Positions 1-64,000 of a stretch of DNA of 64,000 nt are shown piece after piece. Each line of letters starts with the position of its first letter. The stretch's first letter is position 1. This stretch comes from Alphaproteobacteria bacterium LSUCC0684 (GTDB taxonomy: Bacteria; Pseudomonadota; Alphaproteobacteria; Puniceispirillales; UBA1172): positions 2,575,001-2,639,000 of the forward strand of contig CP166130.1 of assembly GCA_041228335.1 (NCBI GenBank). The letters run 5' to 3'. The notes under the pieces were generated by a model. That model saw only the letters and a list, made by a program, of their open reading frames with translations, was not told the origin of the DNA and ran no database searches. Made by a program: the position numbers and the translations under genes.

Positions 1-991
1 CGCGGTCGGGCGCGAAATGCTCCAGACATTGGCGGAACGGAATTTCCCGGCTGATTCTGTCCATGCCCTGGCCTCACGCGGGTCGGTGGGCAAGATGATT
101 TCCTATGGTGAAGATAGGGATATCACCGTTGAAGCATTGGAGAGTTTTGACTTCTCAAAGGTTGATATCGTGCTGTTTTCCGCCGGTGGCAGCGTGGCCA
201 AGGAATACGCCCCCAAAGCCGGTGCCGCCGGAGCGGTGGTGATCGACAATTCGTCGGCTTTCCGTATGGATGATGACGTCCCGCTCATCGTTCCCGAAGT
301 CAATGGCGATGTGCTGGATGCCTTTCTTGCTGATAAGAACCGCCGCAACATCATCGCCAACCCGAACTGCTCGACCGCCCAGATGGTGGTGGCCTTGAAG
401 CCGCTGCACGAAGCCTATGGGATTCGCCGGGTGGTGGTATCAACCTACCAGGCGGTTTCCGGTGCTGGCCGTGCGGCGATGGATGAGCTCTTCAACCAGA
501 CACGTGGCGTCTTCGTGAATGAGCCGGTTCCGCCGGAGCAGTTCACCAAGGAGATCGCTTTTAACGCCATCCCGCATATCGATGTTTTCCTTGATGATGG
601 TTTCACCAAGGAAGAGTGGAAAATGTCGGCTGAAACCAGGAAGATTCTTGATCCTGCCATCAATGTGGTGGCCCATTGTGTGCGGATTCCCGTCTTCATC
701 GGACATAGCGAGGCGGTCTTCATTGAATGCGAGAAACCGCTTGATGAAGACGCCGCCCGCGATCTTCTTCGCAAGGCCGAAGGCGTGATCGTGATCGATC
801 ACCGAGTTGATGAAGGCTATGTAACGCCAAAGGAAAGCGCGGGGGAGGATGCGGTCTATATCTCAAGGCTACGGCGTGATCCAACCGTTGAAAACGGCCT
901 CGTCTTCTGGTGTGTATCCGATAACCTGCGCAAAGGTGCGGCGCTCAATTCGGTTCAGATTGCCGAAGAACTCGTCAAGCGTGGTCTCTGA
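1..991 (+). CDS. asd: Aspartate-semialdehyde dehydrogenase, 5' end cut by the window
   Basis: Reduces L-aspartyl-4-phosphate to aspartate semialdehyde with NADPH, the branch point to lysine/diaminopimelate, threonine and methionine. The frame is open from base 2 and the first visible residues, AVGREMLQTLAERNFP, match the part just after the N-terminal GATGAVG nucleotide-binding turn, so the true start lies a few codons upstream of the window. The catalytic cysteine is in NPNCSTAQM (about nt 361-385), and the C-terminal half has the usual GHSEAV and LVFWCVSDNLRKGAA segments. The 3' end overlaps the convergent pyridoxal kinase gene by 17 bases. Identity is firm; only the start is missing. Confidence 0.96.
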   Translation, partial: AVGREMLQTLAERNFPADSVHALASRGSVGKMISYGEDRDITVEALESFDFSKVDIVLFSAGGSVAKEYAPKAGAAGAVVIDNSSAFRMDDDVPLIVPEVNGDVLDAFLADKNRRNIIANPNCSTAQMVVALKPLHEAYGIRRVVVSTYQAVSGAGRAAMDELFNQTRGVFVNEPVPPEQFTKEIAFNAIPHIDVFLDDGFTKEEWKMSAETRKILDPAINVVAHCVRIPVFIGHSEAVFIECEKPLDEDAARDLLRKAEGVIVIDHRVDEGYVTPKESAGEDAVYISRLRRDPTVENGLVFWCVSDNLRKGAALNSVQIAEELVKRGL

Positions 992-1808
992 TACGGCTGG
1001 CCGTCTGGCGGACGGCATCGAGCGATATATTGTTCAGATTTTCATTATCGCTGTGCCGTAGCACGTCATCTGCAAGCTGGCTTGCAGAGGTGGCAGCGTC
1101 TTTCCAGCTGGCACCGTTCAGCCAATGGACCATCAGCAGGGCAGCAAAGAGATCGCCAGCACCGGAATACCCGCCACGGTTACGAACAAGAGCAGGTTTT
1201 TCAAATACCGTCATGCCAGATCGGTCGATCCACGCATCAGCGATGCCTGATGGCAGCGCAATACCGGTCACGGCAACACCTTCGATATTGGGATGTGTTG
1301 CGATGATACCGAAAGCGGCCTTTTCGGCGGCCTCCGGGCCGGTGATAGAAGAAGAAGTCAGGTAGCCAAGCTCAAAGGCGTTAGGGGTCAGGATGCTGGC
1401 CTCGGGCAGCAGGCACTCAAGCACGCCGTCTGCCACCGCCTTGTCGACATAGATCCGGCCATGATCACCGATGGCAGGATCAAGAAGCACCGGACCGTTA
1501 CTTTCCTGCCGGTAGCGGGCAAGGGCATCTTTGATGGGGGTAACCTGCCCGGCCCGGCCAATATAGCCGATCATGATCGCGGCGAAATCTGCCCAGATGC
1601 CAAGCTTGGAAAGACCACCGAGAAGATCGGCAAATTCGGTATCAGGCAGCGAGCCCCCGGCGCGAAATCCATGCCCGGGATGGGCTGTCAGTTGGACGGT
1701 ATCAATCCGGCAGAGATGATGTCGTGATCCGGCCATCACCAGTTCTGCCATGGTATTTCCCACCGCCCCGTAAGTGACCGCGGACTGAATTGAAAGAAGC
1801 GCCGACAT
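975..1808 (-). CDS. pdxY: Pyridoxal kinase (PdxY-like)
   Basis: Predicted ribokinase-fold enzyme phosphorylating pyridoxal in vitamin B6 salvage. 277 residues from the ATG at 1808, close to the usual 280-290. The N-terminus MSALLSIQSAVTYGAVGN matches the family opening (IQS.V..G.VGN), and the anion-hole/catalytic motif is GGYSGAGDLFAALL near the C-terminus. The frame continues upstream to a TTG at 1874, but that extension has no family resemblance. The start region is divergent from sdhC. It could be PdxK rather than PdxY; the sequence does not decide. Confidence 0.85.
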   Translation of the reverse strand: MSALLSIQSAVTYGAVGNTMAELVMAGSRHHLCRIDTVQLTAHPGHGFRAGGSLPDTEFADLLGGLSKLGIWADFAAIMIGYIGRAGQVTPIKDALARYRQESNGPVLLDPAIGDHGRIYVDKAVADGVLECLLPEASILTPNAFELGYLTSSSITGPEAAEKAAFGIIATHPNIEGVAVTGIALPSGIADAWIDRSGMTVFEKPALVRNRGGYSGAGDLFAALLMVHWLNGASWKDAATSASQLADDVLRHSDNENLNNISLDAVRQTASRIRDHA

Positions 1809-1892
1809 GAAAGTCTTTCTGCGTTTTTTGAAAACGTCGTTCCGGATAATCTCTCCAAGGCCCAAACGCGACAATTTAGTCTTCTGCTAACA

Positions 1893-1922
1893 TTGACTAA
1901 GGGCATATGATAGATGATATAT
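1893..1922 (+). promoter_or_regulatory. Possible sdhC promoter
   Basis: TTGACT at 1893-1898 resembles a -35 box and is followed after 16-18 bases by an AT-rich stretch (GATATATAT) that could hold the -10. It lies about 25 bases before the sdhC start in the 139-base pdxY/sdhC divergent gap. The -10 match is weak. Confidence 0.3.
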
Positions 1923-1947
1923 ATCTTGTAGAGGAAAGGTTGACAAC

Positions 1948-2328
1948 ATGGTGCAGGAACGCCCGCTTTCACCACATTTGATGATTTACCGTCGGCAACT
2001 AACGTCGATGATGTCAATCAGCCATCGTCTTTCCGGTGCGACGCTGGCAGCGGGCAGTCTCATGCTTGTCTGGTGGGTGGCGGCGCTGGCCAGCGGGCCT
2101 GAATATTACAGCATGGTTCAGGCCATCATGATGAGCATTCCGGCACGCATGGTGCTCTTCGGTTTTACCGCGGCGATATTCTATCATCTCAGCAACGGAA
2201 TTCGTCATCTTTTCTGGGATTTCGGCATTGGACTGACCATCGAAGGCGTCTACCGGAGCGGATATGTGGTCATGGCCTCAACCCTGGTGCTGACGCTGGG
2301 GCTTTGGGCCCTGGTCCTGTTTGGATAG
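1948..2328 (+). CDS. sdhC: Succinate dehydrogenase cytochrome b556 subunit
   Basis: Larger membrane anchor of respiratory complex II, binding heme b and ubiquinone. 126 residues, three hydrophobic segments (about residues 30-50, 68-85, 105-125). Family signatures are RPLSPHLMIYR near the N-terminus, SISHRLSG (quinone-site region) and FYHLSNGIRHLFWD, which carries the heme-ligand histidine. A GAGGAAAGG ribosome site precedes the ATG. First gene of sdhCDAB. Confidence 0.96.
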   Translation: MVQERPLSPHLMIYRRQLTSMMSISHRLSGATLAAGSLMLVWWVAALASGPEYYSMVQAIMMSIPARMVLFGFTAAIFYHLSNGIRHLFWDFGIGLTIEGVYRSGYVVMASTLVLTLGLWALVLFG

Positions 2329-2339
2329 GGGAGAGAGTT

Positions 2340-2729
2340 TTGGCGGCAAGTTCATCCATGCGATCAGCACTCGGCAAGGCCCGAAGCCTGGGTTCGGCGC
2401 GCACCGGTGTCAGCCACTGGTGGTCGCAGCGGCTCACGGCCATCGGAATGATACCGCTGGTGCTCTATCTGATTGCCGGTCTCGTTCTGCATGCCGGCGC
2501 TGAATACGATGCCGCCCGGGCCTGGATCTCAACACCGTTCAATGCGACAGCGGCCCTGCTCTTCTTTGGTGTTGGCTTTTATCATGCCAGTCTCGGGGTT
2601 CAGGTTATTATCGAAGACTATATTTCGAATGAGCGGCGGCGCCTTCTGGCGCTGGTCGCTTCCAAGATGATGTTGACCGGGCTTGCAGCGCTGTCACTTT
2701 TCAGTGTTCTTTCAGTAGCTTTTGCCTGA
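2340..2729 (+). CDS. sdhD: Succinate dehydrogenase membrane anchor subunit
   Basis: Smaller membrane anchor of complex II, sharing heme b with SdhC. Three hydrophobic segments; the heme-ligand histidine lies in [15 protein letters not shown]. The start is uncertain. I chose the TTG at 2340 (129 residues) because a GGGGAGAGAG ribosome site lies just upstream and it follows the sdhC stop by 11 bases; an ATG at 2358 is the alternative. A longer frame from 2304 would overlap sdhC and is less likely. The 3' end is 13 bases before sdhA. Confidence 0.93.
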
Positions 2730-2742
2730 GAAAGGGTATTTC

Positions 2743-4533
2743 ATGGCTGCGTATGAGATTACCGATCATTATTATGATGTGGTGGTAGTTGGTGCTGGTG
2801 GCGCCGGGTTGCGCGCAACCCTCGGCATGGCTACGGCCGGGTTGAAGACGGCCTGTATCACCAAGGTTTTCCCCACCCGAAGCCACACGGTGGCAGCCCA
2901 GGGCGGTATTGGCGCTGCTCTCAACAATATGGGTGAAGGCGACAACTGGCGCTTTCACATGTACGATACGGTCAAGGGCTCGGACTGGCTCGGCGATCAG
3001 GACGCAATCGAATACATGTGCCGGAATGCCATTCCTTCGGTGATTGAACTTGAACATTATGGTGTGCCGTTTTCACGCACCGATGAAGGCAAGGTCTATC
3101 AACGTCCTTTTGGTGGCCATACGCTCGATTATGGAAAATCAATGGCCCGGCGTGCCTGCGCGGCGGCAGACCGGACCGGTCATGCCATTCTGCACACGCT
3201 TTATCAGCAATGCATCAAACACCGTGCGGAATTCTTTGTCGAATACTTTGCCCTTGATCTGCTGATGGATGAAGAAAGTGTGTGTCGCGGGGTCATCGCA
3301 CTTTGTCTTGAGGATGGAACCATACACCGCTTCCACGGACAGCGGACGGTGCTGGCCACCGGCGGTTATGGCCGTGTCTATTTCTCCTGTACCTCAGCCC
3401 ATACCTGTACCGGTGACGGTAATGCCATGGCGCTCAGGGCAGGCTTGCCGCTTCAGGATATGGAATTTGTTCAGTTTCATCCGACCGGGGTATATGGCGC
3501 CGGTGTGCTGATCACCGAAGGTGCCCGTGGTGAAGGGGGATATCTGACCAATTCCGAAGGTGAGCGGTTCATGGAACGTTACGCGCCGACGGCAAAGGAT
3601 CTGGCGTCGCGTGATGTTGTCAGCCGCGCCATGACGATGGAAATCAACGAAGGGCGCGGGGTTGGCCCGAACAAGGACCATATTCTTCTGCATCTTGAGC
3701 ATATTGATGCAAGTACCCTGGCCGAACGCCTGCCGGGTATTACCGAAACAGCACGGATTTTCTGTGGCGTTGATGTAACGCGGGAACCGATCCCGGTTCT
3801 GCCTACGGTGCATTACAATATGGGTGGAATTCCCACCAATTATCATGGTGAGGTGCTCTCACCAACCGAAGACGATCCGAACCGTGTTGCTCCGGGGCTT
3901 ATGGCAATTGGTGAGGCGGCTTGCGTCTCGGTGCATGGAGCCAACCGTCTTGGCACCAATTCACTTCTTGATATTGTTGTCTTCGGCCGCGCGGCGGCGT
4001 ATCGCGCCGGGGCAACGGTGGAGCCTGGATCACCTCATGCGCCAATTCCAGAGGTGGCAACCGATAAGGCCCTTGATCGACTTGACCGGATGCGCCACGC
4101 TCGGGGCAGTGCCTCAACCAGTGTGATCAGGGACGCCATGCAGCAGGTCATGCAGCGTCATGCCGCGGTCTTCCGCTCCAGCCAGTCGCTGACTGAAGGT
4201 GTTGAGAAAATGGATCAGGTGGCAAGCCGGATGGCCGATATCAGCATCAATGATACGACCATGATCTGGAATACGGATCTGATTGAAGCACTGGAACTTG
4301 ATAACCTCATGTCTCAGGCGCTGGTGACCATGAGGTCAGCCGAACAGCGTCACGAATCCCGCGGGGCTCACGCCCATGAAGATTACCCGGAACGTGATGA
4401 CAAGGAATGGATGAAACATACGGTCATGTGGATGGATGATAAAAACAACTCATCCCTTGGGTATCGTCCGGTGCAGATGAACACACTGACCAATGATGTG
4501 GAACCGGTGCCACCGGTTGCCCGGGTATATTAA
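2743..4533 (+). CDS. sdhA: Succinate dehydrogenase flavoprotein subunit
   Basis: Catalytic subunit of complex II, oxidising succinate to fumarate with covalently bound FAD on the cytoplasmic face. 596 residues from the ATG at 2743. The dinucleotide-binding motif [13 protein letters not shown] is near residue 18, [15 protein letters not shown] holds the FAD-linking histidine, and [21 protein letters not shown] and [15 protein letters not shown] are active-site and FAD-binding segments. An in-frame start at 2722 lies inside sdhD and has no ribosome site. Full length and intact. Confidence 0.98.
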
Positions 4534-4567
4534 TTGATCAAGATGGACCTATAGCAAGGACTGAGAA

Positions 4568-5347
4568 ATGGCTGAATTTACTCTGCCGAAGAATTCCAAA
4601 GTCAAAAAAGGGAAAATCCATCCCCAGCCTAAAGGCGCAACCCGGACCAAGACGTTCAATATCTATCGCTGGTCACCTGAAGATGACGCCAATCCCCGCA
4701 TGGACAGCTACACGATTGATCTCGATGACTGTGGGCCGATGGTGCTTGACGCGCTGATCAAGATCAAGGGGGAGACGGATTCCACCCTGACATTCCGCCG
4801 GTCCTGCCGCGAAGGCATCTGCGGGTCTTGCTCGATGAATATCGATGGCACCAATACGCTGGCCTGCCTGAAGGCTATCGATGATGTCAAGGATGACGTG
4901 AATATCTATCCCCTGCCGCATATGCCGGTGGTCAAGGATCTTGTACCTGATCTGAGCCGGGCCTACGCCCAGCTGGCATCAGTGGAGCCATGGATGAAGG
5001 CAGATACCCCGGCCCCTGAAGGTGCAGAACGCCGCCAGAGCCCGGAAGAGCGGGAAAAGCTGGATGGATTGTGGGAATGTGTCTTGTGTTTCAGTTGTTC
5101 GACGGCCTGCCCGAGCTACTGGTGGAATGGCGACCGCTACCTTGGCCCCGCCGTACTGCTTCAGGCCTATAGGTGGATTGCCGACAGCCGGGATGAACAT
5201 ACAGGCGACCGTCTTGATGCGCTCGAAGATCCGTTCCGGCTCTATCGATGCCATACCATTATGAACTGCACCAAGACCTGCCCCAAGGGGCTTAATCCGG
5301 GCAAGGCAATTGCTGAGATCAAGAAACTTCAGCTTGAACGCCAGTAG
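4568..5347 (+). CDS. sdhB: Succinate dehydrogenase iron-sulfur subunit
   Basis: Carries electrons from FAD to quinone through three clusters. 259 residues. The [2Fe-2S] ligands are in [15 protein letters not shown] with a later C (NTLAC), the [4Fe-4S] ligands in [12 protein letters not shown], and the [3Fe-4S] ligands in [17 protein letters not shown]. All ten or so ligand cysteines are present. It follows sdhA by 34 bases and completes the sdhCDAB operon. Confidence 0.98.
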
Positions 5348-5392
5348 AGGTCGGGCTTCGGCTTGTATCTCACCGTCAAGGTGGGGGCAGAT

Positions 5393-6460
5393 ATGTTGCT
5401 GACCGCCGAATACGACCGCCGAATCAACGAAGGCCGTCTTAAGGATGATCCTGCCCAGCGGGCTGTCCTGCCACATCTGGATGAATTGGCCGCGGCACTG
5501 GTTTCACCTGCCCGGGAGATAAACAGATTCCTTCCTTTTCGCCGCGTCTTACCACCAAAAGGACTTTATCTCTGGGGTGGTGTCGGGCGCGGTAAATCCA
5601 TGCTGATGGATATGTTTGCTGCGGCCATCAATGGCAAGGTGCGCGCGCGCCGGTTTCATTTTCATGACTTCATGGTGTCGGTGCATGATCGTATTCACGC
5701 GCCAGAACTAAGCAGATCAGCTGATCCGGCCCGGGAGGTTGCGCGCAGCATTGCCGATGGGGCAAAGGTGATCTGTTTTGATGAAATGGAAATCCGCGAT
5801 ATTGCCGATGCCATGATTGTCGCCCGTGTCATCGAAGGCTTCATGGATGGGGGCGGGGTGCTGGTAACAACATCAAACCGGCATCCCGACTGTCTCTATG
5901 AAGGCGGACTTCATCGCGAAAGATTCCTGCCATTCATTGAACTCATCAAGGCAAGGATGACCGTTCATGAACTGGCAAGCCAGGTAGACTGGCGGCAACA
6001 GATCCGGAAAGGCATGGCGGGCTGGTACACGCCCCTTGGTCAAGATAGCGATATTGCCATGGAGAAGGCATTTGACCAGCTCCGCGGCGGTGTGCCAGAA
6101 ATGCCCCAGACCATCGAAGTCGCCGGAAGAAAGATCGAGGTGCCGCGTGCTGCCGGATCGGTTGCCATGATGGGGTTTGATCACCTCTGCTCGCAACCTC
6201 TTGCGGCTCGTGACTATTTGGTGCTTGCTGACCGGTTTTCCGGTCTGCTGATCACGGGTATACCGGTGCTGGATGATATGCTTCGCAACGAAGCTCGCCG
6301 CTTTATGTGGCTGGTGGATGCATTTTATGACCGTGGCCGCTTTCTTGTCTGCTCGGCGGCGGCTGGTATAGACAAGCTTTATCAAGGCGATGCCTGGAAA
6401 AAGGAATTTCCGCGCACGCAATCCCGCCTTGTGGAAATGACCGTGGTTCCACCGAGGTAA
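5393..6460 (+). CDS. zapE: Cell division protein ZapE (AFG1-like ATPase)
   Basis: AFG1/ZapE-family P-loop ATPase. In E. coli ZapE acts on FtsZ rings under stress, and the mitochondrial homologue helps respiratory-complex turnover. 355 residues from the ATG at 5393 (GGTGGGGGC upstream); a TTG at 5363 is an alternative start. Walker A is GGVGRGKSMLMDMF, Walker B is VICFDEMEIRDIADAM, and the sensor-like TTSNRHPDCLYEGGLHRERF matches the family. Its place between sdhB and mdh is common in alphaproteobacteria. Confidence 0.93.
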   Translation: MLLTAEYDRRINEGRLKDDPAQRAVLPHLDELAAALVSPAREINRFLPFRRVLPPKGLYLWGGVGRGKSMLMDMFAAAINGKVRARRFHFHDFMVSVHDRIHAPELSRSADPAREVARSIADGAKVICFDEMEIRDIADAMIVARVIEGFMDGGGVLVTTSNRHPDCLYEGGLHRERFLPFIELIKARMTVHELASQVDWRQQIRKGMAGWYTPLGQDSDIAMEKAFDQLRGGVPEMPQTIEVAGRKIEVPRAAGSVAMMGFDHLCSQPLAARDYLVLADRFSGLLITGIPVLDDMLRNEARRFMWLVDAFYDRGRFLVCSAAAGIDKLYQGDAWKKEFPRTQSRLVEMTVVPPR

Positions 6461-6538
6461 AACAGGGAAAAGGCAACGGTTTCTCTTGCAGTCGGAAGCC
6501 TGATCGGCTATGCAAAATCCACTTGGGGATAAAGTCTT

Positions 6539-6552
6539 TAATCCATGGATTA
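6539..6552. promoter_or_regulatory. 14-base perfect palindrome upstream of mdh
   Basis: TAATCCATGGATTA is a perfect inverted repeat in the 198-base zapE-mdh gap, 107 bases before the mdh start. Such a dyad could be a dimeric repressor site controlling mdh. No regulator is encoded nearby and no second copy was noticed, so the function is a guess. Confidence 0.25.
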
Positions 6553-6592
6553 GGCAAGGTGTTGAAGGCTGGCAGACCAGTTCTGCAACTGA

Positions 6593-7621
<1,029 letters not shown>

Positions 7622-7699
7622 CTTCACTCTTATGCGGGTGAAATTGGTCGGAGTGCATGGTGTCCGGGTTTAAATATCTAGTTTAGAGTGCGAAGACAC

Positions 7700-7729
7700 T
7701 TGTCGGAACACATCAAGTCTTTCTATACT
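7700..7729 (+). promoter_or_regulatory. Predicted sigma70-type promoter for sucAB-lpdA
   Basis: TTGTCG (7700-7705) and TATACT (7724-7729) are separated by 18 bases, 28 bases before the sucA start in the 136-base mdh-sucA gap. The -10 matches 5 of 6 consensus bases and the -35 matches 4 of 6. It suggests the 2-oxoglutarate dehydrogenase genes form a separate unit from mdh. Confidence 0.4.
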
Positions 7730-7757
7730 AAGATCGCCTAACGGGCGGGGGTATGTA

Positions 7758-10622
7758 ATGGACAGTGAACAACCGGATCAGGATTTTCTTTCCGGTGCCA
7801 ATGCGGTCTTTATCGCAGAGCTGCAGCAGCGCTGGCGTCAAAACCCAAACAGTGTGGATGCCCAGTGGGCAGCATGGTTCAGCAGTCTTGAACAACTTGG
7901 TGAGGGCCGCGCCGATGGCCCAAGCTGGATGCGTGAAGGCAACCGCATCATCGGTGTTGAAGAGGCAGTAAAAGAAAAGGCCATCCCCAGCACCTTGGGG
8001 ATGGATATCCGGGCGGCAACCCTCGATTCGATCCGAGCGATCATGTTGATCCGCGCCTATCGGATCAGGGGACATCTACAGGCCCATCTTGACCCGCTCA
8101 ATCTTGGCAAGAAAACATATCATCCTGAACTCGACCCCACTACTTACGGGTTTACGGATGCGGATATGGACCGCCCGATCTTTATCAACTATGTCCTGGG
8201 GCTTGAAGTTGCGACTTTGCGTGAGATCCTTTCGATTGTGCATGACACATATTGCGGGACAATCGGGGTTGAATTCATGCACATTCAGGATCCAGATCAG
8301 AAAGCCTGGATTCAGGAACGTATTGAGGGTATTCGCAACCACACCGAATTTACAAAGCGTGGGAAAAAGGCCATTTACGAGCGGCTTGTCTCGGCTGAAA
8401 ATTTTGAGCAGTTTCTTCACAGGAAATATGTCGGCACCAAGCGCTTTGGACTTGATGGCGGGGAGGCAGTTATACCTGCCCTTGAACAGATCCTGAAAAG
8501 AGGCTCTCAGCTTGGACTTAAGGAAGTGGTGGTGGGCATGGCGCATCGTGGCCGGCTTAACGTGCTCCACAATGTGCTTTCCAAGCCTTTCCGTGCGATC
8601 ATTTCTGAATTTCTCGGCAACCCTGCCAACCCGGAAGAAGCAGGCGGCTCTGGCGATGTGAAATATCATATGGGTAATTCCGCCGATCGCGAATTTGATG
8701 GCAATGAGGTTCATCTGACGCTCAATGCCAATCCCTCGCATCTGGAGGTGGTCAATCCGGTAGCCATCGGCCGCACGCGCGCCAAGCAGAATCAGCGTGG
8801 TGACGAGATCAGAAAAGAAGTCCTCAGCCTGATTATTCATGGCGATGCGGCCTTTGCCGGCCAGGGAATTGTGGCCGAGACCTTTGCCTTCTCGGCGTTG
8901 CGTGGTTACCGGACGGGCGGCACGCTCCATATGATCATCAATAACCAGATCGGCTTTACCACCGACCCGTCCTTCTCAAGGTCATCACCCTATCCAACCG
9001 ATGTTGCGAAGATGGTCATGTCACCTATTTTCCATGTCAACTGCGATGATGTGGAATCGGTGGTGCATGTCTGCCGTATCGCCACCGAATTCCGACAGCA
9101 GTTCCAGACCGATGTGGTTGTTGATCTCATCTGTTATCGACGGTTCGGTCATAACGAAGGTGATGAGCCATCGTTCACCCAGCCGATCATGTACAGCACG
9201 ATCAAGGAACATAAGACCGTCCGCCAGATCTATGCCGAGCAACTGATCAGCGAAGGCATCATGACCGAGGATGAGGCTCGAGCCGTCGTTGACGAAAACC
9301 TCAACTATTTAAATGAGGAATTCGAGGCAGGGACGAGCTACCGGCCCAACAAGGCTGACTGGCTTGAAGGCCAATGGTCAGGCTTCCGCGCCGCGCATGG
9401 AGAGGACAGACGTGGGACAACCGCGGTCAGCCGTGCCGCCATCGACACGGTAGCCAAGGTGATGACCACCGTCCCTGAAGGGCTCAAGATACATTCCAAA
9501 CTCCAGCGCGTTATCGACGCAAGACGAAGCGCCATAGAAAGCGGTGAAGGTATTGACTGGGCATGCGCGGAACAACTGGCTTTCGGCACCCTCCTCCTCG
9601 AAGGTCAGGGTGTGCGTCTGTCAGGGCAGGATTCGTGTCGAGGCACCTTCTCCCAGCGCCATGCTGTATTTGTAGATCAGGAAAGCGGCGATCGATACAC
9701 GCCCCTGCATCATATCAGCCCGGATCAGGCCAGTTTCGAAGTGATCGACTCTCCCTTGTCCGAGGCTTCGGTGCTGGGTTTTGAATATGGTTTCAGTCAG
9801 GCTGAACCGAACGCACTTGTCATGTGGGAAGCCCAGTTTGGTGATTTTGCCAATGGAGCGCAGGTGATTGTCGATCAGTTCATTTCTTCCGGTGAAGCGA
9901 AATGGCTGCGGATGAGTGGGCTGGTAATGCTCCTTCCGCATGGCCATGAAGGTCAGGGGCCGGAGCATTCATCGGCCCGGCTGGAACGCTACCTGCAGCT
10001 TTGCGCCGAAGACAATATGCAGGTGGTCAACTGCACGACTCCGGCAAATTACTTCCATGTGCTGCGGCGACAGTTGAAACGGGATTTCCGTAAACCACTG
10101 ATCGTGATGACGCCGAAATCCCTGCTTCGACACCGGCTTTGTGTATCCCGGGTCGATGATCTTCTTGAAGGAACGAGCTTTCATCGCATCATCGATGAAA
10201 ATTCACCATCGATTGCATCAAAGGCACGACGGATCGTTCTGTGTTCCGGCAAGGTATATTACGATCTGCTCGAACAACGGGAAAAGGCTGGGATTAATGA
10301 TATCAGTCTTGTACGGATGGAACAGATCTATCCTTTCCCGCATCGTACATTGAAATCCGTTCTGGAGAAGCGACCTGATGCCGAGGTGATCTGGTGCCAG
10401 GAAGAGCCCCGCAACATGGGGGCATGGTCCTTTGTTGAAAGCCGTATCGAAGAGGTCATGATTGAGGTCGGCGGAGCACATACACGTTCGCGATATATCG
10501 GCCGGGCGGAAGCTGCATCTCCGGCTACCGGAAGTCTGTCCCGACATTTGAAGGAACAGGAAACATTGGTCAATCAGGCTCTTGATATTTCCAGCGCGGT
10601 TAAAAATAGCGCCGCGGAATGA
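7758..10622 (+). CDS. sucA: 2-oxoglutarate dehydrogenase E1 component
   Basis: Thiamine diphosphate-dependent decarboxylase of the 2-oxoglutarate dehydrogenase complex. 954 residues. The short N-terminal segment FLSGANAVFIAELQQRWRQN is the E2-binding type motif. HRGRLNVL and the thiamine-site region HLTLNANPSHLEVVNPVAIG are present, and C-terminal MVLLPHGHEGQGPEHSSAR and EEPRNMGAW are diagnostic. It is complete and followed by sucB after 47 bases. Confidence 0.98.
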   Translation: MDSEQPDQDFLSGANAVFIAELQQRWRQNPNSVDAQWAAWFSSLEQLGEGRADGPSWMREGNRIIGVEEAVKEKAIPSTLGMDIRAATLDSIRAIMLIRAYRIRGHLQAHLDPLNLGKKTYHPELDPTTYGFTDADMDRPIFINYVLGLEVATLREILSIVHDTYCGTIGVEFMHIQDPDQKAWIQERIEGIRNHTEFTKRGKKAIYERLVSAENFEQFLHRKYVGTKRFGLDGGEAVIPALEQILKRGSQLGLKEVVVGMAHRGRLNVLHNVLSKPFRAIISEFLGNPANPEEAGGSGDVKYHMGNSADREFDGNEVHLTLNANPSHLEVVNPVAIGRTRAKQNQRGDEIRKEVLSLIIHGDAAFAGQGIVAETFAFSALRGYRTGGTLHMIINNQIGFTTDPSFSRSSPYPTDVAKMVMSPIFHVNCDDVESVVHVCRIATEFRQQFQTDVVVDLICYRRFGHNEGDEPSFTQPIMYSTIKEHKTVRQIYAEQLISEGIMTEDEARAVVDENLNYLNEEFEAGTSYRPNKADWLEGQWSGFRAAHGEDRRGTTAVSRAAIDTVAKVMTTVPEGLKIHSKLQRVIDARRSAIESGEGIDWACAEQLAFGTLLLEGQGVRLSGQDSCRGTFSQRHAVFVDQESGDRYTPLHHISPDQASFEVIDSPLSEASVLGFEYGFSQAEPNALVMWEAQFGDFANGAQVIVDQFISSGEAKWLRMSGLVMLLPHGHEGQGPEHSSARLERYLQLCAEDNMQVVNCTTPANYFHVLRRQLKRDFRKPLIVMTPKSLLRHRLCVSRVDDLLEGTSFHRIIDENSPSIASKARRIVLCSGKVYYDLLEQREKAGINDISLVRMEQIYPFPHRTLKSVLEKRPDAEVIWCQEEPRNMGAWSFVESRIEEVMIEVGGAHTRSRYIGRAEAASPATGSLSRHLKEQETLVNQALDISSAVKNSAAE

Positions 10623-10669
10623 GCAGATCAGCCGCAAGGGATCTCGCGGCACAGTAAGTGAGGCAAGGC

Positions 10670-11956
10670 ATGTCTATTGAAATCAAGGTTCCATCACTGG
10701 GCGAATCGGTCAGCGAGGCTACGGTCGCGCGCTGGCTTAAAAATGTCGGTGACGCCGTCGCGCAGGATGAACCCGTCGTTGAGCTCGAAACCGACAAGGT
10801 TACCCTTGAAGTGCCAGCACCCGCTGCAGGTGTGCTCTCCAGCCAGGTGGTGGCAAGCGGGGAAACGGTCGGGCTCAATGCTGTCCTTGCTCTGATGGAT
10901 GAAGGTGCCGCACCAGTGGTGAGTTCGGCGCCGCCCAAGGCTGATGCTCCGGTTAAAACTCCAACGCCTGCCGCAGTTGAAAAGCCAGCCCCTACTATTG
11001 CTCCGTCACCTGCCCCAGCACAGGCTCAGGCTTCATCCTCGGCGGTAACGCTGTCTCCGGCGGTGCGCCGTCTTGTTGAAGAAAACAACCTTGATCCCGC
11101 TTTGATTCCGGCAACAGGTAAAGATGGCCGCCTGACCAAGGGCGATGTCCTGGTGGCCATAGAAAAGGGTCTTGCCAAGGCAGGGTCTGTTGCGGCCCCC
11201 ACGATCACCGCCGCCCCATCTGCTCCGCGGCCAAGGGTAGATGATGCCCGCGAGGAACGTGTTCCAATGACGCGTCTGCGCAAGGTCATTGCCCAGCGGC
11301 TCAAGGATGCCCAGAATTCGGCTGCCATGCTCACCACCTTCAACGAGGTGGATATGAGTGCGGTGATGGCGTTGCGTGCAGAATATAAGGATGATTTTGA
11401 GAAAACCTACGGGGTTCGCCTCGGTTTCATGTCCTTTTTTGTCCGTGCCGCGATTGAAGCGCTTAAGGAGTTTCCGGCCGTCAATGCCGAGATTCACGGC
11501 GATGATATCATCTATAAGAATTTCTATAATATCGGGGTGGCCGTCGGCACATCGCAGGGACTCGTGGTGCCGGTCCTCAAAGATGCCGATGCCATGAGTT
11601 TTGCTGAAACCGAAGCGACCATCAACGCCTTTGGCAAAAAGGCCAAGGATGGCCAGCTCAGCATGGATGACATGTCGGGCGGGACCTTCACCATTTCCAA
11701 TGGGGGCGTATATGGATCGATGATGTCAACCCCTATTCTGAACCTGCCACAAAGCGGGATTCTCGGCATGCATAATATCCAGAAACGTGCCGTGGTCATC
11801 AGCGGTAAATCAGGAGATGAAATTGTGATCCGTCCCATGATGTATCTTGCCCTTTCCTATGATCACCGGATTATCGATGGCCGAGAGGCGGTATCCTTCC
11901 TCGTGCGCATCAAATCGATGATTGAGGATCCAAGACGGTTGCTGCTTGGTCTGTAA
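10670..11956 (+). CDS. sucB: Dihydrolipoyllysine-residue succinyltransferase (E2)
   Basis: Core acyltransferase of the 2-oxoglutarate dehydrogenase complex. 428 residues from the ATG at 10670; GAGG upstream supports it over the GTG at 10658. It has an N-terminal lipoyl domain with the lipoylation site [12 protein letters not shown], a Pro/Ala-rich hinge (about residues 80-130), a peripheral subunit-binding domain ([19 protein letters not shown]) and a C-terminal catalytic domain ending with the [10 protein letters not shown] active-site motif. One lipoyl domain, as expected for a succinyltransferase. Confidence 0.97.
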
Positions 11957-11980
11957 ACTAAAACGATAAGGAGTGCCGTC

Positions 11981-13393
11981 ATGGCAATCTCATCCCCTGC
12001 TGATCTCATTGTCATCGGTGCTGGTCCAGGCGGCTATGTTGCCGCCATCAGGGCAGCCCAACTCGGGATGAAGGTTATTGTCGTTGAAAAACGCGCGACG
12101 CTTGGCGGGACATGTCTCAATGTTGGCTGCATCCCCTCGAAGGCGCTACTCAATTCATCGGAAAAATACGCCGAAATCGCCTCGGGCGGGCTTGAAAAAT
12201 ATGGCATCACCCTCGGTCGGCCCAAGCTTGATCTTGCGGCCATGATGAAGTCCAAGGATGACGTGGTGAGCAGTCTGACCACGGGAATAGATCATCTTTT
12301 CCGCAAGAACAAGATCACCCGGATTGAGGGCCTTGCCACCATCACCGCTCCGGGTGAGGTCAAGGTAACTCGCGGTGACAAGACCGAGATGCTGAAAACA
12401 GAACGGATACTGATTGCTACCGGCTCCGAGCCTTCGAGCCTGCCCGATGTGGTGATCGATGAGAAGAAGATCGTCTCTTCAACAGGGGCACTGGAACTGA
12501 CGTCTGTGCCGAAAAAGCTGGTCCTGATCGGTGCTGGTTACATTGGCCTTGAGATGGGAACGGTGTGGCGGCGGCTTGGGGCTGAAGTCGAGGTGGTGGA
12601 GTATCTGCCGCGTATTCTGCCGGGAATGGACAGTGAACTTGCTCGCAAATTCAAGACAATTCTGGAAAAGCAGGGCATATCCTTCCGTCTTTCTACCGCT
12701 GTCAAGGCAGCGAAAGCGAACAAATCGGGTGTCGTGCTGGATATCGAGCCTGCGGAAGGTGGTGACCGGGAGAAACTCACCGCTGATATCGTGCTGGTTG
12801 CGGTGGGCCGGAAACCGAATACCGAAGGACTTGGCCTTGAAGAGATCGGGCTTCTCCTCGATGATCGTGGGCGCATTCCTGTTGATGAAGATTTTGAAAC
12901 GGTCATCCCAGGTATTTTTGCCATCGGTGACGTTATCCCCGGGCCGATGTTGGCCCATAAAGCAGAAGAAGATGGTGTTGCTGCCGTTGAGATTATGGCA
13001 GGTCTCGCCGGACATGTGGATTACGATCATGTCCCCGGTATTGTTTATACTGCGCCGGAAATTGCCACCCTTGGCAAAAGCGAGGATCAGCTTAAAGAGG
13101 CTGGCATTGCCTACAATAAGGGCGTATTCCCCTTGCAGGCGAACAGTCGCGCCCGGGCCGTCGGCCATGGCGAAGGTTTCGTAAAGATTCTGGCTGATAA
13201 AGCCACCGATAAAGTGCTCGGCGTTCATATTATAGGCCATGAGGCTGGGACGGTCATTCATGAATGCGCCACCGCCATGGCGTTTGGAGCTTCTAGTGAA
13301 GATATCGCCCGGACATGTCATGGTCACCCGACATTGAACGAAGCGGTGAAGGAAGCCGCTCTTGCCGTCGACGGCCGCGCCATACATATCTGA
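11981..13393 (+). CDS. lpdA: Dihydrolipoyl dehydrogenase (E3)
   Basis: FAD enzyme reoxidising dihydrolipoamide with NAD. 470 residues. It shows an N-terminal FAD motif IVIGAGPGGYVAA, the redox-active disulfide GGTCLNVGCIPSKALL, an NAD motif LIGAGYIGLEMGTVW, and the C-terminal dimer-interface catalytic pair in CHGHPTLNEAVKEA. AAGGAG lies 7 bases before the ATG. The location after sucAB makes the 2-oxoglutarate complex its first partner; it may also serve other complexes. Confidence 0.97.
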   Translation: MAISSPADLIVIGAGPGGYVAAIRAAQLGMKVIVVEKRATLGGTCLNVGCIPSKALLNSSEKYAEIASGGLEKYGITLGRPKLDLAAMMKSKDDVVSSLTTGIDHLFRKNKITRIEGLATITAPGEVKVTRGDKTEMLKTERILIATGSEPSSLPDVVIDEKKIVSSTGALELTSVPKKLVLIGAGYIGLEMGTVWRRLGAEVEVVEYLPRILPGMDSELARKFKTILEKQGISFRLSTAVKAAKANKSGVVLDIEPAEGGDREKLTADIVLVAVGRKPNTEGLGLEEIGLLLDDRGRIPVDEDFETVIPGIFAIGDVIPGPMLAHKAEEDGVAAVEIMAGLAGHVDYDHVPGIVYTAPEIATLGKSEDQLKEAGIAYNKGVFPLQANSRARAVGHGEGFVKILADKATDKVLGVHIIGHEAGTVIHECATAMAFGASSEDIARTCHGHPTLNEAVKEAALAVDGRAIHI

Positions 13394-13412
13394 AACCGGC
13401 AGCGTTGATCTT

Positions 13413-13757
13413 CTAGCTTGCCCGCATCTTTGAGAAAAGGGTGATCAGCACAACGCCGGCAATAATGAGGGTAATGCCGATGATCGCCGGCAGATCAGGT
13501 TTCTCGTTGAACCGGATGATCGAGATAAGGGTGATAAATACAATTCCCAACGCTGACCAGAAGGCATAAGTCACGGCAACAGGAACATGGCGCATGGTCA
13601 GGATCATGAAATAGAAGGAAATACCGTAGCCGACGGGTATCAACAGCGATGGAAGAAGCACGGAAAACTCTTTCGAGGCCTTTAGCGATACCGTGCCGAT
13701 AATCTCGCCGACAATCGCCAGTGTCAGCCAGAGCCAGGCGATGAGTGGGATGGACAT
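13413..13757 (-). CDS. Small multidrug resistance (SMR/EmrE-type) transporter
   Basis: Predicted proton-coupled exporter of cationic compounds, working as a dimer. 114 residues from the ATG at 13757, where AGGAAA supplies a ribosome site; the frame extends to 13814 without support. Four hydrophobic helices are visible. The essential membrane glutamate lies in AIVGEIIGTVSLKAS and the conserved aromatic turn is TYAFWSALGIV, as in EmrE. Which subtype (Qac, Gdx or polyamine) cannot be decided. It may be read through from xerC, whose stop is 87 bases upstream. Confidence 0.85.
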   Translation of the reverse strand: MSIPLIAWLWLTLAIVGEIIGTVSLKASKEFSVLLPSLLIPVGYGISFYFMILTMRHVPVAVTYAFWSALGIVFITLISIIRFNEKPDLPAIIGITLIIAGVVLITLFSKMRAS

Positions 13758-13844
13758 GCGCGTTTCCTGAAATGATTGATCCGCATCTTTAATATCGTTT
13801 GTTTCCCCACCCATGTCCAGTGAAGTATGGGAAAGAGACCCCCG

Positions 13845-14735
13845 TTACCTCCGGGCCGCTCTTGGATGAGTGTTGGCATGAACGTCTTCAATATGCCCGC
13901 TATCAATGGCGGTATAGCGCTGGGTGGTAGAGAGGCTGGCATGGCCAAGAAGGGATTGAATTGCCCTCAGATCTCCACCCCCTGCCAGAAGGTGCGTTGC
14001 AAACGCATGACGAAGGGCATGGGGTGTTGCGGTCTTATCAAGACCGAGGTGATGGCGAAGTTTTTCCATCAGACGCTGGATCGATCTGGCGTTGAGGGGA
14101 CCGCCCCGGCTTGAAACAAAAAGCGGCCCATCCGGCCCCGGATCAAAGGGGCTCACCGCAAGCCAGGCATCAACAGCAAAACGGACAGCATCAATCACTG
14201 GAATATCGCGTGATTTTCCCCCCTTGCCCTCTATTCTGAGCCAGGCACCGAGTGGCGCATCGCGCCGCCGCAATGCCAGTGCCTCCGATAACCTCAATCC
14301 GCAACCATAAAGAAGGCTTAGAACAGCAACATCCCGGGTTTTTACCCAGTCCGGTGCATCTAGACTGCGAATGGCGTGCAATAAACCGGCCGCTTCGTCT
14401 TGACTGACAGTTTTGGGAATGGTGGCTGGAAGCCTGGGGGATTTCATGAATGTGATTTCCGCGGCAGGATACAGCCCGGAACGGCTGCCATACCGGTAAA
14501 AACTGCGAATGGCGGAAACCCGGCGGGCAATCGTTGTTCGTGCCAGTTTCTGGCGGGCAAGTTCGGCAAGATAACCCCGGAATTCCGCCTTGCTGATTTC
14601 CTCGCTGCGGAGCTGGTGTTTCTGCAGATAATCAAACCAGTTATCCAAGTCCCGGCGATAAGCATCCAGCGTGTTGGAAGGATAGCGTTTTTCGTGGGTC
14701 AGCCAGTTCAACCAGTGACGCCTTGCGTCGATCAT
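13845..14735 (-). CDS. xerC: Site-specific tyrosine recombinase XerC
   Basis: Resolves chromosome dimers at dif with XerD. 296 residues. It has an N-terminal SAM-like core-binding domain and a C-terminal catalytic domain with the Arg in LLYGCGLRLSEALAL, HALRHAFATHLLAGG (His-x-x-Arg), the later HA in LLGHASLSTT, and the nucleophile Tyr in TQRYTAID. It overlaps DUF484 by 4 bases, the usual proteobacterial pairing, so this is the housekeeping recombinase and not a mobile-element integrase. It could be XerD, but the DUF484 pairing favours XerC. Confidence 0.92.
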   Translation of the reverse strand: MIDARRHWLNWLTHEKRYPSNTLDAYRRDLDNWFDYLQKHQLRSEEISKAEFRGYLAELARQKLARTTIARRVSAIRSFYRYGSRSGLYPAAEITFMKSPRLPATIPKTVSQDEAAGLLHAIRSLDAPDWVKTRDVAVLSLLYGCGLRLSEALALRRRDAPLGAWLRIEGKGGKSRDIPVIDAVRFAVDAWLAVSPFDPGPDGPLFVSSRGGPLNARSIQRLMEKLRHHLGLDKTATPHALRHAFATHLLAGGGDLRAIQSLLGHASLSTTQRYTAIDSGHIEDVHANTHPRAARR

Positions 14736-15442
14736 CCCTGCACTCCCCGGGCAAGCAGACCGATGGCAATCATCCGAACGGTAAATTCAAGCAGGTCTGT
14801 TCCGTGACCTTCGGTGAAACTGTGTTCGTCCTTACCCGCAAGTGCAAGAAGCGATCCATGGGTAAGATCGCCGCTCGCATCGCCATGTCTCACATCCTCC
14901 CTGGGCAGGATGGTCGGTAAGGCGGCAACGGCTATGCTTGCTGGTGGTGATTTCAGCTGCTGGCGGAAAATTTCACCCTGAAGGCCGACCGGCCTTCCAA
15001 GGCTGAAACGCGCGCCGCCGGTCAGTCTAGCTATATAGCCGCCGTCAAGAGACAGGACATAAGGGCATTGAGCGAGGGGGGATGTATCAGGCACAATCAA
15101 CGTAGCGGCAGCTGTATCGAGAATGTCAGGAAAACTGTCAAGGATCAGGCGGGCAATTTCCTCCGAACTGCGCGCTGCTATCAGAAGACAACAGGCATGG
15201 TGAACTCGCCCCTGGATAATCTGGTTTTCAGCCGTGATGTTAACCATGCTACGGCCGGCGGCACGTGTCCGGCGCATCACATCCCTTGCCCGGTTAAGTA
15301 CAACCTGGCTCAGATCCACCACCTGCCCTGAACTTCCATGCGGGCCTGCCAATGCATCCATGATGCCGGATTCAAGAAGGTATTCGGGGTTATTATCAAG
15401 GAACCGCCTTATCTCCTGGTCACTGAATCTTGGGTCTGTCAT
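14732..15442 (-). CDS. DUF484 family protein
   Basis: GAF-like protein of unknown molecular role, usually encoded directly before xerC. 236 residues. The N-terminus FSDQEIRRFLDNNPEYLLE and the following FLSRQ-like helix region match the family, and the C-terminal half looks like a degenerate GAF fold (LDTAAATLIVPD...). Its stop and the xerC start overlap (ATGA), implying translational coupling. Function is inferred only by association with chromosome-dimer resolution. Confidence 0.85.
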   Translation of the reverse strand: MTDPRFSDQEIRRFLDNNPEYLLESGIMDALAGPHGSSGQVVDLSQVVLNRARDVMRRTRAAGRSMVNITAENQIIQGRVHHACCLLIAARSSEEIARLILDSFPDILDTAAATLIVPDTSPLAQCPYVLSLDGGYIARLTGGARFSLGRPVGLQGEIFRQQLKSPPASIAVAALPTILPREDVRHGDASGDLTHGSLLALAGKDEHSFTEGHGTDLLEFTVRMIAIGLLARGVQG

Positions 15443-15462
15443 GGCTGCTCTGGCAATATGGA

Positions 15463-16116
15463 TCAGAGAATGCTCTGTCCGGTTTTCTCCCAGTCTGCAA
15501 GAAAGGCTTCTAGTCCTTTGTCGGTCATGGGATGCTTGTACATGGCGTGAATAACCGATGGTGGGACCGTTGCTACGTCAGCACCGATCAGGGCGGCGTC
15601 AACAACATGCTGAACACCGCGTACCGAAGCAACCAGCACTTCGGTGGCAAAATCGTAATTGGCATAGATAGTAACAATTTCTTCGATCAGCCCCATGCCA
15701 TCCTGTCCCAGATCATCGAGACGGCCGATGAAAGGGGAAATAAAACGAGCTCCTGCTTTGGCTGCCAGCATGGCCTGGGCCGGAGAGAAACACAACGTCA
15801 CGTTAACCATGATCCCGTCATCAGAAAGTGCCTTGCACGTGGCAAGGCCTGCGGGTGTAAGCGGCACTTTGACGGCGACATTTTCAGCGATGGCAGAAAG
15901 TTTGCGGCCTTCGGCCAGCATCTTCTCAGGGTCGGTTGCCGTGACTTCAGCGCTGACAGGACCATCCACCATAGCGCAGATTTCAGCAATGGTCTCACCC
16001 ATGTCGCGGCCGGATTTGGCGATAAGCGACGGGTTTGTGGTAACGCCATCAATCAGACCGGTATCGGCTAGGGCACGGATATCATCGAGATTGGCGGTAT
16101 CAAGAAACAGTTTCAT
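15463..16116 (-). CDS. Transaldolase / fructose-6-phosphate aldolase family
   Basis: 217-residue short transaldolase (TalC/Fsa class), which moves dihydroxyacetone units in the pentose phosphate pathway or splits fructose 6-phosphate. [14 protein letters not shown] is the family start, GVTTNPSLI a substrate-site loop, and [13 protein letters not shown] holds the Schiff-base lysine. The later [25 protein letters not shown] segment is also typical. Single-domain fold and length fit. The tal versus fsa choice depends on one or two active-site residues I cannot call confidently. It lies 20 bases before DUF484. Confidence 0.9.
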
Positions 16117-16274
16117 CTATAAAGCCTCGAGGTTATGGGTAGCATCTTGGGCACGGGCAAGGGTAGGATATTCCCGTAGAAAAATACAATGGAATAACTA
16201 TACGTGATAATCCTGATTTTCTCCAGCCGGATCATTGCCAAGTGTGGTGGCAAAGAAGCAAAAGGATACACATC

Positions 16275-18506
16275 TTGACGGTGACAGTTTCATTTAGTGA
16301 TTCGGAAACAGACAGAAAGCCGCCCTACTCCATCCGCGTCTGGCTTGCAACGCCTGTACCCATAGGCAATGGTGTGCTGGATTACCTTGCCGAAGATGAC
16401 GTGCCACCAAGAGGTCAGGTGGTAATTGTCCCGCTTGGATCAAGGCAAATCCCGGGTGTGGTGCTTGGCCCCACCGATGGTCAGGGCCAGGAGATGGCCC
16501 CAGAAGATACCAAACCCAAGTTGCGTCCTATACTTCACTGGGCGGATCTGCCGCCGCTCTCGCCTGCTTTTTTGGACTGGCTAGGCCGGGTGGCAAGCTG
16601 GACCATGGCCCATCCGGGAGCGGTATTGCGCATGGCTCTGCCTGTTCCAAAGGGGCTTTATGATCTTCCCCCTCAAATGGGTTGGGTCACCGCTTGCCCA
16701 CCGCGTGATGATATCAGTTCGGCCCGTAACAGGGTGCTTGAAGCCGCTTTTGGCCTTCCGGCGATGACCGCCACTGATATGGCGTATTTTGCTGGAGTCA
16801 GTCCATCCACCATTCGCACCATGGCCAAGGCAGGCCTTCTTCTTGAAGCGCCAATGGTTAGCGATAATATCACGCCACCTGATCCTGAGCGTGCTGGCCT
16901 CTCGCTAAATTCTGAGCAGAAAACCGCCGCCGAGACCCTTGGCGAGGCGACAGCAAGAGGAGGCTATGCGCCTTTTGTCCTGGATGGAATTACTGGCTCA
17001 GGGAAAACCGAAGTCTATTTTGACGCCATCGCCTCGGTATTGAAGCAGGATCGGCAAGCTTTGATACTTCTCCCTGAAATTGCACTTTCACCTGCAACCG
17101 AAGATCGCTTCACTCGACGTTTCGGCGCAAGACCGGTTTTGTGGCACAGCGGCTTGACCGAAACCAGGCGAGTTGATGCCTTCCGCCGACTAACTGAAGG
17201 CGGCCCAATGGTGGTGGTGGGGGCGCGGTCTGCCCTCTTTCTGCCATTCCGGGACCTGGGTCTGATCGTCGTCGACGAAGAACATGACCCGAGCTACAAG
17301 CAGGATGAGCAGGTTGTCTATCACGCAAGGGATATGGCGGTGATGCGGGCATCATTTGAGCAGATACCCATCATTCTGGCATCCGCAACACCATCGCTTG
17401 AGACGGAAGTCAATATTGAGCGTGGCCGCTACAAAAGACTTACCCTCTCCTCGCGCATCGGACAGGCTGATCTGCCGACACTAAAACTGGTGGATATGCG
17501 TAAAACACCGCCAGAACGGCAGGCCTGGCTGGCCCCGCCGCTTGTTTCAGCGATCGCTGAAACCTTGGAGAAAGGGCAGCAGACGCTACTTTTTCTCAAT
17601 CGGAGAGGTTACGCGCCTGTTACCCTCTGCCGTACCTGCGGGGAGCGAATCACCTGCCCGAACTGCGCGACCTGGCTTGTGGATCATCGCCAGAGCAGAG
17701 ATTTGCGTTGTCATCATTGTGGTCATCGCATGCGCCAGCCGGATAGCTGTCCTTCCTGCGGCACGGCAGATCATCTGGTAGCCTGCGGGCCTGGGGTTGA
17801 ACGTCTGGCCGAAGAAGTCAGCCATCGGTTTCCCGAAGCGCGTCAGGCTATTCTATCGAGCGATCATGTTAAAACACCAGCAGCCTTGGCGGATTTCATC
17901 CGGACCGTAGAGGATCGTGAAGTCGATATCATCATTGGCACCCAAATGGTTGCCAAAGGGCATCATTTCCCTGATCTGACACTGGTTGGTGTGGTTGACG
18001 CAGATCTTGGACTCGCTGGCGGAGATTTGAGAGCGGCGGAACATACATGGCAGTTGCTTGTGCAAGTAGCTGGCCGGGCTGGACGATCGGAGCATAAAGG
18101 ACAAGCTCTGCTTCAGACACATATGCCCGACACGCCGGTGCTTCAGGCGCTGATGAGGCGTGATAGAGCAATGTTTCTCGACGCGGAAAAGTCAGCCCGA
18201 GCTGCGGCCGGTATGCCGCCATATGGCCGGCTTGCCGGTCTTCTTCTGACGAGCGCCTCAGAGGTGGACCTCAAGGAATCAGCCGCCGAGCTTGGGCGTA
18301 CCAGGCCGGTTTATGAAGGTGTATCCATTCTGGGACCGGCTCCGGCGCCCATTGCCCGTCTGAGAGGACGCTACCGGATGCGGTTTCTTGTCAAGGCTGA
18401 ACGTCAGGTCGATATCCAGGCAATTCTGCGGGAATGGCTTGAACCCCGGCATCTCCCAAGGTCTGTCCGTTGCCAGATCGATGTTGACCCGTATCATTTT
18501 TTCTGA
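16275..18506 (+). CDS. priA: Primosomal protein N' (replication restart helicase)
   Basis: 3'-to-5' helicase that reloads the replisome at stalled forks. 743 residues from the TTG at 16275, preceded by AAAGGA with 8-base spacing; a GTG at 16242 is an alternative with no ribosome site. It shows an N-terminal DNA-binding domain (about residues 1-100), Walker A GITGSGKTEVYF, Walker B VVDEEHDPSYKQ, and two zinc clusters (CRTCGERITCPNC, CHHCGHRMRQPDSCPSCG). Its place before the F1-ATPase genes is conserved in alphaproteobacteria. Confidence 0.95.
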   Translation: MTVTVSFSDSETDRKPPYSIRVWLATPVPIGNGVLDYLAEDDVPPRGQVVIVPLGSRQIPGVVLGPTDGQGQEMAPEDTKPKLRPILHWADLPPLSPAFLDWLGRVASWTMAHPGAVLRMALPVPKGLYDLPPQMGWVTACPPRDDISSARNRVLEAAFGLPAMTATDMAYFAGVSPSTIRTMAKAGLLLEAPMVSDNITPPDPERAGLSLNSEQKTAAETLGEATARGGYAPFVLDGITGSGKTEVYFDAIASVLKQDRQALILLPEIALSPATEDRFTRRFGARPVLWHSGLTETRRVDAFRRLTEGGPMVVVGARSALFLPFRDLGLIVVDEEHDPSYKQDEQVVYHARDMAVMRASFEQIPIILASATPSLETEVNIERGRYKRLTLSSRIGQADLPTLKLVDMRKTPPERQAWLAPPLVSAIAETLEKGQQTLLFLNRRGYAPVTLCRTCGERITCPNCATWLVDHRQSRDLRCHHCGHRMRQPDSCPSCGTADHLVACGPGVERLAEEVSHRFPEARQAILSSDHVKTPAALADFIRTVEDREVDIIIGTQMVAKGHHFPDLTLVGVVDADLGLAGGDLRAAEHTWQLLVQVAGRAGRSEHKGQALLQTHMPDTPVLQALMRRDRAMFLDAEKSARAAAGMPPYGRLAGLLLTSASEVDLKESAAELGRTRPVYEGVSILGPAPAPIARLRGRYRMRFLVKAERQVDIQAILREWLEPRHLPRSVRCQIDVDPYHFF

Positions 18507-18683
18507 GGGAGAAGGGAGAAAAGAGGTGCTTTTAATGGGCAATTTGCCACGCTTTAGGCTTTCCCGTTTCTCAAGGCTTGCCTATCCGGATCGACTGTGA
18601 TAGCACCCCATTAACCTAGGTTGTTTTCACGGTGACAGACTGCCTTAAGGGTATGTCTGCTGGTACTGCACAGGAGGTCATCC

Positions 18684-19238
18684 GTGTCATCAAATCTGGC
18701 TGGATTTACTGGCCGTTATGCTACTGCGTTGTTTGAACTCGCCGATGAGACTGGCCGCGTTGACGCCGTTGCCAATGACCTTGCGGCTCTCTCCGAACTT
18801 TTGAAATCTTCCGAAGATCTCTATCGTCTTGTTTCATCCCCGGCGATTGCCCGTGATGATCAATCTAGGGCCATGACGGCCGTGCTTGAAAAGGCTGGGG
18901 CAGATGATCTCGTTCAGAAATTTATCGGTGTTGTTGCGGAAAATGGACGACTTTTTGCCCTGCCTGCCATCATCGACCGTTTTATGGCTGATCTTGCCGC
19001 CCGCCGCGGTGAGGTTTCTGCCGAAGTCGTTTCAGCTGTGTCGCTTGACGGCAAGCTGGAGAAAGAGGTGAAGTCTGCCGTGGCAAAAGTTGCGGGCAGT
19101 GACAAGATTTCTCTTTCCATGCGGGTGGATCCGTCATTGATTGGCGGCCTCATTGTCCGTGTGGGTTCACGCATGATAGATACATCGATCAAAACCAAGC
19201 TCAACAGGCTTGAAATGACCATGAAGGGTGTAGGGTAA
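18684..19238 (+). CDS. atpH: ATP synthase F1 delta subunit
   Basis: Peripheral-stalk subunit joining F1 to the b subunits. 184 residues beginning at a GTG with a strong AGGAGG site (18671-18676). The N-terminal helical domain [15 protein letters not shown] and the C-terminal [23 protein letters not shown] signature are both present. First gene of the F1 operon; no Fo genes are adjacent, which is the alphaproteobacterial split arrangement. It abuts atpA (stop/start overlap TAATG). Confidence 0.97.
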
Positions 19239-20773
19239 TGGATATTCGCGCCGCTGAAATTTCAGCAATCCTTAAAGAACAGATCGCCAATTTTGGTAAT
19301 GAAGCCGAAGTGGCCGAGGTTGGCCGGGTACTTTCCGTCGGTGACGGTATTGCCCGTGTGCATGGCCTTGATGAAGTTCGCGCTGGTGAAATGGTGGAAT
19401 TCGATGGTGGTATCAAGGGCATGGCCCTGAACCTCGAAAGCGACAATGTCGGTATCGTGATTTTTGGTGATGACCGTTCAATTCAGGAAGGCCACATTGT
19501 CCGACGGACAGGTGCTATTGTGGATGTACCTACCGGCAAGGGATTGCTCGGGCGTGTGGTTGATGGTCTCGGCAACCCGATTGACGGCAAGGGCCCGATC
19601 AAGGGTGGAGAACGCCGCCGGGTTGAAGTCAAGGCACCTGGCATCATGCCGCGGAAATCGGTGCATGAGCCAATGCAGACCGGCCTCAAGGCCATCGACA
19701 GCCTGATTCCGATCGGCCGGGGTCAGCGGGAGCTCATCATCGGTGACCGCCAGACCGGCAAGACCGCCATTGCGGTTGATACTTTCCTTAACCAGAAAAG
19801 TGTTAATGATGCGGCAGGCAAGGACGACAGCAAGAAACTCTTCTGCATCTATGTTGCCGTTGGCCAGAAGCGTTCAACCGTGGCCCAGATCGTTCGTACC
19901 CTCGAAGAAAACGACGCTATGGATTATTCCATCGTCGTTGCGGCAACCGCATCTGACCCGGCGCCGCTGCAGTTTCTCGCGCCCTATACCGCCTGTGCGA
20001 TGGGTGAATATTTCCGCGACAACGGTATGCATGCCGTGATTGTCTATGACGATCTTTCCAAGCAGGCTGTTGCGTATCGTCAGATGTCTCTTCTGCTTCG
20101 CCGCCCGCCTGGCCGTGAAGCCTATCCTGGTGACGTTTTCTATCTTCACTCCCGTCTTCTGGAGCGGGCCGCAAAACTGAATGATGAAAATGGCGCAGGT
20201 TCCCTGACAGCCCTGCCCGTGATCGAAACACAGGGTGGTGACGTGTCGGCTTTTATTCCGACCAACGTGATTTCAATCACCGATGGCCAGATCTTCCTTG
20301 AAACCGAATTATTCTATCAAGGTATTCGTCCTGCGGTGAACGTCGGGCTTTCGGTGAGCCGAGTTGGCTCCGCCGCTCAGATCAAGGCGATGAAGCAAGT
20401 GGCCGGCACCATCAAACTGGAACTGGCTCAATATCGTGAAATGGCAGCCTTCGCGCAGTTTGCCTCTGACATGGATGCGGCAACACGGAAACTGCTTGAT
20501 CGCGGCTCACGCCTGACAGAGCTACTTAAGCAGCCCCAGTACAGCCCGATGCCGGTTGAAGAACAGGTGATTTCGATTTTTGCCGGGGTGAACGGGTATC
20601 TGGATACTATTCCCCTTGCTGATGTTGAGCGGTTCGAGAGCGGCCTCTTGGATCATATGCGCTCTGCTGGTAGCGCGCTGCTGGCAACGATACGGGAGGA
20701 AAAGGCAATTTCTGATGAAACCCGTGAGAAACTGACGGCCGAACTTGACGGATATGCCAAGGCTTTCGCCTAG
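19238..20773 (+). CDS. atpA: ATP synthase F1 alpha subunit
   Basis: Regulatory nucleotide-binding subunit of the F1 hexamer. 511 residues. It shows Walker [14 protein letters not shown], the signature [17 protein letters not shown], and the arginine-finger region within that signature. The N-terminus [19 protein letters not shown] is typical. It overlaps the atpH stop by one base. Confidence 0.98.
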
Positions 20774-20800
20774 GCCTTGGTCCTGTTGGAGACGTAAGTC

Positions 20801-21685
20801 ATGTCGAACCTCAAGGATCTGAAAAACCGGATCAAGAGCGTTAAATCAACGCAGAAAATCACCTCTGCCATGAAGATGGTTGCGGCGGCAAAACTGCGTC
20901 GTGCCCAGGATAATGCCGAACAGGCCCGGCCCTATTCCAGCCGTATGCGTAGCATGATTGCCTCGCTTGCTGCCAAGACCGATTCAAATTCGGGCCCGAC
21001 TCTTCTGGTGGGTACCGGGCGGGATGCTCAACACCTTGTTGTGGTAGTCTCCGCCGATCGCGGACTTTGCGGCGGCTTTAACGGCGGCATTATCCGCGCA
21101 ACCCGGCGTGAAATTGATCGCGTTCGAAATGAAGGCAAGACTATCCGCCTTCTGATGGTTGGGCGGAAGGCCGCTGATGCACTGCGGCGCGAATTTTCCG
21201 ATCTCTTCGTTGATACGCTTGAAGGCATCCAGGGAACAGCCGTTTCCTTCAGCGATGCAGACCGGATAAGCCAACACATCCAGGGGATGATTGAAGACGG
21301 TTCAGCCGATACCTGCTCCATCGTCTTTAACAAGTTTGTTTCGGCGATTTCACAGGAAGTTACCTTCACGTCTCTCGTGCCGGCTGAGGTCGAGGATGTG
21401 GCTGAAGATGATACTGAAACAGGTGCTGTTGCCCCGAATGAATATGAACCGGATGAAGCATCGGTGCTGGCCGATCTTCTGCCGCGGGCACTTTCCACCC
21501 AGATCTACGCCGCGTTGCTTGAATCTTCCGCAAGTGAGCTGGCGGCACGGATGACAGCGATGGATAATGCTACTCGCAATGCCGGGGATCTTATTGATCG
21601 CCTGACCATGGAATATAACCGTAGTCGTCAGGCTGCCATCACCACTGAACTTATTGAAATTATTTCCGGGGCAGAAGCGCTGTAA
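20801..21685 (+). CDS. atpG: ATP synthase F1 gamma subunit
   Basis: Central rotary shaft of F1. 294 residues; terminal coiled-coil helices SNLKDLKNRIKSVKSTQKIT and, at the C-terminus, MDNATRNAGDLIDRLTMEYN are the family signatures that pack in the alpha/beta ring. The middle shows the Rossmann-like region with VSADRGLCGGFN. An acidic insertion (EVEDVAEDDTETGAVAPNEYEPDE, quoted in part: EDVAEDDTETGAV) before the C-terminal helix is typical of alphaproteobacterial gamma subunits. Confidence 0.97.
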   Translation: MSNLKDLKNRIKSVKSTQKITSAMKMVAAAKLRRAQDNAEQARPYSSRMRSMIASLAAKTDSNSGPTLLVGTGRDAQHLVVVVSADRGLCGGFNGGIIRATRREIDRVRNEGKTIRLLMVGRKAADALRREFSDLFVDTLEGIQGTAVSFSDADRISQHIQGMIEDGSADTCSIVFNKFVSAISQEVTFTSLVPAEVEDVAEDDTETGAVAPNEYEPDEASVLADLLPRALSTQIYAALLESSASELAARMTAMDNATRNAGDLIDRLTMEYNRSRQAAITTELIEIISGAEAL

Positions 21686-21696
21686 GCCGCCCCTAA

Positions 21697-23139
<1,443 letters not shown>

Positions 23140-23169
23140 GGCATGCGGCAGGCAGGATAGGATGAACCT

Positions 23170-23535
23170 ATGGCTGATACAACAGCATTTGAACTGGTAA
23201 CCCCGTCCCGGGTCATGATGTCTCGGGACGCGGGGATGGTTGTCGCTCCCGGAGTAGAGGGGCTTTTTGGTGTTCTGCCACGGCATGCGCCATTGATCTC
23301 CACGCTTCAGCGCGGGGTGGTCGAGGTTCATGATAATGGCCAGGTTACCGAGCGTATCATGGTTGATGGTGGCATTGCAGATGTGGCCGAAGACCGTTGC
23401 ACTATTCTTGCCGAGCGCGCCGAAGCTCTTGATTCAAGCCGCAAGGCTGAACTCGAGACAAAACTTCAGGCAGCTCAAGAAGCGGGCAATGAGGCGGAAG
23501 CAGATTTCCTCAAAGACGTAATCGCCGCGCTCTAG
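23170..23535 (+). CDS. atpC: ATP synthase F1 epsilon subunit
   Basis: Rotor subunit that couples gamma to the c-ring and can inhibit hydrolysis. 121 residues, somewhat short: the N-terminal beta-sandwich (FELVTPSRVMMSRDAGMVVAPG, of which TPSRVMMSRDAGMVVAPG is the core, and GLFGVLPRHAPLISTL) is complete, and the C-terminal helical part (LDSSRKAELETKLQAAQEAG) is reduced. Last gene of the operon, followed by a strong terminator. Confidence 0.94.
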   Translation: MADTTAFELVTPSRVMMSRDAGMVVAPGVEGLFGVLPRHAPLISTLQRGVVEVHDNGQVTERIMVDGGIADVAEDRCTILAERAEALDSSRKAELETKLQAAQEAGNEAEADFLKDVIAAL

Positions 23536-23559
23536 AAACCACTTTATTTTCATGTGATC

Positions 23560-23586
23560 AAGGCCTGACATTGTCAGGCCTTTTTT
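23560..23586 (+). terminator. Intrinsic terminator of the F1-ATPase operon
   Basis: A 10-base-pair perfect stem (AAGGCCTGAC / GTCAGGCCTT) with a three-base loop is followed by a run of T. It begins 25 bases after the atpC stop. Confidence 0.92.
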
Positions 23587-23595
23587 GTGCTCTTC

Positions 23596-23624
23596 TTGAC
23601 AAGACATGGGCGTTATTCAATGAT
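23596..23624 (+). promoter_or_regulatory. Predicted sigma70-type promoter for the RTX protease gene
   Basis: A consensus -35 TTGACA (23596-23601) and AATGAT (23619-23624) are 17 bases apart, starting 10 bases after the atp terminator. The implied leader before the ATG at 23704 is about 70 bases. The -10 matches 4 of 6 bases. Confidence 0.45.
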
Positions 23625-23703
23625 GATGGCAGATGATCAGCCCGTCATTTTTACTGTTTTCCCTTATGGTTGATTGAAATTCATTGCCATAAGGAGCGCG
23701 CGG

Positions 23704-26700
23704 ATGGCATTTTCAAGCTTCCATCAGTTATCTTCTCTCTTCCCGGATCCCGCGCGTAGCCTTGATCTCAAAAAACAGTTGTATTCCACCACTATGCTAT
23801 GGACGATGGCGGGGTTTGCGCTCACGGCTTGCGGCGGTGGTGGCGGTGGCGGCGGCGGAAGCCGAAGGCCGACCCTAATCAAGGAAGGTGTTGTTTATGA
23901 TGGACCGATTGTCGGAGCACGTGTTTTTCTTGATGTGGATAATAACGGGCGGGAAAGTGAATCGGATATCCTCATCGGTACTACGGATGGAAACGGGCAG
24001 TTTTCGGGCCATGTTCCTGAAGAACACGCAAAAAGTCCTCTCATTGCCGTACTAAATGGTGCAACAGATATAGGTGATACAAATGGTGATTTCCAGGTAG
24101 AAGGGACCTGGCGTGCTCCTCCGGGAAGCACGGTTATCTCCCCTCTGACCGAATTACTGATAGTGGCTAGGGATGAGACAGGGCTCCTGTTTGACGAGTT
24201 GGGTATTCCTGAGACTATTGATGTCACCAAATTCAATCCCTATTCATCTCAAGCACAAGAGGTTGCAGGTCATGCCAAGGTTCGTATGGCAGCCGAGCAA
24301 GTTGCAGGCATACTGGCAAAGGGCGAAAGAAATCTGGTTTCAGACCTCAAGAAAGATCTGGATGACAAACCATCGGATATGGTGCTTTCAGCACGTTCAA
24401 TAACACTAGATGAAGATGTGGTGACCACGGCACAGCAGCTTGCGGATATCACTTTTGAGGATGATGCACTTGGCACGAATACGGCGACGGTCAATACGGT
24501 CGAAGTTGGCGGGAAGGTGCTGTTCGAAATGCGGAGCGGCACGCAATTGTGGCTGAAAGCGGGGGTGTCGCTAGACTATGAGACTGCCACCACCCATGTG
24601 GTCACCATCACACCGAGCGTGAGCGGAACGGGAAGCGCACCAGCCCCACAGACCTTCACCCTGAATGTGACAGATGTGGATGAGCTTCCGGTGTTTGATG
24701 CGGCCTCCTATGTGTTCACGCTTGCGGAGAACGAGGACGGTAGAGGTGGGGGCAGGGCAGTTGTGGTCGGGACAGTCACGGCGAGTGAAGAGGATACCGG
24801 GGACAACCCGCTCACCTATCGGTTTGCTGACGGGACGGATAGTGCCGGGGATTTCCGGATTGATGCGAGCACAGGTGATATCAGCTATGCAGGTTCAGGT
24901 GAGGATTTCGAAGGGGCAACCACGAGCTATGATCTGACGGTGGAGGCGGTGCCAGCAACGTCAGGCAAGGGTACCCAGACGGCGGCGGTGACGGTAACGG
25001 TGACAAATGTGGATGAAGCGCCGAGCGCGATGACCCTGGGCGCGAGCACATTGACCCTCGCGGAGGGGGTGACCACCGCGCGGAAACTTGCAGATATCAG
25101 TTTCACGGATGACGGGTTGGGCACGAACACGGCGGTGGTGGATGATACAACGCTATTCGAGATCCGTGACAGTGACACCGTCGGGGTCAGGGAGTTGTGG
25201 CTGAAAGCGGGGGTGTCGCTGGACTATGAGACGGCCACCAGCCATGCGGTCACCATCACGCCGAGCGTGAGCGGATCAGGGAGTGCCCCAGCAGCACAGA
25301 CCTTTACCCTGAATGTGACGGATATTACCTTTGGTATCGAGCTTGAGGAAGTGGCTTCAACACTATCTGAAACTTCTTCAACCACGGCACTGAAAATGGC
25401 CGAAATCAACATCACCAATGATGCGACACCGGGAGAGCTGATGGAGTTTGTTTCCGACAGTCGTTTTGAAGTACGCGGGGATATGACCAATGGCTACGCG
25501 CTTTGGCTGAAAGCAGGGGAAAAGTTTGATTACGAGCAGGATAACGGCATTGATCTGATCGTTACCATGCAAGGTCGAACCGATGGCGTGGCGATACTCA
25601 AGACTGCTGACTATTTTGTGGGCATTGAAAACGAGATTGAACCCGCAGAGCGGAACGACGACAAGAGTGAAGCCAACCCGTATCTGAAGGACACAACCGA
25701 TGATCCCAGAATCAAGTGGATTATTGACGATGGATATTACTGGACGGATACCCAAGGCAAAGGGGTGGAGATCACCTACAGTTTTTTTGATAAGGATCAG
25801 ACACCAGATAGCGGGGTTTTAACGCCTGATACGTTACACGTCCCTTCGGACGCGCTGAAAGAAAAAGTCCGTGAAAGTCTGGCCTTGTTCGAGCAGGTCT
25901 CACTACTCACTTTTACTGAAGTTCAAGATGACAAGAAAAACACGCTTCGTATTGGTGTCAGTGAAGATGAAAACACGAAAGTGGCCTTTGCCTGGCTGCC
26001 AGGTACCGGTTTTAATGCTGGCAATGTCTGGCTCAATGGCGATGACGCGGCATTCAATAAAGATGATAATCTTTTAGATGGCAGTTACCATACCATCGCT
26101 ATCCTTCATGAAGTAGGCCACGCGCTGGGGTATACCCATAGTCAGGACACTTATGGCGGCAGGCAGCTTCGTCTGCTCGGGCATGAGCACAATACCAGAA
26201 GCTATACCATCATGGCGTATAACGAAGCCTGGAATGATTCGGTCGACAAATACATCAGCAACAGGACCCATGGGCCGACCACCTTGATGATCAACGATAT
26301 CGCCGCATTGCAATATGTCTATGGCACGAATGAGACATGGGCCAGAGACGATACTGTCTACAATCTTCATGAACGTGATGTTCTGCATGAAACAATCTGG
26401 GACACGGGCGGGGAGGATACGATTTCCTGGGAAGCTGGGATAACTTCAGCGCGTATCAATCTCAATGCAGGCAGTTTCAGCAGTTTTGGTGAGGTAACCG
26501 GACCTGAAAGCCCTCTTCTCGGCATTCGAAATGGATTTTCAAGCGGCTCCGGTCTGGTGGCAATTGCGCTTGGGGTGGATATTGAAAACGCGAAAGGCGG
26601 GCTCGGAGACGATACGCTCACCAGCAATGCCTTGGCCAATATCCTTGATGGCGGGGAAGGTCATGATACGGCATCTTATCACTCTTCTCCTGAAGGGGTG

Positions 26701-29409
26701 ACGGTTTCGCTCGGCGAGACGATAGATGGAGAAGGATTTGCGGTAGGGCATAGTGGGGGTGATGCGGCAGGCGACCGGCTCATCCGGATTGAGGAGATTG
26801 AAGGATCATCATTTGATGACAAGCTCACCGGTGATGACGGGGACAACACGTTGATTGGCGGGGCAGGCGGTGATGATCTTGATGGCGGGGCTGGCCATGA
26901 CATTGCATCTTATCATTCATCTCCTGAAGGGGTGACGGTTTCGCTCGGCGAGACGATAGATGGAGATGGGTTTGCGGTAGGGCATAGTGGGGGAGATGCG
27001 GCGGGTGACCGGCTCATTCGCATTGAAGGGGTTGAAGGATCAACATTTGATGACAAGCTCACCGGTGATGACGGGGACAACACGTTGATCGGCGGTGCTG
27101 GCGGTGATGATCTAGATGGCGGGGAAGGTTATGACATTGCATCTTATCATTCTTCTCCTGAAGGGGTGACGGTTTCGCTCGGGGAGATGATAGATGGTGA
27201 TGGATTTGCGGTGGGGCATAGTGGGGGTGATGCGGCAGGCGACCGGCTCATCCGCATTGAGGGCATTATCGGTACAAGGTATGACGATACGCTTGAAGGT
27301 GATGACAGGGTAAATACACTCAACGGTGGCGAAGGGTCTGATCATCTTGAAGGAGGTGGCGGGGCGGATGTGATCGATGGCGGCGAGGGCCAGGATTATG
27401 TTCGTTATACGAACTCGCCTGCCGGAGTCACGGTATCGCTCAATGGTCCCGAAGACAGCGAAGGATATATCATCGGTCATGAGGGTGGTGATGCGGCGGG
27501 CGACCGGCTGCGCGGCATTGAACGTATCTGGGGATCTGATTTTGATGACAGGCTGACCGGCGACGCCGGTATCAACCGGATAAATGGCGGTGCTGGCGCG
27601 GATGTCATTGACGGCGGCGCAGGCAACGACATGTCGATCTACTGGCATTCGACTGAAGCGGTAACGGTTGATCTGGCAGGACCAGTGGATGCGGACGGAT
27701 ATACAATTGGCCATCAAGGCGGTGAAGCGCAAGGCGACAGGTTGAAAGGAATTGAGAATCTTGCGGGCTCCGCCCATGATGACCTTCTTTCAGGCAATGC
27801 GGAGGACAATGTCATCAATGGCGGGGACGGTGCCGATATAATCAATGGCAGAGGCGGTGTTGATACGGCCTCCTATATCCTTTCCAAAAGTGGGGTGACG
27901 ATCCGGCTTGACGAGTTGGATGTGGATGGGTTTGCCTACAACAACGAAGGGGGAGCGGCGGAGCGTGACCGGCTCAAGAGCATAGAGAATCTCTATGGCT
28001 CGGATATGGATGATATCCTGATCGGGAGTAACGTCGCCAACACCTTATGGGGACTTGGTGGTGATGACTATCTTGAGGGCGGGGTCGGTGCGGATACTCT
28101 CGATGGGGGTGACGGTGTTGACGAAGTGAGCTACCAGAGATCGGCCAGCGGGGTTGTAGTCAGTCTTTCCGTTTCAGAAACTCTCAAGATCACGATGGAT
28201 GCGGATGGATATCTTGTTGGCCACAGCAACACCATCCCGGGAGGTGAAGCGGCAGGCGATCGGCTCAAAAACATTGAAAGACTAAGCGGTTCCAACTTCG
28301 TGGATACGCTGACCGGGTCGAATGAAGACAACATCCTTTGGGGGCTGAATGGCGACGATACCATCAGTGGTCTGGATGGTGATGACTGGATCATAGGCGG
28401 TGCTGGCGCGGACTGGATACTGGGGGGAGAAGGTATCGACGGCGCAAGCTATATCAACTCAGATGAGGGCGTGACGGTCTCACTAGAAGAAAAGGATGCA
28501 GCCGGGTTCAGCACAGGTCATACCGGTGGTACCGCACAAGGAGACCAGCTCCAGCATATCGAGAGTCTCGAAGGTTCCATCTATGACGATAAACTCACCG
28601 GTGATGACGGGGAAAACTGGATCTATGGCCTTAGTGGAGATGATACCCTGAAAGGACTTGACGGGGTAGATTGGCTCAACGGTGGTGACGGGGCGGATGA
28701 CCTTGATGGTGGCGGTGGTGTTGACTATGTCAGCTATTATCACTCCAGCGAAGGCGTAACCGTCAACCTTGCCGGAACAAAGGACAAGGACGATTACATT
28801 GTTGGGCATAGTGGCGGCCATGCGGCGGGTGACCGGCTTAAGAGCATAGAGCATCTCTACGGCTCGAATATGGACGATACGCTCACCGGTGATGGCAGGG
28901 AAAACAGAATTCGCGGCTATGACGGCAATGACACGCTTTACGGGGGCAATGGCAAGGACGATCTCTTCGGCGGGGCAGGTGACGATACGCTCAATGGCGG
29001 CAACTCAAGCGATGCGCTTTTTGGTGATGCCGGTGATGATATACTTTACGGAGATGCCGGCCATGATCACCTTTATGGCGATGGTGGGCGGAATGTCCTT
29101 ACCGGCGGCAGCGGAGCCGATCAGTTTGTAATCACCTCTGTCGCAACGGCAATTGCTGACGCGAATGTCATCACGGACTTCAGTCTTTCAGATAAGGACG
29201 GGCTCACCTTCCTTGCGGAGATAAGAAGTATCTGGCTCGATCAGAGGAACGCTGTTGTGACCCGCGAGACGACAAACGATGCCAATGTCAAGGATACGGT
29301 CATCTATACCGATCAGGCGCTGACGGAGATACTTGTCGTGCTTGAAGATTTTACCGGCATGCTCAAGGACAATATTGGCGATACAACGGTTGAACTTAAC
29401 GTAGTCTGA
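23704..29409 (+). CDS. Giant predicted lipoprotein with cadherin-like modules, serralysin (M10) protease domain and RTX repeats
   Basis: 1901 residues from the ATG at 23704 (AAGGAG, spacing 7; a TTG at 23674 is less likely). Seen: a hydrophobic signal ending in the lipobox LTAC with Cys43, nine consecutive glycines, a SdrD/carboxypeptidase-regulatory-like domain (about 53-150), cadherin-like repeats (about 230-640), a metalloprotease with zinc motif HEVGHALGYTH at 802-812 and Met-turn TIMAYN (Met837), and an M10 C-terminal domain containing NLNAGSFSSFG. Then come nine roughly 78-residue repeats (GVTVSL...GDRL...DDxLTG, about 980-1720), nonapeptide GGxGxDxL repeats (about 1733-1805) and a hydrophobic end, VELNVV. 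Serralysins are normally type I-secreted without an N-terminal signal, so the lipobox is odd. No type I transporter is nearby. Likely a calcium-dependent surface or secreted protease; substrate unknown. Confidence 0.85.
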   Translation: MAFSSFHQLSSLFPDPARSLDLKKQLYSTTMLWTMAGFALTACGGGGGGGGGSRRPTLIKEGVVYDGPIVGARVFLDVDNNGRESESDILIGTTDGNGQFSGHVPEEHAKSPLIAVLNGATDIGDTNGDFQVEGTWRAPPGSTVISPLTELLIVARDETGLLFDELGIPETIDVTKFNPYSSQAQEVAGHAKVRMAAEQVAGILAKGERNLVSDLKKDLDDKPSDMVLSARSITLDEDVVTTAQQLADITFEDDALGTNTATVNTVEVGGKVLFEMRSGTQLWLKAGVSLDYETATTHVVTITPSVSGTGSAPAPQTFTLNVTDVDELPVFDAASYVFTLAENEDGRGGGRAVVVGTVTASEEDTGDNPLTYRFADGTDSAGDFRIDASTGDISYAGSGEDFEGATTSYDLTVEAVPATSGKGTQTAAVTVTVTNVDEAPSAMTLGASTLTLAEGVTTARKLADISFTDDGLGTNTAVVDDTTLFEIRDSDTVGVRELWLKAGVSLDYETATSHAVTITPSVSGSGSAPAAQTFTLNVTDITFGIELEEVASTLSETSSTTALKMAEINITNDATPGELMEFVSDSRFEVRGDMTNGYALWLKAGEKFDYEQDNGIDLIVTMQGRTDGVAILKTADYFVGIENEIEPAERNDDKSEANPYLKDTTDDPRIKWIIDDGYYWTDTQGKGVEITYSFFDKDQTPDSGVLTPDTLHVPSDALKEKVRESLALFEQVSLLTFTEVQDDKKNTLRIGVSEDENTKVAFAWLPGTGFNAGNVWLNGDDAAFNKDDNLLDGSYHTIAILHEVGHALGYTHSQDTYGGRQLRLLGHEHNTRSYTIMAYNEAWNDSVDKYISNRTHGPTTLMINDIAALQYVYGTNETWARDDTVYNLHERDVLHETIWDTGGEDTISWEAGITSARINLNAGSFSSFGEVTGPESPLLGIRNGFSSGSGLVAIALGVDIENAKGGLGDDTLTSNALANILDGGEGHDTASYHSSPEGVTVSLGETIDGEGFAVGHSGGDAAGDRLIRIEEIEGSSFDDKLTGDDGDNTLIGGAGGDDLDGGAGHDIASYHSSPEGVTVSLGETIDGDGFAVGHSGGDAAGDRLIRIEGVEGSTFDDKLTGDDGDNTLIGGAGGDDLDGGEGYDIASYHSSPEGVTVSLGEMIDGDGFAVGHSGGDAAGDRLIRIEGIIGTRYDDTLEGDDRVNTLNGGEGSDHLEGGGGADVIDGGEGQDYVRYTNSPAGVTVSLNGPEDSEGYIIGHEGGDAAGDRLRGIERIWGSDFDDRLTGDAGINRINGGAGADVIDGGAGNDMSIYWHSTEAVTVDLAGPVDADGYTIGHQGGEAQGDRLKGIENLAGSAHDDLLSGNAEDNVINGGDGADIINGRGGVDTASYILSKSGVTIRLDELDVDGFAYNNEGGAAERDRLKSIENLYGSDMDDILIGSNVANTLWGLGGDDYLEGGVGADTLDGGDGVDEVSYQRSASGVVVSLSVSETLKITMDADGYLVGHSNTIPGGEAAGDRLKNIERLSGSNFVDTLTGSNEDNILWGLNGDDTISGLDGDDWIIGGAGADWILGGEGIDGASYINSDEGVTVSLEEKDAAGFSTGHTGGTAQGDQLQHIESLEGSIYDDKLTGDDGENWIYGLSGDDTLKGLDGVDWLNGGDGADDLDGGGGVDYVSYYHSSEGVTVNLAGTKDKDDYIVGHSGGHAAGDRLKSIEHLYGSNMDDTLTGDGRENRIRGYDGNDTLYGGNGKDDLFGGAGDDTLNGGNSSDALFGDAGDDILYGDAGHDHLYGDGGRNVLTGGSGADQFVITSVATAIADANVITDFSLSDKDGLTFLAEIRSIWLDQRNAVVTRETTNDANVKDTVIYTDQALTEILVVLEDFTGMLKDNIGDTTVELNVV
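24547..25323 (+). repeat. Duplicated cadherin-like module (two 129-base copies, 648 bases apart)
   Basis: The segment at 24547-24675 recurs nearly unchanged at 25195-25323. Both encode LWLKAGVSLDYETAT followed by a VTITPSVSG.GSAPA.QTFTLNVTD stretch. The match at nucleotide level, including synonymous sites, points to recent duplication or gene conversion inside the RTX protease gene. Confidence 0.8.
26671..27270 (+). repeat. Tandem 234-base near-identical repeats in the RTX region
   Basis: Units begin at 26671, 26905 and 27139, exactly 234 bases (78 codons) apart, each starting ASYHSSPEGVTVSLGE. The first two copies are nearly identical throughout; the third diverges after about 125 bases. 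Six further diverged units follow to about 28870. The gradient suggests stepwise tandem expansion at the 5' side of the array. Confidence 0.9.
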
Positions 29410-29424
29410 GTGAACATTTGCCTA

Positions 29425-29453
29425 GCCCCTCCGGTTCAAAAAACCTGAAGGGC
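29425..29453. terminator. Possible bidirectional terminator
   Basis: A 12-base imperfect stem (GCCCCTCCGGTT / AACCTGAAGGGC, two mismatches) with a CAAAA loop lies in the 46-base gap between the convergent RTX protease and rppH genes. It has no T run on either side, so it may act as an mRNA 3' hairpin only. Confidence 0.35.
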
Positions 29454-29455
29454 GA

Positions 29456-29929
29456 TCAGAAAAGATGCCTGAATTCAGCAAGCACGCTTTCATAGACATC
29501 ACGTTTGAAGGGAACTGCCAGTTCAGGCAACTCCGTCACATTGGCCCATTTCCATGAGCGAAACTCCGGCTCTTCGGTATTGATATTGATCTCATCTTCC
29601 GAACCGGTGAAACGGAAAGCCAGCCATTTCTGGGCCTGGCCTCGAAACCGTCCCTGCCAGAGCTGGTCAGCCAGATCCTGCGGGATATCGTAATTGAGCC
29701 ACCCCTGATGTTCTTCAATCAGCACGGCGTTGTTTGTGCCGATTTCCTCCAACATTTCACGAAATCCGGCATGGGCAGGGTCTTCGCCTTCATCGATGCC
29801 TCCCTGGGGCATCTGCCAGGCTTCAACGGACCGGTCAAGACGCTGGCCGACAAAAACCTGATTTTGAGTATTCAGGAGCATAATGCCGACGCAGGGCCGA
29901 TATGGCCTCATTTCGTAAGGTGTCATCAT
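29456..29929 (-). CDS. rppH: RNA pyrophosphohydrolase (Nudix)
   Basis: Removes pyrophosphate from mRNA 5' ends, or hydrolyses dinucleoside polyphosphates (the Rhizobiales/Bartonella name is IalA/InvA). 157 residues. The Nudix box is GGIDEGEDPAHAGFREMLEE followed by IG, with all consensus Glu residues. PYRPCVGIMLLNTQNQVFVG and the C-terminal FKRDVYESVLAEF match RppH. It lies 7 bases downstream of ctpA, the usual alphaproteobacterial order. Confidence 0.93.
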   Translation of the reverse strand: MMTPYEMRPYRPCVGIMLLNTQNQVFVGQRLDRSVEAWQMPQGGIDEGEDPAHAGFREMLEEIGTNNAVLIEEHQGWLNYDIPQDLADQLWQGRFRGQAQKWLAFRFTGSEDEININTEEPEFRSWKWANVTELPELAVPFKRDVYESVLAEFRHLF

Positions 29930-29936
29930 GGCCTAT

Positions 29937-31262
29937 CTACTCAATCGACTTGAAAACATTAATACCCTTGAGCAGATCAATGGCTCGGGCCAGTTGATAA
30001 TCCCGAATGTTTAGCGACGTATCTTCATCATCATCTGTTGCACTTGTCTTGGTGGCATCACCATTTTCAAGTGCTCCCCTGAGGTCTTCCTCGCGCAGGA
30101 TGCCATCTTTGATATCTTCAACAACGGCGAGTTCTACCATGATATCCGGCTCAATGCCAGTTGCCTGGATGGATACGCCTGAAGGAGTGTAGTAGCGGGC
30201 GGTTGTCAGCCGCATGGCGCCATGACCGGGCATCGGAATCACGCTCTGCACCGATCCCTTGCCAAATGATCGTGTTCCCATGATCAGGGCACGGCCATGA
30301 TCTTTGAGCGCCCCTGCAACAATTTCAGATGCGGAAGCCGAGCCGGAATTGATCAGCACGACCAGCGGTGCGCCATCGGTTTCGTCCCCATCTCTTGCGT
30401 AATACCGCGATGTTTCGCTTTCCTTTCGTCCCCGGGTGGAGACAATCTCACCCTTTTCAAGGAAGGTGTCGGTAACGCTCACGGCTTCGTTGAGCAGGCC
30501 GCCCGGATTGTTCCTAAGATCAAGGATAAACCCGTCCAGTCTGTCGCCGTGTTCTGCCTTGAGGGCAAGGATCGCTTTTTTAAGCCCGGGTGTTGTCTGC
30601 TCGCTGAAGGTGGTGATGCGGATATAGCCTACCTCATCATAGGATTCATAGCGCACGGATCTCATTTTAATGACATCACGTGTCAGCGTCACCTCAAAGG
30701 GAGCGATATTGCCTCGTTTGACGGTGATCTCAATGTCGCTGCCAACCGGCCCGCGCATAAGTTCAACCGCTTCGTTCAGCGTCAGCCCCAGCACATCGGT
30801 ATCAGCGATGCGCACGATAAGGTCACCGGCCTTGATACCAGCGCGTGCGGCCGGCGTTTCGTCAATAGGAGAGACAACCTTCACATAACCGTCTTCCATG
30901 GTGATTTCGATGCCAAGGCCGCCAAATTCCCCCCGGGTGCGGACCTGCATCTTGGCGAAATCATCTTCACCAAGAAAACCCGAATGCGGGTCAAGGGCAC
31001 TCAACATGCCATTGATCGCATGGTCGATCAGCTCCTTGTCATCAACTTCCTCGACATATTCTTCGCGCACCCGCTGAAAAACATCACCGAAAAGGGAAAG
31101 CTGGCGATAGGTTTCCTCATTGGTGGATGACTGGCTGACCGAAGAGGTCGGCGCCGCCAGCGTAAACACCATCCCTGCCAGCATTACAGCCCCGAAGATG
31201 GTCAGCGCCCTCAGAGAATATTTTTGCAGGCGCGCAAGATGTTTTGGCTGGGGGTTGATCAT
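29937..31262 (-). CDS. ctpA: Carboxy-terminal processing protease (S41)
   Basis: Periplasmic serine protease that trims C-termini, in many bacteria including peptidoglycan hydrolases. 441 residues from the ATG at 31262. It has an N-terminal signal anchor (SLRALTIFGAVMLAGMVFTLA), a PDZ domain (about 100-180) and a catalytic domain with GSASASEIVAGALKDHGRA (the nucleophile is the Ser before Glu) and the lysine in GTRSFGKGSVQ. The upstream extension of the frame to 31355 lacks family resemblance. In relatives an envC-type gene commonly precedes it; here gpmI does. Confidence 0.93.
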   Translation of the reverse strand: MINPQPKHLARLQKYSLRALTIFGAVMLAGMVFTLAAPTSSVSQSSTNEETYRQLSLFGDVFQRVREEYVEEVDDKELIDHAINGMLSALDPHSGFLGEDDFAKMQVRTRGEFGGLGIEITMEDGYVKVVSPIDETPAARAGIKAGDLIVRIADTDVLGLTLNEAVELMRGPVGSDIEITVKRGNIAPFEVTLTRDVIKMRSVRYESYDEVGYIRITTFSEQTTPGLKKAILALKAEHGDRLDGFILDLRNNPGGLLNEAVSVTDTFLEKGEIVSTRGRKESETSRYYARDGDETDGAPLVVLINSGSASASEIVAGALKDHGRALIMGTRSFGKGSVQSVIPMPGHGAMRLTTARYYTPSGVSIQATGIEPDIMVELAVVEDIKDGILREEDLRGALENGDATKTSATDDDEDTSLNIRDYQLARAIDLLKGINVFKSIE

Positions 31263-31293
31263 GAGCTCACCACTCCGGGGGTTGGAAAGGAAT

Positions 31294-31310
31294 ATATCTT
31301 CATAAGATAT
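31294..31310. other. Small inverted repeat before ctpA
   Basis: ATATCTT-CAT-AAGATAT, a seven-base perfect dyad with a three-base centre, lies 32 bases upstream of the ctpA start in the 124-base gpmI-ctpA gap. It could be a short hairpin in the leader or a regulator site; nothing else in the gap is recognisable. Confidence 0.25.
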
Positions 31311-31386
31311 GTTGCCCCGAATATATAACAAGATCAAGCCGTCGTCAGAGCCCATTTCAAGGCCTGAAAAGTTCGGGCTAATGGCG

Positions 31387-32913
31387 TCAGGTTAAAAGAG
31401 TCGAGCCCGTCATCTCTTGCGGGATATCAAGCCCAAGAAGATCAAGCAAGGTCGGGGCAATATCACTCAGCCCGCCATCACGGAGACCGGCAGTGCCGCC
31501 ACCGATCAGATATACGGGAACAGGATTGTAGCTGTGGGCCGTGTGGGGTGATTGTGCATCGTCATCCCACATGATCTCGCAATTTCCATGATCGGCGGTA
31601 AGCAGCATCACCCCGCCTGCTGTATCAAGAGCGGCGATTGTATCCGCCACGGCCTGATCCACCGTTTCCACTGCCTTGATGGCGGCATTGAGATCGCCGG
31701 TATGCCCCACCATATCCGGGTTGGCAAAATTGACAATGATCAGGTCATGCTGCCCTTTCCGGATTGCGTCCACCAGGATATCGCGCACGCCGTTTGCGCT
31801 CATTTCCGGTTGCAGATCATAGGTGGCAACTTTCGGTGAAGGCACAAGTTCACGCCGCTCATTTTCCCGGCTCTCCTCCATGCCGCCATTGAAAAAGAAG
31901 GTCACATGCGGGTATTTTTCCGTTTCGGCAAGCCGTAATTGGCTGAGGCCAGCCCTGGCCACGACTTCCCCAAGAGTATTAGGGATATCCGGCGGGCCAA
32001 AGAGCGCATCCATGGCGGTATCAAGTTGATCGGAATATGGCACAAGGCCGATCGGCCGGATCAGCCGGGGACGTTCGTGAGGCCGGAAGTCTGGATCATC
32101 GAGAAGCCAGCCCGCCAGTATCTGGCGCACCCGGTCAGCCCGGAAATTTGCCATGACAAGACCGTCGCCATCGGCCATGCCTTCATATCCTTCAATGACC
32201 GCAGGCAAAAGAAATTCATCACCGAGACCGGCGCTATAGCCTGCCTCAACCACGTCGCAGGTTGTGGCAGCGTAGTGATCAGCCCTGGCATGTGTTATCG
32301 CTTCCCATGCCGCCGCGGTCCGCTCCCAGCGGCGATCACGATCCATGGCATAGTATCGCCCGGTTACCGTTGCCATATGCGCGCCATCGGGAAGGTTTTC
32401 GGCAAAGGCTGGCAGGGTTTCACCGGCCAGTTTCGGGAGGGTGTCGCGTCCATCGGTAAAGGCGTGAATCCAGACCTTGATCCCGCGTTCAACCAGCGCT
32501 TCGGCAAGTGCCATGAGATGGGAATCCCGGCTATGTACGCCGCCAGGCGATACCAACCCCATCAGATGGGCCGCGCCGCCGCTTTTCTTAAGGTCATCGG
32601 CAAACCGGTCAAGATGAGGCAATGTCCCGATCGTGCGATCAGCCACCGCGGCATCTATTCGGGCCAGATCCTGCAGAATGATCCGCCCGGCGCCAATGGT
32701 CATATGGCCGACTTCGGAATTGCCGACCTGTCCTTCGGGCAGGCCTACCGCCGGACCTGAAGCAAGAAGAAACGCCTTTGGTACTTCCCTCTCAAGGCGA
32801 TCTATGGTTGGCGTTCGGGCCAGCCGGACAGCGTTATTCCGGCTGTCCTCCCGATGCCCCCATCCATCCATGATAAAGAGAATGACAGGTTTCTTTATTT
32901 TTCGGTCAGTCAT
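31387..32913 (-). CDS. gpmI: 2,3-bisphosphoglycerate-independent phosphoglycerate mutase
   Basis: Interconverts 3- and 2-phosphoglycerate with two manganese ions. 508 residues, full family length. N-terminal metal site VILFIMDGWGHRED; phosphorylated serine in LPEGQVGNSEVGHMTIGAGR; C-terminal metal ligands in MLLTADHGNCE and SPHTAHSYNPVP. Start chosen at MTDRKIKKP; a TTG at 32943 would add ten residues. 48 bases downstream of rlmH. Confidence 0.96.
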   Translation of the reverse strand: MTDRKIKKPVILFIMDGWGHREDSRNNAVRLARTPTIDRLEREVPKAFLLASGPAVGLPEGQVGNSEVGHMTIGAGRIILQDLARIDAAVADRTIGTLPHLDRFADDLKKSGGAAHLMGLVSPGGVHSRDSHLMALAEALVERGIKVWIHAFTDGRDTLPKLAGETLPAFAENLPDGAHMATVTGRYYAMDRDRRWERTAAAWEAITHARADHYAATTCDVVEAGYSAGLGDEFLLPAVIEGYEGMADGDGLVMANFRADRVRQILAGWLLDDPDFRPHERPRLIRPIGLVPYSDQLDTAMDALFGPPDIPNTLGEVVARAGLSQLRLAETEKYPHVTFFFNGGMEESRENERRELVPSPKVATYDLQPEMSANGVRDILVDAIRKGQHDLIIVNFANPDMVGHTGDLNAAIKAVETVDQAVADTIAALDTAGGVMLLTADHGNCEIMWDDDAQSPHTAHSYNPVPVYLIGGGTAGLRDGGLSDIAPTLLDLLGLDIPQEMTGSTLLT

Positions 32914-32961
32914 GGCAGATCTATACGACAGCCCAAGGCTCAATGCCAGTCTGATTTCCCA

Positions 32962-33414
32962 TCAGCCATGATGATACGGGTGATTGGCAAGAATCATTTC
33001 CGCCCGGTAAAGCTGTTCTGCCAGCATGGCGCGGAACAGCATATGCGGCCAGGTCTGGCGACCAAAAGCAAGGGTGAGATCTGCCCTGTCAAGAAGACTT
33101 GAATGATGACCATCAGCCCCGCCAATGGCAAACACCGCTTCGCGGCAGCCATTATCCCGGTGGCGGCGGATCAATGCGGCGAGATCTTCTGAGGCGATAT
33201 CCTCTCCACCCGGATCCATGGCAAGGAGCAATGCTCCTTCCGGGCAGGCGGCCAGGATACGGGCCGATTCGTCCTGCTGGCGCTGAGGTCCCTGCTGTTT
33301 TGCGGTAAATTCAAGAAATCGGCCGGGATAGGGAAGTTTACGGAACCAGGTTTCCGCGAGGTTCTGTTCCGCAAGGCGGCGGCCCTGCCCGATCGCGGCA
33401 ACAGTCAGTTTCAT
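32962..33414 (-). CDS. rlmH: 23S rRNA (pseudouridine1915-N3)-methyltransferase
   Basis: SPOUT methyltransferase modifying helix 69 of 23S rRNA. 150 residues. The knot region includes ALLLAMDPGGEDIASEDLA and AVFAIGGADG (SAM site), and the C-terminus ends in the hallmark HPYHHG. It sits between rsfS and gpmI, in the ribosome-related cluster usual for bacteria. Confidence 0.95.
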   Translation of the reverse strand: MKLTVAAIGQGRRLAEQNLAETWFRKLPYPGRFLEFTAKQQGPQRQQDESARILAACPEGALLLAMDPGGEDIASEDLAALIRRHRDNGCREAVFAIGGADGHHSSLLDRADLTLAFGRQTWPHMLFRAMLAEQLYRAEMILANHPYHHG

Positions 33415-33429
33415 GAAATCTGTCCTGCC

Positions 33430-33825
33430 CTAGATTGTCGCGGACTGGATGGTGACGGTCTCCCCGCTGGCATGGTCCGACCACATTTTTTCCAGCTGAT
33501 AGAATTCCCGGACTTCGGGGCGGAACAGGTGGACGATCACGTCTCCGGCATCAATCAGAATCCAGTCGCCGGTATTGCCGCCTTCTGATCCCATGGGCCT
33601 TTTGCCATTTTCCTTGAGGTTTCGTTCCAGATGATCAGCCATGGCCATGAGCTGCCGGGATGAACTGCCCGAAGCTATGACCATATAATCCGCGATGGTG
33701 GATTTGCCGGCAAGAGGAATGGTGGTGATGTCCTGCGCTTTGTCCTTGTCGAGCGATGTCAGCACAAGGTCGAGAAGAATGCTGCTTTCAGCGGTCTGTC
33801 CTGCGGAAATGGTACGCTCCTTCAC
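33430..33825 (-). CDS. rsfS: Ribosome silencing factor
   Basis: Binds ribosomal protein L14 and blocks subunit joining in starvation. 131 residues. Family core: DLTTIPLAGKSTIADYMVIASG-like sequence (here ITTIPLAGKSTIADYMVIAS), SSRQLMAMADHLE, and GDWILIDAGDVIVHLFRPEVREFY followed by LEKMW. It starts 88 bases after nadD, the standard nadD-rsfS-rlmH order. Confidence 0.94.
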   Translation of the reverse strand: MKERTISAGQTAESSILLDLVLTSLDKDKAQDITTIPLAGKSTIADYMVIASGSSSRQLMAMADHLERNLKENGKRPMGSEGGNTGDWILIDAGDVIVHLFRPEVREFYQLEKMWSDHASGETVTIQSATI

Positions 33826-33884
33826 GTTGGTCTTTCCGTATGCATATCAATTTTAGGCAGAGGCACGGAAAAAGACAATATTTC

Positions 33885-33932
33885 ATTTACCGGAACTCAT
33901 CTTGCCGGGGGCTCATGTTTCCGGGGACTCAT
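33885..33932. repeat. Three tandem imperfect 16-base repeats at the nadD 3' end
   Basis: Units 33885-33900, 33901-33916 and 33917-33932 each end in CTCAT and contain a CCGG-type core. The third unit and part of the second lie inside the last codons of nadD and its stop. On the minus strand each unit reads ATGAG..CCGG. Confidence 0.55.
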
Positions 33933-34548
33933 TCACACGGTGCCTGATCGCGGTAGCGGATTGCCGGTTGAGGGGACCAGGGATGAAGCACCAGCGGCGT
34001 GCTTCTCCAAGCCTTGCCGCAATCCGGCGAGGGCTTGACCGGGTGCCGATTCGGGCAGCGCCAGGTCCGTTCAGCACCCCGCAGCGTGTGCCCGGCCGAT
34101 TGATGACGGCAATCGGCATCAGTCTGGCGATCCGGTGCGATTGATGCCAGCGGTGAAAGGAGGCAAGATTGTCCGCACCCATGATCCAGACAAGACGGCA
34201 CATGGGCATACGCCGTTTCAGCAGGCGAAGGGTATCCGCTGTCCGGGATGTGCCGAGGCGGAGTTCCAGATCCGAGACAACCATCTTTCGGCCATATCCG
34301 CACGCCGAGGCGGCGTTCACGGCGGAATTGAAGCGATCCCGGAATGACGACATGCCCGATCTGGCCTTGAAGGGGTTTTGCGGTGACACGAGCCACCAGA
34401 CGGCATCCAGCCGGAGATGCCGGAGGGCAAGGTTTGTGATATGCGCATGCCCATCATGGGCCGGATTGAACGACCCGCCCAGGAGACCTATCCGCTGGCG
34501 GGCGGCATGCCGGAATACCCGTTGGGCGTGTTGAATCCTTGCAAGCAT
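33913..34548 (-). CDS. nadD: Nicotinate-nucleotide adenylyltransferase
   Basis: Makes deamido-NAD from nicotinate mononucleotide and ATP. 211 residues. Nucleotidyltransferase motif IGLLGGSFNPAHDGHAHI; WWLVSPQNPFK and LVWIMGADNLASFHRW are substrate-binding segments; C-terminal ISST-like motif is replaced by a family-like SATAIRHRVNE. It lies 3 bases downstream of proA. The C-terminus runs into a short tandem repeat. Confidence 0.93.
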   Translation of the reverse strand: MLARIQHAQRVFRHAARQRIGLLGGSFNPAHDGHAHITNLALRHLRLDAVWWLVSPQNPFKARSGMSSFRDRFNSAVNAASACGYGRKMVVSDLELRLGTSRTADTLRLLKRRMPMCRLVWIMGADNLASFHRWHQSHRIARLMPIAVINRPGTRCGVLNGPGAARIGTRSSPRRIAARLGEARRWCFIPGPLNRQSATAIRHRVNESPET

Positions 34549-34551
34549 CGA

Positions 34552-35823
34552 TCAGGGGCGTATCTGGCCGGACCCACGCACGACATATTTGAAACTTGTC
34601 AGCTCATTGGCGCCAACTGGCCCTCTTGCGTGCATTTTGCCGGTGGAAATGCCGATCTCTGCCCCCATGCCGAACTCACCACCATCGGCAAACTGGGTTG
34701 AGGCATTGACCATCACGATCGCCGAATCAATGCCTGCGATGAACACTTCGGCCGCCTGTTGATCCTCGGTGATGATCGCTTCGGTATGATCCGAACCGTA
34801 GCGACGGATATGCGCGATGGCGCCCTCGACGCCATCCACCACCGCAACGGAAAGAATACCGTCAAGATATTCCGTCGACCAGTCTTTGTCGCTGGCCGGG
34901 CTCGCTTCAGGGATCAGTTTCATCGCCGCGGCATCGGCGCGCAAACTGCACCCTGCCCCGATGAGTGCCGCCGCCACATCGGGCAGAATTTCTGCCGCAA
35001 CTGACCGGTCCACCAGCAAGGTTTCAGCCGCCCCGCAGATACCGACACGGCGCATCTTGGCATTGACCGTGATTGCCCGGGCCTTTTCCGGATCAGCCGC
35101 GCGGTCAATATAGACATGGCAGATCCCCTCAAGATGGGCGAATACAGGAACACGCGCTTCCTGTTGCACGCGCTCAACCAGTGATTTCCCGCCGCGGGGG
35201 ATGATGACATCGATCCCACCTGTCGCGGTCAGCATTGCTCCAACCAGGGCCCGGTCCGTATTCTCAAGCAGCTGAACCGCATCCGCGGGCAGGCCTGAGT
35301 CTTCAAGCCCGTTCCGGACAAGTTTTGCCAAGAGACTGGAGGTGTGAATGCTGTCGCTGCCCCCCCGCAGAATCACGGGATTGCCTGATTTTATGGAAAG
35401 GCCGGCTGCGTCCACCGTCACGTTCGGGCGTGCTTCATAAATGACGCCGATCACGCCAAGCGGCGTCGAGAGACGGGTGATGTCCAGCCCGTTCGGACGT
35501 TGCCAGCGATCAAGTTCACGCCCTAGAGGATCTGGCAGGGCCCGGATATCATCAAGGCCTTTCGCCATCTGCTCGACCCGCGCTGCATCCAGAGTCAACC
35601 GGTCAATGAACGAGGCTTTCAGGCCGCGCGCTGTTCCGGCCGCGATATCCTCTTTATTGGCGTTGAGGATGGCCCGGATATTCCCGCGAAGATGGCGGGC
35701 TGCCGCTTCGAGTGCCTGACACCGCTGATCATGGGTTGATTGCGCCAGCACCATGGCGCTGGCCCGGGCGTTGCCGGTATAGCCAGCCATGATCCTGGCG
35801 GCGTCGCTTACCATCATGTTCAT
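34552..35823 (-). CDS. proA: Gamma-glutamyl phosphate reductase
   Basis: Second step of proline synthesis, reducing glutamyl phosphate to the semialdehyde. 423 residues. Aldehyde dehydrogenase fold with [20 protein letters not shown], the catalytic cysteine in [16 protein letters not shown], and C-terminal [19 protein letters not shown]. Its ATG overlaps the proB stop (ATGA), implying coupled translation with the first enzyme of the pathway. Confidence 0.96.
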
Positions 35824-36989
35824 GGCGTATCCCTCCCTCGGGTTGCGTGATAGGTCAGCACCAGATCATCGGCATGGATGACCTCATCCCGTCCACGATA
35901 GCCGAGGATTTCCGGAATTGCACGACTCTTGGACCCGGCAATCAGGGCGGCGTCTTTGGCGCTGTAATGGCTGAGGCCGCGGGCTATTTCGGCGCCGTTC
36001 TGATCGGCCAGTGCCACCAGATCCCCACGCTCAAAACTGCCCTCGACGCGGGCGATGCCAGCGGGCAGCAGGCTCTTGCCGCTTCTGATCGCCTTAACAG
36101 CGCCATCATCCAGGATGATCCGGCCTTTGGGGGTCAACCCGCCGGCAATCCAGGTCTTTCGTGCCTGCGGCGGGTTTGCGGCAGCCCGGAACCAGGTGCA
36201 GCGCCCGCCATCCTTGAGCTGGCTGATGGGGCTCGGCTCTGTTCCGCTGCAGATCACCATATGGCATCCGGCGGTGGTGGCAATGCGGGCGGCGGCAATC
36301 TTGGTTATCATCCCCCCCGAGGCGGCGCTGCTATGGGCCGGGCCCGCCATGGAGAGAATATCATCATCGATATGAATGACTTCCGGCAGGAATCGGGCCG
36401 ATGGATCCTGTCTCGGGTCAGCGGAATAAAGCCCGTCGATATCAGAGAGAAGCACAAGCACGTCAGCGGTGATCATCTGGGCAACACGGGCGGCAAGACG
36501 ATCATTGTCGCCATAGCGGATTTCCATGGTGGCAACGGTGTCGTTTTCATTGACCACCGGAATGATGCCCTGGGCCAGCAATGTCTGGATGGTTGCCCGG
36601 GCGTTGAGATGCCGACGGCGGGTTTCGGTGTCGTCCGGGGAAAGCAGGATCTGGGCCGTGCCAATCCCGAAAAGCGCAAAGGCGCTCTGCCATTCCTTGG
36701 CCAGCCGGATCTGCCCGATGGCGGCGGCGGCCTGCTTTTCTTCAAGTTTCAGCCTCCCCTGGCCACGGCCAAGCTGATGCCGACCAAGGGCAATCGCCCC
36801 GGAAGACACCACCACCGGGGTGCATCCATCAAGATGCAAGGCGGCAAGATCACGGGCCAGGCTTTCAAGCCAGTGGGTGCGGACCTCTCCTGTGTCATCA
36901 TCGACAAGCAGGGCAGAACCAACCTTGACGATAACCGTGCGGGCGCCGCCGAGATAGGTTTGGGTCAGTTTGTGGAAATCCGTGCTCAT
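35820..36989 (-). CDS. proB: Glutamate 5-kinase
   Basis: First, proline-inhibited step of proline synthesis. 389 residues from the ATG at 36989, with an amino acid kinase domain ([53 protein letters not shown]) and a C-terminal PUA domain (about residues 290-375). A second ATG at 36998 has a GGAG-like site and is an alternative. The start overlaps the obgE stop by 4 bases. Confidence 0.95.
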
Positions 36990-38023
36990 GGCTGCCATGG
37001 CTCCGGCGTCATGCTGCTGCGCATATCCTCCTCGCGTGCCGCGGTGATGATCTGCCACAAGGACCGCAAGGCTTCCGTCATGCCTTCACCTGAAACGGCG
37101 GAAAGAGCGATCACGTCTTCAGCGCCGGCCTTCTTGAGCGATGTCATGACGTCGCTGATCTGGTCAGGGGTCATGGCATCGATCTTGCTGATCGCGGTAA
37201 TCTCCCGCTTTTCCGCCAGATCCTTGTCATAGGCGCCGAGTTCTCCACGGATGATCTTCCAGTCACCGGCCGGATCAGCCGCGGTGCCATCCACCAGATG
37301 TAAAAGGACAGAACAGCGTTCGACATGGCCGAGAAACCGGTGCCCGAGGCCAATTCCGTCATGGGCCCCTTCCACCAGCCCCGGGATATCGGCGAGAACA
37401 AAACTCTGCTGATCCACGGCGACAACACCAAGGCCGGGATGCAGGGTGGTGAAAGGATAATCGGCAATCTTCGGGCGTGCGGCCGAACTGGCGGCAAGAA
37501 GAGTGGATTTACCGGCATTGGGCAGGCCGACCAGCCCGGCATCGGCAATCAGTTTCAACCTCAGCCAGATCCACATGCCAACCCCGGGAAACCCCTTGTC
37601 GGCACGCCGCGGGGCCTGATTCGTGGATGATTTGAACGCCGCGTTGCCGCGCCCGCCATCGCCGCCCCGGGCAAGGACGATTCGCTGGCCGACAGCGGTG
37701 AGATCGGCAAGGACAATATCGTTTTCCTCATTGAGGATCTGTGTTCCGACAGGCAGTTTCAGGATGATGTCTTCGCCGCTCAGCCCGGCGCGATTCCGGC
37801 CAGCCCCGCCCCGCCCGGAGGTTGCCTTGAAATGCTGCTGGTAGCGGTAGTCGATCAGCGTGTTGAGCCCGTTCACGCATTCCGCAATCACGCTGCCGCC
37901 ACGGCCACCATCGCCGCCATCAGGTCCACCTCTCGGCACATGGGCTTCACGCCGGAAACTGATACAGCCCGGCCCGCCATTGCCGCTCTGGATATAGACT
38001 TTCGCCTGATCTAGGAATTTCAT
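36986..38023 (-). CDS. obgE: Obg GTPase (ribosome assembly)
   Basis: Essential GTPase for 50S maturation. 345 residues. The glycine-rich Obg fold is at the N-terminus ([20 protein letters not shown] and [10 protein letters not shown]), followed by the G domain with G1 [12 protein letters not shown]3 [16 protein letters not shown] and G4 SKID in [10 protein letters not shown]. No extended C-terminal domain. It is separated from rpmA by a terminator-like hairpin. Confidence 0.96.
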
Positions 38024-38041
38024 GGTCTATGATCTTTCATG

Positions 38042-38069
38042 AAAAAAGCGCAACCTTGCGGATGCGCTT
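38042..38069 (-). terminator. Terminator-like hairpin between rpmA and obgE
   Basis: Read on the minus strand, AAGCGCA and TGCGCTT pair across a 14-base loop and are followed by a T run ending just before the obgE start. It could partly terminate rplU-rpmA transcripts, lowering obgE-proBA expression relative to the ribosomal protein genes. Confidence 0.55.
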
Positions 38070-38125
38070 CCTCTGGCCCGTCAGGGCCCGATTTCATGCT
38101 CCGGCATAATGCCAGAACCTGGGCC

Positions 38126-38395
38126 CTATTCCGCGGCCTCAGCTGCCGGGACCACATGGGCAAAACTGCGCCCGCCGGTGGTCTTGCTGAAGGCAACCTT
38201 GCCATCAGTCAGGGCAAAAAGCGTATGATCCTTGCCCATGCCGACATTCTGGCCGGGGTGGAATTTGGTGCCACGCTGCCGCACGATGATGTTGCCGGGG
38301 ATTACGCTTTCCCCGCCGAATTTCTTCACACCCAGGCGGCGACCGGCGGAATCACGACCGTTACGAGAGCTACCACCTGCTTTTTTATGTGCCAT
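38126..38395 (-). CDS. rpmA: 50S ribosomal protein L27
   Basis: Large-subunit protein near the peptidyl transferase centre. 89 residues. The N-terminus [16 protein letters not shown] is classic, with no Firmicutes-type leader needing cleavage; [20 protein letters not shown] is the signature. It follows rplU by 30 bases. Confidence 0.97.
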
Positions 38396-38425
38396 ATCGC
38401 GTCTCCTAAACCGTAAATATCAGTT

Positions 38426-38956
38426 CTATTTCTTGGCTGCAGCTTTTTTTGAAGCGGCGGCCTTGGTTGCCTTTTTCGCGCCGGCTTTCTTGGCGGCAGC
38501 CTTTTTCGGCGCAGCCTTCGCTTCGGCTTTCTTGGCAGCTTTCTTCGGGGCTGCTTCGGCAATTGGGTTCGTTTCGGGATTTTTTGTTTTTTCAGCCTTC
38601 GGCTTTGCTTCGGCCTTAGGTTTTGCCGGTGCCTTCAGCTTGCCGTCAGCGGCGATATCGTCAATTTTGATCAGCGTCAGATCCTGGCGATGGCCACGCA
38701 CGCGGCGAAAATTCTTGCGGCGCTTGCGGCGGAAAACCATGATCTTGGGCCCGCGGGTCTGTTTCAGTACGGTGGCGCCGACGGCGGCACCTGCAACCGT
38801 TGGTGCGCCGACATTCACCTTGTCGCCATCCACCATCATCAGTACCTGATCAAGTACAACCGTGTCGCCAGCTTCACCGGCGATGTGATCGATGATGAGC
38901 GTATCATCCTTGGCAACGCGATATTGCTTGCCCCCTGTTTTCACCACAGCATACAT
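38426..38956 (-). CDS. rplU: 50S ribosomal protein L21 with long Lys/Ala-rich tail
   Basis: 176 residues from the ATG at 38956 (AAGGATGA site upstream). Residues 1-103 are the complete L21 fold: [18 protein letters not shown] at the start and [21 protein letters not shown] near its end. Residues 104-176 are a low-complexity tail rich in Lys, Ala and Pro (for example [20 protein letters not shown]), like histone H1 tails. L21 is about 103 residues in E. coli. Tails occur in other alphaproteobacterial L21 proteins; their role is unknown to me, perhaps rRNA contact. Confidence 0.95.
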
Positions 38957-38973
38957 GGCGGTCATCCTTCGTG

Positions 38974-39012
38974 TTAACGGCCCCGCAATCTTCTTGCGGC
39001 GCGTGCGGCCAT
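38974..39012 (-). other. Possible Arg-rich leader peptide in the rplU 5' region
   Basis: A 12-codon frame in the rplU leader encodes MAARAARRLRGR, ending 17 bases before the rplU start. A GAAGATAGAC stretch precedes it. It may be chance in a GC-rich leader, but five Arg codons in 12 would suit translation-dependent control. Confidence 0.15.
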
Positions 39013-39041
39013 GTCTATCTTCAACCCAGCCGGAAATCCAT

Positions 39042-39072
39042 AAAAAACCGAGCGAAAGGCACGCCTTTCGCT
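39042..39072 (-). terminator. Terminator-shaped hairpin in the rplU leader
   Basis: On the minus strand AGCGAAAGGC / GCCTTTCGCT forms a perfect 10-base stem, then CGG and six T. It starts only a few bases after the predicted rplU transcription start, with no upstream minus-strand gene that would need termination. Candidate attenuator or 5' stabilising hairpin. Confidence 0.6.
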
Positions 39073-39083
39073 GATTGAGTGGC

Positions 39084-39111
39084 AATATAGCCAGTCAAAG
39101 CCCCTTGTCAA
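39084..39111 (-). promoter_or_regulatory. Strong predicted promoter of rplU-rpmA
   Basis: On the minus strand a perfect -35 TTGACA (39111-39106) and TATATT (39089-39084) are 16 bases apart. The predicted start is near 39077, giving a leader of about 120 bases before the rplU ATG. The remaining bases up to the tRNA (39112-39256) hold no gene. Confidence 0.7.
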
Positions 39112-39256
39112 GCATTCTCGACAGGCGAGAGGCGAATTCCTTCGCGCCGGAAAATCCCGCCTGTCCTAGAGGGCTGGAGATTTATGGTCATTGTGGGTTG
39201 CAAGCCGGACGCATCGCGGCTAGATAGAAGGATATTCCCATCCTGGGATGCGCAGA

Positions 39257-39346
39257 GGAGAGGTGGCAGAGTGGTTGAATGCGCCGGTCTCGAAAACCGG
39301 TATGGGTGCAAGCCCATCGGGGGTTCGAATCCCCCCCTCTCCGCCA
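39257..39346 (+). tRNA. tRNA-Ser (anticodon CGA)
   Basis: 90 bases including an encoded CCA. Acceptor GGAGAGG pairs with CCTCTCC; the anticodon stem CCGGT/ACCGG frames loop CTCGAAA, giving anticodon CGA (reads UCG). The long variable arm (ATGGGTGCAAGCCCAT) is the class II serine type, and the T arm is GGGGGTTCGAATCCCCC. No integration scar or repeated 3' end is visible nearby. Confidence 0.97.
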
Positions 39347-39427
39347 GATTTCACGCCGCTCTTTTCCTTTTGGCGATTTCCCTTTATCACTTAAGGCCAT
39401 CTGTTGCCGATACCTGAGGAGACCATC

Positions 39428-40192
39428 ATGACTCTGCCCAGAACCCCATCTTTCCGCCTTGATGGCAAGACAGCTCTTGTCACGGGCGCCTCTTCCGGGA
39501 TTGGCGAGGCCGGAGCGGTGGCGCTGGCCGAAGCCGGGGCAAAGGTCATCGCGGTTGCCCGCCGTGCCGACCGGCTCGATGACCTTGCTGCATCCTGTCA
39601 GGCGGAAGGCTGGGATGTCACCCCGCTGGCGCTGGATGTGACCGATCTTGATGCCGTGTCCCAAACGATCAAGGACTGCGGGCCGGTGGATATCCTCCTG
39701 AATTCCGCCGGCATGGCACGCCACGGCCCGGCGCTGGAAACCCGGGCGGAGGATTTCGATGCGGTGGTCGATCTCAACCTCAAATCGGCATTTTTTCAGG
39801 CACGGGCGGTGGCCGAGGGGCTGATTGCGGCGGGAAAACCGGGCTCGATCATTTCCATCTCATCCCAGATGGCCAAGGTGGGCGGCATTGAGCGATCCGT
39901 CTATTGCGCCACCAAGGCTGCGGTCGAGGGATTCACCCGGGCCATGGCTATTGAATGGGGCCCGCATCAGGTCCGGATCAATACGATCTGTCCGACTTTC
40001 GTGCTGACCGCGCTGACCCAATCCACCTTCGATAACCCTGAACGCCGTGCCTGGGTGGAAGGCAAGATCAAGCTTGGCCGCGTGGCCCGGGTCGAGGACA
40101 TGATGGGGGCGGTGGTGTATCTCGCCTCCGATGCCTCGGCCATGGTGACCGGTACATCCATCCTTGTGGATGGTGGCTGGACAGCCGGGTGA
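39428..40192 (+). CDS. Short-chain dehydrogenase/reductase
   Basis: 254 residues from the ATG at 39428 with GAGGAG upstream. Classical SDR: cofactor motif VTGASSGIGEAGAVALAEAG near residue 19, NSAGMARHG, catalytic Ser in ISISSQMAKVGG, and Tyr-x3-Lys in VYCATKAAVEG. The ARRADRL after the second strand suggests NADP preference. The C-terminal VTGTSILVDGGWTAG is typical of gluconate or 3-oxoacyl reductase-like members; the substrate cannot be assigned. Convergent with the dipeptidase gene. Confidence 0.85.
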   Translation: MTLPRTPSFRLDGKTALVTGASSGIGEAGAVALAEAGAKVIAVARRADRLDDLAASCQAEGWDVTPLALDVTDLDAVSQTIKDCGPVDILLNSAGMARHGPALETRAEDFDAVVDLNLKSAFFQARAVAEGLIAAGKPGSIISISSQMAKVGGIERSVYCATKAAVEGFTRAMAIEWGPHQVRINTICPTFVLTALTQSTFDNPERRAWVEGKIKLGRVARVEDMMGAVVYLASDASAMVTGTSILVDGGWTAG

Positions 40193-40205
40193 TCACCCTT
40201 ACGGA

Positions 40206-41225
40206 TTATCCGATCTGTACCCGGAGATGGTCAAGCCAGTTGCGGCGGCAGATCCGGTCGATCAGCTCATTCCCGAAACCTGCCTCCGCCATGGCCTGGA
40301 CAAGACGCGGCAGGCCGGTGCAGTCGCCGATCTCTTCAGGGATCACGGCGCCGTCGAAATCCGAGCCCAGGGCAACCCCGCCTTCACCAAGAAGGCCGAT
40401 GAGATGATCAAGATGCCGGATCAGGAGCGCAAGCGGTGTCGCCGGATCCTTCCGTCCATCTGCACGCAGAAACCCTGCCGCGAAATTGAGCCCGACAATC
40501 CCGCCGCTTTCGGCAATGGCGGCCAGCTGGCGATCCGTCAGGTTGCGGGGGCTCGGGCAGATCGCGTGGGAATTGGAATGGGTTGCGACGAGCGGCTTGT
40601 CGCTTATGGCCGCCACATCCCAGAAACCGGCTTCGTTCAGATGCGACAGATCCACCATGATCCGGCGGCGATTGCAGGCCCGGACAAGGTCTTTGCCTGT
40701 TGCGGTGAGCCCCGGGCCCTGATCAGGGCTACCGGGAAAGCTGAACGGCACCCCGACCCCGAAAATGTTCGGCCTTGACCAGAGCGGGCCGATGGACCTG
40801 AGACCGAGATCATAAAGATCATCCAGAAGGCCGAGATCAGCCGGGATGGCCTCGGCGCCTTCGAGATGGAGGATGGCTGCGATGGCGCCATCCTTCATGG
40901 CTTCATCCACGTCCTCGGCGTCAAGACAGCGGCGGATGACCCCATGATGCCGGTCGGTCAGATGGCGGAAGATCCGGGCCATCTCCATGGTGGCGGCCAT
41001 GGCGCTTTCCTGGTCAATGGGGGATGTGGCCAGAATGGCTTCGCCGGCGGCATTGGTGGCGGGGACGAACATCGCGAAAAACCCGCCGGCAAGCCCCCCC
41101 TGCCTCGCGCGGGGAGCGTCGATATGGGTGGTGTCCATGCCATCGAGAAAGCCTTTGCCTGATGTGTCACCGGCAAGCCAGAGGCGGAGAAGAATATCGT
41201 TGTGGCCATCAAAAACAGGTTGCAT
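40206..41225 (-). CDS. Membrane dipeptidase-family (M19) metallopeptidase
   Basis: 339 residues. Renal dipeptidase family, binuclear zinc: the HxD motif is in VFDGHNDILLRLW, a bridging Glu in AILHLEGAEAIP, and later ligands in VDLSHLNEAGF and THSNSHAICPSPRNLTD. M19 enzymes cleave dipeptides, often with a C-terminal D-residue. No signal peptide, so cytosolic. It begins one base after the GH84 stop and is probably cotranscribed with anmK and GH84, which suggests a role in breaking down murein-derived dipeptides; that is inference from context. Confidence 0.88.
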   Translation of the reverse strand: MQPVFDGHNDILLRLWLAGDTSGKGFLDGMDTTHIDAPRARQGGLAGGFFAMFVPATNAAGEAILATSPIDQESAMAATMEMARIFRHLTDRHHGVIRRCLDAEDVDEAMKDGAIAAILHLEGAEAIPADLGLLDDLYDLGLRSIGPLWSRPNIFGVGVPFSFPGSPDQGPGLTATGKDLVRACNRRRIMVDLSHLNEAGFWDVAAISDKPLVATHSNSHAICPSPRNLTDRQLAAIAESGGIVGLNFAAGFLRADGRKDPATPLALLIRHLDHLIGLLGEGGVALGSDFDGAVIPEEIGDCTGLPRLVQAMAEAGFGNELIDRICRRNWLDHLRVQIG

Positions 41226-41226
41226 G

Positions 41227-42390
41227 TCAGGCGGGCCTTTCCGGTTTTCCGGTCAGCGCATTGAGCGCGGGCGGGTAGGTTTTCCTGACCCGGAGCTCAT
41301 CCATCCTGCCATCGAGGCGCAACAGATCACCACGCAAGGCCATCAGAAACGGATACCATTCCCTGGCAAGAGGGGTTTTCCACCGCCATAAAAGCTCATC
41401 AAGCGCCTCAAGCCATGTCGGGATAAGGCGCAGGTCCAACATGGTGCCGGGCAGGGGGGCGCGCGGGTCCGGCGGAAGATCAAAAAACGGGGCGACTTTG
41501 AGAAACGCCTCCGGAACGCCGTGATCTTGCAGGGCACGGGTCCATCCTGCCTGATCCGGCCCTCGCTCCATCAGCGCCAGCAGCAGCATGTCGGTATGGG
41601 GCAGGCCCGTCGGGTTGAGCAGTATCTGCCGGATTTCCCCGCGCCCCCGCCATGGGCCAAGCCAGAGCTGGCGCGGGCAGTAATCATGGGCGTAGAGATT
41701 ATCCCACCAGATCACCCGTTCGGGGGCAGTGCCGAGCCGGCCAAGGCCGGTATGCTCCAGCCCCGGTTCAGGATCCACGATATAGGTGCCGCACCAGGTG
41801 ATGAGATGCAAAGGGTCAAGGGTGGATATCATCTCTTCAAGGTAGCCTTCGGCCTTATCGAGAATTTCATCGGCATAGATTCGCGGTGTCAGGCTGACTG
41901 CCTCTCCCAGGCTTTCGGAGAGCGCATTGGCCAGCGCCGCATGAGCTTCACCTTCCTTGCGGAAATGCCCTGACCGGCCGGGAAAGCCTGCGTCGATATC
42001 ATCCATCAGCAGCATGATGGAGGCGGCGCCGAGATCTTTGAGCATCCGGGCTTTCCGGCAAAGGACTATGAGGTCATCACCGCTGCCGGTGAATGATCCG
42101 AAATCGAAATCCAGCCCGGGCGCGATGCCGGCCATGAGATGAAGGCCGAGGGTTTCGGCCCCGGCGGCAAAACGGCTGAACTCTTCCTGCCAGGTTCTGT
42201 CCCATGGCTGCCGCCAGTTGCGGCGGTGGCAGGGATCTTCCTTCGGGGCGTAGAGATAGGTATTCATCCCGAGGCGGGCAAGGGTCTCCAGTATCTGCCC
42301 CCGCTCATCCCAGGTGAGCAGGCGTCCATAATACCCTTCGATATATCCCCGGTGAGGTGCCGAGGTTTTGTCTGGAATGCTGTTGATCAT
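41227..42390 (-). CDS. GH84 (O-GlcNAcase-fold) beta-N-acetylglucosaminidase, cytosolic
   Basis: 387 residues from the ATG at 42390 (AAAGGGC upstream). Strong GH84 signatures: HRGYIEGYYGRLLTWDER (residues 13-30), MNTYLYAPKEDPCHR, the consecutive catalytic aspartates Asp130-Asp131 in IMLLMDDIDAGF, ITWCGTYIVDPE, and WDNLYAHDYCPRQLWLGPWRG, which resembles the asparagine-bearing loop of human O-GlcNAcase. No signal peptide and no carbohydrate-binding domain. Located between anmK and the M19 gene, it most plausibly removes terminal GlcNAc from imported anhydromuropeptides, a job NagZ (GH3) does in E. coli. A different N-acetylglucosaminide cannot be excluded. Confidence 0.85.
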   Translation of the reverse strand: MINSIPDKTSAPHRGYIEGYYGRLLTWDERGQILETLARLGMNTYLYAPKEDPCHRRNWRQPWDRTWQEEFSRFAAGAETLGLHLMAGIAPGLDFDFGSFTGSGDDLIVLCRKARMLKDLGAASIMLLMDDIDAGFPGRSGHFRKEGEAHAALANALSESLGEAVSLTPRIYADEILDKAEGYLEEMISTLDPLHLITWCGTYIVDPEPGLEHTGLGRLGTAPERVIWWDNLYAHDYCPRQLWLGPWRGRGEIRQILLNPTGLPHTDMLLLALMERGPDQAGWTRALQDHGVPEAFLKVAPFFDLPPDPRAPLPGTMLDLRLIPTWLEALDELLWRWKTPLAREWYPFLMALRGDLLRLDGRMDELRVRKTYPPALNALTGKPERPA

Positions 42391-42477
42391 TTCTGCCCTT
42401 TTTCTCTTCCGCTTACCAGTTAACACGAATTGACCGGAGAATTGAAGCCAGCCGGTCGGTGCATGAGCTGATGATCT

Positions 42478-43602
42478 TCATGCGGGATTTTGTCCGCTCG
42501 CGGCTCTCCCGGGGTGGGGGGCAGGGGCAAGCCTGCCGCCGGTCATGGGCCGGGCCACGCCGGTTGTTCCGGGAAAACTGATGGGCAGGCCGCGTCGTGA
42601 CCGCATCGCAAGAAAGGCCATCAGCTCCGCCTCGATGAGGCCTGAGGCAAGACCGTGATCTTCCATGGTGGTCACCTTCAACGGCAGCGCGTCCCGGATC
42701 ATGCCGACAAGGGTCGGGTTGGCGGCGCCGCCGCCCGCCAGGATAACCGAGTTTGGCCGGGGTGTTGCCGCCAAGAGGCCCATCGCCAGGCTTGCCGCGG
42801 TGAGCGAGGTGAGGGTTGCCATGGCATCGGCAAGACGATGGCCGCTCAACGTATCTGGTTTCAGCATGGTGTCCAGCGCCTTGCGGTCGAGTGATTTCGG
42901 CGGGCTTGCGGCGAAAAACGGATGCGTGAGCGCAGTCCTGATCCATGCCTCATCCCGTATCCCGGACCGGGCGGTTGCGCCATCTTTGTCAAACTGCTGG
43001 CCCGTGCGCTGGCGCATCGCGGCATCCATCAACCCGTTGCCCGGGCCGGTATCAAAGCCGGTGAGCGCAACTCCATCCCAGAAGGTCACGTTGGTGATGC
43101 CGCCGATATTCACCACCGCCGCCGGCAGATCGAGCCCAAGTTCCTCGATGATGGCCCGATGATAGACCGGCGCCAGTGGCGCGCCCTGACCGCCCGAGGC
43201 CATATCCGCATGGCGGAAATCATAGACCACATCCATCCCGAGGGTTTCGGCAATCAGGCCTGCATCGCCGACCTGAAGGGTGATGCCGTCTTCGGGGGCG
43301 TGCCGGATCGTCTGGCCATGAAACCCGATCAGCCGGGGGGTGATGCCTGATGTTTCAATCAGGGCCCGGGCCGCGGCGGCGTGATCTTCGGCGACAAGAC
43401 GGGCGAGGTCCTGATCCCCGGGATCGGGGGTCTCGAAGGCCGCAAAAATGGCGGCGCGGGTTTCTGGACGCATCGGGGTGGTGGCATGAAAACCCGTGCG
43501 CTCAATCTTCTCCCCGTCGGTGAAGACAAGACTGGCATCGATACCGTCGACACTGGTGCCCGCCATCAGGCCGAGAACCGGGATAAGAGAGGATCTGTGC
43601 AT
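42478..43602 (-). CDS. anmK: Anhydro-N-acetylmuramic acid kinase
   Basis: Opens and phosphorylates anhydroMurNAc to MurNAc 6-phosphate. 374 residues, normal length. Hexokinase/Hsp70-type ATPase fold with PVLGLMAGTSVDGIDASLV at the N-terminus, GFHGQTIRHAPEDG, VVNIGGITNVTFW and FDTGPGNGLMDAAMR. It is divergent from murQ (47-base gap), which uses its product. Confidence 0.95.
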   Translation of the reverse strand: MHRSSLIPVLGLMAGTSVDGIDASLVFTDGEKIERTGFHATTPMRPETRAAIFAAFETPDPGDQDLARLVAEDHAAAARALIETSGITPRLIGFHGQTIRHAPEDGITLQVGDAGLIAETLGMDVVYDFRHADMASGGQGAPLAPVYHRAIIEELGLDLPAAVVNIGGITNVTFWDGVALTGFDTGPGNGLMDAAMRQRTGQQFDKDGATARSGIRDEAWIRTALTHPFFAASPPKSLDRKALDTMLKPDTLSGHRLADAMATLTSLTAASLAMGLLAATPRPNSVILAGGGAANPTLVGMIRDALPLKVTTMEDHGLASGLIEAELMAFLAMRSRRGLPISFPGTTGVARPMTGGRLAPAPHPGRAASGQNPA

Positions 43603-43649
43603 GGCTTCCGGACTTGGCCTTCCCTTCAGAGCGGTGTATCGTCGGAAGT

Positions 43650-44399
43650 ATGAATGAAAATCCTGAAACTACCGAATCAATTCCGGATGCTGCCCGCTGG
43701 CTGGATCAGCTCAGCGATCCGGCAGCGCTTGGCATCATGGCCGAAGATCAGGCTGGGGCCGCGGCGGCCGTGCGCGCCTCCCTGCCCGAGATCGAAAAAG
43801 CCAGCCGGGCAATCCTTGATCGCCTCAAGGCCAGTTCAACCGGCCGGATCATCTATGCCGGGGCAGGAACATCGATCCGGATCGGGGTGCAGGACGGGGT
43901 TGAGCTGACGCCGACCTTCGACTGGCCCGAAGATCGCGCGCTCTACCTTATCGCCGGTGGCCCCCGGGCGTTGCTCCGGTCCGTCGAGAACGCCGAAGAC
44001 AATGCCGAAGACGCGCAAGATCAGGTCAGGGCAAACACTGTCGGCCCCGATGATGTGCTGATCGGGATTGCGGCCAGCGGTTCCACCCCCTTTACCTGTG
44101 CGGCGGTTGAAACAGCACGCCGCCTGGGGGCGCTGACCATCGGGATTGCCAATAATCCCGCCTCCCGTCTTGTGGCGCTGGCCGAGCATGGCATCACGCT
44201 CAAGACCGGGGCGGAAAGCGTTGCCGGCTCAACCCGGCTCAAGGCAGGAACGGCACAGAAAATCTGCCTTAACCTCATCTCGACGCTGGTGATGGTCAGG
44301 CTGGGGCGTGTCCGCAACGGCATGATGAGCGCCATGCGGGCCAGCAATGCCAAATTGCGGGCGCGGCAGATCAAGATCGACGCGGCGCTCAAATCGTGA
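43650..44399 (+). CDS. murQ: N-acetylmuramic acid 6-phosphate etherase, short form
   Basis: Cleaves the lactyl ether of MurNAc 6-phosphate to GlcNAc 6-phosphate. 249 residues from the ATG at 43650. SIS-domain core with YAGAGTSIRIGVQDGVELTP (the putative acid Glu85) and SVENAEDNAEDAQ (putative second Glu113), IGIAASGSTPFTCAAVE, and SVAGSTRLKAGTAQKICLN. E. coli MurQ has about 298 residues; here the protein ends soon after RARQIKIDAALKS, so the C-terminal helical segment of about 40-50 residues is missing. The active-site core is intact. It converges on the YkuD gene with an 11-base overlap. Confidence 0.92.
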   Translation: MNENPETTESIPDAARWLDQLSDPAALGIMAEDQAGAAAAVRASLPEIEKASRAILDRLKASSTGRIIYAGAGTSIRIGVQDGVELTPTFDWPEDRALYLIAGGPRALLRSVENAEDNAEDAQDQVRANTVGPDDVLIGIAASGSTPFTCAAVETARRLGALTIGIANNPASRLVALAEHGITLKTGAESVAGSTRLKAGTAQKICLNLISTLVMVRLGRVRNGMMSAMRASNAKLRARQIKIDAALKS

Positions 44400-44901
44400 T
44401 CAGCATCACCGCATCGGCCGATATCATGGCCAGAACTTCAAGCATGTCATCGCGGCGGATCGCCACGCATCCGGCGGTTTCGGTCTGGCCTTCGGCAAGG
44501 CAGTGAAAGAAGATGGCACTGCCGCGGTGAGGCTGGACCGGATCGTCGTTATAGCCCAGCACGACGATGATGTCATAGGCGCCATCCTGCCGCCACAACG
44601 CCTCATGCGACGCGGCAAAGGGCAGCTGGACAAGGGTGTTATAGGCGGGGTGATCTCCCTCATCGCACCAGCCATCCAGGCGGGTTATGGGGCGGCATTC
44701 AAGAGAGGTGCGCGGCTCATCAAGGCGATCAGCACGGAAGAAGACGGATCTGAGGCTCCAGTCTCCGGCCGGGGTGCAGCCATCACCTTCGCGTTTGTCC
44801 CCGGCCGGGATGATGCCATTGCGGCCGATCCGGCACGGGATACGCCGGCTGCCGCATTTCAGGACAAACCCTTCCCCTTCGGCCTGGACCTTGAACAGCA
44901 T
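44389..44901 (-). CDS. YkuD-domain protein without signal peptide; likely cytosolic L,D-carboxypeptidase
   Basis: 170 residues. The catalytic region AIFFHCLAEGQTETAGCVAI has His133 and nucleophile Cys145, with Arg149/Arg150 following, the YkuD/ErfK layout. The N-terminus MLFKVQAEGEGFVLKCG has no signal sequence or membrane helix, so it cannot crosslink periplasmic peptidoglycan. Signal-less YkuD proteins such as Acinetobacter ElsL work as cytosolic L,D-carboxypeptidases in recycling. Flanked by murQ and ampG, this gene fits that role in place of LdcA. Confidence 0.8.
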   Translation of the reverse strand: MLFKVQAEGEGFVLKCGSRRIPCRIGRNGIIPAGDKREGDGCTPAGDWSLRSVFFRADRLDEPRTSLECRPITRLDGWCDEGDHPAYNTLVQLPFAASHEALWRQDGAYDIIVVLGYNDDPVQPHRGSAIFFHCLAEGQTETAGCVAIRRDDMLEVLAMISADAVMLITI

Positions 44902-44963
44902 GTTCTTGTCACCTCCCGTTTCTTGCGAATATACTTACCCGAGTATGTTGGGGAGGAATGACA

Positions 44964-46289
44964 ATGGCAACAACTTCACTCATGGACGGATATAACGACC
45001 GGCGGATGTTCAGGATTTTCCTGATCGGCGCCATCAGCGGATTTCCCTGGGTGCTGATCGGCAGCGCCCTCAGTCTCTGGCTCAAGGAAGACGGGCTCAG
45101 CCGAAGCACGGTTGGTTTTGCCGGGCTGATTTTCGGGGTCTATGCGTTCAATTTTCTCTGGGCGCCGCTGATTGACCGGATCAGGGTGCCCTGGCTCAGC
45201 GCCCGCATCGGGGCCAGAAAAGCCTGGATCATGCTCTTTCAGGGGGTGATCATCCTCGCGCTCATGGGCTGGACCATGCTTGATCCGACGGCCCAGCTTG
45301 AAATGGTCATTTTCCTCGGCCTCATCATTGCCATCGCTTCCGCCTCGCAGGATATCACCATTGACGCCTTCAGGATCGAGCAGGCCGGGCAGGATGAGAA
45401 AGCCGTCATGGCCGCCGGTGCCGCCATGGCGGTCATTGGCTGGTGGAGCGGGTTCAAGCTTGGCGGGCTCATCACCTTCTTCATCGCGGATGCGTTTGAG
45501 GCCGCCGGGCATGCCGATTACTGGCAGATGACCTTTGTTGCGACCGCCGGCATGATGGTGCTCATGAATATCGGGCTCATCTTCGTTCCCGAAGCGCTGC
45601 CGGACAAAAGCAAGCCAGCCAGCGAAAGAGCAGGTTTTGCCGAAGTGCTGGACTGGCTCCGGCACACGGTGATCGAACCGCTCTGGTCCTTTTTCCGCAA
45701 TAACGGGCTTGCCATCGGTCTTGGGCTGCTTGGCTTTATCTTTCTCTTCAAGATCGGTGAGGCCTTTCTCGGCAAGATGTCCATCATCTTCTACCGCGAG
45801 ATGGGGTTCAGCAAATCCGATATCGGGATCTACTCCAAGGGGCTTGGCTGGATCACGACGGTGGCCTTCACGCTGATCGGCGGCTGGTTTGCCATCAAGG
45901 CAGGATCCTTGCGGGCGCTGCTGTTTTCCGGCATCGCCATGGCGGGCACCAATATTCTTTTCGCCGTCCTCTACTGGTCGGGAAAATCCACCTGGCTCTT
46001 TGCGCTTGCCGTGGTGCTGGATGATCTCGCGGCAGCCTTCGCCACGGTCGCCTTCGTGACCTTCATCTCCCTTCTCGTGGACCGGAAATATACGGCAACG
46101 CAATACGCGCTGCTGGCCTCTATCGGCACGGCAGGCAAAACGCTGCTGGCGTCGTCATCCGGGGCGCTGGTGGACTGGCTTGAAGGAGACTGGGGCATTT
46201 TCTTCATCATCACCGCCCTGATGGTCATCCCGTCGCTTCTGATACTGCTGAAACTGGGCCCGCATCTCAGAGGCGCGCAATCCGGGTGA
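44964..46289 (+). CDS. ampG: AmpG-family muropeptide permease
   Basis: Inner-membrane major facilitator importing GlcNAc-anhydroMurNAc (peptides). 441 residues with about 12 hydrophobic segments. Features: FLIGAISGFPWVLIGSALSLWL (N-terminal helix, quoted in part: ISGFPWVLIGSALSLWL), ASQDITIDAFRIE, a characteristic AmpG motif in helix 4, and KIGEAFLGKMSIIFYREMGF. The GGGGAGG ribosome site at 44950-44956 is 7 bases before the ATG at 44964, so I prefer that to the ATG at 44958. Divergent from the YkuD gene. Confidence 0.93.
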   Translation: MATTSLMDGYNDRRMFRIFLIGAISGFPWVLIGSALSLWLKEDGLSRSTVGFAGLIFGVYAFNFLWAPLIDRIRVPWLSARIGARKAWIMLFQGVIILALMGWTMLDPTAQLEMVIFLGLIIAIASASQDITIDAFRIEQAGQDEKAVMAAGAAMAVIGWWSGFKLGGLITFFIADAFEAAGHADYWQMTFVATAGMMVLMNIGLIFVPEALPDKSKPASERAGFAEVLDWLRHTVIEPLWSFFRNNGLAIGLGLLGFIFLFKIGEAFLGKMSIIFYREMGFSKSDIGIYSKGLGWITTVAFTLIGGWFAIKAGSLRALLFSGIAMAGTNILFAVLYWSGKSTWLFALAVVLDDLAAAFATVAFVTFISLLVDRKYTATQYALLASIGTAGKTLLASSSGALVDWLEGDWGIFFIITALMVIPSLLILLKLGPHLRGAQSG

Positions 46290-47016
46290 TCGGCAACCCC
46301 ATCCGGGCAAGCCGCTCTCTTGCCGTCTTGAGAGGTTCGGACGCGGTCATGGCGTGAAACATATTGGCATGGATGAGGGTGATGCCGTCGCGCATGATCC
46401 CGACATGCCCTTTCCAGAAGACAAGATCGCCTCGCCGAAGGGGTGCATCCGCGGCAAGTGTATGCCCGAGGGCGCGTTCCTGATCGCCGCTGTTTCGCGG
46501 CGCATCAATCCCCCCGCCGGCCAGCGCAAGCTGGACCAGCGCCGAGCAGTCAATCCCGATCGTATCCCTGCCGCCCCAGCGATAGGGTGTTCCGCTGAGA
46601 TCTTCGGCAAGGCTTACCCAGTCCTCCACCTTGCCCGCAAGAGGCGTGATCTGGGCAAGGGGGATGAACCCCCTGCCCCCGGAAGGAAGGGCGATTTCCG
46701 CGGTCGCATCGGTCTGGTCCAGCACGGCAAGCCGCGCCCCCATGGGCCGGTAACCGATGGCCGGGCTTTTGATATCGGCGGTCCGCGTCACCAGCCCGCG
46801 GGGGCTGATCACCCGGTGGCTTGCCGCTGGCATGGTGCCGATATCCCGGGCCTCAATCCAGCCTTCATACCCGTCAACCTCAAGGATGATCCGGGCCCAT
46901 CCGCCGGTCTCTTCAAGCAGGGTCACGGTCTCGCCATGGAGGGCATCGGTCTCGCGGCCGCTCTCACGGTCAGGTTCGGCATGGATCGGGGTGGAGGCTG
47001 GCAGGATTGCGGGCAT
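46267..47016 (-). CDS. NlpC/P60 family peptidase with SH3-like domains, no signal peptide
   Basis: 249 residues. Two bacterial SH3-like regions (about 25-65 and 70-125) and a C-terminal NlpC/P60 domain with Cys157 in IGIDCSALVQLAL, His204 in WKGHVGIMRDG and His216 in LIHANMFH. The architecture resembles YkfC-type gamma-D-glutamyl-L-diamino acid endopeptidases that process free murein peptides. The start MPAILPASTP is not an export signal. Its ATG shares a base with the amidase stop (TGATG), so the two are coupled. The 3' end overlaps ampG by 23 bases. Confidence 0.88.
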   Translation of the reverse strand: MPAILPASTPIHAEPDRESGRETDALHGETVTLLEETGGWARIILEVDGYEGWIEARDIGTMPAASHRVISPRGLVTRTADIKSPAIGYRPMGARLAVLDQTDATAEIALPSGGRGFIPLAQITPLAGKVEDWVSLAEDLSGTPYRWGGRDTIGIDCSALVQLALAGGGIDAPRNSGDQERALGHTLAADAPLRRGDLVFWKGHVGIMRDGITLIHANMFHAMTASEPLKTARERLARMGLPITRIARL

Positions 47017-47438
47017 CAGGCCAGCCCTTCCCGCCTGGCCCAGGCCTTGACATCGAAATTCGGGCAGGTTTTTTCCGTTGAGTCAAAATCGCAATGGCCG
47101 CAGACTTGCGCGGAAGGATAGGCGGCTTTCCAGCCTGAAATGACCTCGGTCAGGGATTTCATCTGGGCGGGGGTGAACTGGTGCCGTCCGATCAGGCAAA
47201 CGCCGAGGCTTTCGGTATTGTGGCCATAGACATGGGCGCCGACCCAGCAATCCGGGCGGCCATGTTCCACCTGACCGTCACGGGTGATGACCCGGTGATA
47301 GCCGACGCCCTCCCAGCCGAAGCCCAGATGCATGGCGTGTATGTCGCGTAATGTCAGGTGTTCTTCATCCGGGGTGTCGGAGCAATGCACCACAAGATAC
47401 CGGATATCGTGATGTTCAAGCATGGATGGGGGCGACAT
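47016..47438 (-). CDS. N-acetylmuramoyl-L-alanine amidase, AmpD/T7-lysozyme type
   Basis: 140 residues from the ATG at 47438, which has AAGGATC upstream; the frame runs to 47498 without family match. Amidase_2/PGRP fold with zinc ligands His18 (YLVVHCSDTP), His115 and Cys125 (GHCDFDSTEKTCPNFDV) and the lysine two residues before the cysteine as in T7 lysozyme. It cleaves the MurNAc-L-Ala bond. No signal peptide, so it suits the cytosolic AmpD step on anhydromuropeptides, although a phage-type origin of the fold is possible. Confidence 0.88.
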   Translation of the reverse strand: MSPPSMLEHHDIRYLVVHCSDTPDEEHLTLRDIHAMHLGFGWEGVGYHRVITRDGQVEHGRPDCWVGAHVYGHNTESLGVCLIGRHQFTPAQMKSLTEVISGWKAAYPSAQVCGHCDFDSTEKTCPNFDVKAWARREGLA

Positions 47439-47527
47439 GGGGATCCTTTTTTGCGTGATGCGGCCTCGGGCTTCGGGTAGTATCTTGCCATAAGTCAACT
47501 TGCACGCAAATACCGCAGATTACCCCC

Positions 47528-48247
47528 ATGCCTGATACGAACACCTCACCAGCTGCCACCCTGCCCCAAGGCGTCATCTTTGATATGGACGGGCTGCTGC
47601 TCGATACCGAAAGGCTGTCCCGGTTGAGTTTTGACGCCCTGGCCCGGGCAAGAGGTGTCCCTGATCCTGATTTTATCTTCCCGCAACTGGTTGGCCGGAG
47701 CCGCGATGATCACCAGATGATCTTTGCCCGGCATCTCCCCCTAGGCCTTGATCCGGTCACTTTCGATGCCGAGTGGAAAGAGGCCTTTCAGGCATTGCTC
47801 ACCGATCATGTGCCGGTCAAACCCGGAGCTGAAACCGTGCTTGCCTATTTAAACGGGCGGCGCATTCCATGCGGGCTTGCCACGTCGAGTGCCCGCGACA
47901 AAGCGCTCACCTATCTTGGGCGGGCGGGGTTGCTCGATTATTTCGATGTGCTGGTGGGGGGCGATGAAATCCCTGCCAGCAAACCTGCGCCGGATATCTA
48001 TCTCGAAGCAGCAGGACGGCTTGGCGTTGCGCCGCCGGAGGTGCTCGCGTTCGAAGATTCCGATAACGGGGTGCGATCTGCCCATGCGGCGGGAATGCAA
48101 ATCGTCCAGATCCCTGATCTTGCCCGGCCTTCGGCGGAAGTGCTGGCTTTCGGTCACCTGACGGCGACGTCGCTAATGGAGGCCGCGGCAAAGCTGGGCT
48201 GGCCGGAATTTCCCGGTATTGACATGAACGATCGGGACCCTAACTGA
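47528..48247 (+). CDS. HAD-family phosphatase / beta-phosphoglucomutase-like
   Basis: 239 residues. HAD subfamily I with a helical cap: nucleophile motif VIFDMDGLLLDTERL, motif II LATSSARDKA, the lysine in IPASKPAPDIYLEAA and motif III FEDSDNGVRSAHAAGM. Similar to sugar-phosphatases and beta-phosphoglucomutases. It starts 89 bases from the divergent amidase gene, so a sugar-phosphate substrate from muropeptide recycling is possible (MupP is a HAD enzyme), but nothing in the sequence proves it. Confidence 0.85.
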   Translation: MPDTNTSPAATLPQGVIFDMDGLLLDTERLSRLSFDALARARGVPDPDFIFPQLVGRSRDDHQMIFARHLPLGLDPVTFDAEWKEAFQALLTDHVPVKPGAETVLAYLNGRRIPCGLATSSARDKALTYLGRAGLLDYFDVLVGGDEIPASKPAPDIYLEAAGRLGVAPPEVLAFEDSDNGVRSAHAAGMQIVQIPDLARPSAEVLAFGHLTATSLMEAAAKLGWPEFPGIDMNDRDPN

Positions 48248-48282
48248 AGGTTTTACCGCGTCGTTTTTCAAATGGCTCAATC

Positions 48283-48825
48283 ATGCGATGTTTTCTCCTT
48301 TTTATGGTGCTGCTGATGCCCCTCATGTCTTCTGCCCGGGCGGAGACCGCCCATGATTTCTCTTTCACTGCCATCGATGGCGGTGATTTGCCTCTTTCCG
48401 GTTTCAAGGGTCAGGTGCTGCTGGTGGTGAATACGGCATCACGCTGCGGGTTTACCTCCCAGTACGATGATCTTCAGGATCTTTACGAAACCTACAAGGA
48501 GGACGGTCTTGTGGTGCTTGGCGTGCCAAGCAATGATTTTGGCGGTCAGGAACCGGGCCAGGTCGACGAGATCAAGGAATTCTGCGAGGTGAATTTCAAC
48601 ATCACCTTCCCCATGACCGACAAGACAAAGGTCAAGGGCGAGATGGCGCATCCCTTTTATCAATGGGCTGCAAGCGAGTTGGGAATCATCGCCAAGCCGC
48701 GGTGGAATTTCCATAAATATCTCATTGGTCGTGATGGCCGGCTGATCGACTGGTTCTCCTCCCCGACACGCCCGTCTTCCAGCAAAATGCGCAACGCCGT
48801 GGAAGCGGCTCTTGGCAGATCGTGA
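48283..48825 (+). CDS. Exported glutathione peroxidase-family protein
   Basis: 180 residues with a signal peptide (MRCFLLFMVLLMPLMSSARA) predicting periplasmic location. Thioredoxin-fold peroxidase with the peroxidatic Cys in NTASRCGFTSQYD, the conserved GVPSNDFGGQEPG (catalytic Gln) and KPRWNFHKYLIG (catalytic Trp-Asn). It uses Cys instead of selenocysteine, and like most bacterial members may use thioredoxin-type reductants instead of glutathione. Followed by a terminator. Confidence 0.92.
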   Translation: MRCFLLFMVLLMPLMSSARAETAHDFSFTAIDGGDLPLSGFKGQVLLVVNTASRCGFTSQYDDLQDLYETYKEDGLVVLGVPSNDFGGQEPGQVDEIKEFCEVNFNITFPMTDKTKVKGEMAHPFYQWAASELGIIAKPRWNFHKYLIGRDGRLIDWFSSPTRPSSSKMRNAVEAALGRS

Positions 48826-48977
48826 TGACCCTTGGGGCGGATGGATCACCCTGCCTTGAAATGACCTTTATTGCGCCCCGGGATGAACAAATCCTGCGCA
48901 TAGGATGTTTACCTGTTCAGCGAAGAACACGTGCGGCATCACGAAAACCATGCATTTCATGATACTCCTCCCCCTGA

Positions 48978-49005
48978 AGGGGCCGGTCTTCCGGCCCCTC
49001 TTTTT
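48978..49005 (+). terminator. Intrinsic terminator after the peroxidase gene
   Basis: AGGGGCCGG / CCGGCCCCT forms a nine-base perfect stem with a TCTT loop followed by CTTTTT. It lies 153 bases after the peroxidase stop; the intervening bases show no gene. Confidence 0.88.
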
Positions 49006-49118
49006 AAGTGGTGTTCTTTGATTGGCCAGGCCGGTGGCGGCGCCGGATTTCCAGTCTTGCCAATCTGGTCAATTCCTCCCAAACTAAAGGCGAAAACAGC
49101 ATCTCGAGGGAGGCAAGG

Positions 49119-49883
49119 ATGGGCGTGGCCAGCATTACCAAAGACCGGTTCAATATCGATCATTACGAAGAGCGGGTGGATCTTGCCTGCGCGTTCCGCT
49201 GGGCGGTGAAGCACAATATGCATGAGGCTGTTGCCAATCACTTCAGCCTTGCGGTGAATGACGACGGCACTCAATTCCTGATGAATCCGAATCAGCGTCA
49301 TTTTTCCCGGATCCGGGCCAGCGATCTTCTGCTGCTCGATGCCAATGATCCCTCCACCATGGAACGTGAGGATGCCCCTGACCCGACCGCCTGGGGGCTG
49401 CATGGATCTATCCACCGCCATTGCCGCCATGCCCGCTGCGTGATGCATGTGCATTCGGTTCATGCAACGGTGCTGGCCTCGCTTGCCGACAGCCGCCTGC
49501 CGGCAATCGATCAGAATTCGGCGATTTTCTTTGACCGGGTGGTCATTGATGAAAGCTATGGCGGGCTTGCCTTCGAGGATGAAGGTGAACGCTGCGCCGC
49601 CATGCTTCAGGACCCGAAGAAGAAGACCATGATCATGGGCAATCATGGCGTTTTGGTGCTGGGTTCTTCCCCCGCCGATACGTTCAATCGGCTCTATTAT
49701 TTCGAGCGCGCCGCCGAAAACTATATCCGGGCGCTGCAGACAGGCCAGCCGCTCAGGGTGCTGCCGGATGACATTGCCGAGAAGACCGCGCAGGAAATCG
49801 AAAACTATCCCGAACAGGGTGAACGTCATATGGCTGAAATGAAGGCCATTCTTGATGAGGAAGGCTCGAACTTTCGCGATTGA
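49119..49883 (+). CDS. Class II aldolase/adducin family protein
   Basis: 254 residues from the ATG at 49119, with GGGAGGCAAGG as ribosome site; an upstream frame extension overlaps the terminator and is not used. Zinc-binding aldolase fold with ANHFSLAVNDDG, the His pair in VMHVHSVHATVLASL and the last ligand in IMGNHGVLVLG. Such proteins include fuculose/ribulose phosphate aldolases and unassigned oxidoreductase-like members; the substrate cannot be read from sequence. Convergent with an SDR gene, 3 bases apart. Confidence 0.87.
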   Translation: MGVASITKDRFNIDHYEERVDLACAFRWAVKHNMHEAVANHFSLAVNDDGTQFLMNPNQRHFSRIRASDLLLLDANDPSTMEREDAPDPTAWGLHGSIHRHCRHARCVMHVHSVHATVLASLADSRLPAIDQNSAIFFDRVVIDESYGGLAFEDEGERCAAMLQDPKKKTMIMGNHGVLVLGSSPADTFNRLYYFERAAENYIRALQTGQPLRVLPDDIAEKTAQEIENYPEQGERHMAEMKAILDEEGSNFRD

Positions 49884-49886
49884 TCT

Positions 49887-50756
49887 TCAGATCCGGGCGG
49901 CCAGCCGGTCAAAACCGCGCGACGATAACAGCCGTTTCAGAAGCCCCATCAGTTTGGTTGCGGTGGTGATGCGGTAGCGGATACGGGGATGCGGGCTTTC
50001 CAGCGCATGGATGACGGCACGACTGACGGCTTCGGGCATCAGCTCGAAGAGGTCTTTGGGCGGGTTGACCGCCTCCAGCCGAGGGATCAGCACCTCACGA
50101 TAGAAATTCTCCAGCCGCGTGCCTTTCCAGTCAATCCATTGCCTGAAATGGGGATAGCTGTTCTCGCGGATTTTTGTCCGGATCGGCCCGGGCTCGATGA
50201 GAACCACCTTGATGCCAGTGCCGCCAAGTTCCAGCCGCAGCGTATCGGTCAGCCCTTCAAGCGCGAATTTGGTGGCGTTATAAGCCCCGCGCATCCGGAG
50301 GGCGGCAAAACCCAGCACCGATGAATTCTGGATGATGCGGCCGCCGCCCTGCCCGTGCATGACTGGGATGGCAAGACGTGTCAGTTCATGCCAGCCGAAG
50401 AAATTGGCCTCGAAGATCTGGCGCAGTGCTTCGGTGGGCAGGTCTTCGACCGCCCCGGGGATGCCATATGCGCCATTGTTGAAAAGAGCATCAAGCCTGC
50501 CGCTGCCTCGCTTCATTGCCTCGGCAAAACCTTCGTGAATTGAGGCGGTGTCCTCGTAATCAAGGCGGAAGCTTTCAAGCCCCATGGCGCTAAGGCGGGC
50601 GCAATCCTCTTCCTTGCGGCAGGTGGCAAAAACTCGCCAGCCGCGGGCGTTCAAGGTGAGGGCGGCATCAAGCCCGATGCCGGATGAACAGCCCGTGATC
50701 AGGATGATTTTTCGGGTTTCCATGGGCTTGCCGGATGGCGGCAGGGGTGATGACAT
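49887..50756 (-). CDS. SDR-family oxidoreductase
   Basis: 289 residues from the ATG at 50756 (GAGGAG upstream). Cofactor motif ILITGCSSGIGLDAALTL, NNGAYGIPG, Ser in IIQNSSVLGFAALR and Tyr-x3-Lys in AYNATKFALEGL. The TGCSSGIG form and C-terminal extension (residues about 240-289) resemble the retinol/17-beta-dehydrogenase-like bacterial group, with no specific substrate. It is divergent from the next HAD gene. Confidence 0.83.
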   Translation of the reverse strand: MSSPLPPSGKPMETRKIILITGCSSGIGLDAALTLNARGWRVFATCRKEEDCARLSAMGLESFRLDYEDTASIHEGFAEAMKRGSGRLDALFNNGAYGIPGAVEDLPTEALRQIFEANFFGWHELTRLAIPVMHGQGGGRIIQNSSVLGFAALRMRGAYNATKFALEGLTDTLRLELGGTGIKVVLIEPGPIRTKIRENSYPHFRQWIDWKGTRLENFYREVLIPRLEAVNPPKDLFELMPEAVSRAVIHALESPHPRIRYRITTATKLMGLLKRLLSSRGFDRLAARI

Positions 50757-50826
50757 CTGTTTCTCCTCATCGGCGTTGACTGTGCTACAATACGGATCAT
50801 GCAATCACTCGTCATTATTTTCTGCC

Positions 50827-51771
50827 ATGTCTGATACACTCTTTTTGCCGGACCTGCCCATGGATCAGGCCCGATGTCTTGCGGTTTATGAAACCTTGCG
50901 TGATATCATGCCGCCATCGGTGCGGAAGGCATCGGCTTGCCGTGAAAGGCTGAGGGACCTTTTTGATGAACTGGATGCCGTCCTGCTCGATGGCTATGGC
51001 GTGCTGAATATCGGGGCTGATGCCGTGCCGGGGGCAGCGTTGATGCTGGCCGCGGCGGCTGAGGCCGGGGTCGAGGTGATGGTCGTCACCAACGGCGCCA
51101 GCCGACCTTCTTCCTTTGCCGGGGAAAAATACCGCCAGCTCGGGCTTTCGCTCGATACCCGCCAGATCGTTTCAAGTCGTGATGCGCTGGTGGACTGGCT
51201 CGAACATGGGACGAGTCCCGGGCTTAAAGTCGGCGTGGTGGACAGTTTCTGCATCCCGCCAGAACTCAGCGCCCATGAATGTATCGCGCTTGATCCCGAA
51301 AAGAGAGAGACCTGGACGAAGGTCGACACGATTGCTTTCATGGGCGCCGTCAACTGGGACCTCTCCTGGCAGGCAGCGCTCGAAGACGCGCTCAAAGAGG
51401 GCGTGCCGCTGCTGGTCGCCAATCCGGATGTTGCCGCGCCGCATCCGGGGGCATTCAGTTTCGAGCCGGGATACTGGACAGCCCGGGTGACCGGTATTCC
51501 CAAAGATCAGGTCCGCTGGTTCGGCAAACCTCATGCGCCGGTGTTTGAACTTGCGCTCCGGAAGCTTGAAGAATGGAGCGGGCGATCCAATTGGAGAAGA
51601 GACCGCATCGCCATGGTGGGCGACAGCCTGCATACCGATATTCTCGGCGGCAATGCGGCCGGGCTGAAAACCGTTCTCGTCACGGATCACGGCATATTCC
51701 GTGAGGGTGGGGCTGAAGCGGCAATAAAAGCGAGCGGAATCACCCCGGATGTGATGGTGAAAACAGTCTGA
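50827..51771 (+). CDS. HAD-IIA family hydrolase (TIGR01459 type)
   Basis: 314 residues from the ATG at 50827; a longer frame begins inside the divergent SDR gene and is not credible. HAD-IIA organisation: DAVLLDGYGVLNIGADAVPGA at the nucleophile (quoted from LLDGYGVL), VVTNGASRPS, FGKPHAPVFELALRKL with the lysine, and MVGDSLHTDILGGNAAGLKT. The second acid of the DxD motif is replaced by Tyr, as is common in this group, whose natural substrate is unknown. It is 17 bases before the folate-type SDR and may share its transcript. Confidence 0.85.
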   Translation: MSDTLFLPDLPMDQARCLAVYETLRDIMPPSVRKASACRERLRDLFDELDAVLLDGYGVLNIGADAVPGAALMLAAAAEAGVEVMVVTNGASRPSSFAGEKYRQLGLSLDTRQIVSSRDALVDWLEHGTSPGLKVGVVDSFCIPPELSAHECIALDPEKRETWTKVDTIAFMGAVNWDLSWQAALEDALKEGVPLLVANPDVAAPHPGAFSFEPGYWTARVTGIPKDQVRWFGKPHAPVFELALRKLEEWSGRSNWRRDRIAMVGDSLHTDILGGNAAGLKTVLVTDHGIFREGGAEAAIKASGITPDVMVKTV

Positions 51772-51788
51772 AAGACAGGACAGAAAAG

Positions 51789-52604
51789 ATGAAAACACCG
51801 CCCAGAAGATCAGTGCTGATCACCGGAGCATCTCGCCGGGTCGGCCGGCATCTGGCGCTCGGTCTAGCCCGTGCGGGATGGGAAATTCATCTGCATTACA
51901 ACTCATCCCGGGAGGCGGCAGAAGATACGGCAAGGCTGATCGTTCAGGCAGGCGGAACCTGCCAGCTGCATCAGGCTGATCTCGGCAATGCCGGGGAAGC
52001 TGAAGCCCTGCTGCGCCATCTTCCCTATGGCGATGGCGTGATGGGGCTTTTGCATAACGCCTCTCTTTTTGAATATGATACCGCCCAGACCGTCTCTGCG
52101 GCCATGCTGGAGAAGCATCTCGCCGTCAATCTGACGGCGCCCGCGGTGATGACCCGGGTTTTCGCCGAAGAAATCAGGAAACGATATCCGGCCACCAGCG
52201 GGGCTGTTGTCTCGATTACCGATGCCAAACTGGCCGGACTCAACCCGGATTATTTCAGTTACACGCTTTCAAAGATTGCGCTCGACGGGTTGACGACGCT
52301 GGCCGCCCAGGCCTATGCGCCGGAAATCCGGGTCAATGCCATCGCCCCGGGGATCATCCTCAGGTCAGGTGATCAGACCGAAGAGGAATACCGGATTGCC
52401 CATCAACGGAACCCTCTCGGCCAGGGGGCGGTGCTTGATGATATTCTGCGTGCAACCATAATGCTGCTGGACACGCCGTCCATGACCGGCCATACAGTTG
52501 TTCTGGATGGCGGGCTTCATCTCAACCCCCATCATCGAGATGTGGCTTTTCTGGATGAAACGGAAGATCATGACCAACCCCGTAGCGCGCAGCGTTTTTC
52601 TTGA
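51789..52604 (+). CDS. FolM/pteridine reductase-like SDR
   Basis: 271 residues. Opening VLITGASRRVGRHLALGLA has the TGxxxRxG form of pteridine reductases (PTR1/FolM), then LHNASLFEYD, and FSYTLSKIALDGL with Tyr-x3-Lys. C-terminal DGGLHLNP is typical. It overlaps folB by 35 bases, supporting a pterin role: reducing dihydrofolate or dihydromonapterin. If so it could supply dihydrofolate reductase activity when folA is absent; only the genome can show that. Confidence 0.82.
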   Translation: MKTPPRRSVLITGASRRVGRHLALGLARAGWEIHLHYNSSREAAEDTARLIVQAGGTCQLHQADLGNAGEAEALLRHLPYGDGVMGLLHNASLFEYDTAQTVSAAMLEKHLAVNLTAPAVMTRVFAEEIRKRYPATSGAVVSITDAKLAGLNPDYFSYTLSKIALDGLTTLAAQAYAPEIRVNAIAPGIILRSGDQTEEEYRIAHQRNPLGQGAVLDDILRATIMLLDTPSMTGHTVVLDGGLHLNPHHRDVAFLDETEDHDQPRSAQRFS

Positions 52605-52950
52605 AGAAATTGAAGTTGTCTGTTCCATCGGCCTGCACGATTTCGAGCGGGCCGAAAAACAGCGGGTGCTGATCGATGTGGAAGTACGCCTTGCATCTGA
52701 TCGCGAACCCGTGGCGGACAAGGTGGATGAGACGCTGAATTATGATGATGTCCGAAACGCCGTCATTCGCATTGCCGAGGCCAGGCATTATGATCTGCAG
52801 GAAACCCTGGCAAGATCCATCTTCGATCATATCCGTGCCATGCGTGACGTGGCAGGCCTGATGGTACGCACCCAGAAGCCGGATGTCTACCCCAACTGCA
52901 AGACCGTGGCCTATCGGCTTTCGGATATCGATCCGGGCGCGCGAAGCTGA
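52570..52950 (+). CDS. folB: Dihydroneopterin aldolase
   Basis: Converts dihydroneopterin to hydroxymethyldihydropterin in folate synthesis. 126 residues from the ATG at 52570. VFLEEIEVVCSIGLHDFERA has the catalytic Glu region, LNYDDVRNAV the conserved Tyr-Asp, and ETLARSIFDHI and VRTQKPDVYPNCKTVAYR follow (the Lys in the C-terminal part completes the site). It overlaps the preceding reductase gene. Confidence 0.9.
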   Translation: MTNPVARSVFLEEIEVVCSIGLHDFERAEKQRVLIDVEVRLASDREPVADKVDETLNYDDVRNAVIRIAEARHYDLQETLARSIFDHIRAMRDVAGLMVRTQKPDVYPNCKTVAYRLSDIDPGARS

Positions 52951-52971
52951 ACCGCAAACCTGTCCGGCCTG

Positions 52972-53754
52972 TCAGAAATTGTCCTTGCCCTTTCGCAGGG
53001 CGGTGAAAACCTCAACCGGGTCGCGGGCATCAAGGCCGAAGACAGCGGCAAGACTTTCCGTATCGCAGTTGAGAAAGGGGTTGGCCTTCTTTTCCGTGCC
53101 GAGCATCACCGGCAGAGTCGGGGTGTCTGCCGCCCTCAAGGCATGAATTTCGGCGCAGCGGGCTTCGGCTTCGGCCGAAGGCCAATCCAGGCTTTCAACA
53201 TATCGCGCGTTGGAGGCGGAATATTCATGCCCGCAGGCGATCAGTGTCTTATCCGGCAATGCACGGAGGGCGGCAAGCGAGTTCCACATTTCCTCCATGC
53301 TTCCTTCAAAGACGCGGCCACAGCCCAGGGAAAACAACGTATCGCCGACAAAGGCGATGCCGTGATCGCCGAAACAGTCGTCAAAATAAAAGGCGACATG
53401 CCCGGTGGTGTGGCCCGGGGTTTCAATAACCTCGGCCCGATACCCGGCGATCATGACCTCATCGCCGCCACGAACAGGCCGGGTGATATCGGCAATTCGC
53501 GCCGCCTCGCTTGCCGGGGCGGTCAGCGGGATGTCAAAGCGTTCCAGTAAAGCTGAATTGCCGCCGATATGGTCACCATGATGATGGGTGTTGACGATTT
53601 CGGTCGGCGTCAGCCCCCGGCGCTCAAGTTCCTTCAATACGGGCTCGGCCTCGCCTGGGTCGATAATCGCAAGCTCATGACTGGACGGGTTGTGAAGCAT
53701 CCAGATATAATTGTCGTTCAGGGCGGGAACGCGGATACATTCAGCAAGGGTCAT
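52972..53754 (-). CDS. gloB: Hydroxyacylglutathione hydrolase (glyoxalase II)
   Basis: Hydrolyses lactoylglutathione, the end of methylglyoxal detoxification. 260 residues. The metallo-beta-lactamase motif NTHHHGDHIGGNS supplies the metal ligands, followed by TPGHTTGHVAFYF, VGDTLFSLGCGRVFEG and CGHEYSASNARYV; the C-terminal helical domain is the glutathione-binding type. Divergent from the methyltransferase gene, a common alphaproteobacterial pair. Confidence 0.95.
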   Translation of the reverse strand: MTLAECIRVPALNDNYIWMLHNPSSHELAIIDPGEAEPVLKELERRGLTPTEIVNTHHHGDHIGGNSALLERFDIPLTAPASEAARIADITRPVRGGDEVMIAGYRAEVIETPGHTTGHVAFYFDDCFGDHGIAFVGDTLFSLGCGRVFEGSMEEMWNSLAALRALPDKTLIACGHEYSASNARYVESLDWPSAEAEARCAEIHALRAADTPTLPVMLGTEKKANPFLNCDTESLAAVFGLDARDPVEVFTALRKGKDNF

Positions 53755-53845
53755 GCGATACTCCTTCAGGGCAAATACCAGCCGGGCAAAACCAGAATAT
53801 CAGATCATCCTACCCATGATGTGAACCAAGAGCAACGATAAGACA

Positions 53846-54619
53846 ATGGCCGAGACCGATGCGTTTTCCACCTATTACAACACCCCGCTCGGGCGGGTGT
53901 CGCGGCTTCTTATTGCCCGGCGGCTGCAACGGATTTTCGGGGATGCCGGCAAGACCGGGACAGCGTACCGCTCGCTGGGGGCGTTCGGGTATACACGCCC
54001 CTATCTGCGGCTTGTCGAGGGGCGCGGGGGCCTGCGTCCGGTGGGGTTTCATTTCACCGGCATGGATGTGACAAGATGGCCGCGGCGGCAGCCTTCACGG
54101 ACGGCGCTGGTGGATGAAAACAATCTGCCGCTGCTCGATTCAAGTCTCGATGAAGCGCTGCTGATCCACGGGCTTGAAACTGCCCGCGATCCATCACGCC
54201 TGCTGGGGGAATGCTGGCGCGTGCTCAAGGGCCAGGGGCGGTTTGTGGTCGTTGTTCCGCATCGGGGCACTATCTGGGCGGTGCGGGAGATGACGCCATT
54301 TGGTTATGGCCAGCCTTATTCCACCCATCAGATCAGATCACTTCTGCGCAGCCATGATTTCGAGGTTGAACACATATATCAGGCGCTGGCCGCGCCGCCA
54401 TCGCATTCGCCGCTTTATCCGCGATTTGCACCTATCGTGGAAAAGCTTTCCAAACCCATGGGCGGAGTTCTGATTGTCGAGGCGACAAAAATGCTCTATT
54501 CCGTAAGAGGAGTGCCGGCGCGCCGCCAGCGTTTTGTGCGTCCTGCGCTGATCGGAATCAACACCAATGTCTTGCCGCGCGACCATGACTGGCATGCCGG
54601 GAAAGGGAAAAATGGATAA
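53846..54619 (+). CDS. Class I SAM-dependent methyltransferase-like protein
   Basis: 257 residues. Methyltransf_11-like: the middle contains NNLPLLDSSLDEALLIHGLE and ECWRVLKGQGRFVVVVPHRG, the strand-4/5 part of the fold. The first SAM-binding loop is not the usual GxGxG (YRSLGAFGYTRPYLRLV), so activity may be altered. It is conserved beside gloB in relatives, yet its substrate is unknown. Its stop lies 8 bases inside the chorismate mutase gene. Confidence 0.78.
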   Translation: MAETDAFSTYYNTPLGRVSRLLIARRLQRIFGDAGKTGTAYRSLGAFGYTRPYLRLVEGRGGLRPVGFHFTGMDVTRWPRRQPSRTALVDENNLPLLDSSLDEALLIHGLETARDPSRLLGECWRVLKGQGRFVVVVPHRGTIWAVREMTPFGYGQPYSTHQIRSLLRSHDFEVEHIYQALAAPPSHSPLYPRFAPIVEKLSKPMGGVLIVEATKMLYSVRGVPARRQRFVRPALIGINTNVLPRDHDWHAGKGKNG

Positions 54620-55271
54620 GCCCAACGCCGAAGACGAGACCCTTCTGCGTCTCCGCCGCGAAATCGACGGGCTGGACCGGACAATCCTTGATGCGCTTGA
54701 AGCACGGGACAGGCTGGTGCGCGAGGTCGGGGCCGCCAAATCCAGCAGGAGAATTTTTCGGGCCGGGCGTGAGGCAGACCTGATCAGGAACCTCATCCAG
54801 TCCAGCGGTCTTGATCCTTTCACCATCGAAGTGATCTGGCGCCAGATCATTGCCGCCAGTCTCAACCGGCAGGCGCCGCTGACCATCGCGGTGACCGCGC
54901 GCGCCGAACAGATTGAAGTGGCGCGCTTCCGTTTCGGCGCCGCCCGATACAGGACCTGCAGCACGGCGGCGGATGTGCTCAATGCCGTGGCTTCCGGCGA
55001 CGCGGATCTCGGCGTGCTGCCGCATTGGGCCCAATCTGGCTGGTGGCAGGATCTGGCCCGGATGCGGGATGCTGACCGCAAGGTCTATGTCTCCGCCATC
55101 ACGCCGCTTGCCGACAGATCGGGACTTGAGGAAGGCGTGATCCTTGCGCCCTATCTGCCGGATCCTTCTGCCCGGGACATGACCCTGGTCCACACAGGTG
55201 GTGCGATCGCGGAAAAACCGGGTTATCATCCTGATCACCCCGGGTTACTTGGTATCTTCCAACAGCGCTGA
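54612..55271 (+). CDS. Chorismate mutase with C-terminal prephenate-dehydratase-like segment
   Basis: 219 residues from the ATG at 54612. Residues about 8-90 are an AroQ-type mutase: LRREIDGLDRTILDALEARD, VREVGAAK and a third helix FTIEVIWRQIIAASLNRQ. The remaining 125 residues (LTIAVTARAEQIEVARFRFG, DVLNAVASGDADLGVLPHW) resemble the first lobe of prephenate dehydratase or a periplasmic-binding fold, but lack the dehydratase TRF catalytic motif. It starts the aromatic gene trio with the aminotransferase and tyrC. Confidence 0.85.
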   Translation: MDKPNAEDETLLRLRREIDGLDRTILDALEARDRLVREVGAAKSSRRIFRAGREADLIRNLIQSSGLDPFTIEVIWRQIIAASLNRQAPLTIAVTARAEQIEVARFRFGAARYRTCSTAADVLNAVASGDADLGVLPHWAQSGWWQDLARMRDADRKVYVSAITPLADRSGLEEGVILAPYLPDPSARDMTLVHTGGAIAEKPGYHPDHPGLLGIFQQR

Positions 55272-55292
55272 TTTTCTGCCATAGGTGTGGGC

Positions 55293-56396
55293 ATGACGGA
55301 ACTACAACCCAAAAAATCCATTCGTTCGCTGGTATCCTACCGGCCTGAAGTCGCTGCCATGCCGGAAGGCCGGATCATCCGGCTTTCGGTCAATGAAGGG
55401 GCGCTGGGGCCCTCGCCTGCCGCGGTCGCTGCGCTCAAGGAGATCGGCGACAGGCTGCATCGCTATCCGGAGCAGATCGACCGTGATCTGGTTGAGGCCA
55501 TCGCCAGGGTGCACGATCTTGATCCGGAACGCATCCTGCCCAGCAACGGATCGGATGAACTCATCGGTCTTTTGACCACCGCCTATCTTGAAGATGAGGA
55601 TGAGGCGATCTACACCCAATACGGCTTTCTTGTCTTCCCCCAGGCTATCCGGATTGCCGGCGGCGTGCCTGTTCGGGTCGATGATGATGACCTGACCGTC
55701 AGCATCGACAATATTCTCGCCGCCATCACCCCGCGTACGCGCATCATCTTTCTTGCCAATCCGAACAACCCCACCGGGACAATGATTGCCCGTGCCGAGG
55801 TTGAACGGCTGATCCGCAACGTGCCGAAATCGGTCATCGTCGTGCTCGACAGTGCTTATGCCGAATACAACGCCAAGGATGACCCGGATTACACCGATGG
55901 CGCGGCTTTTGTTGAGGCGCATGACAATGTGGTCATGCTGCGGACATTTTCCAAGATCTACGGGCTTGGCTCGCTCAGGCTGGGCTGGGGGTATTTTCCG
56001 CCGGCCATCCTCGGGGTTCTGGCGTCCATCCGGGGGCCGTTCAGCGTCAATACGGCGGCGGCGGTCGCTGGCCGCGCCGCCATGCTGGACCGGGATTTTG
56101 TTGCCTTGAGCTTTGCCCATAACAGCACCTGGATGCCGAGAATACAGGAATCCATCCGCCAGGCCGGGTTTGAACCGCTGCCAAGCCGGGCTAATTTCTT
56201 CCTGATCCGGTTTGCCTCCGATGCCGAAGCGGACGCCGCCCATGCCTTCATGCAGCAGCGCGGAATTCTGCTCCGCAAGATGGCCCCCTATGGCCTGCCC
56301 TCCTGCCTGCGCATGTCGCTTGGCAATGATGAGGAAATGGAGATCACCAGCGCGGCGTTCAAGGATTTTGCCCAGGCAAGGGCGATGTCGTCATGA
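55293..56396 (+). CDS. hisC: Histidinol-phosphate/aromatic aminotransferase (HisC-like)
   Basis: 367 residues from the ATG at 55293; a GTG at 55287 is also possible. Class II PLP aminotransferase with PSNGSDELIGLLTTAYL, LANPNNPTGTMIARAEV, and the PLP lysine in LRTFSKIYGLGSLRLGWGY. Similar proteins act on histidinol phosphate or on prephenate/phenylpyruvate-type substrates. Position between chorismate mutase and prephenate dehydrogenase favours the aromatic role. It overlaps tyrC by 4 bases. Confidence 0.9.
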   Translation: MTELQPKKSIRSLVSYRPEVAAMPEGRIIRLSVNEGALGPSPAAVAALKEIGDRLHRYPEQIDRDLVEAIARVHDLDPERILPSNGSDELIGLLTTAYLEDEDEAIYTQYGFLVFPQAIRIAGGVPVRVDDDDLTVSIDNILAAITPRTRIIFLANPNNPTGTMIARAEVERLIRNVPKSVIVVLDSAYAEYNAKDDPDYTDGAAFVEAHDNVVMLRTFSKIYGLGSLRLGWGYFPPAILGVLASIRGPFSVNTAAAVAGRAAMLDRDFVALSFAHNSTWMPRIQESIRQAGFEPLPSRANFFLIRFASDAEADAAHAFMQQRGILLRKMAPYGLPSCLRMSLGNDEEMEITSAAFKDFAQARAMSS

Positions 56397-57277
56397 GCAA
56401 GGGCGGGTTCAGGAAGATCGCCGTCATCGGCCTTGGTCTTATCGGCTCATCGCTGGTGCGGGTGGCGAGCGAGGCGAAACTTGCCGACGAGATAAAGGTT
56501 TATGACCGCAGCGATGAGGTTCGCGCCAAGGCCATCCAGCTCGGGCTTGGTGATACGCATGCCGCCACCGCGGCGGCGGCGGCAGAGGATGCCGATCTGG
56601 TGGTGCTGGCCGTGCCGGTTGGCGCCATGGGTGCGGTGGCCGAAGAGATCCGCCCAGCCCTCAAACCGGGTGCGGTGGTGATCGATACCGGCTCAACCAA
56701 AGGGTCGGTGATGCGCGACGTGAAACCCTTCCTGCCCGTGGAGACGTATTTCGTGCCCACCCACCCGATTGCCGGCACGGAATATTCCGGCCCCGAGGCG
56801 GGGTTCTCCGCGCTGTTCCGCGACAGGTACTGGATTGTCCTGCCCGAAGACAACCCGCCGGAAGTGGTGGAACGCATCCGCGCCTTCCTCACCGGGACAG
56901 GGGCGCTGGTCGAGGACATGACGGTGGAATATCACGATCGGGTGCTTGCCATCACCTCGCATCTGCCGCATCTGATCGCCTATACGATTGTCGGCACGGC
57001 GTTTGATTTCGAACAGCAGATCCGCAACGACGTGATCCGGTTTTCAGCCTCGGGTTTTCGGGATTTCACCCGAATCGCGGCATCAGACCCGGTGATGTGG
57101 CGTGATGTCTTCCTGAACAACAGCGATGCGGTGCTTGAAATGCTGGGGCGGTTCAACGAAGATCTTTCCTACCTGCAGCGTGCTATCCGGTGGAAGGAAG
57201 GCGACAAACTCGAAGAACTCTTCAGCCGGACACGCGAGATCCGCAACCGTATCAAGGATATCGGCCAGCTGGACTAG
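56393..57277 (+). CDS. tyrC: Prephenate/arogenate (cyclohexadienyl) dehydrogenase
   Basis: Oxidative decarboxylation toward tyrosine. 294 residues. NAD motif KIAVIGLGLIGSSLVRVA, VVLAVPVGAM, VIDTGSTKGSVM, the catalytic HPIAGTEYSGPEAG and the helical domain with VLAITSHLPHLIAYTIV. Full length for the single-domain TyrA class without an ACT domain. The stop overlaps the convergent YdcF-like gene by 4 bases. Confidence 0.95.
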   Translation: MSKGGFRKIAVIGLGLIGSSLVRVASEAKLADEIKVYDRSDEVRAKAIQLGLGDTHAATAAAAAEDADLVVLAVPVGAMGAVAEEIRPALKPGAVVIDTGSTKGSVMRDVKPFLPVETYFVPTHPIAGTEYSGPEAGFSALFRDRYWIVLPEDNPPEVVERIRAFLTGTGALVEDMTVEYHDRVLAITSHLPHLIAYTIVGTAFDFEQQIRNDVIRFSASGFRDFTRIAASDPVMWRDVFLNNSDAVLEMLGRFNEDLSYLQRAIRWKEGDKLEELFSRTREIRNRIKDIGQLD

Positions 57278-57933
57278 CCGACAAGGCTGGCAAGATACTT
57301 GCCGTATTCCCGGCAGACGGTCATGATCCGGGCGGGGTTACGCCACCACATGGTGCGGCCGTTTTCATCAATACCGAGCCCCGGGGTGCGGACCGCATGG
57401 GGAAGAACCTTGATCCCGGGCATGGCCCGGCGGAATTCGATCAGGGCACGCGGAATATGGAAATCCGAGGTGACAAGAAGGATTTCCCCGAGCCCGCGCG
57501 CTTCCGCCCAGGTTCTTGTCTCAATGGCGTTGCCCCTGGTATCCAGCGCCTCCGGGCCGAGATCAACGCAGCATTCGAACACCGCATCAATGCGGGCGTG
57601 ATCCGTGCCCGTCTCCTTTGCAAGAAGACGGATATCGTCAAGCGACACACCTGAACCGGTGCCTGAAATAAGCATTCTCGCAGCTGAACCATTCAGCATC
57701 AGGGCGGTGCCGGCCTGGATGCGGCCGCCGCTGCCTGTGGCAACGACAATCCCCCGCCGTGATGCGGCATCTTCATTGATGGAGGAGTCGCGGGAAACTG
57801 AGCTAAAAAGAAACTCGGTATCCGGATTGCTGTTGCCGGTCATTCTGATCTGATGGGCAAATTGCTGCATCCCGGCCAGAAAACACCCTAGCAACACCAC
57901 ACTTGTTCCGGTTACAACCTTGGACATCAACAT
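57274..57933 (-). CDS. YdcF/SanA-like (DUF218) membrane-anchored protein
   Basis: 219 residues. An N-terminal hydrophobic segment (VVTGTSVVLLGCFLAGM) anchors a DUF218 domain: GIVVATGSGGRIQAGTALML, ISGTGSG, TRGNAIETRTWA and ILLVTSDFHIPRALIEFRRA. In alphaproteobacteria this gene is usually followed by ftsX-ftsE, linking it to envelope growth; here only the zinc-ribbon gene is present across a 96-base divergent gap. Biochemical role unknown. Confidence 0.85.
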   Translation of the reverse strand: MLMSKVVTGTSVVLLGCFLAGMQQFAHQIRMTGNSNPDTEFLFSSVSRDSSINEDAASRRGIVVATGSGGRIQAGTALMLNGSAARMLISGTGSGVSLDDIRLLAKETGTDHARIDAVFECCVDLGPEALDTRGNAIETRTWAEARGLGEILLVTSDFHIPRALIEFRRAMPGIKVLPHAVRTPGLGIDENGRTMWWRNPARIMTVCREYGKYLASLVG

Positions 57934-58029
57934 GGAAGCTATTCTACCGTAATCCTTTGCCTAAAGTCATGCGAACATCGTTGGTAGTATGGCAAACAGT
58001 TGATATAGTGGGAAAAGGGAGGATCACCA

Positions 58030-58674
58030 GTGCTGCTTGAATGCCCGAATTGCGAAACTGTTTTCAGAATCAACCCCGATGACCTGCCGGCCGCAGGGCG
58101 CAAGGTGCAGTGCTCGGTCTGCCGTACTGTCTGGCAGGCCGGGGGAGGCGGCAACCTGACCTCGCCCGCAGCTGAGCCGGCAGGAGAAGACGGGGCCGGC
58201 CGGACCATTCCAAAAGATCAGGAATCTGGGCCGGGCCAGATTCTGGGCAGGCTGATGATAGGTGTTGTTGTTCTGCTCATGCTTGGGGCTTTATCCGGAA
58301 TTCTTCGTCAGCAGATCTCTGCCGGATTTCCGGCAACACGGCCGCTTTTTGAAATGGCCGGACTCACCATCACCCCGGATACGTCCTCTCTCCTGATCAG
58401 GGAGCTTGCCGGGGAACGACAGCGGGATACGATCCGGCTGACCGGAGAGGTGTTCAACAGAAGCCACCTGCCCGTTCATGCGCCGGTGTTTCTCCTGACC
58501 GTGACATCCGGGATCGGTGCTGTTCTCGTGCAGAAGGAATTCACGCTGGATGCCAGCAACATCAAGGGGAAAAAGGCGGCTTCCTTCACCGTGCAGATCC
58601 AGCTTGATCAGGATATTCCCGATACCGAAACCACCAATATTACCGTGGTGCCGCTGCCGAAACTTCCCCGGTAG
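58030..58674 (+). CDS. MJ0042-type zinc-ribbon membrane protein (DUF3426)
   Basis: 214 residues starting at a GTG (GGGAGG upstream). The N-terminal zinc ribbon has two CxxC pairs: LLECPNCETVFRINPDD and VQCSVCRTVWQAG. One membrane helix (IGVVVLLMLGALSGIL) follows at about residues 75-92, then an external DUF3426-like beta domain. Such proteins commonly sit beside ftsE in alphaproteobacteria. Function unknown. Confidence 0.88.
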   Translation: MLLECPNCETVFRINPDDLPAAGRKVQCSVCRTVWQAGGGGNLTSPAAEPAGEDGAGRTIPKDQESGPGQILGRLMIGVVVLLMLGALSGILRQQISAGFPATRPLFEMAGLTITPDTSSLLIRELAGERQRDTIRLTGEVFNRSHLPVHAPVFLLTVTSGIGAVLVQKEFTLDASNIKGKKAASFTVQIQLDQDIPDTETTNITVVPLPKLPR

Positions 58675-58722
58675 AAGGTATTGCCGCCCCGCCGGGCCGG
58701 ATTTGCCGCTATTAGAGGGTTG

Positions 58723-59979
58723 CTATTGCAGGGCCGTCGGGATCAGGTCCTGTGCCAGCAGATCCTCAACACGTTGCGGAACCGAAACGGGGTGCACCTC
58801 CCCGTCAAGGACGAGGAGTTCGGCCGCCGGTGGCCGCGTATTATACGCCGACCGCATCACCGCGCCATAAGCGCCTGCCGAGAAGACGGCGAGAAGATCA
58901 CCCTTGTCAATGGCCGGCATCATCCGGTCCAGCCCGAGATAATCACCTGTTTCGCATACAGGCCCAACGATATCGGCCGCCCCGATGGGGGCGCCTTTGT
59001 CCGCCACCGTCTCAATCCGATGATAGGCTTCATAGAGAGTGGGGCGGATGAGGTCATTCATGGCGGCGTCAACAATGATGAACCGCTTGCCGGACGTGGA
59101 TTTCGTATAGAGGGTTTCGGTCAGCAGAATACCTGCCTCGGCGGTGAGGAACCGGCCTGGCTCGAAGCCGAGATGATAAGGCTCATTGCCGAAAATCGAC
59201 CGCACGAGGTGACCGAAAGCCTCGATATCCGCGGGCTCACCTGTCTTGTAGTCGATGCCGATGCCGCCACCAAGATCAAGCTGGGGCACTGGCAGATTTT
59301 CGGCCTCAAGTTGCCTTGCCATTTCAAGAAGCGTTGTCCAGGCTTCCCTGAACGGCTCCAGGGTCATGATCTGGGAGCCGATATGCACCGCCAGCCCGCC
59401 AGGTTCCATCACGCCGCTTTCAGCAATGCGGCGATAGAGGTCCGTGGCGGCCTCACGGCTGATCCCGAATTTGGTGTCGCTCTTGCCGGTTGAAATCTTG
59501 GCATGGGTGGAGGCGTCAACATCCGGGTTGATCCGAAGCGCAAGGCGGCTGCTTCTCCCCGAAGATCCGGCGAGAGCGAGGATCCGCATCACTTCGGCTT
59601 CGGACTCGGCGTTGATCTGGCCGATACCTGCCTCAAGGGCGGCGGTGATTTCCGCATCACTCTTGCCGACACCTGAAAAGATGATGGCTTCAGGCGCGAT
59701 CCCTGCTTTCAGAGCCCGCTGCATCTCACCGCCCGAAACAATATCTGCCCCGGCGCCAAGCGAGCCCAGAAGACGAAGGATGGCAAGGTTGGAATTTGAC
59801 TTCACCGCAAAATGCACCCGGCTTTTTGGCCCGGCAACAGCCTCGGCAAAACGGGTATAGGACTCGCGGATGGTTGCCGCCGAATAGATATAGAGCGGCG
59901 TTGGAAACCGTGCGGCGATATCCTCAAGCGGGATGCCGTCGACCGTAAGCGTGCCGTTGATGCGGGAAAATCCGGTCAT
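58723..59979 (-). CDS. lysA: Diaminopimelate decarboxylase
   Basis: Last step of lysine synthesis from meso-diaminopimelate. 418 residues from the ATG at 59979. PLP lysine in VHFAVKSNSNLAILR, glycine loop LDLGGGIGIDYKTGEP, FEPGRFLTAEAG, and the C-terminal VCETGDYLGLDR with the substrate Cys. A GTG at 60027 would overlap the small lipoprotein gene. With asd, murQ and related genes, it ties the window to diaminopimelate use. Confidence 0.95.
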   Translation of the reverse strand: MTGFSRINGTLTVDGIPLEDIAARFPTPLYIYSAATIRESYTRFAEAVAGPKSRVHFAVKSNSNLAILRLLGSLGAGADIVSGGEMQRALKAGIAPEAIIFSGVGKSDAEITAALEAGIGQINAESEAEVMRILALAGSSGRSSRLALRINPDVDASTHAKISTGKSDTKFGISREAATDLYRRIAESGVMEPGGLAVHIGSQIMTLEPFREAWTTLLEMARQLEAENLPVPQLDLGGGIGIDYKTGEPADIEAFGHLVRSIFGNEPYHLGFEPGRFLTAEAGILLTETLYTKSTSGKRFIIVDAAMNDLIRPTLYEAYHRIETVADKGAPIGAADIVGPVCETGDYLGLDRMMPAIDKGDLLAVFSAGAYGAVMRSAYNTRPPAAELLVLDGEVHPVSVPQRVEDLLAQDLIPTALQ

Positions 59980-59986
59980 GTCAGGA

Positions 59987-60124
59987 TCACGAAGATGAAG
60001 AGACTTCGGAAGGCCGGTAAGGGTCACCGCGCTTGCCGCAGGAACTTGTTCCGGCCGCCAGCAACAGGCAGACGAGGGCTGTCAGAAACAGTCGGGCGAA
60101 CCGGGTGGAGTGCAGGTGCAGCAT
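59987..60124 (-). CDS. lptM: Small LptM-like lipoprotein
   Basis: 45 residues from the ATG at 60124. Signal LFLTALVCLLLAAGTSSC with lipobox cysteine at residue 30, then the short conserved motif GKRGDPYRP. LptM (YifL) in E. coli stabilises the LptD outer-membrane LPS translocon. The order argH-lptM-lysA is widely conserved, supporting the call even though the protein is very short. Confidence 0.8.
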   Translation of the reverse strand: MLHLHSTRFARLFLTALVCLLLAAGTSSCGKRGDPYRPSEVSSSS

Positions 60125-60161
60125 GGATATCCTCCTCAAGATACAGTCTAGGCCGGGAAGG

Positions 60162-61568
60162 CTAAAACTCAACCTCTTTACGAAATGCCTCGATTGCCGC
60201 GCGAACCTGTTCCGGCGCGGTGCCGCCTTCGCTCATCCGGGAGGTGACGGAATGATCAACCCCGAGGATCGGCAACACATCTTCGGTGATCGAAGGCAGG
60301 ACGGATTGCAACGCATCAAGACCCAGCTCATCAAGACGGCAGCCACGGCGTTCCGCCAGAGCGACGATCGCGCCCGTGGCGTGATGCGCTTCGCGGAAAG
60401 GCAGGCCCAGCACCCGCACCATCCAGTCCGCAAGATCCGTTGCGGTGGGAAAGCCTGCATTGAGGGCATCGCGCATCGCTTCGGGCCTGAAGGTCAGATC
60501 CCGCATCATGCCGGTGGTGGCGGCAAGGGCAATCAGGAGATGTTCGGCGGCATCGAAGACAGGCTCCTTGTCTTCCTGCAGATCCTTGCCGTAGGTCATG
60601 GGCAGGCCCTTGAGGATGGTAAGGAGCGTGATCAGGCTGCCGGTGATCCGGCCGGGCTTGGCCCGCACGAGTTCAGCCGCGTCCGGGTTGCGCTTCTGCG
60701 GCATGATCGATGAGCCGGTGGAAAACCCGTCCGACAGGGTGATGAAACCAAACCGGTCCGATGACCACAGCACCAGTTCTTCGGCGAGACGGGACAGATG
60801 CACCGAAGCAAGGGCGGCGGCGGCAAGAAACTCAACGGCAAAATCCCGATCCGACACCGCGTCCATGGAATTCCGCATCGGCCGGTCAAACCCGAGGGCT
60901 TTCGCCGTCATCCGGCGATCGACGGGAAAGGAGGTGCCGGCCAGCGCCGCCGCCCCGAGCGGGGATTCGTTCAGCCGCCGCCGGGCATCGGAAAAGCGGC
61001 CACGATCACGTTCCAGCATTTCCACATACGCCATGAGGTGATGCCCGACGGTGACGGGCTGGGCTGTCTGCAGATGGGTATATCCCGGCATGACGGTTCC
61101 GGCATGCGTTTCGGCCTGATCAAGCAGAGCCTGCTGAAGATCCGCTATGGCGTCGAGGATGCGGTCAATCGCGTCCCGCACCCAGAGCCGCAGATCGGTT
61201 GCCACCTGATCGTTTCGCGACCGCGCGGTATGAAGCCGTTTGGCGGCGTCACCGATCAGTTCGACCAGCCGGGTTTCGACATTCATATGGATATCTTCAA
61301 GGGCGGGGGAGAAAACGAATTCCCCGGCCTCGATTTCCTTGAGGATCGTATCAAGACCGGTGCTGATCGCTTCGGCATCGGCGGCGCTGATGATCCCCTG
61401 ATGGGCCAGCATTGCCGCATGAGCTTTCGAGCCCGCGATATCCTGGCGATACAGCGCCTTGTCAAAAGAGATGGATGCATTGATGCGTTCCATGACCGAA
61501 GAGACACCGCCTTCGAACCGGCCACCCCAGATCGAGTTTGTCTTTGTGGTATTGTCTTTTTCCGACAT
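60162..61568 (-). CDS. argH: Argininosuccinate lyase
   Basis: Final step of arginine synthesis. 468 residues. The fumarase/aspartase superfamily signature is [15 protein letters not shown] with the catalytic Ser; [20 protein letters not shown] and [11 protein letters not shown] supply substrate ligands. The start is 16 bases from the divergent thioredoxin-like gene. Confidence 0.97.
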
Positions 61569-61584
61569 CTGCTATGCTCCGGCT

Positions 61585-62133
61585 ATGACCTTCTGCCCGG
61601 CCGCTATCACTTCCCGCCGCCAGTTCCTGGCGATGCTTGCCGCCACATCTGGTGCGGCTGTTATGCCCGACACGGCCCTTGCTGCCTTGGATACAATGAA
61701 ACCCCTTGCTCTGCCAAGCCCGAATACGGCAATCGAGTTTCACGACGGCACAAGTCGCCGGCTTGCCGATTTCGCGCCGACGCCACTGCTGGTCAATTTC
61801 TGGGCCAGCTGGTGCCCGCCATGTGTCCATGAGCTGCCGTCGCTGATGGTGCTTGATCAGGCACTGCGCGAGGAAGGCATGGCGGTGCTGCTGATCGGCC
61901 TTGACCGCAAGGGGCGGAAGTTTGGCCAGGCCTTTCTTGAAGATCGCGGTATCACGATCGGCAATTCGGCGTTCGATCCGCCCGGCGAGCTTGCCCGGGC
62001 GCTTTCCATCCGCGTGATGCCCACCAGTTTTCTGATATCCTCCACCGGGGTGATCCGCGGCAAGGTCGAAGGCCCGCTTGACTGGGGCAGGCGTGAGGTG
62101 ATTTCCGCTGTCTCGGAAATCTTGCGGGGATAA
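61585..62133 (+). CDS. TlpA-type thioredoxin-like protein with Tat signal
   Basis: 182 residues from the ATG at 61585. The N-terminus ITSRRQFLAMLAATSGAAVM contains a twin-arginine motif (SRRQFL) and a hydrophobic stretch ending in ALA, predicting Tat export to the periplasm or membrane. The redox motif is VNFWASWCPPCVHELPSL. TlpA proteins reduce cytochrome c or oxidase thiols, or copper chaperones. No clear ribosome site precedes the ATG. The pairing with argH is common in alphaproteobacteria. Confidence 0.87.
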   Translation: MTFCPAAITSRRQFLAMLAATSGAAVMPDTALAALDTMKPLALPSPNTAIEFHDGTSRRLADFAPTPLLVNFWASWCPPCVHELPSLMVLDQALREEGMAVLLIGLDRKGRKFGQAFLEDRGITIGNSAFDPPGELARALSIRVMPTSFLISSTGVIRGKVEGPLDWGRREVISAVSEILRG

Positions 62134-62161
62134 AAAACCCCTGCGCCTGGCAGGGGTTTTT
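62133..62161. terminator. Bidirectional terminator between tlpA-like gene and etfA
   Basis: AAAAACCCCTGC / GCAGGGGTTTTT is a 12-base perfect stem with a GCCTG loop. It has T runs on both strands and so can end transcripts from both convergent genes. Confidence 0.93.
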
Positions 62162-62180
62162 CGCTTGATGAAAGGCTGGT

Positions 62181-63113
62181 CTAGTTCAACTGGCTTTCGA
62201 GTTCCGGCACCGCGGTGAAGAGATCATCGACAAGCCCGTAATCGGCAACCTGGAAAATCGGTGCTTCCTCATCCTTGTTGATGGCGACGATGACCTTGCT
62301 GTCCTTCATGCCGGCGAGGTGCTGAATCGCACCTGAAATTCCAACCGCGACATAGAGGTCCGGCGCGACCACCTTGCCGGTCTGGCCGACCTGGTAATCG
62401 TTGGGCACGAAGCCCGCATCAACCGCGGCGCGGGAAGCCCCGACCGCGGCACCAAGTTTGTCGGCAACCTTTTCAAGCATGGCAAAGTTTGACCCATCCT
62501 GCATGCCGCGGCCACCGGAGATGACGATCCTGGCGGATGTCAGTTCCGGCCGGTCTGATGAAGACAATTCGGATTTCACGAAACTTGTCTTGCCCGCATC
62601 ACCGGTTGCGCTGACAGCCTCGATGCCGGCGCTGCCGCCTTCGGCCGAGGCCGCTTCAAAGGCCGTGGTGCGTACCGTGATGACCTTGAGCGATTCACCC
62701 GATGTGACCGTGGCAAGCGCGTTGCCGGCATAGATCGGCCGCTGGAAGGTGCTGGCATCATCCACCCGGATGATGTCGGAGATCTGGGCAACATCCTTGA
62801 GGGCGGCAACACCCGGCAGGATATTCTTGCCGTAGGTGGTGGCTGGCGCCATCAGGTGGCTGTAGCCATCGATCATGCCGAGAATGAGCGGGATGATGTT
62901 TTCGGCAACACCGTTTTCATATTCGGCGCTGTCGGCCACCAGAACCTTGGCGACACCCGCCACGTTGGCGGCGGCATCCCCGACCGCAGCGCAGCCACTG
63001 CCGGCAACGAGAACATGAATGTCACCACCCACGGCACTGGCGGCAGAGATGGTATTCAAGGTTGCCGGGTTCAACTCGGCGTTGTTGTGTTCTGCTAGTA
63101 CAAGAATAGACAT
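62181..63113 (-). CDS. etfA: Electron transfer flavoprotein alpha subunit
   Basis: FAD-bearing subunit carrying electrons from acyl-CoA and other dehydrogenases to ETF-quinone oxidoreductase. 310 residues. The C-terminal FAD domain includes [64 protein letters not shown] and [18 protein letters not shown]. It starts 11 bases after etfB. In many relatives an hbd gene follows; here a terminator does. Confidence 0.96.
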
Positions 63114-63124
63114 CGCTTTTCCCC

Positions 63125-63874
63125 TTAGATGACCTTGGCTTCGTTTTTCAGTTTTTCCACCAGTTCACCGACGGATCCGACGGTGATCCCGGCTTTGCGG
63201 GCGGGCGGCTCTTCGACCTTGACGGTGGTGAGGCGCGGGCTTGCATCGACCCCGAGGTCATCGAGGCTGATCTGGTCCAGCGGCTTTTTCTTGGCCTTCA
63301 TGATATTCGGCAAGGAGGCGTAACGCGGCTCATTAAGACGCAGATCAACGGTGATGACCGCGGGCAGGGACGAGGAGATATGCTCAAGCCCGCCATCGAC
63401 TTCACGGATGACTTTCAGCATATTTCCGTCGATCTCAACACCGGAGGCAAAGGTCGCCTGCGGCCAGCCCAGAAGAGCGGAGAGCATCTGTCCGGTCTGG
63501 TTGCTGTCATCATCGATCGCCTGCTTGCCGAGAATGACCAGGCCAGGCTCTTCGCGTTCCACCAGCGCTTTCAGCACCTTGGCGATGGCCAGCGGTTCGG
63601 TTTCATGAGCGGCCGGGACATGGATGCCGCGGTCAGCGCCCATGGCAAGGGCGGTGCGGATGGTCTCCTGCGACTGATCCGGGCCGATGGATACGGCAAT
63701 CACCTCAGATGCCGTGCCGGCTTCCTTGAGGCGGATCGCCTGTTCAACGGCAATTTCGTCAAAAGGATTCATGGCCATTTTGACATTGGCCAGTTCCACG
63801 CCGGTCTGATCGGCCTTGACCCGGACCTTGACGTTGTAATCAATAACCCGTTTTACTGGTACTAGGATTTTCAT
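63125..63874 (-). CDS. etfB: Electron transfer flavoprotein beta subunit
   Basis: AMP-binding partner of EtfA. 249 residues. [20 protein letters not shown] is the usual alphaproteobacterial start; [38 protein letters not shown] and the signature region [20 protein letters not shown] follow. Full length. Lies 35 bases downstream of the adenosyltransferase gene. Confidence 0.96.
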
Positions 63875-63909
63875 CAGCGGTTACTCCTTTCGCTGTAAAA
63901 TTCATTGCC

Positions 63910-64000
63910 TCAGGCGTTCAGGCCCGGTTTCCACAGGACATCGCTTCCATCCTGCTTGTTGATATACCGGGCGAGAACAAAAAGATGATCTGACAAACGG
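63910..64000 (-). CDS. ATP:cob(I)alamin adenosyltransferase (PduO type), C-terminal end only
   Basis: The last 29 codons and stop of a gene entering from the right edge. The visible residues RLSDHLFVLARYINKQDG match the conserved PduO-type segment RxSD.LFvlaR, followed by SDVLWKPGLNA at the end. This enzyme makes adenosylcobalamin. The order adenosyltransferase-etfB-etfA is familiar in alphaproteobacteria. Too little is visible to judge completeness. Confidence 0.85.
   Translation of the reverse strand, partial: RLSDHLFVLARYINKQDGSDVLWKPGLNA

Follow-up and report, generated by a model that had tools for sequence, protein, structure and literature searches.

How does a compact group of peptidoglycan-recycling genes work when the glycosidase that it contains is not NagZ? 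The question is raised by a locus of Alphaproteobacteria bacterium LSUCC0684 (GTDB lineage Bacteria; Pseudomonadota; Alphaproteobacteria; Puniceispirillales; UBA1172), in contig CP166130.1 of assembly GCA_041228335.1. The window, i.e., the whole stretch of DNA that was analysed, comprises 64,000 nt (positions 2,575,001–2,639,000 of the forward strand), and the cluster spans 40206–47438 of it. A first-pass annotation had assigned eight genes to families in this span, and Pfam and NCBIfam profile matches bear these assignments out:

40206..41225, minus strand: peptidase M19 dipeptidase, 339 aa (Pfam Peptidase_M19, 303.8 bits; no signal)
41227..42390, minus strand: GH84 (O-GlcNAcase-family) predicted beta-N-acetylglucosaminidase, 387 aa (PF07555, 130.1 bits against a cut-off of 25; no signal)
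42478..43602, minus strand: AnmK, anhydro-N-acetylmuramic acid kinase, 374 aa (PF03702, 252.9 bits; NCBIfam PRK09585.1-5 above cut-off)
43650..44399, plus strand: MurQ, N-acetylmuramic acid 6-phosphate etherase, 249 aa (NCBIfam PRK05441, 289 bits)
44389..44901, minus strand: leaderless YkuD-domain protein, 170 aa (PF03734, 43 bits; no signal)
44958..46289, plus strand: AmpG muropeptide permease, 443 aa (TIGR00901, 357.8 bits, above cut-off)
46267..47016, minus strand: YkfC-like NlpC/P60 peptidase with SH3_16 domain, 249 aa (Pfam NLPC_P60 and SH3_16; no signal)
47016..47438, minus strand: AmpD-type Amidase_2 N-acetylmuramoyl-L-alanine amidase, 140 aa from the ATG at 47438 (PF01510, 56.6 bits)

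The genes fall into five strand blocks: M19-GH84-AnmK (minus), MurQ (plus), YkuD (minus), AmpG (plus) and NlpC-AmpD (minus). This alternation rules out a single operon, and the cluster therefore requires several promoters. Overlaps and short gaps had been proposed to link the genes, which is right for the only two tight same-strand pairs, M19/GH84 (gap of 1 bp) and NlpC/AmpD (overlap of 1 bp), but overstates the linkage of the whole, given the alternating strands. The MurQ/YkuD and AmpG/NlpC overlaps (11 and 23 bp, respectively) are tail-to-tail. The HAD protein encoded at 47528 was considered as MupP and rejected, with 37 bits for the MupP model against a cut-off of 359; it is nearer to beta-phosphoglucomutase-like phosphatases. 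Export signals had been judged absent from all proteins except the permease, and this holds for alternative starts as well: in a simple hydrophobicity scan (not SignalP) that tried all possible starts, none of the seven soluble proteins showed an N-terminus resembling a signal peptide, while the adjacent gene at 48283, serving as control, gave a clear one. For the GH84 protein the start options are the ATG at 42390 (387 aa) and a GTG at 42426 (399 aa).

The cluster glycosidase matches GH84 only in Pfam and contains no GH3 domain, GH3 (PF00933) being the family on which our statements about missing NagZ are based. Its catalytic pair D130/D131 is invariant in 19 sequences, as are K50, Y172, W229, N231, D236, Y237 and N259, which make up an OGA-type active site. 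The predicted fold matches human OGA with a Z score of 36.2 over 359 residues at 3.4 Å rmsd, and model residues 10–384 align, including the helical C-terminal part of the OGA fold. With such a fold and active site the enzyme might be a protein O-GlcNAcase, or act on another beta-GlcNAc glycoside (e.g., chitobiose) with its product feeding amino-sugar metabolism, the NagZ step being left to another enzyme. Bacterial precedent exists in Thermobaculum terrenum, for which a functional O-GlcNAc hydrolase is reported (PMC4683255). We think that this explanation is improbable: besides having no signal for reaching external sugars, the GH84 protein tracks AnmK across genomes, adjoins AmpG, AmpD and AnmK in two bacterial classes and is naturally fused to M19 in one relative (L033), in an order where NagZ was not found.

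The distribution of the families is informative in this regard. Profile searches with PF00933, in which the controls matched, found no GH3/NagZ in the complete LSUCC0684 genome or in any of 61 genomes of the order, versus 332 of 387 genomes in a sample of the alphaproteobacterial class (Fisher p about 1e-44, with shared ancestry ignored); the other absences given for LSUCC0684 likewise rest on family profile searches. GH84 is found in 43 of the 61 genomes, nearly always together with AnmK, and the presence or absence of the two agrees in 57. Only 13 genomes of the class sample carry GH84: six inside the order, all without GH3, and seven outside it, all with GH3. Another SAR116 glycosidase, such as a cytosolic GH20, could share or dominate the NagZ role beside GH84, but it has little probability in our opinion, as genomes without GH84 have mostly lost AnmK too and no other glycosidase match appeared among the cluster genes scanned. 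One genome (G015, 86% complete) has AnmK while GH84 was not found, but nothing follows from it, since its AnmK lies on a short contig of 6.2 kb without any other cluster gene. The cluster GH84 appears to be a non-orthologous replacement of NagZ. We infer its NagZ-like working from genomic context. GH84 in NagZ's place is the most unusual point of the locus and was not seen in the first-pass annotation.

A parallel comes from the Granulosicoccaceae, which belong to the Gammaproteobacteria. In the GH84 tree, the SAR116 and Granulosicoccaceae proteins form one clade (100/99), separate from other alphaproteobacterial GH84s, and the Granulosicoccaceae gene lies near AmpG, AmpD and NlpC in 15 of 20 cases each. 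GH3 was not found in 11 of the 20 genomes carrying GH84. From the remaining genomes seven GH3s were scanned as possible NagZ and rejected, all scoring below the NagZ cut-off; they are either xylosidase/glucosidase-like proteins of about 840 aa or have a lipoprotein- or signal-like start. Outside these seven, one ORF looks exported (L161), one hit is a fragment (L162) and one is an 884-aa frame (L163). A true NagZ was thus not recognised in this family either.

A dedicated cytosolic recycling locus, as had been proposed, should be kept together in relatives, and the clustering is indeed kept across SAR116. Scattering of the genes in close relatives was checked for, and in all 20 relatives' loci read they are clustered, with 4–8 of the eight families near GH84 and with local rearrangements and losses. 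Among 33 SAR116 loci of at least 20 kb, AnmK and AmpG are near GH84 in all 33, YkuD and LmbE in 31 each, MurQ in 30, and AmpD and NlpC in 24 each. The grouping is far beyond chance because it recurs in relatives whose proteins are only roughly 30–75% identical to those of the cluster. Moreover, the GH84-M19 fusion, together with AmpD-NlpC fusions in four relatives, ties the cluster enzymes together.

In the peptide branch, the closest solved structures to the M19 protein are the M19 dipeptidases 3ly0/3fdg (E about 1e-101). The NlpC/P60 protein aligns to B. cereus YkfC (3h41) and keeps the residues of the L-Ala-binding site: E22, T23 and Y50 align with the S2-site residues for free L-Ala, corresponding to YkfC Glu83, Thr84 and Tyr118 by way of an inferred constant offset of 22, and relatives have E/D, T/S and an invariant Tyr there. 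The AmpD-type amidase aligns with T7 lysozyme amidase (E 4e-25) at the His/His/Cys zinc-ligand positions. LdcA (S66, PF02016) had no match in eight genomes, LSUCC0684 included. The leaderless YkuD protein gave no useful relative among solved structures; its His133, Gly144 and Cys145 are invariant in 15 sequences, and it is probably a cytosolic, ElsL-like L,D-carboxypeptidase standing in for LdcA.

A branch that dismantles stem peptides (NlpC, M19) fits feeding as well as recycling, and most of the relatives are titled as SAR116 or other environmental genomes. The same enzymes and reactions could therefore serve a catabolic purpose, namely feeding on peptidoglycan fragments of other organisms in seawater. 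We regard this purpose as possible but doubtful: there is no exported hydrolase in the cluster, the seven enzymes being without signals, and AmpG takes up anhydro-muropeptides, which are what a cell's own lytic transglycosylases typically produce.

In the sugar branch, AnmK is closest to the solved AnmK 3qbw (E 4e-60). The MurQ match covers positions 5–241 of the 300 of PRK05441, the C-terminal part being missing, and both conserved Glu motifs align with the solved MurQ 4lzj (E 7e-45). Nothing in the LSUCC0684 genome exceeds the TIGR00221 cut-off for NagA, and no clear GlcNAc kinase was found by family profile searches: the BadF type has no match above cut-off, and for a ROK kinase (G000:C1:1475076) fructokinase is the best-scoring assignment, with neither the fructokinase nor the NagK cut-off reached. 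Most relatives have a PIG-L/LmbE deacetylase inside the cluster, which may stand in for NagA; it was not found in LSUCC0684. The cluster had been described as a full cytosolic set. AmpG, AmpD, AnmK and MurQ are there, but NagZ, LdcA, NagA, a clear GlcNAc kinase and PIG-L/LmbE were not found, and the description is overstated because NagA is missing and LSUCC0684 lacks the deacetylase of its relatives.

We consider it very probable that the cluster is a SAR116 peptidoglycan (muropeptide) recycling locus with GH84 in NagZ's place, on the basis of gene content, conservation, the failure to find NagZ and LdcA, conserved active sites, fold and fusions. For the pathway, we infer all substrates and the order of steps. 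AmpG would import GlcNAc-anhydroMurNAc-peptides, from which GH84, replacing NagZ in the cytosol, would take off GlcNAc and AmpD the peptide. The leaderless YkuD protein would trim the tetrapeptide to the tripeptide, the YkfC-like NlpC/P60 peptidase would cut L-Ala-gamma-D-Glu from mDAP after AmpD has freed the L-Ala amine, and the M19 dipeptidase is predicted to split L-Ala-D-Glu. AnmK and MurQ would convert anhydroMurNAc into GlcNAc-6-phosphate. In most relatives PIG-L/LmbE probably replaces the missing NagA. Counted against this pathway are the missing NagA and clear GlcNAc kinase in LSUCC0684 and the AnmK without GH84 in G015. The broader proposal, to which we give somewhat better than even chances, is that GH84 took over the NagZ step in SAR116 and Granulosicoccaceae and PIG-L/LmbE that of NagA in SAR116, so that NagZ, LdcA and NagA would all have been replaced by unrelated enzymes in one cluster.

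Such a locus offers a concrete, testable function for a group of cytosolic bacterial O-GlcNAcase relatives, and OGA inhibitors already known could probe the GH84 step. As NagZ, LdcA and NagA are unusable as markers in SAR116, a widespread ocean lineage, surveys scoring recycling by those genes would miss the pathway.

The claim that no described locus has exactly this content agrees with the open-access literature; nor did that literature yield a paper that assigns GH84 to peptidoglycan recycling. Like the E. coli pathway (AmpG, NagZ, AmpD, LdcA, AnmK, MurQ, NagA, Mpl), the SAR116 one has AmpG, an AmpD-type amidase, AnmK and MurQ, and its logic likewise leads from import through deglycosylation and amide cleavage to sugar rescue. 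Unlike in E. coli, the genes are clustered, GH84 stands where NagZ does and a leaderless YkuD where LdcA does, NagA was not found, PIG-L/LmbE is present in most relatives, and a YkfC-like NlpC and M19 are added. Caulobacter crescentus, of the same class, shares AmpG, the amidase and AnmK and has no LdcA; it has NagZ, NagA, NagK and the MurU shunt and no MurQ (PMC13046382, PMC11980594), whereas SAR116 has MurQ and GH84. As in the cytosolic YkuD L,D-carboxypeptidases ElsL/LdcV (PMC8649774), a leaderless YkuD with catalytic Cys occurs in a genome without LdcA, a likeness at domain level; here, in contrast, its gene lies inside the recycling cluster. The NlpC/P60 protein resembles YkfC of Bacillus and Chlamydia (PMC9928106) in its SH3b and NlpC/P60 domains and L-Ala-binding site residues, and differs in being part of an AmpG-type Gram-negative cluster and in being fused to AmpD in some relatives. 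Finally, the GH84 protein shares fold and catalytic residues with human OGA, C. perfringens NagJ, BT_4395 and OgOGA, the last a bacterial structural model of human OGA whose role was stated as unknown (PMC3814719), but its genomic context is that of muropeptide recycling.

The eight-gene cluster at window positions 40206-47438 is a conserved peptidoglycan recycling locus and a variant of the known pathway. All eight genes lie where the first-pass annotation puts them, family profile searches confirmed the families it names, and its claim that the seven soluble proteins carry no export signal was borne out by a scan from every possible start, which gave no signal-like N-terminus for any of them and a clear one for a control gene at 48283. 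The genes had also been described as linked by overlaps. Overlaps do exist, but two of them are tail to tail and the genes lie in five strand blocks, in this order:

M19, GH84, AnmK (-)
MurQ (+)
YkuD (-)
AmpG (+)
NlpC/P60, AmpD-type amidase (-)

MurQ (43650-44399) lacks the end of its 300-position family model, and the relatives' MurQ proteins (SAR116 loci L031-L049) are likewise short, with 243-266 aa against 300 positions and the C-terminal part missing. Elsewhere in the window, GC skew is raised in the stretch holding the gene (23674-29409, +) of a 1911-aa protein that combines one cadherin and one matrixin-type M10 peptidase domain with numerous RTX calcium-binding repeats.

The neighbourhood is conserved: in the loci of 20 relatives, each spanning at most 20 kb, between four and eight of the families are found close to GH84. 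Named carriers of close GH84 relatives are largely recorded as SAR116 or Candidatus Puniceispirillum. Flanking obgE-proB and SDR genes are common to the window and several near relatives. Order and content differ among the 20 loci: family f1 largely preserves the gene order of the window, family f4 has AmpG-YkuD across intervening genes on the other side, and M19 is absent near the cluster in several genera. In genus g10 (L041, L042 and, from genome G025, L048), the cluster shows no MurQ or LmbE and its AnmK has diverged; the sugar branch of this genus is possibly a different one. Among 61 genomes of the order Puniceispirillales, 17 have neither GH84 nor AnmK (e.g., G020, G033, G041, G043), some of them at least 95% complete, suggesting that recycling was lost in parts of the order.

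We think that GH84, by its predicted activity, probably replaces NagZ in SAR116 recycling. PF00933 (GH3) has no match in the complete 2.70 Mb genome of which the window covers bases 2575001-2639000, nor in any of the 61 Puniceispirillales genomes, which include 37 of high quality, and it matches 332 of 387 genomes of the class. GH84 is present in 43 of the 61; outside the order it occurs in only seven genomes of the class sample, all with GH3. Its presence or absence agrees with that of AnmK in 57 of 61 genomes, and the 37 good ones divide into 27 with both, one with GH84 only, none with AnmK only and nine with neither, the P-values for these distributions taking no account of shared ancestry. 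We found no open-access paper tying GH84 to peptidoglycan recycling and no open-access description of recycling in SAR116.

The catalytic Asp pair is common to 19 aligned GH84 sequences, as are further residues known to line the OGA pocket. Human OGA and OgOGA were among the high-ranking matches of a PDB profile search, and an AlphaFold2 model (mean pLDDT 86) aligned with human OGA over 359 residues (Z 36.2, rmsd 3.4 Å, 23% identity). In the tree, SAR116 and Granulosicoccaceae GH84s group together (100/99), separate from other alphaproteobacterial ones; deep branching within this clade is not resolved, and therefore the tree gives no direction for any transfer.

In Granulosicoccaceae (Gammaproteobacteria), AmpG, AmpD and NlpC each lie near GH84 in 15 of 20 loci, and in some loci AnmK and MurQ do too. 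No GH3 at all was found in 11 of the 20 genomes, which are of unstated completeness. Seven GH3s scanned from the remaining genomes were rejected as NagZ, all falling below the 207-bit cut-off; they are large and xylosidase/glucosidase-like or have a lipoprotein- or signal-like start. The sub-cut-off, NagZ-related GH3s at L156, L157, L159 and L160, with lipoprotein- or signal-like N-termini, are possible exported NagZ relatives.

Most relatives have a deacetylase gene (PF02585) between AnmK and GH84, for example:

L033:8208-8918 (-), PIG-L/LmbE-family deacetylase, with equivalents elsewhere in the order

LmbE was found in 30 of the 61 genomes and not in that of the window (G000). Among eight genomes tested, NagA exceeded its cut-off only in G025, which has no LmbE match and whose NagA gene adjoins the cluster (L048:14867-16078); none did so in five LmbE-bearing genomes (G014, G016, G019, G022, G027), and G000 and G004 had neither. 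This pattern hints that LmbE substitutes for NagA. No clear GlcNAc kinase was found in the window's genome.

On the peptide side, the NlpC protein has a match in B. cereus YkfC (3h41). It preserves the residues reported to bind free L-Ala, which implies that it would act after AmpD. This order fits the AmpD-NlpC/P60 fusions of four genomes:

L040:2045-3226
L041:6631-7863
L042:8703-9932
L048:12130-13383

The nearest solved structures to M19 are M19 dipeptidases, and from the L,D preference of its family, M19 may split L-Ala-D-Glu. The sugar and peptide branches meet in a GH84-M19 fusion protein of 671 aa (L033:9040-11055), seen once and in metagenome-derived sequence.

No LdcA was found in eight genomes searched. 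The YkuD protein is leaderless, its His and Cys are invariant, and it resembles Acinetobacter ElsL (PMC8649774). Caulobacter, without MurQ, LdcA and Mpl, has NagZ and runs the MurU shunt (PMC13046382, PMC11980594).
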